From positions 1-37,396 of IMG/VR virus record IMGVR_UViG_3300029950_000053: DNA of 37,396 bases; one strand, written 5' to 3'. This document shows, one piece after another, positions 1 through 37,396 of this stretch. Origin of the DNA: a virus. A program made the position numbers and the translations under genes. Position 1 is the first letter of the stretch. The number at the start of each line of letters is the position of its first letter. The notes beneath the pieces are model-generated. The model was not told the origin of the DNA and did not search any database. It was given only the letters and a program-made list of their open reading frames with translations.

Positions 1-687
1 TCACACGTCCTTACCGATCCAGACTACGCGACCCACTACTTCCAGGTCGGAATCGGAACCATCAATCTTAACCAGCATCGGCGGATAGTCTTTGTTATCG
101 CTGATCAGCTGCACGCCCTGGCCCGGCACGATCTGGGTGCGCTTAACCAGTAAGTGACCGTCTACACGCATAACGTACATGCGGCCGTCCTGCGGTATGG
201 AATCGCTGCGATCGACCATGATTGTGTTGTTGTCACTGATCGTCGGCTCCATTGAGTCGCCTTTAGCAAAGACAACGGCCAGATCCTTCTCATGCAAGCC
301 CCGGAACGCCAGCCATTTACGGCGAAACGCCAATAGCCTTGTGACCGGCTCCTGGTCAACGGAAGTGCCGTTGCCCGCGCTCACCTGGATGTTATAGCCC
401 GGAATATAGGCATATTCGTCGGAGTTCGCGGCTTTATCCTCAGCGGAAGGTTCTCCTTCACCACTCGCCAGCCATGCCAGGCTGACACCCGCCATGCTGC
501 ACAGCAAAGACGCGTCCTGAAGCTTGATATCGGTATCACCGTTTATGTAGCGGCGTAACGACGACAGGCTGATCTCGGTCTGATCCGCAACGGCCTGAGC
601 GCCACCAATGCGCGCGACGATGGTTTTTAAGCGGGTTCCGATTTCATTTTCGGTTTTAGGAACCATTTCTGAACTTTTATCCGCCAC
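1..687 (-). CDS. S24-family prophage repressor (CI/LexA-type)
   Basis: 228 aa. An N-terminal helix-turn-helix (about residues 15-70, with the ...LSSLRRYINGD recognition region) is followed by a peptidase S24 domain. The sequence shows a probable Ala-Gly self-cleavage site (A104-G105 in VSAGNG), the nucleophile Ser145 in GDSMEP and the general base Lys182 in LLVKRT. The 37-residue Ser-Lys spacing equals that of LexA. In this family RecA filaments trigger self-cleavage, so the prophage is probably SOS-inducible, unlike Mu itself, whose c repressor lacks this domain. The gene is divergent from ner, as in all Mu-like phages. The start is taken at GTG 687; an in-frame ATG at 666 is possible, and neither has a strong Shine-Dalgarno sequence. 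Confidence 0.93.
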   Translation of the reverse strand: MADKSSEMVPKTENEIGTRLKTIVARIGGAQAVADQTEISLSSLRRYINGDTDIKLQDASLLCSMAGVSLAWLASGEGEPSAEDKAANSDEYAYIPGYNIQVSAGNGTSVDQEPVTRLLAFRRKWLAFRGLHEKDLAVVFAKGDSMEPTISDNNTIMVDRSDSIPQDGRMYVMRVDGHLLVKRTQIVPGQGVQLISDNKDYPPMLVKIDGSDSDLEVVGRVVWIGKDV

Positions 688-802
688 GTTCCGATTCTCA
701 TAAGTAACTGATTTATAAGGAATAACGCCATTTTTGAATCAATCTAGCCCAAAAATGAATCGGAACTAGTTCATAAATGGTTTACCAACATTCATTTATG
801 AA
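688..802. promoter_or_regulatory. Early operator region between repressor and ner
   Basis: This AT-rich intergenic stretch carries nested inverted repeats. GTTCCGATTC (688-697) is matched by GAATCGGAAC (757-766), a perfect 10-bp pair. TTCATAAATG (770-779) is matched by CATTTATGAA (793-802), a second perfect 10-bp pair. Near-copies of the ATTTTTGAATC/AAAAATGAATC type (729-740, 751-761) lie between them. These are likely repressor and Ner operators. In Mu the same interval also carries the transpositional enhancer (IAS) bound by the transposase N-terminus; that role here is inferred from position only. The remaining 803-879 holds the ner leader with AAAGG at 863-867. Confidence 0.65.
712..742 (-). 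promoter_or_regulatory. Tentative repressor promoter
   Basis: On the minus strand, TTGATT (plus positions 737-742) and TATAAA (712-717) resemble -35 and -10 boxes with a rather long 19-base spacer. They lie about 25 bases upstream of the repressor GTG start at 687. No equally clear sigma70 promoter was found for the rightward early operon. Confidence 0.35.
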
Positions 803-879
803 GTACCTTTACAACATCAGACGACAAAAGCCCGCCAGCTTTGAACGTAAAACAAAGTCGCTAAAGGTAGTTCAAAAAA

Positions 880-1149
880 ATGAGCAGATCACAAACCCAC
901 CCAGTAAATGACTGGCACCCCGAAGACATCAAAGCCGCCATCCGCAAGCGCGGAGTCAGCGTCGCGGAACTTGCCCGCGCCAATGGCTATGACAACCCCC
1001 GTACCTTCATGAATGTACTGCGTATGCCGTACCCCAAAATTGAGCGAATTATCGCTGAGTTTCTGGATGTCGAGCCGCAGGTCATCTGGCCCAGTCGTTA
1101 TCAGGAGCCTACCAAAATTCGTCCGTCAGTTCACCGCAAAGTCGCATAG
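880..1149 (+). CDS. ner: Ner-like DNA-binding regulator (Nlp/SfsB family)
   Basis: 89 aa, close to the size of Mu Ner (75 aa). It shows the family pattern: a DWHPEDIKAAIRKRG N-terminal helix, the helix-turn-helix VSVAELARANGY, and the C-terminal YPKIERIIAEFLDVEPQVIWPSRY that ends the Ner/SfsB domain. In Mu, Ner is the first early protein and turns down both the early and the repressor promoters during lytic growth. It is the first gene of the rightward operon, with AAAGG about 12 bases before the ATG. The C-terminal dozen residues extend beyond the usual domain. Confidence 0.92.
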   Translation: MSRSQTHPVNDWHPEDIKAAIRKRGVSVAELARANGYDNPRTFMNVLRMPYPKIERIIAEFLDVEPQVIWPSRYQEPTKIRPSVHRKVA

Positions 1150-1251
1150 CACCGCCTCTCAATGTGTTTTCTCAGGCTAAGCCAGAGGCACAAGCGCGGA
1201 TAGATGCAGAGCAACAGAACGTTTGGCAACGAAAGAAACAAGGTAGGCCCA

Positions 1252-1734
1252 ATGAACAACCGGAATTGGAAACGCGTAACCCCACGATCCCTGCGCCACG
1301 GGATGGAGCTGTGCCTCCAGTACGCGAAAGAAAAGCACAACCTCAGCATTGAACGGATCGCCGATCGCATGGGCCTGTCCAGTCACTGGACGCTCTATAA
1401 GTGGCTCGAATCCGGGAAAATGCCCGCCAATCTGATCCGCCCGTTTGAGGTCGCCTGCGGCTGCACATTTGTCACCCGGTTCATTGCCACCAGCGCCCAC
1501 AAACTGGTTATCGACATCCCGTCATCAAAACCCGTAGCCGATACCGATTTACTCGCGCTTCAAACTGGATTTAACGAAGCCGTAAACGTACTGGCCGCCT
1601 TCTATAAAGGGCGCGCCGAGGCCGAAGAAGCATTAGGCGAACTGAACCGCCTCCTAACCGATATCGCCGGTCACCGCGCGCGCGTCGAATGCGCCGCCGC
1701 CCCGGAGCTGGATCTGTTCGGGGGTGACGAATGA
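1252..1734 (+). CDS. Early HTH regulator preceding the transposase
   Basis: 160 aa from the ATG at 1252, which has AAGGTAGG about 8 bases upstream. An in-frame ATG at 1204 lacks a ribosome-binding site and was not chosen. Residues about 10-60 (GMELCLQYAKEKHNLSIERIADRMGLSSHWTLYKWLESG) form a helix-turn-helix; the C-terminal half is helical and acidic. The stop overlaps the transposase start by 4 bases (ATGA), suggesting translational coupling. Genes of this kind are common between ner and A in Mu-like phages, but the precise role is unknown; a transcriptional regulator is likely. Confidence 0.75.
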   Translation: MNNRNWKRVTPRSLRHGMELCLQYAKEKHNLSIERIADRMGLSSHWTLYKWLESGKMPANLIRPFEVACGCTFVTRFIATSAHKLVIDIPSSKPVADTDLLALQTGFNEAVNVLAAFYKGRAEAEEALGELNRLLTDIAGHRARVECAAAPELDLFGGDE

Positions 1735-3944
1735 ACGAATGGTTCACCGCTCAGGAACTCATCTGCGTCGCCGGCCTGCCGTCATCCGAACGCGGCATCC
1801 GTAAAAAGGCGGCCGCCGAGGGCTGGACTTCCCGCCCGCGCGCCGTCGGCAAAGGCAACGAATACCACATCAGCAGTCTGCCCGCCGATACCCAGCGCGC
1901 CATCCGGATCAGCCAGGCGAAGAAAGCGGCCGCCGCCGCTAAGAGCAGAATGCCGGAGCTGAGCGCAGCGGAAGACGCGCGCCGCCTGAAAAACGAAAAG
2001 GCGCTGGAGCGTTACCGCAAACTGAGCGCTAACCAAAAGCGCATCGTCGACGCCAAGCTTGAACTGCTCGACGCCGCCAAAGCCTTTCACGCCAGCAGCG
2101 GCCTGAGCAAAGGCGCGGCCTATACCGAGTTTTCGCGCTTATACAAAGCCGAAGAAATCACCATCGACCCGATCGTCCGCGCGGCCCAGCCCGCCTGTAG
2201 CCGCCCGCGCCTTTACGACTGGGAAAAAGCCCTGCATGAACACGGCATCGACGCGCTCGCCGGTGATAAAGGCAAAGCCCGTCGCGGCAGCGGCGCGATC
2301 GACAGCCAGCCCGAACTGGCCGGCTTTATCACCGGTATGATCGTCGCGCACCCGCACATCAAAATGAGCGTCCTTAACAAAGCCATTGAAGCGGAGTTTG
2401 CCGGAACCGGCACCACGCTCGTCGGCCTGCGTACGCTGGAGCGCTGGGTTAACCAGTGGAAAGATGACAACCGCCAGGTGTTCACCGCCGTCACCAATCC
2501 TGACGCCTGGAAAAACAAATACATGGACGCCCAGGGCAGCGCCTCCGAGCACGTCATCGGCCTGAATCAGCTCTGGGAGTTCGACTCAACGCCCGCCGAT
2601 CTGATGCTCACAGACGGCCGTCACAGCATTCTGGGCGTCATCGACGTTTACAGCCGCCGCACCAGTTTTGTCGTCATGCCTACGTCCGACAGCAAAGGCG
2701 TAGCCAAAGTTATCCGCCGCGCGATCCTGAGCTGGGGCGTCCCCGAAACCGCCAAAACCGACAACGGCGCTGACTATAAATCGAAGTGGATTAAACACGT
2801 ATTCCGCGCGCTCGGCGTTAATCAGGAATTCTGCCCGCCGTTTCAGGGCTGGAAAAAGCCGCACATTGAGCGCGTATTCCGCACATTCGCCCATGACGTA
2901 GCGGAGCTGCTGCCCGGATTTATCGGCCACAACGTCACCGAACGCAAAGCCATCGAAGCGCGTAAATCATTCAGCGACCGCCTGCTTAAAAAGGACGAGC
3001 TGATCGAGGTGAAAATGAACGCTGCCGAGCTGCAGCAGTTCTGCAACGACTGGCTCGAACACGAATACCACACACGCAAACACGAAAGCCTAGGCCGCTC
3101 ACCGAACGCTCAGGCCGCGTTATACAACGGCAGCATCCGCACCGTTAGCGACGAGCGTCTGCTCGACGTCCTGCTCAGCGAACCGGCCGGCACCCGCACC
3201 ATTACCAAGGTCGGCATCAAACTTAACGGCGGCGTTTACGTTCACCCGCAGCTTGCAGCCCACACAGGCGAACAGGTCAGCGTGTTCTATGACGACGCCG
3301 ACATGGGCCGCATCTACGTCCACGATCTTGATGGCGAATTTATCTGCATCGCCGAAGACCCGGACATTACCGGCGTCAGCCGTACCGAGGTGGCTGCGCA
3401 GGCTAAGGCCATCCAAAAAGAAACCATTCAGGAAGAGCGCCGCCGCCTGAAAGCCGCCGCCGCCAAAGTGACTAAGCGCGACATCGCGCAGCAGATTCTG
3501 CAACACCGCGCCGACCAGGAACGCGAACAGAAAGTGCGCCACTTCCCGCGCCCGCAAAGCGAACACAGCAGCGAAGGCCTGATTGCCGCCGCCGCCGCGC
3601 TCAACGCGCAAGAAAACAACAGCACAACGCCTGAATGGTTCAACCATGACGAGGCCATGGCGAGCCTGAGCGCCGCTCTCAACGAACAACCTGCCACAGC
3701 ACCCCGGCAACTCGCCCCCGTTGTTAAACCCCTGTTTAACAAACAAGAGGTTAACCGGGGCTTAAACGTGCCAGATGACCTGGCCATGCGCTACGAGTTC
3801 TGGCTCCACATCGACCAAAAAATCAGAGAGGAAACCGCAACCACAGAAGAAACGAAATGGGCGCGCGCCTTCGCCAGCTCACACGCCTACAGCAGCGGAA
3901 AAATGCTTTGGGAAATGCGCCAGCCTAGCGCCGCGCAGCAATAA
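1731..3944 (+). CDS. A: Mu-type DDE transposase A
   Basis: 737 aa (Mu A is 663 aa). The N-terminal Mu-type DNA-binding region is at about residues 1-60 (WFTAQELICVAGLPSSERGI...). Helical end-binding domains follow. The RNase H-like catalytic core has D285 (LWEFDSTPAD), D344 (KTDNGADY) and E380 (KKPHIERVF), the DDE triad. A C-terminal beta-barrel (about 460-560, with VGIKLNGGVYVHPQL) and a long basic, alanine-rich tail follow, as expected for the part of MuA that contacts MuB and ClpX. It catalyses strand transfer of phage ends during integration and replicative transposition. It is the third gene of the early operon and is coupled to the preceding ORF by an ATGA overlap. Confidence 0.97.
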   Translation: MNEWFTAQELICVAGLPSSERGIRKKAAAEGWTSRPRAVGKGNEYHISSLPADTQRAIRISQAKKAAAAAKSRMPELSAAEDARRLKNEKALERYRKLSANQKRIVDAKLELLDAAKAFHASSGLSKGAAYTEFSRLYKAEEITIDPIVRAAQPACSRPRLYDWEKALHEHGIDALAGDKGKARRGSGAIDSQPELAGFITGMIVAHPHIKMSVLNKAIEAEFAGTGTTLVGLRTLERWVNQWKDDNRQVFTAVTNPDAWKNKYMDAQGSASEHVIGLNQLWEFDSTPADLMLTDGRHSILGVIDVYSRRTSFVVMPTSDSKGVAKVIRRAILSWGVPETAKTDNGADYKSKWIKHVFRALGVNQEFCPPFQGWKKPHIERVFRTFAHDVAELLPGFIGHNVTERKAIEARKSFSDRLLKKDELIEVKMNAAELQQFCNDWLEHEYHTRKHESLGRSPNAQAALYNGSIRTVSDERLLDVLLSEPAGTRTITKVGIKLNGGVYVHPQLAAHTGEQVSVFYDDADMGRIYVHDLDGEFICIAEDPDITGVSRTEVAAQAKAIQKETIQEERRRLKAAAAKVTKRDIAQQILQHRADQEREQKVRHFPRPQSEHSSEGLIAAAAALNAQENNSTTPEWFNHDEAMASLSAALNEQPATAPRQLAPVVKPLFNKQEVNRGLNVPDDLAMRYEFWLHIDQKIREETATTEETKWARAFASSHAYSSGKMLWEMRQPSAAQQ

Positions 3945-3948
3945 AAAA

Positions 3949-3966
3949 CGCCTGCGGGAACAGGCG
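3949..3966 (-). terminator. Stem-loop between A and B, terminator-like on the minus strand
   Basis: CGCCTG (3949-3954) and CAGGCG (3961-3966) pair around a 6-base loop. The plus strand has six A before the stem and no T-run after it, so only the minus-strand reading (stem followed by TTTTTT) looks like an intrinsic terminator. On the plus strand it may be an intercistronic mRNA hairpin separating transposase and ATPase expression. Confidence 0.45.
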
Positions 3967-3992
3967 AAAACAATCAACAGAGAGAAAAGAAT

Positions 3993-4712
3993 ATGACAAT
4001 CAACAGCATCGCGGGAATCACCAACGTAGCTCTGTGCAATATGACGCTTGAGCGCGCCATGAACCGCGCCCACAGCCTGCCGGGCATCGTCGTATTTCAC
4101 GGCCCGTCAGGCTACGGCAAATCCTTCGCGGCGTCCTACGCCGCCAACCGTCACCGCGCCTATTTTGTGCAGTGTAAAAGCACCTGGACACGCAAAGCAT
4201 TTTTACAGGCCATCGCCAAAGATATGGGCCTGTCACCAGCAGGAACCCTCAGCGAACTGACCGACCAGGTCTGCGAAGAACTGATGCTCTCCGGCCGCCC
4301 GCTGATCATCGACGAAGCCGACTACCTTGCCGATAAAAACCGCATTTTTATGGTGATGGATTTATACGAAGGCTCCCAGGCTCCGATCATGCTGATCGGC
4401 GAAGAACGCCTGCCGCAAAAACTCAAAGCCTACGAAAAAATAGATAACCGCATTTTAGAGTGGGCACCGGCGCAGCCGTGTAAGCCGCACGACGTACGCG
4501 AGCTTGCCAAAATCTACGCGCGCGGCATCAACATTGACGACGCGCTACTGGAAAATCTGCACGCAGCAACAAACGGCGTAACCCGCCGCATCTGCGTAAA
4601 CCTCGACAGCATCGAAAACTTCGCCCGCAACGAAGGCACCGACACCGTTACCCTGGCTAATTACGACCGCCCGTTTTTTACAGGCCAGGCACCGCGCGGG
4701 AGGGCCGCGTAA
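3993..4712 (+). CDS. B: MuB-like AAA+ ATPase, target-DNA activator
   Basis: 239 aa. Walker A is GPSGYGKS (residues 37-44); Walker B is LIIDEAD (104-110); a sensor-like stretch IMLIGEERLPQKL follows. Mu B is 312 aa; this protein lacks the N-terminal HTH appendage and is essentially an AAA+ core plus a C-terminal helical domain, as in many Mu-like phages. MuB binds DNA as ATP-dependent filaments, delivers target DNA to the transpososome and confers target immunity. It follows A after a 48-base gap that holds a hairpin. AGAGAGAAAAG precedes the ATG. Confidence 0.93.
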   Translation: MTINSIAGITNVALCNMTLERAMNRAHSLPGIVVFHGPSGYGKSFAASYAANRHRAYFVQCKSTWTRKAFLQAIAKDMGLSPAGTLSELTDQVCEELMLSGRPLIIDEADYLADKNRIFMVMDLYEGSQAPIMLIGEERLPQKLKAYEKIDNRILEWAPAQPCKPHDVRELAKIYARGINIDDALLENLHAATNGVTRRICVNLDSIENFARNEGTDTVTLANYDRPFFTGQAPRGRAA

Positions 4713-5305
4713 TGCCAAGGGTTTTAGAGCTTCAGCAAAAAGCCGGCTACGAATCTTTTTGGGCCGCGATCCGCGCCCTGAAAGTATTCACCCGTCAGGA
4801 TCTGCTGTGTGAGCTGGGCAAAGAGTTCGGCGATAACGTCAACGCCGACACCGTTAAAAGCTACTTGCAGCGCCTGCGTCGCGGCGGCTTTATCGAATTA
4901 AGCGGCTATGTAAAAACGCCTCGCTGCACCCGCTTACGCCAATACACATTAATAAACGATATCGGCGTCAGCGCACCGCGCCTGCGCGCCGACGGCAGCG
5001 CCAGTAAAAACGGCGCGGTACATGAAGTGCTTTGGCGCAGCATGAAGGTGCTGGGGAATTTTGAAGTACGCGAATTACAGATTGCCGCGACGACCGAATT
5101 CACCGCGCCCAGCGCAGATGAAACCCGCGACTACTGCAACCACTTGTGCCGCGCCGGTTATCTCAAACGCAACGACGGCCGCTTCCAGTTTATCCGCAGC
5201 CGTTACACCGGCCCACGCCCGCCTGTTATCACCCGCGTAGCGACCGTCTACGACGCGAACCTGCGTAAGCTCATGCACGTAAACCCGCTGGAGGTAGAGG
5301 TATGA
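4712..5305 (+). CDS. Tandem winged-helix early protein
   Basis: 197 aa, starting on the last base of the B stop codon (TAATG). Two similar segments can be seen. Residues about 14-75 (FWAAIRALKVFTRQDLLCEL... and YLQRLRRGGFIELSG) and about 102-165 (VHEVLWRSMKVLGNFEVREL... and HLCRAGYLKRNDGRF) each read as a helical bundle ending in a wing, suggesting an internally duplicated winged-helix DNA-binding protein. Homologous ORFs occur next to B in Mu-like phages, but no function is assigned. The tight coupling to B suggests a role in replication or early regulation (inference). Confidence 0.7.
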   Translation: MPRVLELQQKAGYESFWAAIRALKVFTRQDLLCELGKEFGDNVNADTVKSYLQRLRRGGFIELSGYVKTPRCTRLRQYTLINDIGVSAPRLRADGSASKNGAVHEVLWRSMKVLGNFEVRELQIAATTEFTAPSADETRDYCNHLCRAGYLKRNDGRFQFIRSRYTGPRPPVITRVATVYDANLRKLMHVNPLEVEV

Positions 5306-5553
5306 CGTTAATGATTTCCGATGCGCTGCTCGACGTTCTGGCCGATGAATTTATCGCCCTGAACTTAGCCGCTCATAACATCACTTTAGAGCAGTTTATT
5401 AACGCTCCGGATATTTGCCGAGACTATGCGCGCGACAATAAAACCGCCCGCAGAAACATCGTCCACGGCGGCCGCGTAGACGATCCGATGAAACACCGTC
5501 GCTACCCGCGCAGCCGCAGTAAATCCGATTTTCGCCGGAGGGCTCAGCCATGA
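5302..5553 (+). CDS. Hypothetical early protein, basic C-terminus
   Basis: 83 aa, not recognised. The acidic, helical N-terminal half (SDALLDVLADEFIALNLAAHNITLEQFINAP) is followed by an arginine-rich tail (KHRRYPRSRSKSDFRRRAQP) suited to nucleic-acid contact. It is linked by ATGA overlaps to the genes on both sides, so it is almost certainly translated as part of the early operon. Confidence 0.7.
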   Translation: MTLMISDALLDVLADEFIALNLAAHNITLEQFINAPDICRDYARDNKTARRNIVHGGRVDDPMKHRRYPRSRSKSDFRRRAQP

Positions 5554-5903
5554 ATGCGATCCCATTAATCGACGTCAGCGAGCCGCGCTGGTTGACCGAA
5601 CTACGCCGCCAATGCATGGCGACAAGTCAGCGTAAAGTCGCCGCAGAACTCGGCGTATCAACAGCGATGATCAGCCAGGCACTGAAAGACAAATACCCCG
5701 GCGACATCAGCAAACTTGAGCGCGCCGTACGCGGCGCATATCTGGGCGATACCGTCAGCTGCCCGGTGCTGGGCGAACTGGAAACCAACAAATGCCTGCG
5801 CTATCAGCGCGAAAAGTTATCAGCCGTAAATCCCATGCGCGTTCAACTGTTCCGCGCCTGTAACGGCTTCTGTGAAAACTCAGAAAAAAACCGGGAGAAA
5901 TAA
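5550..5903 (+). CDS. Small HTH protein
   Basis: 117 aa. Residues about 26-60 (SQRKVAAELGVSTAMISQALKDKYPGDISKLERAV) match the helix-turn-helix found in many phage proteins and regulators of the Cro/YdaS-like type. The C-terminal part has CPVLGEL...NKCLRYQREK, a two-cysteine segment seen in related phage ORFs. It probably binds DNA; the target is unknown. The start overlaps the previous stop (ATGA). Confidence 0.75.
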   Translation: MNAIPLIDVSEPRWLTELRRQCMATSQRKVAAELGVSTAMISQALKDKYPGDISKLERAVRGAYLGDTVSCPVLGELETNKCLRYQREKLSAVNPMRVQLFRACNGFCENSEKNREK

Positions 5904-5904
5904 T

Positions 5905-6189
5905 ATGAACAAGCTGCACGCTATCGAACAGAACTACAAAGTCGCCTGCGCATTATCAGCCGTTGAAGACGCCGTAAAAAAATTAAGTGAATCCGGCGTC
6001 GCGGTACATGCCATCAGTATCGACAACAACCTGCCATACCTGATGACCAGCAACGCCTTAGCCTGCCCGGATATTTCACCCATCAGCCGCGCGCGCCATG
6101 GTGACCGCGTAGTGATTTACCGCGCCTGTTTATTCGGCTGCGTTCTGCAGTTTGAGGTCAACGAGACAGAAGAGGAGCAGGCCGCATGA
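5905..6189 (+). CDS. Hypothetical early protein
   Basis: 94 aa from the ATG at 5905, chosen because GGGAGA lies about 7 bases upstream; an in-frame ATG at 5872 is inside the previous gene. The N-terminal half is helical (EQNYKVACALSAVEDAVKKLSESG) and the rest is beta-rich (VAVHAISIDNNLPYLMTS..., RVVIYRACLFGCVLQFEV). No family is recognised. It is coupled to the next gene by ATGA. Confidence 0.65.
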   Translation: MNKLHAIEQNYKVACALSAVEDAVKKLSESGVAVHAISIDNNLPYLMTSNALACPDISPISRARHGDRVVIYRACLFGCVLQFEVNETEEEQAA

Positions 6190-6845
6190 AAAATCTGAAG
6201 AAATTACCCGCCGTTTTATTACTGCTCGGGGCCGTCGTTCTCATGCAAAAGCACGCCTGGGAATTCTGGAGCCAATACGACCCGGCCTTCGGGCCGCTGT
6301 GGGCCGTCATGCTGGAAGGCGCGGCTCTGTGGTTATGGAGCCAGCGCAGCATCGCCAAAAACGCACTGGCGCTGGTAGCAAGCCTGCTGGTACTAGCCGG
6401 CCCGCTGTACCAGGTCAGCGCCCCCGCCATTAAGCAATATCAGGAATCAAAAACAGCGCCCGCGCTATATGAAAAGCGCGAACAGCAACTGCTCGCCGAC
6501 CAGCAACGCTTAACCGAAAGCCTGGCACGCTATAACGCCAATAGCGAAACCCGCGCCGGATGGCTGGGTGCCATTTCTGGTACACAAGACGAATTAACAA
6601 CAGTTAATGAGCAATTAACGGCACTTTATGCCGAGCAATCAAAAAGCAAGCCAATGGCCTGGCAATCACTCGCCGTCATCGCCATGCAGGCCATCGCGCT
6701 GCTCATATTCCAGCTGCTGATCGTGTTGTGCATCCGCGCCGTAACCGAACCCGCCGCGCCGCGCACAGCTAAAACTACCCGCAAGCCGGAACCCTTTACC
6801 GCAAAGCAAACCGCCAACGCTCAGCGCCTGAAAGCGGCGGCGTAA
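6186..6845 (+). CDS. Early inner-membrane protein with coiled coil
   Basis: 219 aa. Hydrophobic segments lie at about residues 7-20, 36-51, 59-77 and 160-183. A charged, coiled-coil-like stretch (about 85-150, EKREQQLLADQQRLTESLARYN...) separates the third and fourth segments. The basic tail (KTTRKPEPFTAKQTANAQRLKAAA) is probably cytoplasmic. An early-expressed phage membrane protein could act in superinfection exclusion or in anchoring replication, but nothing in the sequence decides this. Confidence 0.7.
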   Translation: MKNLKKLPAVLLLLGAVVLMQKHAWEFWSQYDPAFGPLWAVMLEGAALWLWSQRSIAKNALALVASLLVLAGPLYQVSAPAIKQYQESKTAPALYEKREQQLLADQQRLTESLARYNANSETRAGWLGAISGTQDELTTVNEQLTALYAEQSKSKPMAWQSLAVIAMQAIALLIFQLLIVLCIRAVTEPAAPRTAKTTRKPEPFTAKQTANAQRLKAAA

Positions 6846-6885
6846 TTATTGATTTTAACCAGGCACAGCACGTCAGGGGGCCGCC

Positions 6886-7056
6886 ATGAATGAAAAACGG
6901 ATCTGGATAGGAACCTGCCCGAAATGCGGGCCGGTACGGATAGAGCAACAAACCAAACCGACCAGCTGCACGCAGCAGATTCTGTTCGGTAAGCGCAGCT
7001 CAAGACGCTGCCGCGAAACACTGACACACGTAATGAGTACGCGAGGTAAATCATGA
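6886..7056 (+). CDS. Small zinc-ribbon-like protein
   Basis: 56 aa, with AGGGGG about 7 bases before the ATG and an ATGA overlap with the next gene. It begins MNEKRIWIGTCPKCGPV with a C11-x2-C14 knuckle; C28 and C42 could complete a metal site. The rest is basic and rich in Ser/Arg (GKRSSRRCRE). Position and phase make it a likely real gene; the function is unknown and a nucleic-acid-binding zinc protein is plausible. Confidence 0.65.
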   Translation: MNEKRIWIGTCPKCGPVRIEQQTKPTSCTQQILFGKRSSRRCRETLTHVMSTRGKS

Positions 7057-7673
7057 ATACAGCCATGCACATTCCCGACGGCTTTATGAAAAACGCCCAG
7101 GGGCATTTAGTACCCGAAGCCCTGGTGCGGGAGCAAGACAAACTGCGCGATCAGGTCGTCACCGATCTGGCCATGCAAGCAATACACATTCACGAAGCGC
7201 TGAGCGCATTTAAGCGAAAAGCACTGGCCGATATCGCCGACACCATCCAGATCGCCGCCGACAAATGGGAAGTCGACCTGGGCGGTAAAAAAGGCAACAT
7301 CAGCCTGACCAGTTACAACGGCGAATTCAAAGTGCAGCGCGTCTACGCCGAGCGCATCACATTTTCCGAAGAGCTGGAAGCAGCCAAGGAACTGTTCGGC
7401 CGCTGTTTAGACCGCTGGACAGAAAAGGCCGACAACAATATCCGCGCATTAATAGACCGGGCTTTTCGCCCGAACAACTCTGGCCAGATCCGTACCGCTG
7501 AATTGCTCGGATTGCTGCGGCTGGAAATCGACGACGCCGAATGGCAAACCGCCATTGAGGCGCTGCAGGCATCCATCAACGTCAGCGGCTCAACTGTTTA
7601 TGTACGGGTTTATAAGCGCATACCTGATACCGATAAATATCAACTGATCCCGCTGGATCTGGCGAGCGTGTGA
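7053..7673 (+). CDS. DUF3164 family phage protein
   Basis: 206 aa. It has the features of the DUF3164 family of Mu-like phages: an N-terminal IPDGFMKNAQGHLVPEALVREQDKLRDQVV motif, a long helical middle, the central GGKKGNISLTSYNGEFKVQR beta segment, and a C-terminal half ending VRVYKRIPDTDKYQLIPLDLA. The family is strongly associated with transposable phages and sits upstream of gemA here as elsewhere. It is sometimes mislabelled as a sulfate transporter; there are no membrane segments. Molecular function unknown. Confidence 0.88.
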   Translation: MNTAMHIPDGFMKNAQGHLVPEALVREQDKLRDQVVTDLAMQAIHIHEALSAFKRKALADIADTIQIAADKWEVDLGGKKGNISLTSYNGEFKVQRVYAERITFSEELEAAKELFGRCLDRWTEKADNNIRALIDRAFRPNNSGQIRTAELLGLLRLEIDDAEWQTAIEALQASINVSGSTVYVRVYKRIPDTDKYQLIPLDLASV

Positions 7674-7674
7674 C

Positions 7675-8373
7675 ATGACTAAAGCCCAACCGATAAAACG
7701 CCTGATCGCCCAGATCCACATAGGCAAAAAACAGCTGGGCCTCGACGATGACACATACCGCGCCTTGCTTAAGGGCGCGGCGGGGAAAACCAGCTGCAGC
7801 GATATGTCACTGGGTCAGCTGCACCAGGTGGTGAAAGCCATGAAAGATCGCGGATTTAAACCCAAGGGCAAACCGTCACCCAAAACGCGTGGCCTGAAGA
7901 TTAAATCCCGCGTCGATAAGCTGCGCGCTATCTGGATCACGATGGGCCACTGCGGCCACATCGAAGACGCAAGCGAAACAGCGTTGCTGAGCTGGGTACA
8001 GAATCAGCTGAAAAAGCGCAACGCAGATCCGGTCGATGCACTGAATTGGCTCGACGCCCATAAAGACTGCAATCTGATACTGGAGCAGCTGAAACGCTGG
8101 CGCGACCGCTGCGGTAAAGCCGCATTAAACGACGATTTAAAAATGATCTCCGACGCCACCGCCGCGCTGGAACAGCTGGGCAAAAGTCTGAGTCAGCAGG
8201 ACGTCATTCAGATCCTGCTCGACCACGGAGTTATTACCTGGCACGACCTGTTTAATAAATTAAACCTGCAGCCTCAGCCGCACTATTGCGGCAGCCGTAA
8301 AGAGCTGCGCCCGCTGAGTGTCGTTACCGGCACGACTAACCGTAACGAAACAGGAGCACAGCAATGCAGTTAA
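7675..8373 (+). CDS. gemA: GemA-like regulatory protein (DUF1018)
   Basis: 232 aa. The N-terminal LIAQIHIGKKQLGLDDDTYRALLKGAAGKTSCSDMSLGQLHQVVKAMKDRGFKPK pattern is diagnostic of the GemA/DUF1018 family, followed by a helical region (KLRAIWITMGHCGHI...). Mu GemA alters host gene expression and DNA superhelicity late in early development. The C-terminal third (from about residue 155) is longer than in Mu GemA (about 170 aa) and holds a separate helical segment that includes QQDVIQILLDHGVITWHDLFNKL. It overlaps the next gene by 10 bases. Confidence 0.9.
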   Translation: MTKAQPIKRLIAQIHIGKKQLGLDDDTYRALLKGAAGKTSCSDMSLGQLHQVVKAMKDRGFKPKGKPSPKTRGLKIKSRVDKLRAIWITMGHCGHIEDASETALLSWVQNQLKKRNADPVDALNWLDAHKDCNLILEQLKRWRDRCGKAALNDDLKMISDATAALEQLGKSLSQQDVIQILLDHGVITWHDLFNKLNLQPQPHYCGSRKELRPLSVVTGTTNRNETGAQQCS

Positions 8374-8807
8374 CCCGCTGCCCGGTCTGTCACAGCCGCA
8401 TCGGTTTAGAGCAGCTCGTCCAGGATGAAGCCGGGCGCGAACTGCTGGCGCTGCTATCAAAACTCGACACGCTGACCGGCTCAGTGCTGGTCAGCTATAT
8501 CGGATTATTCCGCTCGGCTAACCGCGATCTTGCCAACGACCGGGCGCTGAAACTGGCGCAGGAAACGCTGGCTATCGAAGCAGTGCAATGGCTGACACCC
8601 GCGCTACAGGAAACCGTAGAGGCAATAAAAGACAAACGCGCTCTGGGCGACGTAAAGCCGCTGAACAATCACAACTATTTAAAGCGGGTTTTGGAAAGCG
8701 TAGTTAAACGCGGCTGTAACGTCGGCACATTACCCGCCCACGCGCCACAAGTAGGTTACGCCACCGGCGCGGCCAGTATTGCACGCATTCAAGACACCAG
8801 CTGGTAA
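8364..8807 (+). CDS. Hypothetical phage protein with N-terminal CxxC
   Basis: 147 aa, with AGGAG just upstream of the ATG. It opens with LTRCPVCHSRIGLEQLVQDEAGRELLALLSKL, a Cys-x2-Cys-His knuckle followed by an all-helical body. The same arrangement occurs in a conserved but uncharacterised group of phage proteins located between gemA and mor. It may bind nucleic acid or a host factor; no function can be assigned. Confidence 0.75.
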   Translation: MQLTRCPVCHSRIGLEQLVQDEAGRELLALLSKLDTLTGSVLVSYIGLFRSANRDLANDRALKLAQETLAIEAVQWLTPALQETVEAIKDKRALGDVKPLNNHNYLKRVLESVVKRGCNVGTLPAHAPQVGYATGAASIARIQDTSW

Positions 8808-8816
8808 GGAGGATTT

Positions 8817-9248
8817 ATGGCCGGTACACAGGAAGAAAATCACGAACTGTTCGGCGACGAGTTAATGTCCGAATCATTACTCGATCACCTGCCGGATATT
8901 TCCGACGAAACCAAACGTAAATGGCCGCGCGATCTCGCGGCCCTGGTTGATATGTATAACGCCACACTGCGGCGCATGAACTACAGCGAAGAAGAAGCGC
9001 AGAAGATTGCCTACACGCTACTCATTGAGTTAGCGACCTATTGCGGCGGCCGCTATATTTATTTACCTAAAAACGACGCGCTGAAAAAAGCCATCCGCGA
9101 CGTTGATCTTTACCGCGACTGGCGCGACCGGGGGATGACGTCCGAAGTGCTGGCCAAAAAATATGATATTTCTCTGCAGCATGCCTACCGGGTGATCGCC
9201 GAACAGCGTAAATATCACATTAAGAAAATTCAGCCGGATTTATTCTGA
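8817..9248 (+). CDS. mor: Mor/C-type middle transcription activator
   Basis: 143 aa (Mu Mor is 129 aa). It has the Mor/C family signature: the dimerisation region ELATYCGGRYIYLPKNDALKKAIRDVDLYRDW, with a glycine turn before the paired strand, then the helix-turn-helix TSEVLAKKYDISLQHAYRVIAEQR. Mor activates the middle promoter by contacting the RNA polymerase alpha and sigma subunits. Only one Mor/C-family gene is present, so it probably does the job of both Mor and C. AAGGAGG (8806-8812) is a strong ribosome-binding site. Its 3' end overlaps the convergent minus-strand gene by 19 bases. Confidence 0.93.
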   Translation: MAGTQEENHELFGDELMSESLLDHLPDISDETKRKWPRDLAALVDMYNATLRRMNYSEEEAQKIAYTLLIELATYCGGRYIYLPKNDALKKAIRDVDLYRDWRDRGMTSEVLAKKYDISLQHAYRVIAEQRKYHIKKIQPDLF

Positions 9249-9799
9249 GTCCGGCTATCCTGCATTATGCCTTGAGTCTCATATAAGAAATCGTCACCGA
9301 TGAGTAGAGGATGGTACTTCAGGCCACCGGGCAATTTATCGGCATGAGCGGCTATAATATTCCCCATTCCATCCCTCTGGCCTTTAATAACGGCAAAGGT
9401 AGTGGCTAGTGAGAAGTCCATTATTTCCATCGAAGGTAAGGTTAACCACGCATGAAGGCTGATATCGTTCGCAGTAACTCCATTCTTTAGCGTACGAAGC
9501 AGACTTTCTTCGGTCTGGAAGAAAAGATTCCTTTCACTTTCTTCAACATATCCAATGGTGTAATAACAAGGACAATCGAAAAATGCGGCTACCACATACT
9601 GTAGTTTCAAATGAATACCCAGACATTGAGCATGAAGTTCTTTCGGCGTTAATTCCCCAAGCACATGACGTATATAACCTGGGAGTCTGTTGTCTTTATC
9701 TTTTGAAAGAATTCCTTCCTCAGTGAACTTTAAATCAGGGCAATCCAGTCCAAACCTTTTTGTTCTTAACGCCGCGTCTTCAAACTCTGATCTATACAT
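9230..9799 (-). CDS. Cargo protein with transglutaminase-like Cys/His/Asp pattern
   Basis: 189 aa on the minus strand within an otherwise rightward region, more AT-rich than its flanks. AGAGG lies 8 bases before the ATG. The family is not recognised by name. The order C59 (at the start of a long helix, AQCLGIHLKLQYVV), a strand ending in TIGYV, H116 in SLHAWLTL and D128 in EIMDFSL is the layout of transglutaminase/papain-like folds (Cys, then GY, then HAW, then D). This is a reading by eye and needs structural confirmation. It is probably an independently expressed cargo gene. A role in host interaction or defence would be a guess. Confidence 0.7.
   Translation of the reverse strand: MYRSEFEDAALRTKRFGLDCPDLKFTEEGILSKDKDNRLPGYIRHVLGELTPKELHAQCLGIHLKLQYVVAAFFDCPCYYTIGYVEESERNLFFQTEESLLRTLKNGVTANDISLHAWLTLPSMEIMDFSLATTFAVIKGQRDGMGNIIAAHADKLPGGLKYHPLLIGDDFLYETQGIMQDSRTQNKSG
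9232..9256 (-). terminator. Possible terminator for the minus-strand cargo gene
   Basis: AGCCGGA (9232-9238) pairs perfectly with TCCGGCT (9250-9256). Read on the minus strand the stem covers the stop codon region and is followed by a T-rich GAATTTTCTT, a weak intrinsic terminator. No T-run follows on the plus strand, so middle/late transcription would pass. Confidence 0.4.
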
Positions 9800-9902
9800 T
9801 TTCTAACCTCTGTCCTTGTTGGGTACGAGTGTAACCGATGTTAAACCCAGCCTGAAATCCCGGCCCGTATGCTGCCTGTTAAATCATCAACAGGGGCAAG
9901 CA
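9800..9902. promoter_or_regulatory. Divergent intergenic region; likely Mor-dependent middle/late promoter
   Basis: This is the only gap between mor and the lysis/head operon and also the upstream region of the minus-strand cargo gene. It contains a perfect dyad, CCTGTT (9875-9880) and AACAGG (9889-9894), whose right arm overlaps the AGGGG ribosome-binding site of the amidase gene. By analogy with Mu, where Mor acts at a promoter just downstream of mor, the activator site should be here. No clear -10/-35 pair was identified. Confidence 0.4.
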
Positions 9903-10406
9903 ATGGGCACCCGCCGAAAATTAACCAACATTACCGCCGTCGTTATCCACTGCGCCGATACCCCAAACGGCCGCGCGAATACCGTCGAAGACATTAACCG
10001 CTGGCACGGTGAACGGCAGCCGCCGTTTACGCGAGACATGAGTATCGCGCCCAAGCATCAGCCCGGCCTTACACACATTGGCTATCACTTCGTCATTGAA
10101 GTCGACGGCGCTATTCGCCCCGGCCGCCCGCTACAGGAAAGCGGTGCGCACGCCTCCGGCTATAACGCCAACAGTATCGGCATTTGTTTAATCGGGCGTG
10201 ACAAATTCAGCGCCGAGCAATGGCACGCGCTGCATGAACTGGTCGCCAACCTCATTACTCAGATACCAACCTGCACCAAAGTGTTCGGCCATCGCGATTT
10301 AAACCCCGGTAAAACCTGCCCCGGCTTTTCCGTAGCGGATTGGATTCATAACGATTACATCCCCGATTTCAATCACATGCTCGATACCGAGGTGAACCAT
10401 GGCTAA
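9903..10406 (+). CDS. N-acetylmuramoyl-L-alanine amidase (endolysin, amidase_2)
   Basis: 167 aa from the ATG at 9903, preceded by AGGGGCAAG; the longer reading from 9816 has no ribosome-binding site. It is a T7-lysozyme-like amidase. The zinc ligands by pattern are H16 (VVIHCADT), H130 (VFGHRDLNPGK) and C139 (KTCPGF), with the substrate-groove motifs INRWH and HIGYHFVIE. It cleaves the amide bond between N-acetylmuramic acid and L-alanine at lysis. There is no signal peptide, so release would need a holin, which is not clearly present among the neighbours. Confidence 0.95.
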   Translation: MGTRRKLTNITAVVIHCADTPNGRANTVEDINRWHGERQPPFTRDMSIAPKHQPGLTHIGYHFVIEVDGAIRPGRPLQESGAHASGYNANSIGICLIGRDKFSAEQWHALHELVANLITQIPTCTKVFGHRDLNPGKTCPGFSVADWIHNDYIPDFNHMLDTEVNHG

Positions 10407-10650
10407 TGCGCTGCTTATTTTACGCGGCCTGATCGGCGGCCTTACGTGGAAGCTGATCGCCGATGCAATTGCCGCATTATTCGGCCGCATTAACTGGACA
10501 GTAGTCCTTGAGCGCTTGCTTACCCGAATATTGGTATCCGTACTGCGCTGGATTAAAGAACTCAGCACCAATGACGTCATTGACGAAACGGTCGACGACA
10601 TCATCAGCCAGCTGAAAGAAAAACGACTGGCAAAAGCGGATGAAAAATAA
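10399..10650 (+). CDS. Small hydrophobic protein, possible holin-like
   Basis: 83 aa. The N-terminal half is hydrophobic or amphipathic (ALLILRGLIGGLTWKLIADAIAALFG, then VVLERLLTRILVSVLRWI) and the C-terminal half is charged and helical. It overlaps the amidase stop by 8 bases and sits in the position where Mu-like phages carry lysis-associated genes. A holin or membrane-associated lysis role is plausible but not shown. Confidence 0.65.
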   Translation: MANALLILRGLIGGLTWKLIADAIAALFGRINWTVVLERLLTRILVSVLRWIKELSTNDVIDETVDDIISQLKEKRLAKADEK

Positions 10651-10895
10651 TGGATATTCTCGACGACGCTAAAAAAGCGGAAATGGAAGACCGCGACCGC
10701 GCGCTGGCCAACCACTTCGCCCGCACCATAGAACCCGCACAGGATATAGAAAACGGCATCGTGTTCTGCATCCGCTGCGGCCGCGAAGTTGAACGCGAAA
10801 GGCTGGAGGTAAAACCAAACGCCGCGCGCTGCGTTGAATGCCAAACCATTCACGAACAACAGGAGCGCCGTAATGGGCATAGAACTGGACTATAA
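10650..10895 (+). CDS. TraR/DksA-type C4 zinc finger protein
   Basis: 81 aa. The MDILDDAKKAEMEDRDRALA N-terminal helix precedes the Cys4 finger C40-x2-C43...C61-x2-C64 (FCIRCGREVE...RCVECQ), characteristic of small phage TraR/DksA proteins. Such proteins can bind in the RNA polymerase secondary channel in the manner of DksA/ppGpp. It starts on the last base of the previous stop codon and overlaps the next gene by 23 bases. Confidence 0.92.
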   Translation: MDILDDAKKAEMEDRDRALANHFARTIEPAQDIENGIVFCIRCGREVERERLEVKPNAARCVECQTIHEQQERRNGHRTGL

Positions 10896-11223
10896 GGCGC
10901 TCGGCTTCTGGCTGCAGTTCGTGCAAGTCGTAGCGACCGGCCTTGTCTTTTTATACGTCTGGATTACCAACCGGCAAAAGGCGAACACTCAGGCCATTAA
11001 GGAAATGCGCGACGAAATCGGCCGCGAAATAAACGGGCTGGATGACCGTTTAATTCGCGTCGAAAAAGACATCGAACATCTGCCGACCCATGATGATATG
11101 GCCAAGCTGCATTCCCGTATTAACGAAACCAGCGAAGCAATAAAGCACATTGCCGGTCAGTTAAATCAGATCGACTGCACCACCCAAATGATTAACCAGT
11201 ACCTGATCGATAAGGGGAAATAA
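10873..11223 (+). CDS. DUF2730-like membrane-anchored coiled-coil protein
   Basis: 116 aa from the ATG at 10873, which has AGGAG 7 bases upstream. One transmembrane segment (about residues 12-31, FWLQFVQVVATGLVFLYVWI) is followed by a long charged coiled coil (KEMRDEIGREINGLDDRLIRVEKDIEHLPTHDDMAKLHSRIN). This layout and the HLPTHDDMAKLHSRIN motif match the DUF2730 family found upstream of gp26/gp27 in Mu-like phages. The role is unknown; a lysis or spanin-like contribution is possible. Confidence 0.85.
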   Translation: MGIELDYKALGFWLQFVQVVATGLVFLYVWITNRQKANTQAIKEMRDEIGREINGLDDRLIRVEKDIEHLPTHDDMAKLHSRINETSEAIKHIAGQLNQIDCTTQMINQYLIDKGK

Positions 11224-11224
11224 T

Positions 11225-11518
11225 ATGGCCTATCACGATATTGTCACCGCCGATCAACGTCTGGTTATTTTGCGCATGCTGGAAGAATCCAACGGCAGCG
11301 CCAATGACTCCGTACTGCAAAAAGTACTCGGCACCTACGGTCACCGCATCAGCCGCGATCAGGTTAAAACCCATTTGTACTGGCTCAATGAGCAAAGCCT
11401 GATAACCATTGAGTCGGTCATGGGTACCGACGTAGCCACCATTACCGGCCGGGGCATCGATGTCGCGCTGGGTCATGCCCGCGTTCCGGGCGTCGGTATT
11501 CCGCGCGCGGGGGGCTGA
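11225..11518 (+). CDS. Mu gp26-like winged-helix protein
   Basis: 97 aa. The whole protein reads as one winged helix (DQRLVILRMLEES..., then DQVKTHLYWLNEQSLITIE, then VATITGRGIDVALG), the ArsR-like fold of the Mu gp26 group that precedes gp27 in Mu-type packaging operons. It lies one base after the DUF2730 stop and its stop directly abuts the gp27 start. Confidence 0.85.
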   Translation: MAYHDIVTADQRLVILRMLEESNGSANDSVLQKVLGTYGHRISRDQVKTHLYWLNEQSLITIESVMGTDVATITGRGIDVALGHARVPGVGIPRAGG

Positions 11519-11519
11519 T

Positions 11520-12092
11520 ATGTCTAAAGCAACCCGAGGCCGGGGCTCCAAGGTCGAACAATTGCCGGATGAGGTGAAAACTTTTCTGGATTCCCTGCTG
11601 CGCGATCGTCAGTTCACACAGCAGGAAATACTCGACGAAGTTAATAAACAAATCGACGCACTGGGCCTGTCTGAGGATGAAAAACTCAGCCGCTCCGGCC
11701 TGAACCGTTACGCGTCCAAAATGGAAGCGATCGGCAAGCGTATGCGCGAAACCAATGCCATCGCCGACGCCTGGGTTAACCGTCTGGGCGATAAGCCGAC
11801 CGGGCAAGTCGGCAACCTGCTGATTCAGATGACGCGCTCAATGGCGTTTGATATCGCGCTCGCCGCGCAGGAAAACGAAGACGAACCAGCCAGCCTCGGC
11901 ATGCTGAAAGAACTGGCGCTGACGATTCAGCGACTGGAAAAAGCCAGCATGGATTCGTTAAAGCGCGAAAAAGAAATCCGCAAAGCTTTCGCCGAAGAAG
12001 CCGCCGCCAAAGCCGAAACCGTCGCGAAACAAGCGGGCCTTACCGCGCGGGCAGTACAGACAATTAAGAATGAAATTTTGGGGATCGCGTAA
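11520..12092 (+). CDS. Mu gp27-like protein (DUF3486), putative small terminase
   Basis: 190 aa from the ATG at 11520, matching the conserved start SKATRGRGSKVEQLPDEVKTFLDSLLRD. The domain order is an N-terminal HTH (about 10-75, with QQEILDEVNKQ and LSRSGLNRYASKM) and a long helical C-terminus (RLEKASMDSLKREKEIRKAFAEE...). It is thought to recognise phage DNA for headful packaging initiated at the left end. It is coupled to the large terminase by a one-base TAATG overlap. Confidence 0.9.
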   Translation: MSKATRGRGSKVEQLPDEVKTFLDSLLRDRQFTQQEILDEVNKQIDALGLSEDEKLSRSGLNRYASKMEAIGKRMRETNAIADAWVNRLGDKPTGQVGNLLIQMTRSMAFDIALAAQENEDEPASLGMLKELALTIQRLEKASMDSLKREKEIRKAFAEEAAAKAETVAKQAGLTARAVQTIKNEILGIA

Positions 12093-13699
12093 TGGCCGCC
12101 GCAGTTGATCAGTCCCTGGGCAAACCCCCGGCAACGCCAGCCCCCAACAAGCTGGCCGAAGCCGTTGTCGGCGCGGTACCGGATTTTATTCCCTACGCCG
12201 CTAACGAGGTTCTGCTCGGCTACCAGAAACGCTGGATCGCCGACGGCAGCCCGTTAAAAATTGCTGAAAAGTCCCGCCGTACCGGTATCACCTGGGCCGA
12301 GGCTGCCGATGCTACGTTAACCGCCAGCGCTGCAAAAAGTGCGGGAGGCACCAACCATTTTTACGTCGGCTCAAACAAAGAAATGGCGCGCGAATTTATC
12401 GACGCCGCTGCGATGTGGGCGCGGGCCTTTGATAAAGCCGCCGGTGAAATCTGCGAAGAAGTGCTGGAAGACGAAGACAAAGACATCCTGACCTTTGTTA
12501 TTTATTTTCCGTCCGGATTCAAGATTCAGGCGCTTAGCTCTAACCCATCAAACCTGCGCGGCATGCAGGGCAACGTCACGATAGACGAGGCCGCCTTTCA
12601 CGATCGCCTGGCTGAAGTATTAAAGGCCGCGCTGGCGCTCACTATGTGGGGCGCTAACGTCCGTTTAATCAGCACACATAACGGCGTTGAAAACCTGTTT
12701 AACGAACTGATACAGGACAGCCGCGCCGGAAAAAAACGCTACAGCATTCACACCATTACGCTCGATGACGCCTGCCGCGAAGGACTGTACCAGCGCATCT
12801 GTCAGATCAAAGGGAACGAGTGGAGCCAGGCCGCCGAAGATGAGTGGAAAGCCGGCCTGCTGAAAGATACCGCCACCGAAGAAGACGCGCTCGAAGAATA
12901 CTACTGCGTGCCGAAGCAATCCGGCGGCAGCTACTTAAGCCGCGCTCTGGTCGAATCGCGCATGACCAATGCGCCGGTGATCCGCTACGAAGGCAGTAAA
13001 GAATTTAATGCCTGGGCCGAGCATTTACGCGAAGCCGAAATGCGCGATTGGTGCGAACAGCACCTGCTGCCCGAACTGGTGCGGCTGAACCCGCAACACG
13101 AACACAACGTCGGCGAAGACTTTGGCCGCTCCGGCGACTTAACCGTTATCGCGCCCATGGCCGTCGACGCTCAGTTAAACCGGCAGGTGCCGTTTTTAGT
13201 CGAGTTGTTTAACGTACCGTTCCGCCAGCAGGAGCAGGTACTCAACTACATTGCCGACCGCCTGCCGCGCTTCAACTGCGGCGCGCTGGATGCGCGCGGT
13301 AACGGCCAGTATTTAGCCGAACAAACCGCCTACCGCTACGGGGCCGATCGCATCCATTGCGTCATGCTGTCGCAGACCTGGTACCGCGACAACATGCCGA
13401 AAATGAAAGCGCTGTTTGAAGACGACCAGATCCGCGTCCCCAAACACGCCGACGTACTCGCCGATTTACGCGCCATTCAGGTGGTTAAGGGCATCCCAAA
13501 AATTCCCGACGTAAAAACCGGCGCAGATAAAGACCGCCACGGCGACGCCGCCATTGCCATCGCGATGGCCGTATTCGCGTCCTTTCAGGAAGGCTACGAA
13601 ATCGACTTCACCCCCGTCCCCAAAACACCTCTGGGCGGCGACCCGTCTGACGCCGACGACTGGGACGACGACAACAACACAACCGGAGGCTGCTGGTAA
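12092..13699 (+). CDS. Large terminase subunit (Mu gp28-like)
   Basis: 535 aa. The ATPase domain has the adenine motif GYQKRW (Q45), the degenerate Walker A EKSRRTGITW (59-68) and Walker B VTIDEAAF with D165/E166. The RNase H-like nuclease domain has acidic residues D343 (GEDFGRSGD), D400 (GALDARGNG) and D485 (DRHGDAAIA). It translocates DNA into proheads and makes the headful cut in flanking host DNA. The size and motifs are those of Mu-type terminases. Confidence 0.95.
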   Translation: MAAAVDQSLGKPPATPAPNKLAEAVVGAVPDFIPYAANEVLLGYQKRWIADGSPLKIAEKSRRTGITWAEAADATLTASAAKSAGGTNHFYVGSNKEMAREFIDAAAMWARAFDKAAGEICEEVLEDEDKDILTFVIYFPSGFKIQALSSNPSNLRGMQGNVTIDEAAFHDRLAEVLKAALALTMWGANVRLISTHNGVENLFNELIQDSRAGKKRYSIHTITLDDACREGLYQRICQIKGNEWSQAAEDEWKAGLLKDTATEEDALEEYYCVPKQSGGSYLSRALVESRMTNAPVIRYEGSKEFNAWAEHLREAEMRDWCEQHLLPELVRLNPQHEHNVGEDFGRSGDLTVIAPMAVDAQLNRQVPFLVELFNVPFRQQEQVLNYIADRLPRFNCGALDARGNGQYLAEQTAYRYGADRIHCVMLSQTWYRDNMPKMKALFEDDQIRVPKHADVLADLRAIQVVKGIPKIPDVKTGADKDRHGDAAIAIAMAVFASFQEGYEIDFTPVPKTPLGGDPSDADDWDDDNNTTGGCW

Positions 13700-15306
13700 T
13701 GCGCAACCCGAATACACTTAAACGCAATCTGGCCCGCCTCGGCAGCGCTAACGCCGGGCAGGCGCTGAAAGAACAGCAGACAGAGTCCGAAGCGCGGGTA
13801 GGCCATATTAAACGCGAGCTGGCCGAACACCCTTCCAAGGGGCTGACCCCGGCACGCCTGCACGCCATTCTGGAAGCCGCCGAACAAGGCGACCTGCGCG
13901 CACAGCACGAGCTGTTCGTCGACATGGAAGAAAAGGACGCCCAGATCAGCTCCGACCTCGGCAAGCGCCGCCAGGCCGCCGCCGAACTCGAATGGCAGAT
14001 CGTCCCGCCGGACAACGCCAGCGCCCAGGAAAAAGCCGCCGCCGAATTTTGCGCCGAAGTATTCAGCGCGCTGGAAGTAGAAGACCTGATTATTGATCTC
14101 GGTTCCGCCATCGGTCACGGCTGGATTAACCTCGAATTAAACTGGATTCAGCGCGACGGTAAATGGCAAATAACCCAGCCCGAAGCCCGCCCGCACAGCT
14201 GGTTCCAGTTGCACCCGGAAGATCAGAACGCGCTCACCCTGCGCGACAACAGCGCCAACGGTGCCGACCTGTGGCCGCTGGGCTGGGTTAAGCACTGCCA
14301 CCGCGCCAAGGCCGGTTATAAAGCCCGCAGCGGCCTGCACCGGGTACTGGCGTGGCCGTATCTGTTCCAGAACTACGCCATCGGCGATCTTGCCGAACTG
14401 CTGGAGATTTACGGCATCCCGGCGCGGCTGGGCAAATACCCACGCAACGCCAGCCAGAAAGAAAAAGGCACGCTGCTGCAGGCCGTAACCAGCCTGGGCC
14501 ACAGCGCCGCCGGCATCATCCCCGAAGGCATGAGCATTGAATTTTTACAGGCCGCCGACGGTAAGTCGGATATGTTCCAGGCGATGATCAGCTGGTGCGA
14601 GCGGGCAAAATCAAAAGCTATCCTGGGCGGCACGCTCACAAGCGGCACCGGCGAAGGCACCAATACAAACGCCCTGGGCAATGTTCACGAACGCGGGTTC
14701 GACAGCCTGATCCGCTCCGACGCCCGCCAGTACGCCAGCACCATCCGCCGCGATATTTTGCTGCCGCTGGTCATGCTCAACTTCGGCATCGACGATCTGA
14801 ACCGCGCGCCGCGCTTTTACCTGGACGTTACCGAAACCGAAGACCTAAAAACCATGAGCGAAGCGCTGCCCAGCCTGGTCGATATGGGCCTGCAGATCCC
14901 GATGTGGTGGGCGCACGAAAAAACCGGCATCCCAAAACCACAAGGCAATGAGCCGGTTCTGCAGCGCATGGCCCAGCCTGCGGCCGCGCTGAAACACCAG
15001 CCCGGCATCGCGGTGTTACGCCAGCAACCGCTGCCGCCCATGGCCCCCGGTGCCGGTGATGAGCTGACCGATCAACTGCAGCAAGCCACGGTCGATCATT
15101 TACGCACCTGGATCGACAGCATCCGCGACATAGCCGCCAGCGCCGCCAGCCTGGAACAACTGCGCGACCGCCTGCTGAACGCCTACGGCGACCTGCCGGG
15201 CGAAGAATTAACCGAAGTTATGGCTCTGGCGCTGACCGTAGCCAGCGCGCGCGGCATCCGCGACGTAGCCGAAGAAGCGGGCCAACTGCCGACTCAGGAA
15301 GGCTGA
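13699..15306 (+). CDS. Portal protein (Mu gp29-like, DUF935)
   Basis: 535 aa. Conserved DUF935 features are visible: LHAILEAAEQGDLRAQHELFVDMEEKDAQISSDLGKRRQAA near residues 53-95, the wing/clip region with RPHSWFQLHPEDQ and RVLAWPYLFQNYAIGDLAELLEIYG, and GTLTSGTGEGTNTNALGNVHERG preceding the C-terminal crown. It forms the dodecameric channel at the unique head vertex and docks the terminase. It starts on the last base of the terminase stop codon. Confidence 0.95.
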   Translation: MRNPNTLKRNLARLGSANAGQALKEQQTESEARVGHIKRELAEHPSKGLTPARLHAILEAAEQGDLRAQHELFVDMEEKDAQISSDLGKRRQAAAELEWQIVPPDNASAQEKAAAEFCAEVFSALEVEDLIIDLGSAIGHGWINLELNWIQRDGKWQITQPEARPHSWFQLHPEDQNALTLRDNSANGADLWPLGWVKHCHRAKAGYKARSGLHRVLAWPYLFQNYAIGDLAELLEIYGIPARLGKYPRNASQKEKGTLLQAVTSLGHSAAGIIPEGMSIEFLQAADGKSDMFQAMISWCERAKSKAILGGTLTSGTGEGTNTNALGNVHERGFDSLIRSDARQYASTIRRDILLPLVMLNFGIDDLNRAPRFYLDVTETEDLKTMSEALPSLVDMGLQIPMWWAHEKTGIPKPQGNEPVLQRMAQPAAALKHQPGIAVLRQQPLPPMAPGAGDELTDQLQQATVDHLRTWIDSIRDIAASAASLEQLRDRLLNAYGDLPGEELTEVMALALTVASARGIRDVAEEAGQLPTQEG

Positions 15307-15307
15307 C

Positions 15308-16042
15308 ATGGCCGATCAGTTTCTGGAGCAACTGGCGGCCCTGCAAATTCGCCTGCGTAAACTGGTACCCACCGAACGCTGGACAGACATCGCCCGCAAC
15401 GCCCACGACCGGGCGTTTGTGGTGGCCGGGGCCATGAAGGCCGACCTGCTGCACGATCTGGCAAAGGCCGTAACCAAGGCAATTGAAAACGGCGGCACCA
15501 TCGAACAGTTCCGCCAGGACTTTGACCGCGCCGTAGAGCGCAGCGGCTGGGCCTATAAGGGCGAACGCAACTGGCGTACCCGCGTGATCTACAGCACCAA
15601 CATGAGCACCACCTACGCCGCCGGGCGGCTGAGTCAGCTGCGCGATCCCGAACTGCAGCAGGTCGCCCCTTACTGGATGTACCGCCACGGCGGCAGCGCC
15701 GATCCGCGCCCCGAACACCTCAAATGGGACAAACTGGTCGTCCGCGCCGACAACCCCTGGTGGCGCATCCATTACCCGCCCAACGGCTGGGGCTGCAGCT
15801 GTTATGTAATAGCCGTTTCACGCGCCAGCGCCGAACGCTTAGGCGGCCGCTTTGAGGAACCGGAAGCAACCCGACCCGGAGACATCGACCCCGGCTGGGA
15901 TTACGCCCCCGGCGACAACGTCAGCACCGAGATCCGCCAGCTGGTACAAAGTAAAGCGATCAGCCTGCCGGACACATTAGCCCAGGCGTTCAGCGCCGCT
16001 ATGCTCGCCCAGCTCGCCGCCCGGTTAACGGAGGTTAAATGA
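15308..16042 (+). CDS. Mu F-like minor head protein
   Basis: 244 aa. The MuF domain occupies the central and C-terminal part: RVIYSTNMSTTYAAGRLSQL, YWMYRHGGSADPRPEHLKWD and WRIHYPPNGWGCSCYVIAVS are the conserved blocks. Mu F is longer (over 400 aa), so this is a compact version missing C-terminal sequence. It attaches to the portal and is incorporated in few copies. It overlaps the next gene by ATGA. Confidence 0.93.
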   Translation: MADQFLEQLAALQIRLRKLVPTERWTDIARNAHDRAFVVAGAMKADLLHDLAKAVTKAIENGGTIEQFRQDFDRAVERSGWAYKGERNWRTRVIYSTNMSTTYAAGRLSQLRDPELQQVAPYWMYRHGGSADPRPEHLKWDKLVVRADNPWWRIHYPPNGWGCSCYVIAVSRASAERLGGRFEEPEATRPGDIDPGWDYAPGDNVSTEIRQLVQSKAISLPDTLAQAFSAAMLAQLAARLTEVK

Positions 16043-16557
16043 GCGTTAAGGTACTGATTAACGACTACCAGATCCGCCCGGCACTGGAAGCGCTGCACGA
16101 CGCGATGGGCAATACCGACCCGGCCCTGCGCCAGATCGGCGAATACCTGGTAGGCAGCACCAAAGAGCGCTTCCGCACCACGACCGCACCGGACGGCAGC
16201 CAATGGGCGGCCAACAAAGACACCACGCTGGATAACTACACCAACCGCTTTAAAACCTCGTTTACCAAAACAGGCCGCCGCTCCAAGGCCGGGCGCGAAC
16301 GCCGGGCCAACAAAAAGCCCGGCACCGGCGAAACCCGCCAGCTCCAGACCCAGATCTACTACAACGTCCGCAATGGCGAATTAGAGGTAGGCTCGCCGCT
16401 GATTTACGCCGGCACCTTCCAGCGCGGCGCTAAGAAAGGCCAGTACGGTAAGGGCGCGCCCTGGGGCGACGTACCGGCGCGAGAGTTTCTGGGGCTGAGT
16501 GAGGCGGATGAGCGGGAGGTGATGGCGATTATTGAGGATCACTTGCGAAATGAGTGA
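16039..16557 (+). CDS. Mu G-like virion morphogenesis protein
   Basis: 172 aa of the phage virion morphogenesis family: VLINDYQIRPALEALHDAMGNTDPALRQIGEYLVGSTKERF at the N-terminus, then PDGSQWA, and the C-terminal AGTFQRGAKKGQYGKGAPWGDVPAREFLGLSEADE block. In Mu, G is involved in head-tail joining and morphogenesis. It is the last gene of this block before the cargo interval. The following 152 bases (16558-16709) are non-coding and AT-rich, with no clear promoter. Confidence 0.93.
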   Translation: MSVKVLINDYQIRPALEALHDAMGNTDPALRQIGEYLVGSTKERFRTTTAPDGSQWAANKDTTLDNYTNRFKTSFTKTGRRSKAGRERRANKKPGTGETRQLQTQIYYNVRNGELEVGSPLIYAGTFQRGAKKGQYGKGAPWGDVPAREFLGLSEADEREVMAIIEDHLRNE

Positions 16558-16709
16558 TAGTTGATATAGAACCGATAGTGGGAGATTCGTTACCTTAGTA
16601 GAGGGACAGCACTTGAGGATGCAAAGGTAAAGAGTAATTAACGCATATGGAACTGGTACGAATAATCGGTTAAGGTCATCGCCGCTGACTCTTTATAAGG
16701 ACATTAATA

Positions 16710-17597
16710 GTGACGAAATTCACTGAAACAAAGATATCTCTGCACTATTCTAGCGATGACCCATCTAACCCCCTATACCACCACCAGATTGACTTGGAAC
16801 AACTTGCTCCTATTTTGTCCGCAGTGAGCAAGATGTTTCGGGATGTTAACCGTATAAGTAACGACGACGATCAGGACATCAAGGTGAGAATCGGTGAGGG
16901 GGGCGTCAAGAAAGGCTCAATTGAGCTTTTGTTCACAATCCTGCAATCTCCTGAAGCCATCAGCGTGTTGAAGGCATTAGGCATCATGGTCACCGGTGGA
17001 TCAATCAGCCTCGGCGGTGTCATGGAAGTCATAAAGAAACTGAGGGGACGTAAGATCAAAGCCGTGATTCAAGGCGATAATCCGGATAGTATCACTATTC
17101 AAACAGTCGACGGCGAAGAGCTTTCGTGCACGCAGGCACAAAAACGTCTGATTACAGATAAAACATTCAGAAAGCACTTAGATCAGGTTTTTAGTGAGCC
17201 GTTCCAAAGTACGAATGCCACTAAAATATCCTTTGGTGTAGTCGATGCCAAAACTGACGAAGAGGCTACATTTGACATCAAACTGCATGAGTCTGATGCT
17301 CTTTCAACACCTGATGAAATATTCGAAACCAATGTAGTCAAAACGAATCATACAGTTAATGTAAAGTTTCGTTCAGTGTCGGTAAAAGATTCCGAGGACT
17401 GGGTTGTAGAGTTTTCACAAAAAGAGCATAAGGTAGAAATACTAGACAAAGCTTTTTTGACTAAACTACAGGATGAAGAGACAGGCTTTAACTTTGGACG
17501 TTTATACAAGTCTGACGTAGAAAAAACGGTAACAACAAAGCCGGGGCATGGCCGGGCTAAAACTGAGTACAAGATAAAGAAGGTTTATATAAGTTAA
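16710..17597 (+). CDS. Cargo protein of an uncharacterised family (cassette gene 1)
   Basis: 295 aa from a GTG with TAAGGA about 9 bases upstream. Base composition is clearly more AT-rich than the head genes, with codons such as ATA, AGA and GTA. The N-terminal stretch IDLEQLAPILSAVSKMFRDVNRISN resembles, from memory, a widespread family of hypothetical proteins. It is followed by beta strands, a hydrophobic or amphipathic stretch at about 92-113 (LKALGIMVTGGSISLGGVMEVI) before a basic KKLRGRKIK, and a beta-rich C-terminal half ending RAKTEYKIKKVYIS. Its function is unknown. It probably forms a unit with the two membrane genes downstream. Confidence 0.8.
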   Translation: MTKFTETKISLHYSSDDPSNPLYHHQIDLEQLAPILSAVSKMFRDVNRISNDDDQDIKVRIGEGGVKKGSIELLFTILQSPEAISVLKALGIMVTGGSISLGGVMEVIKKLRGRKIKAVIQGDNPDSITIQTVDGEELSCTQAQKRLITDKTFRKHLDQVFSEPFQSTNATKISFGVVDAKTDEEATFDIKLHESDALSTPDEIFETNVVKTNHTVNVKFRSVSVKDSEDWVVEFSQKEHKVEILDKAFLTKLQDEETGFNFGRLYKSDVEKTVTTKPGHGRAKTEYKIKKVYIS

Positions 17598-17628
17598 ACA
17601 TGAAGTTTCTAGGGTTAATGGTGAAACA

Positions 17629-17877
17629 ATGAAATACGAGGCACTTTTCTGGATTGGGGTGATTTTAGCCGCGCCAGTTTGGTATATGCTGGCTCGTACC
17701 TTTTTTTCAATACTCTTCGCTTATGTTTGGCGGTCAGAGAAAATCACCTTGGAAATTGAAGATGATAATGGAAACATATCGAAAAAAGTTTTTTATGTAA
17801 ATAAATCTGATGATTTAGTAAAACTCATTGATGTATTAAACAAAAAAAATCCTCATTCAAAACATAGGAGCTGTTAG
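17629..17877 (+). CDS. Small membrane protein (cassette gene 2)
   Basis: 82 aa. A hydrophobic N-terminal region (about residues 6-34, LFWIGVILAAPVWYMLARTFFSILFAYVW) is followed by a charged segment (RSEKITLEIEDDNGNISKKVFYVNKSDDLVKLIDVL). The topology suggests one membrane anchor with a small cytoplasmic domain. It starts 31 bases after cassette gene 1 and its stop codon shares a base with the next start. AT-rich like its neighbours. Confidence 0.7.
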   Translation: MKYEALFWIGVILAAPVWYMLARTFFSILFAYVWRSEKITLEIEDDNGNISKKVFYVNKSDDLVKLIDVLNKKNPHSKHRSC

Positions 17878-18269
17878 TGTCCGACGCTTCTGGTGTAGTA
17901 GAAAATAAACGAAGAATTACTCCTGATAATACTGTCTTATCGGCTAGCAGCACAGGAGGCCTGTCGGTTTTGATTAACTGGTTTGTTCTAGTGTTTGATT
18001 TAGTTCCGAAAGAACATATGTCGGTGACACTTTCTGCAACACCAGTATTAGGCATCATGATAACTACTGCTGTCAGTTATTTGTGGAGAGGGTTTGGAAA
18101 AGACCCGGAAAGACTGGAGCGGGAGCAGGTACTAAAAGCTGCAATCAACCGTTGTAAAGAGGACATGACGGATGATCTTCTTAGTGAGGAGGAGCAGAAG
18201 AAAGCTAAAGAACAATACGCTATCTTTAAAGAAGCTTATAGAAGCATTGATACACTTAAATTAAAGTAG
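17877..18269 (+). CDS. Two-TM membrane protein with coiled-coil tail (cassette gene 3)
   Basis: 130 aa from a GTG with AGGAG 6-7 bases upstream, overlapping the previous stop by one base. Two hydrophobic segments (about residues 28-43, LSVLINWFVLVFDLV, and 50-68, TLSATPVLGIMITTAVSYLW) precede a charged helical tail (DPERLEREQVLKAA... EEEQKKAKEQYAIFKEAYRSI). Small two-TM proteins with a helical tail are common as membrane effectors in defence or exclusion systems. That comparison is structural only; no family match is claimed. Confidence 0.72.
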   Translation: MSDASGVVENKRRITPDNTVLSASSTGGLSVLINWFVLVFDLVPKEHMSVTLSATPVLGIMITTAVSYLWRGFGKDPERLEREQVLKAAINRCKEDMTDDLLSEEEQKKAKEQYAIFKEAYRSIDTLKLK

Positions 18270-18616
18270 TTCTTCCACTGATACAAAAGCTCAACTCGTT
18301 TGAGCCTCGCGCTCTGCATGAACTTTTTACCGTTTTTCCTGAGCAGAATTTAAGGCTCTTTAGCGCAGGCTAAACCTGTTTCCCGGTAAGTTGATTGTCC
18401 TGCTGCAGGCTAAATTTCCTCTCGACCCATCGAATATAACCCAGCTCCGAGTCAGGCCCGCGATGTTGAATGTTAACGCCGAGACGGCGCAGGATTATGC
18501 TTATCGCTAACATCGCACAAGGCCATGGAGATTTACACCGTGTTCGGCCATTTAAACATGTTTTAAACGCTATCTGGTGGTAGCCTACAGCCTATCCAGT
18601 CAAGGAACGATACGTT
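18270..18616. other. Central non-coding block with nested inverted repeats
   Basis: No credible gene was found in these 347 bases apart from the ribosome-binding site of the next ORF (AAGGA, 18602-18606). Structures seen are: a GCTCAA/TTGAGC stem (18289-18294 with 18300-18305); two direct copies of GCAGGCTAAA (18365 and 18405, 40 bases apart); an 8-bp pair GCGATGTT/AACATCGC (18460-18467 with 18509-18516) enclosing a CGCCG-AGA-CGGCG hairpin (18478-18490); and the palindrome AAACATGTTT (18554-18563). It lies at the middle of the window and in the G-I interval, the place where Mu carries its strong gyrase site. Confidence 0.55.
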
Positions 18617-19015
18617 TTGGACAAAGATACCCTCAATCTCATCATCGGCGGCGTTGTGATTCTGCTGATCGTAGTTACGGCAGTAGTCCAGCAGACCAAG
18701 CTGGAAGACCCCTCCGATCTGACCGTTATCTTTACCCACCAGCTGGCCGATCTGGTCAGGTTAGCCGGCGGCTACCCCTGCGTACTGGCGATCTACCGCC
18801 AAAGCGGCAACCTTTATAGTGACCCGGTAACCCACCCGGACGCGACGGCAGCCGTTAAGGCCGCCCTGAAAACGATGAACCGGGCGAAGATTGATTCCCT
18901 ACAGATCCTGAGTAATACCGAATCCCGCCTCGAAGTACGCCGGGCGTTCCTTAACCATCGGGGAAAAGACGGCCGCAAGGTCGGCGGGTTTGTGATAGAG
19001 CGAGTGAGTGCGTGA
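18617..19015 (+). CDS. N-terminally anchored membrane protein
   Basis: 132 aa starting at TTG 18617, which has AAGGA 10 bases upstream; no ATG fits. One N-terminal transmembrane segment (about residues 8-25, LIIGGVVILLIVVTAVVQ) is followed by a soluble domain with beta and alpha segments (VIFTHQLADLVRLAGGYPCVLAIYRQSG... TESRLEVRRAFLNHR). Its GC content matches the phage core rather than the AT-rich cassette, so it may be a resident phage gene left between two later insertions. Function unknown. Confidence 0.65.
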   Translation: MDKDTLNLIIGGVVILLIVVTAVVQQTKLEDPSDLTVIFTHQLADLVRLAGGYPCVLAIYRQSGNLYSDPVTHPDATAAVKAALKTMNRAKIDSLQILSNTESRLEVRRAFLNHRGKDGRKVGGFVIERVSA

Positions 19016-19016
19016 T

Positions 19017-19871
19017 ATGAAGTTATATCGATTTGAAAAGCCTGATATCAGACGTATCGATACATTGGAAGAAGGTCGCATTTGGATGTCTAAGCCAGAG
19101 TATTTTAATGATATATACGATTGTCGGCTTCCAATTAATAACTACGATAGTAGCAGGTTCACGCTGGAAGCTATCAAGCAAGCCGCTGAAGTTATGTATG
19201 CAAGCATGCACATAATGGCGAAAAAAGATTATTTCAACGATGCTGATTTCGTTGAAGAGGTTATGCGCTGGTGTAAGTCTAAGAGGAAAGGTTCCTCTAT
19301 GCCGGGATTTGTAAAAATGTTCACTAGTAAAGTCAGGCAGCTGGGCATCCAGTCCTTCACAGAGTTGGATTATCAAAGCCCGTTGATGTGGTCTCATTAC
19401 GCCGATAATCATAGGGGCTTCTGTATTCAGTACGAGCTAGATGACTACGCATTAAATCGTTTTTATAACGGTTATAAAACCGGTTTTTCGGATATGAATT
19501 ATACCACCATGAAAGTGGAGTTTGATTTCAAAGAAATACTATTTATGCCAATTGAAACGGCCTTAAGTTATATCACCCACAAAACAGCTCACTGGGCCTA
19601 TGAGAAAGAAAAGCGCCTGATATATACGCCTGAGCCGGGTCAGCAAGGAAAACACGGATACAGCATTACACTGCCTTCTTATCTTCAAGTTACGGCTATC
19701 TACGGTGGGCTTAATAGTAAGCCCAGGTTCAAGAATCGCTTAAAGCAATGCGCGAACAATCTGGGCATCTCTTACTATGCGATAGACATAGACAAGCTAT
19801 CATTTGATCTTGATATTGCGCGTGACGATTCTATCGAAGCCTTGATTCCTCAAACCCCTAACACTCGTTAA
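19017..19871 (+). CDS. DUF2971 family protein
   Basis: 284 aa from the ATG at 19017, one base after the previous stop. It matches the DUF2971 pattern: LYRFEKPD at the start, WMSKPEYFNDIYDCR, then SPLMWSHYADNHRGFCIQYE, and AYEKEKRLIYTPE with a C-terminal TAIYGGLNSKPR. DUF2971 proteins are soluble, of unknown biochemical function, and frequent in prophages and genomic islands. AT-rich, so probably horizontally acquired cargo. It ends 35 bases before the protease gene. Confidence 0.85.
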   Translation: MKLYRFEKPDIRRIDTLEEGRIWMSKPEYFNDIYDCRLPINNYDSSRFTLEAIKQAAEVMYASMHIMAKKDYFNDADFVEEVMRWCKSKRKGSSMPGFVKMFTSKVRQLGIQSFTELDYQSPLMWSHYADNHRGFCIQYELDDYALNRFYNGYKTGFSDMNYTTMKVEFDFKEILFMPIETALSYITHKTAHWAYEKEKRLIYTPEPGQQGKHGYSITLPSYLQVTAIYGGLNSKPRFKNRLKQCANNLGISYYAIDIDKLSFDLDIARDDSIEALIPQTPNTR

Positions 19872-19885
19872 ACCACCGCCCTCCC

Positions 19886-19906
19886 GGCCCCCGATATTGT
19901 GGGGCC
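19886..19906 (+). promoter_or_regulatory. Stem-loop abutting the protease/scaffold start codon
   Basis: GGCCCC (19886-19891) pairs with GGGGCC (19901-19906) across a 9-base loop. The right arm ends exactly at the ATG at 19907 and contains the only purine-rich stretch near it. The stem would block ribosome access, and no normally spaced Shine-Dalgarno sequence is visible, so translation of this gene may be controlled or inefficient. Confidence 0.5.
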
Positions 19907-21037
19907 ATGAAAACACAAAACACCCCCAACATTGGTATTGCAGCGCTCTCGTTTACGGTTAACGCCGGCGGCGAGATTCAGCTGACCCCGGACGGCACCT
20001 TCAAGGCCCGCGACGGCCGCCCCGCAGGGCTGCCCGGTTTTGTGATGTCCGCCGATATTGCCGCCGCGTTAATCGCGCGCCTGCAGTCCCGCCAGAACGA
20101 CATCGTCGTCGATTACGAACACCAAACCCTTTACGCCGAAGAAAACGGCAAGCCGGCCCCGGCATCGGGCTGGATTGATCCGCGCGCTATTACCTTTGAG
20201 CCGGGCGAAGGGCTTAAAGCCCAGGTGAAATGGACGGCGACCGCCGCCGAACACATCAGCAAAGATGAGTACCGCTTTCTGTCGCCAGTACTGGCATACG
20301 ACAAAGCCAGCGGCGCGGTTCGCGACATCCTGCACGTAGCCCTTACCAATTTCCCCGCCGTAGACGGCATGGCCAAGGTCGCCATTGAGGCGCTGCGCGC
20401 GCGCTATTCCGACGCGCCTGACGATCACACCGCTAACCACAACACTCCCAACGACCAAGAAGAGGACGCCCTCGTGAAACGAGAAGAACTGATTGCCCTG
20501 CTCGGGCTGGCCGCCGCGGCGACCGATGAGCAAATCACCGCAGCCCTGAAGGCCGCTATTGCAGCCGGCGATCAACTGGCCGCACTGCGCGCCGAGCTGG
20601 GTGTTACCGACGGCGACGGTAAAGAAGCCATCGCCGCGCTGAAAGCCGGAGCCAAGCCCGACCTGAGCAAATACGCCCCGGTCGAAATGGTAGAAGCGCT
20701 GAAAGGCGAAATTGCCCAGCTGCGTAACGCCCAGGCCGGTTCCGAAGTAGACGGCCTGGTTAAACAGGCGCTGACCGACGGCAAGTTGCTGCCCGCCCAG
20801 GAAGACTGGGCCACCGAGCTGGGTAACAGCAACATCGCCGCGCTCAAGTCGTACCTGAACACAACCCCGGCCATCGCCGCGCTGAAAGGCAACCAGACCA
20901 ACGGTAAGAAGCCCGACGGCGCAGACGATAAAACCCACGCCAGCGGCCTGAGCGCCGAAGAACTGGAAGCCGCCAAGCTCACCGGCAAAACACCGGCTGA
21001 ATACGCGGCCTTAAAAGCCAAGTTAACCACCGCCTAA
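19907..21037 (+). CDS. Mu I-like prohead protease with C-terminal scaffold
   Basis: 376 aa (Mu I is about 361 aa). The N-terminal protease domain contains IQLTPDGTFKARDGRPAGLPGFVMS, the conserved DIVVDYEHQTLYA block (a histidine after YE), APASGWIDP and YRFLSPVLAYD. After about residue 170 the sequence turns into the helical, alanine- and glutamate-rich scaffold region (LIALLGLAAAATDEQITAALKAAI...). In Mu, the I protein processes the scaffold and itself during prohead maturation. It is followed by the T-type capsid gene. Confidence 0.93.
   Translation: MKTQNTPNIGIAALSFTVNAGGEIQLTPDGTFKARDGRPAGLPGFVMSADIAAALIARLQSRQNDIVVDYEHQTLYAEENGKPAPASGWIDPRAITFEPGEGLKAQVKWTATAAEHISKDEYRFLSPVLAYDKASGAVRDILHVALTNFPAVDGMAKVAIEALRARYSDAPDDHTANHNTPNDQEEDALVKREELIALLGLAAAATDEQITAALKAAIAAGDQLAALRAELGVTDGDGKEAIAALKAGAKPDLSKYAPVEMVEALKGEIAQLRNAQAGSEVDGLVKQALTDGKLLPAQEDWATELGNSNIAALKSYLNTTPAIAALKGNQTNGKKPDGADDKTHASGLSAEELEAAKLTGKTPAEYAALKAKLTTA
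20474..21037 (+). CDS. Probable internal-start scaffold protein (Mu Z equivalent)
   Basis: An in-frame GTG at 20474 within the protease gene is preceded by AAGAAGAGG (20456-20464) at about 9 bases, a better ribosome-binding site than that of the full-length gene. It would give a 187-aa protein starting MKREELIALLGLAAAATDEQ and containing only the helical scaffold portion. Mu makes its scaffold Z in the same nested way from the 3' part of I. Inferred from position and the ribosome-binding site. Confidence 0.6.
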   Translation: MKREELIALLGLAAAATDEQITAALKAAIAAGDQLAALRAELGVTDGDGKEAIAALKAGAKPDLSKYAPVEMVEALKGEIAQLRNAQAGSEVDGLVKQALTDGKLLPAQEDWATELGNSNIAALKSYLNTTPAIAALKGNQTNGKKPDGADDKTHASGLSAEELEAAKLTGKTPAEYAALKAKLTTA

Positions 21038-21049
21038 GGAGAATCACTC

Positions 21050-21955
21050 ATGGCAATCGTAACCCCCGCATTACTGCAGGCGCTGTTTGTTAACTGGAAG
21101 GGCGACTTCCAGAACGGCCTGTCGGGCGCAGAGTTTCAGTGGAACAAGATCGCCACCGAAATTCAGTCCACCACTAAATCCAACACCTACGGCTGGCTGG
21201 GCAAGTTCCCGATGCTGCGGGAATGGGTGGGTGAGCGCGTTATTAGATCGATGAAGTCGCACGGCTACTCCATTGTTAACAAGAAGTTCGAGAGCACCGT
21301 GGGTGTGGATCGTGACGACATTGAAGACGACGAAGTAGGTATCTATGCGCCGTTGTTTCAGGAGCTGGGACGCGCGGCCCAGGTACAGCCGGATCAGATG
21401 ATCTACGGCCTGTTAGCAGCGGGTACCTCCACAGTCTGCTATGACGGCCAGAACTTCTTTGATGCCGAGCACCCGGTGTATCCGAACGTCGATGGCACCG
21501 GCACCGCCGAACTGGTCAGCAACTGGGACGACAACGCCGGCAGCGGTACCGCCTGGTATTTGCTCGACACCAGCCGCGCTATTAAGCCGCTGATTCTGCA
21601 AACCCGCCGCAAGCCCAACATGGTGGCCATGACCAAGCTGGACGATGAAAAGGTCTTTATGACCGACGAGTTCCGCTTCGGTGTGGATTGCCGCCGCAAT
21701 GTCGGTTTCAGCTTCTGGCAGCTGGCTTACGGCAGCCGCAAGGAACTGAACGCCGACAACCTGTGGGCCGCCATTCAAGCGATGCGCGCCTTTAAAGCCG
21801 ACGGCGGCGAACAGCTGGGCATTAAGCCGACCGTACTGGTCGTACCGACGGGCCTGGAGAAGCTGGCCACCCGTCTGCTGGAGCGTGAGCTGGATGCCAA
21901 CTCATCCAACGAACTGAACGGCCGTCTGCAACTGATCGTAGCGGACTACCTGTAA
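21050..21955 (+). CDS. Major capsid protein (Mu T-like)
   Basis: 301 aa. Conserved gpT features: the N-terminal MAIVTPALLQALFVNWKGDFQNGL, then WLGKFPMLREWVGERV, VGVDRDDIEDDEVGIYAP, and the C-terminal PTVLVVPTGLEKLATRLLERELDANSSNELNGRLQLIV. It assembles the icosahedral head with an HK97-type fold. AAGGAG is at 21036-21041, a strong ribosome-binding site as expected for the most abundant structural protein. Confidence 0.97.
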   Translation: MAIVTPALLQALFVNWKGDFQNGLSGAEFQWNKIATEIQSTTKSNTYGWLGKFPMLREWVGERVIRSMKSHGYSIVNKKFESTVGVDRDDIEDDEVGIYAPLFQELGRAAQVQPDQMIYGLLAAGTSTVCYDGQNFFDAEHPVYPNVDGTGTAELVSNWDDNAGSGTAWYLLDTSRAIKPLILQTRRKPNMVAMTKLDDEKVFMTDEFRFGVDCRRNVGFSFWQLAYGSRKELNADNLWAAIQAMRAFKADGGEQLGIKPTVLVVPTGLEKLATRLLERELDANSSNELNGRLQLIVADYL

Positions 21956-21964
21956 GGAGGATGT

Positions 21965-22318
21965 ATGACAGCTGCGAAACCTAAACAGGCAAAAGCGTTG
22001 ATTGTGCAATCCGTTGCGGAGCAAGGGCGCTGGCGCGCCGGGCGCAAGTTTACCCGCACGCCGGTCACGCTCGACGACCTGGACGAAGTGGAAGCGGCGG
22101 CCATTAAGGCCGATCCCATGCTGATTGTGAGGGAGCCCGCTGATCAGAACTTGGAAGATAACGCCGCCAATACCAAGGCAGTCGATGATCAGGCCGCTGC
22201 CGGCAACACGGCGGCAGATGATCAGACCGCAGGTGATAACGCTACGATTGACGCCAAGGCGACCGATACCAAGCCGGCACCTAAAGCGAAGGCCGCTAAA
22301 CCGAAGGCTGGCGTCTGA
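21965..22318 (+). CDS. HI1506/FluMu-like small head-region protein
   Basis: 117 aa with AAGGAGG just before the ATG. The N-terminal half (KALIVQSVAEQGRWRAGRKFTRTPVTLDDLDEVEAAAIKADPMLIV) matches the Mu-like FluMu N-terminal domain found downstream of gpT. The C-terminal half is low-complexity, made of Ala, Asp, Thr and Gln with DDQxA repeats and a lysine/proline tail (APKAKAAKPKAGV), probably disordered. The exact function is unknown. Confidence 0.8.
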   Translation: MTAAKPKQAKALIVQSVAEQGRWRAGRKFTRTPVTLDDLDEVEAAAIKADPMLIVREPADQNLEDNAANTKAVDDQAAAGNTAADDQTAGDNATIDAKATDTKPAPKAKAAKPKAGV

Positions 22319-22719
22319 TGTACTGCACCCGCGCCGACCTGATAACCCGCTTCGGCGAGGCTGAGATTGTTCAGCTGAGCGATCGCGCCCATAGCGGCGC
22401 GATCGACGACGCGGTCGTGTCTCAGGCCATCGCGGACGCGGCGGCGGAGATCGACGGCTATTTAGCCGGCCGTTACCCGCTGCCGCTTACCGATATTCCG
22501 CCGTTGTTGAACCTGTACGCCTGCGATATCGCCCGTTACCGACTGTTTGAAGACGGAGCCTATGAACAGGTGGTCGAGCGCTACAACACCGCGCTGCGTT
22601 ATTTGCGCGACGTAGCTTCGGGCAAGGTTCATCTGCTGCCCGCCGGGCCGGACGACGCCCCGGAGCATGAGGTTGTTATGACCTCACGGCCGCCTATCTT
22701 CGGCGGAGGCGGCTACTGA
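22318..22719 (+). CDS. Mu gp36-like protein (DUF1320)
   Basis: 133 aa with the DUF1320 signature: YCTRADLITRFGEAEIVQLSDR, then ADAAAEIDGYLAGRYPLPL and LYACDIARYRLFEDGAYEQVVERYNTALRYL. It is thought to act at the head-tail connector. It shares one base with both neighbouring stop/start codons (TGATG). Confidence 0.93.
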   Translation: MYCTRADLITRFGEAEIVQLSDRAHSGAIDDAVVSQAIADAAAEIDGYLAGRYPLPLTDIPPLLNLYACDIARYRLFEDGAYEQVVERYNTALRYLRDVASGKVHLLPAGPDDAPEHEVVMTSRPPIFGGGGY

Positions 22720-23153
22720 TGTTTACCGATATCGAAAGCGCCATCGCCGAAAAGCTGCGCGCCGAACTGCCCGACGTACAGGTGATGACCGCCGCCGATC
22801 TGGCCTCGGTCACGGAAGACCGTCAACCAACCCCGGCGCTGCATGTGGTGTATCAGAACTACCGCGTCCTGGAAACTCGGGCCGACGGACGCGCCGCCAG
22901 TATTGAGCAGAGCTGGCTGGTCGTCGCCGTCGCAAAAGACGTACGTGATATGCGCTCCGGCTCCGCGTCACGCCTCGCCGCCGGTGAACTGGCCGAACAG
23001 GCGTTACCGCACCTGATGGGCTGGCACCCGCCCGAAGCGGTCGGCCCGCTGCTGCTGTCCACGCCGCCTAAACCCGCGTACTCCAACGGCATTACCTATT
23101 TGCCGCTGGCGTTCACCGTTAAAACCACCATCGCTAACCGAGGTACCCCATGA
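22719..23153 (+). CDS. Mu gp37-like protein (DUF1834)
   Basis: 144 aa. It has the DUF1834 pattern: FTDIESAIAEKLRAELPDVQV, TPALHVVYQNYRV, SWLVVAVAKDVRD and a C-terminal FTVKTTI strand. The protein is believed to function as a tail terminator or connector. It overlaps the next small ORF by ATGA. Confidence 0.9.
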   Translation: MFTDIESAIAEKLRAELPDVQVMTAADLASVTEDRQPTPALHVVYQNYRVLETRADGRAASIEQSWLVVAVAKDVRDMRSGSASRLAAGELAEQALPHLMGWHPPEAVGPLLLSTPPKPAYSNGITYLPLAFTVKTTIANRGTP

Positions 23154-23326
23154 CCGTAAAACCTAACCCGGTCGAGGTTGAACTGGCCCAGCCGCATACC
23201 CACGCGGGCAAGCCGTATAAAGCCGACGACAAAATCAAAGTAGCCCCGGCCATCGCCGACTGGCTGCGCGCCCAGGGCATCGCTAAACCTGCGGCTGAAA
23301 TCACCCCTAAAAAGGAGGCTAAGTAA
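23150..23326 (+). CDS. Small conserved phage protein (58 aa)
   Basis: A 58-codon gene overlapping its upstream neighbour by ATGA and its downstream neighbour by TAATG; AAAGGAGG near its 3' end serves the tail tube gene. The text VEVELAQPHTHAGKPYKADDKIKVAPAIADWLRAQGIA is the conserved core of short phage proteins found just before tail tube/sheath genes. It is probably a tail or connector accessory; its role is unknown. Confidence 0.8.
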   Translation: MTVKPNPVEVELAQPHTHAGKPYKADDKIKVAPAIADWLRAQGIAKPAAEITPKKEAK

Positions 23327-24093
23327 TGGCCATTCGTGTTGAAACTTATAAGCCGTATCTGGGCGTAGGCCCGGTCTACGCCCGCCCTGCGGGACAGCCT
23401 GACGGCCCTTTGTATCACCTGGGCAACACCAGCGAACTGAAATTGGCCCACGACGAAGCCGTGACCGAACAGCCCGACTATGATTCGCCGGGCGGCGGCA
23501 CCCACGCCGAAGTGCGCCGCATCAATTCTGTAACGGCCTCGTTCGTGATGCACGACCTGAACGCCGACAACCTTTCGATGGCGACGCGCGGAACGAACAC
23601 GGCGGTCGCCGGCGGCAGCATCACCGACGAAGCACACACGGCTCATGTAGGCGGCCTGATCCGTCTGGAACATCCGGGCGCGACCTCAGCGATCGTAACC
23701 AGCGCCGACGGCCAGACCACCTATAACGACGTCGATATCACCGGCGCAGGCGTTAAGGTGCTGGCAAGCGGCGATCTGGCGACCGCTATTAATGCACTGC
23801 CCGATGCCACCGCAGGCCTGCCGGTAAAAGTCAGCTACACCCACCCTGGCTACAACCAGATCGAAGCGCTGACCGAAACCGGCAAAGTATGGGAGCTGGT
23901 ATTCGACGGTATGAACGAAGCCGACTCCGGTAAGCCGTGCGTGCTTGATCTGTGGCGGGTGAATCTGGGCGTAGCCAGCGAGCTGGCGCTGAAAGGCGAC
24001 GCCTTCGGCAGTTTGCCCCTGTCAGGAAAGCTGCTGAAAGACGCCAGCAAAGGCTCAGGTAAAAGCGCCTTTTACCGTATGCAGCAGGTGTAA
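23326..24093 (+). CDS. Tail tube protein (siphovirus-type)
   Basis: 255 aa. The N-terminus (IRVETYKPYLGVGPVYARPAGQPDGPLYHLGNTSELKLAHDE) and the beta-rich body with NSVTASFVMHDLNADNLSMATRG resemble tail tube proteins of long non-contractile tails. No sheath gene (Mu L type) is present nearby. AAAGGAGG precedes the ATG. A strong terminator follows about 20 bases after the stop, unusual for a tube gene that normally co-transcribes with chaperones and tape measure. Confidence 0.82.
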   Translation: MAIRVETYKPYLGVGPVYARPAGQPDGPLYHLGNTSELKLAHDEAVTEQPDYDSPGGGTHAEVRRINSVTASFVMHDLNADNLSMATRGTNTAVAGGSITDEAHTAHVGGLIRLEHPGATSAIVTSADGQTTYNDVDITGAGVKVLASGDLATAINALPDATAGLPVKVSYTHPGYNQIEALTETGKVWELVFDGMNEADSGKPCVLDLWRVNLGVASELALKGDAFGSLPLSGKLLKDASKGSGKSAFYRMQQV

Positions 24094-24114
24094 TCGGCAG
24101 GCTAACGGCAATAA

Positions 24115-24143
24115 AAAAAGGCGGCTATAAAAGCCGCCTTTTT
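24115..24143. terminator. Strong bidirectional intrinsic terminator
   Basis: AAAAAGGCGGCT (24115-24126) and AGCCGCCTTTTT (24132-24143) form a 12-bp stem with a 5-base ATAAA loop, GC-rich in the centre with A/T tracts on both sides. It ends the tail tube transcript on the plus strand and the small membrane gene on the minus strand. Confidence 0.9.
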
Positions 24144-24163
24144 CCCAGGGTGCTGCCGGGAAA

Positions 24164-24427
24164 CTATTTGCCTTTGCCGAAAAGCAAAGCGCCGATTCTG
24201 ATTAATACCGCGCCGATTAATGCGACGACGCCAATAACAACGGAGCCGATAAGGATAAAGCCTAAAAGCTTTTGGAAAGCCAGCCCGGTGTCGGTGCCGT
24301 TAGCGTTCAGGTAAATCATTAACGACGGGAACGCGACAATCAGAAATACAAACAGCCACTTTTCCCACCAGGCGGATTTTTTCTTACCCGAAGCCTCAGC
24401 TTCAATTTGATTGTGAGCCTGTTCCAT
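24164..24427 (-). CDS. Small two-TM membrane protein, inverted within the tail module
   Basis: 87 aa on the minus strand. Its ATG (24427-24425) is embedded in the same CATG tetramer as the divergent tape-measure ATG (24426-24428). AAGG lies about 11 bases upstream. A charged N-terminus (MEQAHNQIEAEASGKKKSAWWEKW) is followed by two hydrophobic segments, LFVFLIVAFPSLMIYL and LLGFILIGSVVIGVVALIGAVLIRIGALLF. It shares the bidirectional terminator with the tail tube gene. A lysogenically expressed exclusion protein is one possibility; nothing in the sequence proves it. Confidence 0.68.
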   Translation of the reverse strand: MEQAHNQIEAEASGKKKSAWWEKWLFVFLIVAFPSLMIYLNANGTDTGLAFQKLLGFILIGSVVIGVVALIGAVLIRIGALLFGKGK

Positions 24428-27400
24428 GAGCAAAGACCTTAACCTGGCGCTGAAAATCAGCGTTGATAAAAAAGAAGGTGAATCAAACCTTAGCGCGTTT
24501 AACCGTGCGTTTAAAGACGCAATGGCCGAAATCGGAAAAAGCGCTGAGGAGATAGACGCCTTTGACGAGCTGAACAAAGACCTGGCGAAAGGCGTAAAGC
24601 AGGTCGACGAGCTGGACGATGAAACCCGCCAACTGTACGACACCTACCGTAAAGGCGCGGAACTTGCCGCCGATCGCGATATCCTGGGCATTCGCGCCCA
24701 TGCCGACATCCAGAAAGAAATAGAAGAAACCCGCGCCGCCTATGACCGCCTGAAAAAAGGCGGCAAGTTAAGCCAGGCCGAACTGGCCCAGGCGGCGCTG
24801 AAAACCGAAGAGCGTATCCGCGAACTGAAGCACCAGACCAACGGCTGGGTCGACGCGCTGCAGGACGCCAAAGGCAGCATCGCGGGCCTTGCCGGCTCAG
24901 TCGCGGGCCTTGCAACAGCGGCCGGCTACGCCATTGATTTTGAGTCGGCAATGGCGGACGTACGCAAAGTAGTCGACGGCACCGATGAGCAGTTTGACGC
25001 CCTGACCGCGCGCATTAAAGAGATGACCGGGGAGCTGCCAATCACCGCCGACGGGCTGGCGCAGATCGCCGCCGCCGGCGGGCAGCTGGGCGTTCCTATC
25101 GACAAGCTCGACCAGTTTATTGAGCTGACCGCGCGCATGTCGGTCGCCTTTGATCTGAGCGTTGAACAGGCCGGTCAGGCCGTCGCTAAACTCAGCAATA
25201 TTTTCAACATCCCGATCGACAATGTCGAAGCCCTGGGCGATGCCATTAATACGCTGGGCAACACGACCGCCGCGCGCGAGGCCGATATCCTCGATGTACT
25301 GACGCGGATCGGCGGCACCGCCAGCCAATTCAAACTGACGGCAATTCAATCGGCCGCGCTCGCCGCCACCATGATCGAGATGGGCGCGACCAGCGAGGTC
25401 GCCGGTACCGGCATTAACGCACTGTTAAGCAAGCTGCAAACGGCTAATGTTCAGGGGCCGGAATTCCAGCGCGCCCTGGAGGGCATGGGGTTATCCGCTA
25501 AACAACTGGCCGACGATATCCGCGCTAATCCGCAGCAAGCCCTCACCGAATTCCTGCGCACCCTGAGTACGCTGGATGATCAGGCGCGGGCGGAAACGCT
25601 GACGCGGTTGTTTGGTCAGGAATATCAGGACGATATAGCGCGACTGCTGAACGGCCTGGATAAATACGACGCCTCCCTTAAACGAATCACCAACACCGGC
25701 CAGACCGCCGGGGCCATGCAACGTGAGTTTGCTGCCCGTATGCAAACGACCGAGGCGGAAATTCAGCTGATGCAAAACGGCCTGCAGGCCATCGCCATTA
25801 ATTTGGGCAGTATCTTTTTACCGGCCATCCGCGCCGCCGCCGTAGGTATCGGCGACGTATCCCGCGCGATCGCGGATTTTGTAGAGGCTAATCCCGGCAT
25901 CGCGGCGCTGGCCACAACTCTGGGAACCGTAGCCCTGTCCGCCGGCGCGCTGCGTTTGTTGTTCCTTTCTCTTGGCGTTGTCGGCACCAAGGCGTTTGTC
26001 GATGTCCGTAAAGAGGTCGCGCTGACCCGACTGTCGATGGCGGATTTAAGCGGCAGCGTAGGCAAACTGGGCGCGGCCGTACGCTTAGCCGGAACAGCCT
26101 GGGCCGCCTGGGAAATCGGCACCGATATCGGTAAGCAGCTGCATGATAATTTTGAAATAGCGCGATTGGCCGGCGTACGCCTGGCGCAGGCGTTCACGGT
26201 CGTTATGGAAGCGGTCGGGGCCGCCTTTGAAGCACTAACCAATCCCGGCGAGATCGGCGGGATCTGGGACGAATTTACCGCCAAGGTCGAACGGATAAAT
26301 AAAACCTACCAGCAGATGTACGAGGAGGTAGACGCCGGCGAGGACGTGCTGCGCCGCAACGCAGCCGCCGCAACTGATACAGGTAACGCGCTGGAACAGG
26401 CCGGCAATAAGGCCGCCGAAGCCGCGCAAAAAATCCGCGACGAGTTTGCCGCGCTCGATCTGACCTCGGCCTCAGGCGTACTCGATTTTACCGCGCAGAT
26501 CGACCGCGCCGCAGGTCACGCCAGCGTATTAACCGAACAGCTCAAAAGCTGGATCAGCGACGCGAACGCCGCCGATTTAAGTAAGTTTTCATACGGCATT
26601 AATGAAGCGTTTAAACAGAGCAAACTGTCGGCGGAAAAGCTGGCGGAATATAACGAACTGATATTACGCAAATCCTTTGATGACCTCGGCCTCAGCGCCG
26701 AAGCCGCGTTAGGAAAAATCAGCCCGGCCGCAAAAGAAGCCATTTACCAGATTGATAACATCGCCGTGACGTTGGAACGCATGGGCGTAACTGGCGAGCA
26801 GCGCATGGCCGCGCTTGAAATTGCGGTACGCGGCGCGATCGGCCAGACCGACAATATTGCCGCCGTAAATGAACTGCGCGGGCGCATAGCTCAACTAGGC
26901 GACGCCGGCGATATTACCGCCGAACAAATGAAACGTCTGAACGATCAGCTTGATACTCAGGCGCACGCCCTGGCGCAAACGAAACCCGGTATTCAAAGCG
27001 TCGAAGACGCAATGCGGCAGCTGGGGCTGACCAGTCAGGCCGAATTACAGAAGGCGGCGGCGTCCGCGCAGGCAGTTGTTGAGCAGCTGCGCACGATGGG
27101 CGCGCCGATCGAAGACCAGCGCACCGCATTCCTGAAATACGCCGAAACCGCGCTCGCGGCTAATCAGAATGTCACCGGCGCTCAACGGGAAGTCGTTATT
27201 GCACAGCTACAGGTTCAGGCGGCAGCGCTGGGCGTAACAGATCAACTGGCCGCGATGGGAGACGCCGGTAAAGACGCGGGGGAGAAAACCAAAGACGGCG
27301 CAAAACAGGCGGCGGAATCGACCAAAGAAATCAGCCAGGCCGCGCAGGATTCTGAGCGTGACGTTCAGGCGGTAGCCGCAAGCCTGGCGGGCTGGTTTCA

Positions 27401-28214
27401 AAGCGTGCGTGATGAAGTCGCAGCACTCAGCGAGCAGGCCCGCGCCGCATTCGATAATAAACTCGGTATTGATTCCGCCGGCCCTGTCAGTGAGATAGAA
27501 GCGTTACAACAATCCATCGCCGCCGCGCGCGAAGAGCTGGGCAAAGTCAGCATTGATAATCTTCAGGTCTTTGATCCTACCGGCGTAAACAGATTCAAAA
27601 ACTCCGTGATCGAAGCGAAGAATGAAACCCTGATTGCCTTCCAGGAGCAGAAAATAAAAGCGCTGGACTACATTAACGCGCTGGAGTCTGGCAAAGGCGT
27701 TAACCAGGCGTTTATCAATCAGGCTCAAAGCGCGCAGCAATGGATGCAACTGCTCGGCGAAGAAGACCTTAGCCAGCTGCAGTCGGCAATTGACTCCGCT
27801 AACCAGAAGTTACTGGCCATGACCGACGCCGCTAAATCTACCCTTGGCAGCCTGCAGGATGAGCTGGATCGGCTGCAGGGGAATCAGGACGCAATTGATA
27901 AGCGCGAGTATGAAAACAAACGGGAGGAAGTTCAGCGCTTGCTGGAAGAGGCCCGACTATACGGCAACAAAGAAGCCATTAACTATTACACCGACGCACT
28001 GAAAACACTCGACCAGGTTCGGGCCGAAAAACATAAACAGCAACGGGCCGATGACCGCCAACCCGCCCGGCGTCAGAGCAGCACAACGTCTGAATTGCAG
28101 ACCCAAAAAATAAAAACCGTAGAAGTGAAGATCGGCAGCAAGTCCGTTCAGGTACTGGAAAATAACGAACAGGATCTGCTCGACGCCCTGGCCGATTACG
28201 GAATGAGGACATAA
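24426..28214 (+). CDS. Tail tape measure protein (TP901 family)
   Basis: 1262 aa. The N-terminal coiled-coil region begins MSKDLNLALKISVDKKEGES. The TP901/PhageMin core is at about residues 155-350 (DFESAMADVRKVVDGTDEQFDALTARIKEM, PITADGLAQIAAAGGQLG, SAALAATMIEMGATSEVAGTGINALLSKL). Hydrophobic segments follow near 490-525 (GIAALATTLGTVALSAGALRLLFLSLGVVG), then long helical, alanine- and glutamine-rich stretches to the C-terminus. It sets tail length (roughly 0.15 nm per residue by the general ruler rule) and is ejected with DNA. The start has a poor ribosome-binding site and lies downstream of a terminator. Confidence 0.95.
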   Translation: MSKDLNLALKISVDKKEGESNLSAFNRAFKDAMAEIGKSAEEIDAFDELNKDLAKGVKQVDELDDETRQLYDTYRKGAELAADRDILGIRAHADIQKEIEETRAAYDRLKKGGKLSQAELAQAALKTEERIRELKHQTNGWVDALQDAKGSIAGLAGSVAGLATAAGYAIDFESAMADVRKVVDGTDEQFDALTARIKEMTGELPITADGLAQIAAAGGQLGVPIDKLDQFIELTARMSVAFDLSVEQAGQAVAKLSNIFNIPIDNVEALGDAINTLGNTTAAREADILDVLTRIGGTASQFKLTAIQSAALAATMIEMGATSEVAGTGINALLSKLQTANVQGPEFQRALEGMGLSAKQLADDIRANPQQALTEFLRTLSTLDDQARAETLTRLFGQEYQDDIARLLNGLDKYDASLKRITNTGQTAGAMQREFAARMQTTEAEIQLMQNGLQAIAINLGSIFLPAIRAAAVGIGDVSRAIADFVEANPGIAALATTLGTVALSAGALRLLFLSLGVVGTKAFVDVRKEVALTRLSMADLSGSVGKLGAAVRLAGTAWAAWEIGTDIGKQLHDNFEIARLAGVRLAQAFTVVMEAVGAAFEALTNPGEIGGIWDEFTAKVERINKTYQQMYEEVDAGEDVLRRNAAAATDTGNALEQAGNKAAEAAQKIRDEFAALDLTSASGVLDFTAQIDRAAGHASVLTEQLKSWISDANAADLSKFSYGINEAFKQSKLSAEKLAEYNELILRKSFDDLGLSAEAALGKISPAAKEAIYQIDNIAVTLERMGVTGEQRMAALEIAVRGAIGQTDNIAAVNELRGRIAQLGDAGDITAEQMKRLNDQLDTQAHALAQTKPGIQSVEDAMRQLGLTSQAELQKAAASAQAVVEQLRTMGAPIEDQRTAFLKYAETALAANQNVTGAQREVVIAQLQVQAAALGVTDQLAAMGDAGKDAGEKTKDGAKQAAESTKEISQAAQDSERDVQAVAASLAGWFQSVRDEVAALSEQARAAFDNKLGIDSAGPVSEIEALQQSIAAAREELGKVSIDNLQVFDPTGVNRFKNSVIEAKNETLIAFQEQKIKALDYINALESGKGVNQAFINQAQSAQQWMQLLGEEDLSQLQSAIDSANQKLLAMTDAAKSTLGSLQDELDRLQGNQDAIDKREYENKREEVQRLLEEARLYGNKEAINYYTDALKTLDQVRAEKHKQQRADDRQPARRQSSTTSELQTQKIKTVEVKIGSKSVQVLENNEQDLLDALADYGMRT

Positions 28215-28216
28215 CC

Positions 28217-28594
28217 ATGCAACTGGATAACATCACGCTACCCACGCAAATGTACTGGGATAACGAACAGGACTTTAAACCCTTCGCCTACAGCAAGCAG
28301 CGCGCGGTTAACGGCGCGCTGGACATTCAGGTTCAGCCGCTGCATTACGGCCGCCCGATTAAGCTGATTAACGGCTGGATCAGGCGCGCAGATTTAGACG
28401 CACTACGCGCGTTAGAGAATGAACCCGCCGTTAAACGGGTATTAACATTGGTTAATCCGCAGACCTTTACTGTTCTGTTTGACTTAGAGGCTGGAGGGAT
28501 TCAGGCCACGCCATTAGATAAATGCTCAGTGCCTGATCCTGATGATCTTTTTGATCTGACGCTGAACTTTATTACTGTGGAACCTGACCCCTAA
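28217..28594 (+). CDS. Small tail protein after the tape measure
   Basis: 125 aa, starting two bases after the tape measure stop. The pattern LPTQMYWDNEQDFKPFAYSKQRAVNGALDIQVQPLHYGRPIKLING and the C-terminal DLTLNFITVEPDP are those of small beta-rich proteins in the distal-tail position of Mu-like siphophages. It is probably a distal tail or tip-linked component. Assigned from position and beta-rich character. Confidence 0.7.
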   Translation: MQLDNITLPTQMYWDNEQDFKPFAYSKQRAVNGALDIQVQPLHYGRPIKLINGWIRRADLDALRALENEPAVKRVLTLVNPQTFTVLFDLEAGGIQATPLDKCSVPDPDDLFDLTLNFITVEPDP

Positions 28595-31500
28595 TGGCTA
28601 TTAACCCATCCGATGTTGTAATCCTGCGCTCTGAACGATTCACAGATGAGCCAGACGGTGGCGGCGCAATGACCGGCACCGTCATCCCCAACGGTGTTGT
28701 TAATAATTTGTGGGACGATATTTCCCGCGACGTTCTGGCGTTTGGCGGCGTCAGCCTGCGCAAAATGTTTTGCGCGATCCGCTCCGCGAATGTCGATAAA
28801 GCCCTCGGCGGCCACGTTATCGTACTTAAAGATTCCGATGCCTCGAATGTTTCAACAATCCTCTTTGAAACCGGCGGACATTACGACGAACGCAGCGATG
28901 CTCAGCAAGCAATCGAACAGTTTGTTGTGCTAGGAACCCGCTCCGTGCTGCGTCCGGTAGGCACTCAGCGTAAAGGCCAGACCTCAATTGTTGTTTACGC
29001 AGACTCCCCCAGCGACGAGCCGGAAATAGGCGAAGTGCTGATCTTAAAAAGTAAATCCACTGGCATCGAGCAGCCGGTAAAAATTACACGAGTAGATGGT
29101 TCTTACGCGTCATATGCGTACATTGATAAAAGCGGATATCCGCAGCGGTTTCGCGCTTATCAGATGACGTTAAAAATAACGCAGGAACTGCAGCACGAAT
29201 TTTTTGGTAACGACCCGGAGCCCGCCGCTAAGCACGACACAGAGTTGTTCACCACACAGTCCAACAACTCGGCGCGGTACTATGGCATTAAGCCTCTGGC
29301 TCAGCCTGCTGTTGCAGGTGAGCGAACCGTCGTTGTTGAATCTATTTTCTCGCCGTTGGTTCCTGCTGCAACAACAGAACAAGCGATTCTTGATCAGCGC
29401 CCCGGTCTGCTTTCTAACGTTGTGGAGCCGACTGGAGATATTCGCTCGTTAGCGCTCGGATCATATTCTGGTGCTGCATTATTAACGCTGCCGCAGAGCT
29501 GGGTGCCGGGTAGTCTGCGCCTGACAATTGGTAGCAGCGTTTACGCAGATGATGGCAACACGCTGCGTCTTATTAGCGGCACTAATAATTTAACAGCTGA
29601 TGCTGTTATCAGCGCGACACGCGCTTCACTGTCGTTATCACTGGCAAGTAACTACAGCATCAGCGCGCAGTTTTTACCCGGTGTCGCTGTAGAGCTAATG
29701 CCGTATACAACCCGCTTTGAAATTACCGCCGGTAATCGTCAGCTGACCTATACAGATCAGCTGGCCCCTAAGCCGATGCCGGGCTCCGTGCGCGTTGAAT
29801 TCCAGTATTTGGGCCGCTGGTACACGCTCAGTGATGATGGCAACGGCAAACTAACTGGCCCTGCGTCAAGCGGTAGTGTGAATTATGAAACAGGTTCTAT
29901 TTCGTACACGCTGCCAGGCGAGCCTGATGAAGGGTCAAAGATTTTGACAACCTGGGCGCGTTCGCCGTATATGACATTCGATACCGGGGCGCTTGATGCC
30001 TGGCTTGTTGTTGATCTGCCGTCGATGCCCGCTGCCGGAACTGTTTCGTTAAGCTGGCAGCGTAGCGGCGGTAGCTACAGCGCTACAGCAGATAGCAGCG
30101 ATAATTTAAGCGGCGCGGCGACCGGCTATGTGCGCGGGCAACGAGTGTATATGCGCCCGTCATCAATGCCGACGTCAGACGTCAGTGTCAATTATGAAAA
30201 ACTGATCACCGGGCCGCAGATTGCATCTGTGCCGGTATCTGCGCAAACCGGAGGGTCAATAACGCTGAATATCGGCGCAACGGATATCGTTGCGCGCTCG
30301 GTAAAATTCGCGCTGAAAACATCGGTAAATATTAATACGCAGTTTGCCGGTGTCGTCACAAAAACAAACATCAAAAAAGACTGGGCCTGTAACTGCGATG
30401 CGGCTAATCGGGTTGTATCCGGCGGCCTGCACATCGGCGATATTGATCCCGTTACGGGAGTAATTACGCTGAATGCATCGGCGCTGACGACTGTCGTACG
30501 AGAATACGTGCAAGTCACCAATGCTGTTTATGTTGTTAAAGGCGACTGGGCGACGGTCACAAAAACGCTGCGCGTCGAAAGCCAAACGCTAAATATTGAA
30601 TACATCAGTACTTCCAGCACCGAGCCCGCTACACACACTCAAATACTGGCAGAAACGAACATCGAAGCGCGGCTTGATAACAGCCGTCCGCTGCTGCCGG
30701 GTTCCGTACTGGTATCTATCGGAGGACAGGAACTCTCAGACGGCGGCGACGGCTATTTATATCGCAATTGGAATTACAGCACGGCTGCAGGGATACAGGC
30801 CGGACTGCTCGATTACACAGACTCGGTGGTTGTTATTCCGTATGCAGGATTACAGCCGTTAATTACTAATTTGAACAGCTCGCTGCTGTGCGCAGCTGGC
30901 GGTATCGGTGCAGCTGCCGCAGTACAAAGCGTTGTCTTCCGTACATCAGCAAGCCCGCTGAGAACTAGCGGCTTGCAGTTTCTTGCGCGCCGCGCTGCCG
31001 ACGGCGCATTAATGCGCGCGCAGTCAGGAAACGACGGGTCAATTGTCGGTTCATTCGATACAAACGATGTGATTGGTGAATTCCCGCAGCCCGGCACAAT
31101 TAACGGCTATACACTGCCGATTATTCCTGAGAACGTCGGCGGCGGAACGGCAACGGGTACAGTCGACAACGAAGCCGGGGTTGTAGAAATCCAGTTCAGT
31201 CAGCCGGTTATTTTGTCGACGCTTACCTATAACGCGGTCGCGTATACGACTGTGCCGCTATCCCCTGAAATCATCGGTTTAAACCCGGTACGGCTGCCGA
31301 CCAACGGCAAGGTGCCGATTTATAAGCCGGGCTATATGGTCGTTGTGCATAACACGCAAACACTGGATGTTGCCGCGCCAGCGGCTGGTCAGATCATTGA
31401 TTGCGGCCGCACTAATTTAGCGGTCGTAACGGTTCAGGACGCATCAGGCGTAGACCTAGACCCTGCGCAGTACACGCTCGACAGAGCGGCTGGTACGGTC

Positions 31501-32133
31501 ACGCTCAGCGATCCATTCACAGCTCAGGACGCCGCGCAAAACTCCCTTACATTACCGCTCACTGTAACGCACCGCATTGAGGACGTGGCCGCTCTGGGCA
31601 GCGTTGACGTTGGCGGATCGCTGCAATTATTAACTCAGTTAAATCACGATTATCCTGCAGGTACGTCGTACGTCAGCAGCGCGATTCACTTTGGCGTGAT
31701 GCAGGCGCGTATCACAAACGTACGCGACAAGCAGATCGACGACGGCGGCTTTGACGGCAGCGGTAGCGACGCGACCGGCACTTACGACACTGTTAACTAT
31801 CCGATTCTGATTGATAACAACTCAGCGGTCGAAGACCGCTGGAAATTAAAATTCAGCAGTGCGACCGCGTTTGCGTGTATCAGTGAGCGACGGGGTGTGA
31901 TCGGTACTGGAGCAACGAACGCAGATTATTCACCGATTAACCCATACACAGGGCAGCCATACTTTACGATTAAAGCGAGTGGCTGGGGGTCGGGTTGGGT
32001 ATCCAATAACGTATTGATGTTCGATACGATTGTTTCAGCCGATCCTTTCTGGGCAATTCGTACAGCGCTGCCGTCAAATTTACCGGCCCCGAAAGATTCG
32101 ACAATTTTTGAGTTCCGTGCGGAGGCCGATTAA
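28594..32133 (+). CDS. Large virion structural protein, tail tip
   Basis: 1179 aa. The N-terminus AINPSDVVILRSERFTDEPDGGGAMTGTVI is typical of long tail proteins that follow the tape measure in Mu-like siphophages. The rest is beta-rich with recurring immunoglobulin/fibronectin-like stretches, for example two related blocks RFEITAGNRQLTYTD... SVNYETGSISYTLPGEP and AAGTVSLSWQRSGGSY... VSVNYEKLI. No enzymatic motif was noticed. It probably builds the tail tip or its decorations. Base composition is more AT-rich than the head genes, in keeping with mosaic tail evolution. Confidence 0.75.
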   Translation: MAINPSDVVILRSERFTDEPDGGGAMTGTVIPNGVVNNLWDDISRDVLAFGGVSLRKMFCAIRSANVDKALGGHVIVLKDSDASNVSTILFETGGHYDERSDAQQAIEQFVVLGTRSVLRPVGTQRKGQTSIVVYADSPSDEPEIGEVLILKSKSTGIEQPVKITRVDGSYASYAYIDKSGYPQRFRAYQMTLKITQELQHEFFGNDPEPAAKHDTELFTTQSNNSARYYGIKPLAQPAVAGERTVVVESIFSPLVPAATTEQAILDQRPGLLSNVVEPTGDIRSLALGSYSGAALLTLPQSWVPGSLRLTIGSSVYADDGNTLRLISGTNNLTADAVISATRASLSLSLASNYSISAQFLPGVAVELMPYTTRFEITAGNRQLTYTDQLAPKPMPGSVRVEFQYLGRWYTLSDDGNGKLTGPASSGSVNYETGSISYTLPGEPDEGSKILTTWARSPYMTFDTGALDAWLVVDLPSMPAAGTVSLSWQRSGGSYSATADSSDNLSGAATGYVRGQRVYMRPSSMPTSDVSVNYEKLITGPQIASVPVSAQTGGSITLNIGATDIVARSVKFALKTSVNINTQFAGVVTKTNIKKDWACNCDAANRVVSGGLHIGDIDPVTGVITLNASALTTVVREYVQVTNAVYVVKGDWATVTKTLRVESQTLNIEYISTSSTEPATHTQILAETNIEARLDNSRPLLPGSVLVSIGGQELSDGGDGYLYRNWNYSTAAGIQAGLLDYTDSVVVIPYAGLQPLITNLNSSLLCAAGGIGAAAAVQSVVFRTSASPLRTSGLQFLARRAADGALMRAQSGNDGSIVGSFDTNDVIGEFPQPGTINGYTLPIIPENVGGGTATGTVDNEAGVVEIQFSQPVILSTLTYNAVAYTTVPLSPEIIGLNPVRLPTNGKVPIYKPGYMVVVHNTQTLDVAAPAAGQIIDCGRTNLAVVTVQDASGVDLDPAQYTLDRAAGTVTLSDPFTAQDAAQNSLTLPLTVTHRIEDVAALGSVDVGGSLQLLTQLNHDYPAGTSYVSSAIHFGVMQARITNVRDKQIDDGGFDGSGSDATGTYDTVNYPILIDNNSAVEDRWKLKFSSATAFACISERRGVIGTGATNADYSPINPYTGQPYFTIKASGWGSGWVSNNVLMFDTIVSADPFWAIRTALPSNLPAPKDSTIFEFRAEAD

Positions 32134-33128
32134 TGACCGCGCCTACTATCTATAAATCATCTGATCCCGGCGCGCCGGCGATCAGCAGTTTCAATAACGC
32201 TGTCTATGAAGTGCTGCGTGCGTGCCTGGTTGACGGCTATCCTGGGAAAGCTGCCGCAGGATGGTCTGCAGTGTATGACGAATGGTCAGCGACTGGCATA
32301 GCGACATTTAAGAATGCTGCTGAGTCAGGAATTCTGGGCATAGTAAAAGAGTTATCAACATCTTATGGCACATCACTGTTTATTGCAGATGCTATGGTAG
32401 ACGCTACGCATGCAGTTAATGCTCGCAGCGGGAAGGTTGTCGTTAGTGATCTTCCAAATTTGCCATCGCACGGGGCGCAAACACGAATGCTGCGTATAAA
32501 CATGCATCAACATTGGTGTGTTATTGGCAATGAAAACTTTTTCATTGTTTTCTTTGCGATATCTGAGAGTGTTCTATATCAGAGTGACTCACAATTTAGC
32601 TGGACTGATGCGAATTTATTGGCAGCAGGCTCTCTGAGGAGTCTGCGAGGACAAGGTGGAATATCTGATGCAGCTAGAGGGAATTTCTGGCTTATAGGCG
32701 GGTACCCAGGTAACAATCAAGCCTCGACTTCTTTGCAGCGAGATAAGTTTACACCGCTATACGATGAGACGGGTGCGCCGTTCAGTAGTGATGTATCGGG
32801 CTATATTCATCCGCTTGACCTTTTAAATATCAACTACGGCTGGCAAGTTAGTGAGCCTATTGTGACAATGCATTTCAGACAACTGGAAATATTTTCTGTT
32901 GCAAGTTCATCTTTAATTCAAGGTGGGTTAAAGCAGGTTGCACTAATGCCAATGTTCCTACATAACGAGTGGATTGACTCTAGTTATGCAAGAACTATCT
33001 ACGGGCCAATGCTGACGCCGGATTTACTGACGACACCGTTTACAGTGAACGGGAAAAATTGTGTTCTGGCACCACTCGCTTCATCCGACAGAATTGTAAT
33101 CAGTTTAGACGCGGCGGACTGGCAGTGA
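32133..33128 (+). CDS. Tail protein with variable central domain, possible receptor-interaction protein
   Basis: 331 aa. The N-terminal 60 residues (YKSSDPGAPAISSFNNAVYEVLRACLVDGYPGKAAAGWSAVYDEW) match a domain found on many phage tail and neck proteins. From about residue 70 the codon usage becomes AT-rich (ATA, AGA, TTA, GTT) and the sequence has no recognised family, returning to phage-like usage near the end. This pattern suggests a swapped module, as seen in host-range determinants. It overlaps the next gene by ATG/TGA. Confidence 0.7.
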   Translation: MTAPTIYKSSDPGAPAISSFNNAVYEVLRACLVDGYPGKAAAGWSAVYDEWSATGIATFKNAAESGILGIVKELSTSYGTSLFIADAMVDATHAVNARSGKVVVSDLPNLPSHGAQTRMLRINMHQHWCVIGNENFFIVFFAISESVLYQSDSQFSWTDANLLAAGSLRSLRGQGGISDAARGNFWLIGGYPGNNQASTSLQRDKFTPLYDETGAPFSSDVSGYIHPLDLLNINYGWQVSEPIVTMHFRQLEIFSVASSSLIQGGLKQVALMPMFLHNEWIDSSYARTIYGPMLTPDLLTTPFTVNGKNCVLAPLASSDRIVISLDAADWQ

Positions 33129-33868
33129 TTCAATTCGGTGAATACTTAAGCATTCAGCTATCCGTCGCTGATACTGTAAAAGTTCAGCTGACACATAACC
33201 TGCCGATGACCGTGGGTGAATTCTTTGTCGTGCAGTTTTTGCGGCTCGTATCTCAGCAAGACTTCACGCTTGTGTGTCGTGAGCCGGTTGTGACATTTCC
33301 GTTGTCGCTGATTAATACAACTACTCCGTATAAGTTAATCGCGCTGAAAATCAGCAACGGGATAGCAGATGGTGCGTGGTGGGTGGACAACTACATTTAC
33401 GATCCCGGCCAGCTGAATATTGAGTTTAAAAGTCAGGGGAAATCCTCAGGCTCCGGCGAGAAAAAATCATTTACGGGCGCGACATTAATTAATAAGAAGC
33501 CGGTGCAGCGGACTGTTGTAGCAGTTGGCATTGATGGCGCAGAGCCGCAATTCTTAGCGCAAACACAGTCGGACGATCAGGGCCGTTACACGCTGGAATG
33601 GTTGGGCTATACCGGCAATATATTAATCACGGCAATTGACGATTACGGCGTACTTTGGGTGGCTGGGGAAGCGCGGGGTATTGGTGAGCGCGTCCGGCCA
33701 TCGGTGCCCAATGGCTACGTTTATCAAGTAAGCAGCGAAGGATCGCTGGGAGAAACGGAGCCGGACTGGCCTGAAGGTGACGGCGAAATCGTTACAAGCG
33801 GCTCTGTCGTGTTAGTTGCAAAGCCATTTTACCGCCCTAAAACGGCGGGGCCGATATTCATCACATGA
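33125..33868 (+). CDS. Tail protein with carbohydrate-binding-like C-terminal motif
   Basis: 247 aa from the GTG at 33125, chosen because it overlaps the previous stop by 4 bases (GTGA) with GGCGGA upstream; the reading from 33059 would invade the previous gene by 70 bases. The middle (FTGATLINKKPVQRTVVAVGIDG... TQSDDQGRYTLEWLGYTGNILITAIDD) looks like a carboxypeptidase-regulatory-like beta sandwich. The C-terminus has NGYVYQVSSEGSLGETEPDWP, a motif common at the ends of phage structural proteins. Probably a tip or adhesion component. Confidence 0.7.
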   Translation: MIQFGEYLSIQLSVADTVKVQLTHNLPMTVGEFFVVQFLRLVSQQDFTLVCREPVVTFPLSLINTTTPYKLIALKISNGIADGAWWVDNYIYDPGQLNIEFKSQGKSSGSGEKKSFTGATLINKKPVQRTVVAVGIDGAEPQFLAQTQSDDQGRYTLEWLGYTGNILITAIDDYGVLWVAGEARGIGERVRPSVPNGYVYQVSSEGSLGETEPDWPEGDGEIVTSGSVVLVAKPFYRPKTAGPIFIT

Positions 33869-35628
33869 CGGACTATATCCGCACAGCATGCGCCGCGCCG
33901 TTCGGTTCGTCTGTTATGAAGAGCGCTCAAGCAGCGAGTGCCGGAGGTGACCTAAACCGCCTTAACTCTGTCACCGGAGCTATCCAGAGTAATACAGGTT
34001 TAACGCTGCATTTAACCTTGGTTAATCATTATTCCGGCGGCCATCCTGTTCAATACGAAGTCTCAGCACTAATCGCACCGGCCGGCTCTGCACTGACTCA
34101 GGCATTGACCGGCCTTTGGGACAAGCTGACACAAATCAGATGCGAGAGCGCGGGAGGCCACAATGTAACCGGATATACATTTTGGCGTGGCGCAGTGACC
34201 TACGTTTCAACATCGGTGAAGGTGCTGGATGTACAGCTCGCCACGCCGCAGTTGTTTGTAGATTTATACAGCCAGCGGCCGTCGGAGTATGACTTGCTGC
34301 GAGGTGAGCTGCTGACAGATCTGAGCGGCGTTATTGAATTTGATAACGCGGGCTATATCCCGAGCGGGATTATTGCGTGGGGCAACGTAAAACTAACCGA
34401 TCGCGCCTGTATGCCGGTGACCAGCCGGGTTGCATCACGGGTTTACCAACCGCCTGCAAAAGAGCAGACGCTGGTCGCGCCCTGGGGGCCGGGCAACGGT
34501 CAGGCGTACACGGTTGAACTCCCTTATTTAACAGAACCGCCGGTGATCGTACCGGGCGATATTCCAGCCGGTAATTCAGCAAGGGTAAATGTCACAGTGA
34601 ACTCAGTAGACGTCATTGCGCTGCCAGGTAACGAGCCGTTAAACGTAGCGGATATTCGCATAAGCGCTGACCGTGACACCTTCAGCTGGCAGCTCACGTG
34701 CGAGATCCGCAATAAAGGCTCGCTTGATCTGATTAAACCGGATGCGACCGGCTATAAGGAGCTCGCGGTAATAATCAACGGACACCGCTTTGAATTTTTC
34801 GTACCTAAGTATTCCGCATCCCGCAAAATCAATGGCGATAAACTTGATCAAGCCTGGCGTATTACCGGCTACAGCCGAAGCCAATATCTGGGCGCGCCTT
34901 ACGCTCAAAAACGTACCCGTTCGATCACATCGACTACCGCAGTGCAGGCGGCCACCGGGGAATTATTAGGCACCGACTTTACTCTCGACTGGTACACCGC
35001 GCTACTGCCTGACTGGTCAATGCCCAACAACTCATTTTCGTATCAGGATCTGACACCGATAGAGGTGATAAAACGGCTAGCGACGACCGCCGGCGGCATC
35101 GTACTGGCTGACCCTGTAAGCAATATTCTGTACGTACGGCCCAGATATTTAGTATCCGCCTGGCAGCTGCTGGGCGCGGATATGGATCGCTCAATTTATG
35201 AATCACAGATTTTGTCTGAATCAATGGACAGCACAGAGCAGCCCCTGTTTAACAGCGTCGTCGTCTCCGGCGAGGCCGAGGGCGTAGCGCTCACTGTTAA
35301 CCGATTGGGGACGGCGGGCGACAACCCTGCGCCCGATATTACAGACGGCTGGCTAACCGCATTGGAAGCGAATAAAAGCCGGGGTGCGGCAATACTGTCT
35401 TCCAGCGGTAAGCGTCAGACCTACTCACTGGATCTGGCCATACCGGAAGGCAGCGGCCAGCCTGGCCTTTTGATTCCCGGCCTTACGGTTGCCGTACTGC
35501 ATGATGACCCGGCGCTGAATTACCGCGCCTACGTGGATTCGTTGGACATCAGCGTACCGGGGCGCAGTAACGCCACCGTTGTTCAGACCGTACGCCTCGA
35601 CCGCCCGGCGGGCTGGGAGGCCGCATGA
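33865..35628 (+). CDS. Putative tail hub/tip protein
   Basis: 587 aa, coupled to both neighbours by ATGA. The N-terminal 290 residues are beta-rich. From about residue 300 the sequence (AVIINGHRFEFFVPKYSASRKINGDKLDQAWRITGYSRSQYLG, TPIEVIKRLATTAGGIVLADPVSNILYVRPRYL) reads like the gp27/hub fold, in which a helix of the form PIEVIKRLA precedes a strand and the C-terminus ends in a beta domain (GQPGLLIPGLTVAVLHDD... YVDSLDISV). The hub role is inferred from this and from position. Confidence 0.72.
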   Translation: MTDYIRTACAAPFGSSVMKSAQAASAGGDLNRLNSVTGAIQSNTGLTLHLTLVNHYSGGHPVQYEVSALIAPAGSALTQALTGLWDKLTQIRCESAGGHNVTGYTFWRGAVTYVSTSVKVLDVQLATPQLFVDLYSQRPSEYDLLRGELLTDLSGVIEFDNAGYIPSGIIAWGNVKLTDRACMPVTSRVASRVYQPPAKEQTLVAPWGPGNGQAYTVELPYLTEPPVIVPGDIPAGNSARVNVTVNSVDVIALPGNEPLNVADIRISADRDTFSWQLTCEIRNKGSLDLIKPDATGYKELAVIINGHRFEFFVPKYSASRKINGDKLDQAWRITGYSRSQYLGAPYAQKRTRSITSTTAVQAATGELLGTDFTLDWYTALLPDWSMPNNSFSYQDLTPIEVIKRLATTAGGIVLADPVSNILYVRPRYLVSAWQLLGADMDRSIYESQILSESMDSTEQPLFNSVVVSGEAEGVALTVNRLGTAGDNPAPDITDGWLTALEANKSRGAAILSSSGKRQTYSLDLAIPEGSGQPGLLIPGLTVAVLHDDPALNYRAYVDSLDISVPGRSNATVVQTVRLDRPAGWEAA

Positions 35629-35852
35629 GCAACCCATGGGTAAAGTTCCAGGCATTGATCGCCCCAGGGCCGAAGCAGATCGTCGAAGTATCCAGCGTCG
35701 GGGCTGACGGCACTTCCATCGTCATCGTACGCGGCGGTAACTCAATCAGGGTAAACGGCGACACCGTACCGGCGGGAAGTAAAGCGATTATCCAGGGCGG
35801 GATGATCATCGGCAAAGCGCCGGATCTGCCAGCGCAAACAGTAGAGATTTAA
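35625..35852 (+). CDS. Small beta-barrel tail protein
   Basis: 75 aa. Predicted all-beta (KQIVEVSSVGADGTSIVIVRGGNSIRVNGDTVPAGSKAIIQGGMIIGKAPDL), resembling small OB/SH3-like proteins encoded after hub genes in related phages. ATGA overlap with the hub gene. It is the last structural gene; no tail fibre, fibre-assembly or invertase gene follows. Confidence 0.72.
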   Translation: MSNPWVKFQALIAPGPKQIVEVSSVGADGTSIVIVRGGNSIRVNGDTVPAGSKAIIQGGMIIGKAPDLPAQTVEI

Positions 35853-35992
35853 GAAGAAGGAAGCGACCGGCCTTCAGTTGCAGCTGTCGGCCGGTCACCA
35901 ATGCACAGTGCGATGTCCACTGTGAATCAGCCAAGGCTTCCCTGCTCGTCGACGAGCGCGCGAAGCCTATCAGAAAGTCATAGGTGATTCAC
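35853..35992 (+). promoter_or_regulatory. Structured leader of the com operon with alternative stems
   Basis: In 140 non-coding bases there are several perfect inverted repeats. Stem A is GACCGGCC/GGCCGGTC (35865-35872 with 35889-35896). Stem B is CACAGTG/CACTGTG (35904-35910 with 35918-35924). Stem C is GTGAATCA/TGATTCAC (35922-35929 with 35985-35992). Stem D is AGGCTTC/GAAGCCT (35934-35940 with 35962-35968), enclosing the 14-bp palindrome GCTCGTCGACGAGC (35944-35957). B and C share bases 35922-35924 and cannot form together. The right arm of C separates the AGG ribosome-binding site (35982-35984) from the com start, so C should repress com. There is no GATC site in this stretch. Confidence 0.7.
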
Positions 35993-35995
35993 ATG

Positions 35996-36196
35996 ATGCA
36001 CGAAGTGCGCTGCTGCAAATGCAGCAAACTGCTGGCCCGTGTCAGCGGTACAGGCAACGTCGAGGTTAAATGCCCGCGCTGTAAGTTCATTAACAAATTG
36101 AAGGCCGAGAGCCTCTTAGACGATCGCCAACTGGCGAATACCGATAGGAGGCTTCATGGCCAAAGAGAGAAAAGTACCCGGCAAGAACGGCTTTAA
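35996..36196 (+). CDS. com: Com-family translational activator (Cys4 zinc finger)
   Basis: 66 aa from the ATG at 35996 (the adjacent ATG at 35993 adds one residue). MHEVRCCKCSKLLARVSGTGNVEVKCPRCKFINKL has C6-x2-C9 and C26-x2-C29, the Mu Com zinc-finger layout and length (Mu Com 62 aa). In Mu, Com binds the mom mRNA and melts an inhibitory stem-loop so that mom is translated. Its last 41 bases overlap the next ORF in another frame. The start is preceded by the structured leader. Confidence 0.93.
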   Translation: MHEVRCCKCSKLLARVSGTGNVEVKCPRCKFINKLKAESLLDDRQLANTDRRLHGQREKSTRQERL

Positions 36197-36308
36197 ATAC
36201 GCGCCTAAATTCGGTGTCGTAGTGACCTGTCCTAACGAGGCGGAACAAGCCGCCGCCTTCGAACGGCTGAAAGCCGCCGGCTTTAAATGCAAGGTGGTGA
36301 CAATATGA
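36156..36308 (+). CDS. Small ORF between com and the ABC-GNAT gene
   Basis: 50 aa, with TAGGAGG (36145-36151) a few bases before the ATG. It is basic at the start (MAKERKVPGKNGFKYAPKFG) and then has an alpha/beta look (VVVTCPNEAEQAAAFERLKAAGFKCKVVTI). It overlaps com by 41 bases and the next gene by ATGA. Mu has no gene here, as com and mom overlap directly. Function unknown; its stop/start coupling may help drive translation of the ABC-GNAT gene. Confidence 0.72.
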   Translation: MAKERKVPGKNGFKYAPKFGVVVTCPNEAEQAAAFERLKAAGFKCKVVTI

Positions 36309-36321
36309 AAAAAGTCACCGT
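36293..36321 (+). promoter_or_regulatory. Stem-loop enclosing the start codon of the ABC-GNAT gene (candidate Com target)
   Basis: GGTGAC (36296-36301) pairs perfectly with GTCACC (36314-36319), extendable by two G-U pairs. The 12-base loop contains the ATG (36305-36307), and the left arm overlaps the AAGGTGG ribosome-binding site. This is the geometry of the Mu mom translation-inhibitor stem-loop that Com relieves. Two competing small hairpins lie just upstream (36264-36276 and 36270-36284). Confidence 0.65.
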
Positions 36322-37396
36322 ATCTCATCGCTGCTCTGACTTTGACAGCTTCCGGGCGGCATACGTGAAAAGCTTGTTTAACGTCGAGTCCGGCGCGAAC
36401 TTCGCTTTGACTGCCGAGCTGCCCGACGATACCGAAGACTGGCAAATCGGCGTTATTGTCGGCCCCAGCGGTAGCGGCAAAACGTCATTAGGCTCCGCTA
36501 TTTGGGACGATGTTAAACCCTGGGCTCCGCGCTGGCCGAAGAACCAGCCAATCATCGACGCGATAGGAAAGCGCCTTGAAGTTAAAGCGGCCGCCGCGAC
36601 TTTATCTGCGGTCGGTTTAGGATCCGTTCCCAGCTGGCTCCGTCCTTACCAGGTGCTGTCTAACGGCGAGAAATTTCGCGCCGATCTGGCCCGCTTGGTA
36701 TGCGACGCCCCCGACCGGGCTGTAGTTGATGAGTTCTCCAGTGTCGTCGATCGTCAGATAGCTAAAGTCGGGGCATTGGCATTCGGCAAAGCCTGGCGGC
36801 GTACTGGCGGCCGGGCCGTTTTGCTCAGCTGTCATTACGATATTCTCGAATGGCTCCAGCCCGACTGGTGGTTTGATACCGCCGACGGCTCTCTAAACCG
36901 GAGGGCGCTTAGGCGACCAAAATTCAGGCTCGACATATACGAAACCGACTGGCGTTACTGGCACCTGTTTGAGCCGCATCATTATCTGAAACTCCCCAAA
37001 ATGATCGCGGCCCGCAACTATGTCGGCGTCGTAAACGGCGAGCTGGTTGCTCACCTTGCGGTTAGTACGCGTCCGGGCCTGGTCGAAGCTCGGGCCTGCC
37101 GGCTGGTAGTGATGCCCGAATGGCAAGGCGCCGGGGTCGGTCTCCGGTTCTTGAACGCTGTCTGTGAACGCTGGCTAAAAGGTGAAAATCGTTTCGGACT
37201 AACAATGCCGATGCTGTTCCATACCTCTCACCCCGGTCTTGCCGATGCTCTTCGTCGTCAGCCAGGCTGGACTCAGGTCAGCGGCGCGCTACACGGCAGC
37301 CGGGCTAAAGGTACGGGCCTGAGTAATGCCACCTACGGCGGTCACTGGCGCGCGGTTCAGGGATTCCGCTACATAGGGAGGGGCTCGGATGTTTAA
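36305..37396 (+). CDS. ABC-ATPase fused to GNAT/Mom-like domain, putative DNA-modification enzyme
   Basis: 363 aa from the ATG at 36305 (ATGA overlap with the previous ORF). The N-terminal ABC ATPase has Walker A GPSGSGKT (53-60), a signature LSNGE (118-122), Walker B AVVDEF with D142/E143, and a switch histidine H177 in LLSCHYD. It is unusually compact, with only about 60 residues from Walker A to the signature. The C-terminal half (about 205-363) is GNAT-like, with motif A ACRLVVMPEWQGAGVGLRFL (QGAGVG at 274-279, the acetyl-CoA loop). The architecture recalls COG2401 (ABC ATPase fused to predicted acetyltransferase). Mu Mom (about 240 aa) is a GNAT-fold enzyme modifying adenine against restriction. 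Position after com at the right end supports that role; activity is inferred. Confidence 0.85.
   Translation: MKKVTVSHRCSDFDSFRAAYVKSLFNVESGANFALTAELPDDTEDWQIGVIVGPSGSGKTSLGSAIWDDVKPWAPRWPKNQPIIDAIGKRLEVKAAAATLSAVGLGSVPSWLRPYQVLSNGEKFRADLARLVCDAPDRAVVDEFSSVVDRQIAKVGALAFGKAWRRTGGRAVLLSCHYDILEWLQPDWWFDTADGSLNRRALRRPKFRLDIYETDWRYWHLFEPHHYLKLPKMIAARNYVGVVNGELVAHLAVSTRPGLVEARACRLVVMPEWQGAGVGLRFLNAVCERWLKGENRFGLTMPMLFHTSHPGLADALRRQPGWTQVSGALHGSRAKGTGLSNATYGGHWRAVQGFRYIGRGSDV

Follow-up and report, generated by a model that had tools for sequence, protein, structure and literature searches.

According to Iyer et al. 2021 (PMC7824862), citing Iyer 2013, acylation of a DNA base was predicted by Aravind's group for a GNAT enzyme coupled with an ABC ATPase. 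The family member cited in that passage, QAX98348.1, is the Aeromonas AsFcp_2 homologue recovered here (35.6% identity); base modification by the family is therefore already a published prediction there. The operon described below encodes an enzyme with full-length homology to this family (PHROG 11143) and the same domain order. The family passage of PMC7824862 names no com, free ParB tail or formyltransferase, whereas the present operon has all three.

In phage Mu, the Com-binding site is reported to be CC(N)2-3GAG, displayed in the loop of a hairpin (PMC6483171). Our operon resembles Mu com-mom in its right-end position, its Com homologue, the place of the hairpin in com, and a downstream gene that starts inside com. 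It differs in having two extra genes, and its enzyme carries an ATPase domain and is unrelated to Mom within the GNAT superfamily. Phage modules of a ParB-like protein and a DNA methyltransferase (phrog_498), like DNA-modifying systems with the ParB-like helpers DpdB and DndB, also combine a ParB-like protein with a DNA modifier, but in our operon the ParB domain has been lost and its C-terminal domain alone remains. The closest solved relatives of the formyltransferase-like product are the N-terminal domains of 10-formyl-THF dehydrogenase (FDH) and HypX. The His, Ser and Asp of the FDH triad are kept and the canonical Asn is absent; unlike those domains, the phage protein stands alone with 200 residues. 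The TmcA/NAT10 RNA cytidine acetyltransferases couple an ATPase to a GNAT that acylates a nucleobase, as proposed for the operon enzyme, but their ATPase is of the helicase type and their substrate is RNA. We know of no assay of DNA-base acylation by the ABC-GNAT family. A literature search on COG2401, the Mom mechanism, and links between formyltransferases and modification yielded little beyond PMC7824862, PMC6483171 and PMC6802093, and COG2401 was not mentioned. In this literature we found neither the linkage to com nor the freed ParB tail, the formyltransferase, the exchange with mom or the Com hairpins; Iyer 2013 may contain some of them.

A four-gene operon at the right end of a Mu-like prophage

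The window, that is, the whole analysed stretch of 37,396 nucleotides, corresponds to G000:C20:517862-555257 of a 4.15-Mb bacterial genome and is a prophage region. The Mu-like prophage (approximately 38.2 kb) begins 193 bp before the window and ends 629 bp after it, and the window therefore cuts the operon. Pfam recognised the Mu-like genes Mor, GemA and Gp27. The prophage ends read TGTAACC...GCTACA (TG...CA type) and are flanked by the 5-bp target duplication GAAAG, which agrees with a sister genome where the surrounding repeat element is present in an uninterrupted copy. The insertion lies in a host intergenic repeat element with many copies in the genus (flanks L002:2042-2659 and L003:5886-6090). 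The features of the operon are as follows.

35904-35993, plus strand: com leader, from folding and alignment of com upstream regions, including that of a com-mom phage
35904-35910/35918-35924, plus strand: leader hairpin CACAGTG/CACTGTG (folding, alignment)
35934-35968, plus strand: central leader hairpin AGGCTTC/GAAGCCT (folding, alignment)
35921-35929/35985-35993, plus strand: alternative leader pairing TGTGAATCA/TGATTCACA, which would cover the com start
35993-36196, plus strand: com, predicted Zn-ribbon translational activator (Pfam PF10122; PHROG 6417, translational regulator)
36102-36114, plus strand: Com-target-type RNA hairpin AGGC-CGAGA-GCCT inside com, with a loop that fits CC(N)2-3GAG (PMC6483171)
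36124-36137, plus strand: second hairpin TCGCC-AACT-GGCGA, corresponding in degenerate form to the second Com hairpin found in 33 of 63 loci
36146-36151, plus strand: strong Shine-Dalgarno AGGAGG of adp, read from the sequence
36156-36308, plus strand: adp, 50 aa (PHROG 28816), equivalent to the C-terminal domain of phage ParB-like proteins
36305-37396, plus strand: ABC-ATPase–GNAT fusion gene, 363 aa (ABC at about 1-200, GNAT at about 200-363), with an ATGA overlap with adp
37389-37991, plus strand: formyltransferase-like gene, 200 aa (PF00551; PHROG 9240), of which the first 8 nt (37389-37396) are in the window (L003:5251-5853)

The operon comprises four genes: com, adp, ABC-GNAT and the formyltransferase gene. 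The preliminary description had seen two, missing adp and the formyltransferase gene beyond the window. adp begins inside com, behind the AGGAGG. The formyltransferase gene overlaps the stop codon of the fusion and is the last of the prophage, ending 34 nt from the prophage end. The fusion gene was correctly placed at the position of mom; it lies behind com, with adp between, at the right end of a Mu-like phage. Com itself is a clear homologue (Zn_ribbon_Com, PF10122, 43.9 bits against a cut-off of 22.9) and is the only PF10122 match of the genome. The proposed control of the fusion by direct adjacency to Com did not hold, as the 50-aa gene intervenes. It is better stated that Com would act at the adp start, with the fusion translationally coupled behind adp.

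Pseudomonas phage Komp_PAO1_1 carries the same four genes. Deposited annotations miss com both in this phage (L004:19692-19925) and in Pseudomonas phage JD024 (L218:6041-6220), where com precedes mom and shares 70% identity over 206 nt with the com region of Komp_PAO1_1.

Genes and RNA structures associated with com

To describe what follows com, we surveyed 80 viral Com loci near the JD024 Com and checked representatives with Pfam. The next gene encoded a C5 methyltransferase in 30 loci, a D12 enzyme (Dam-type, N6-adenine) in 26 and an N4/N6 enzyme in 10, and it was mom in seven. DNA methyltransferase or mom genes thus stood behind com in 73/80 loci. The ABC-GNAT operon, for which the preliminary description had proposed a survey of Com neighbours, occupied this place once. 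With methyltransferases in 66/80 loci (L245-L324), Com seems to control the DNA-modification genes of phages in general, not only mom. None of these modification genes was present in the remaining six loci, two of which precede colicin-M-like genes. This suggests that Com also controls bacteriocin genes. Colicin-M-like genes behind Com in at least two loci mean that Com does not serve DNA modifiers exclusively. In L286 and L295, Com lies directly upstream of the colicin-M-like genes (PF14859, 90 and 171 bits), at about 3001-4100.

The exchange of enzymes in this slot was seen at base resolution in two Porphyromonas phages. BK068090 and BK068093 share 83-88% identity as far as the last base ahead of the mom ORF, and the alignment resumes for the final 93 nt. 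The segment enclosed by these flanks is mom in one phage and adp, ABC-GNAT and the formyltransferase gene in the other. On this alignment, the cassette precisely replaces mom. The HMM recognised no com in BK068090, and the evidence from the swap is therefore independent of com.

Candidate targets of Com were sought as strict hairpins, defined by at least four Watson-Crick pairs and a C-N2/3-GA loop, just past the second CxxC codons of com. They were found in 51/63 distinct loci, 33 of which had at least two, giving 84 in total. Synonymous codon resampling yielded 4.6 hairpins (maximum 12) and shuffled sequence 0.9. The hairpins comprise 14 stem types, while the loop is constant. The Mu hairpin, ATGC-CTGCGA-GCAT, occupies the equivalent place in com. 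Such hairpins occur in Com loci before mom (7/7) and before D12 (21/23) and C5 (25/27) methyltransferases. Activation of translation of the downstream genes is the predicted role of Com here. For the adp Shine-Dalgarno, pairing with the 3' side of the Com hairpin is predicted at -16.1 kcal/mol in the window; own versus swapped pairings over 32 loci gave no significant difference (p=0.11).

A structured RNA leader before com is suggestive. Compared descriptively, its pairing energy was -13.5 kcal/mol for own and -11.0 kcal/mol for swapped partners. RNAalifold on the uncorrected leader alignment returned short helices only, and the leader had no Rfam match. Since the middle hairpin mostly has a perfectly palindromic centre, it may alternatively be a DNA operator. 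No convincing further copies of the central dyad, as a repeated late-promoter operator, were found in the window. Conserved inverted repeats with mutually exclusive pairings precede com in mom and ABC-GNAT operons alike. Equivalent leaders are found, for example, at L004:19600-19705 and L218:5955-6060, with one pairing covering the com start codon.

The ABC-GNAT enzyme and its companions

The PHROG 11143 profile, labelled as unknown function, matched the fusion protein at 491.7 bits over residues 3-361 of 363. Pfam assigned ABC_tran (25.8 bits, cut-off 25) and Acetyltransf_1 (22.7 bits, cut-off 20.7). The complete ABC ATPase followed by a GNAT domain, as first described, was confirmed, with all motifs at the residues reported: Walker A GPSGSGKT at 53-60, signature LSNGE at 118-122, D142/E143, H177 of the H-loop and QGAGVG at 274-279. 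Most motif residues are invariant in an alignment of 71 relatives of the fusion, among them G53, S55, G56, G58, K59, L118, S119, G121, D142, E143, H177, Q274, G275, G277 and G279. The Walker A, signature, Walker B Glu, H-loop and GNAT QxxGxG motifs were invariant or nearly so in both the 20- and the 71-sequence alignments. AlphaFold2 modelled the whole protein with a pLDDT of 90.5. The GNAT part alone (pLDDT 89.3) adopted a canonical GNAT fold, which, together with the Acetyltransf_1 match, bears out the GNAT-like nature of the C-terminal domain. Its closest solved folds were RimI, Ard1, 1y9k and other CoA-dependent acetyltransferases, with TM values near 0.6. In fold, the modelled domain resembles protein and small-molecule acetyltransferases most, not Mom.

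The preliminary description had named the locus a variant com-mom operon with a Mom-type protein, and we rejected this on profile, HMM and fold comparison. Comparison of the ABC-GNAT and Mom family profiles by hhalign gave a probability of approximately 1% (E 0.057 over 58 columns). The Mom HMM found no Mom in the ABC-GNAT loci, Mu being its sole match among the first 103 loci. In the structural comparison with Mom that had been proposed, 8bv8 lay outside the top 50 PDB fold matches of the GNAT model, which were RimI/Ard1-type GNATs. The conserved ELNRMW and QSFADxR motifs of Mom have no counterpart in the ABC-GNAT family alignment. That the enzyme is simply a variant Mom is scarcely credible, although it shares the slot behind com and the GNAT superfamily.

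ABC-GNAT relatives are encoded in 348 viral contig stretches. The 80 nearest viral relatives carry adp in all cases, com in 66 and the formyltransferase gene in 60; these fractions describe this clade, because the 80 were picked by similarity to the window protein. The linkage of the enzyme to com thus recurs widely. The formyltransferase gene was present in 50/55 close loci with at least 600 nt of downstream sequence. The overlap of adp with ABC-GNAT is the same in 77/80 near relatives, the ABC-GNAT start lying 3 nt inside the adp stop. In 4/80, all four without com, a ParB-like gene is fused to adp. Among 80 distant relatives, a ParB-adp gene lies directly upstream in 68, and neither com nor the formyltransferase gene was found in any. 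The latter absence implies a loose link of the formyltransferase to the core reaction. In Streptococcus phages (L008, L009), ABC and GNAT are annotated as separate genes behind a ParB-like gene. Two genes are also annotated in Tenacibaculum pT24 (L012), but ParB/adp was not found there. The host family survey gave one full-length ABC-GNAT match in 44 genomes; the gene is phage-borne and sporadic, which was counted in favour of DNA acylation. A search of known defence families gave weak P-loop matches only.

adp is the most constant companion of the enzyme and its presumed partner. PHROG 28816 matches adp and also the C-terminus of a Gordonia ParB protein. An HMM for which only stand-alone adp proteins were used recognised 64/68 ParB proteins at their C-terminal ends (E<1e-3) and nothing in the reversed-sequence control. 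adp is therefore the tail of the ParB protein, released from the ParB domain. For the ParB-like proteins, the match was phrog_498, which represents the ParB portion of phage DNA methyltransferases.

The formyltransferase scored 72.5 bits with PF00551 (cut-off 26.1), and its closest solved relative is the N-terminal domain of FDH (87 bits). The motif was located in 64 phage copies. Every one of these retains the FDH-triad residues His and Ser, and 50 of them also gave a recognisable Asp motif. The Asn of the canonical N-x-H is absent in all 64, being replaced by Gly, Ala or Ile; FDH also lacks it. FDH hands the formyl group to a phosphopantetheine thiol, and a related HypX domain was proposed to make formyl-CoA (PMC6802093). 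This chemistry makes a supply of formyl-CoA to the GNAT possible.

Proposed function and its alternatives

With the above results in hand, we consider it likely that the operon acylates phage DNA bases in a Com-controlled modification slot and so protects them from restriction. The operon would be expressed late and add an acyl group to the phage's own DNA bases before packaging, doing what com-mom does by means of another enzyme. Com would bind the hairpin(s) in the 3' end of its own gene and open adp translation, and the enzyme genes would follow by coupling. Docking of ABC-GNAT onto the substrate complex would fall to the adp domain, which elsewhere forms the tail of a DNA-associated, ParB-like protein. 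The ABC domain may dimerise with ATP, clamp or remodel DNA and present the base, and the GNAT domain would use acyl-CoA to acylate an exocyclic amine. With one-carbon units taken from 10-formyl-THF, the FDH-like formyltransferase would provide the acyl group or build on it. The analysis shows the gene content and its conservation, the intactness of the active sites, the exchange with mom and methyltransferases in the slot, and the Com hairpins. The substrate, the acyl donor, the role of ATP, adp as a docking domain and the anti-restriction benefit are inferred.

DNA acylation is favoured because methyltransferase or mom genes occupy the slot in most Com loci, and because mom and the ABC-GNAT cassette are swapped in the Porphyromonas phages. 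The Com-target hairpin is conserved inside com, as in Mu, and the ParB-like partner belongs with the phrog_498 ParB portion. The published family prediction, the invariant ABC and GNAT catalytic motifs, and the phage-borne, sporadic gene argue in the same direction. Against it stand the modelled RimI/Ard1/1y9k-like fold, the lack of exclusivity of Com for DNA modification, the loose formyltransferase link and the degenerate second hairpin of the window.

The GNAT may instead elaborate an already modified base, as in phage hypermodification, with the formyltransferase capping the added amine. The retention of a one-carbon transfer enzyme in most close loci fits this, but we think it unlikely: we recognised no further modification gene in the operon, and the formyltransferase is missing altogether from relatives of the ParB type. 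It is rather unlikely, too, that ABC-GNAT acylates a host protein or tRNA in a takeover or toxin-like manner, with Com being used since the early product is toxic. The RimI/Ard1-type fold neighbours would suit such a target, and the colicin-M-like genes behind some Com would mean that Com guards other harmful products too. Phage GNATs modifying RNA polymerase or ribosomal proteins are described in PMC7824862. The exact replacement of mom by the cassette, the DNA modifiers otherwise in the Com slot (73/80) and the long-standing ParB-like partner argue against it. That the set is a passenger behind com by chance is very improbable; right ends are variable in Mu-like phages, but here gene order and overlaps are conserved, as are adp and com (80/80 and 66/80).

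Within the preferred DNA-acylation reading, a specific variant is that the FDH/HypX-like enzyme makes formyl-CoA from 10-formyl-THF and the ATP-driven ABC-GNAT formylates an exocyclic DNA amine. We hold this variant to be doubtful. If true, both the DNA base modification and this use of formyl-CoA would be new.

A phage enzyme family that is widespread yet uncharacterised is here linked to a particular genetic slot. Com apparently exerts general control over modification enzymes that can replace one another, and the ABC-GNAT operon is one of these. A ten-year-old prediction becomes directly testable, as Komp_PAO1_1, a phage of the laboratory strain P. aeruginosa PAO1, has the whole operon. If DNA acylation is true, the operon would provide a new DNA modification with ATP-coupled installation, relevant to restriction and to modified-DNA tools.
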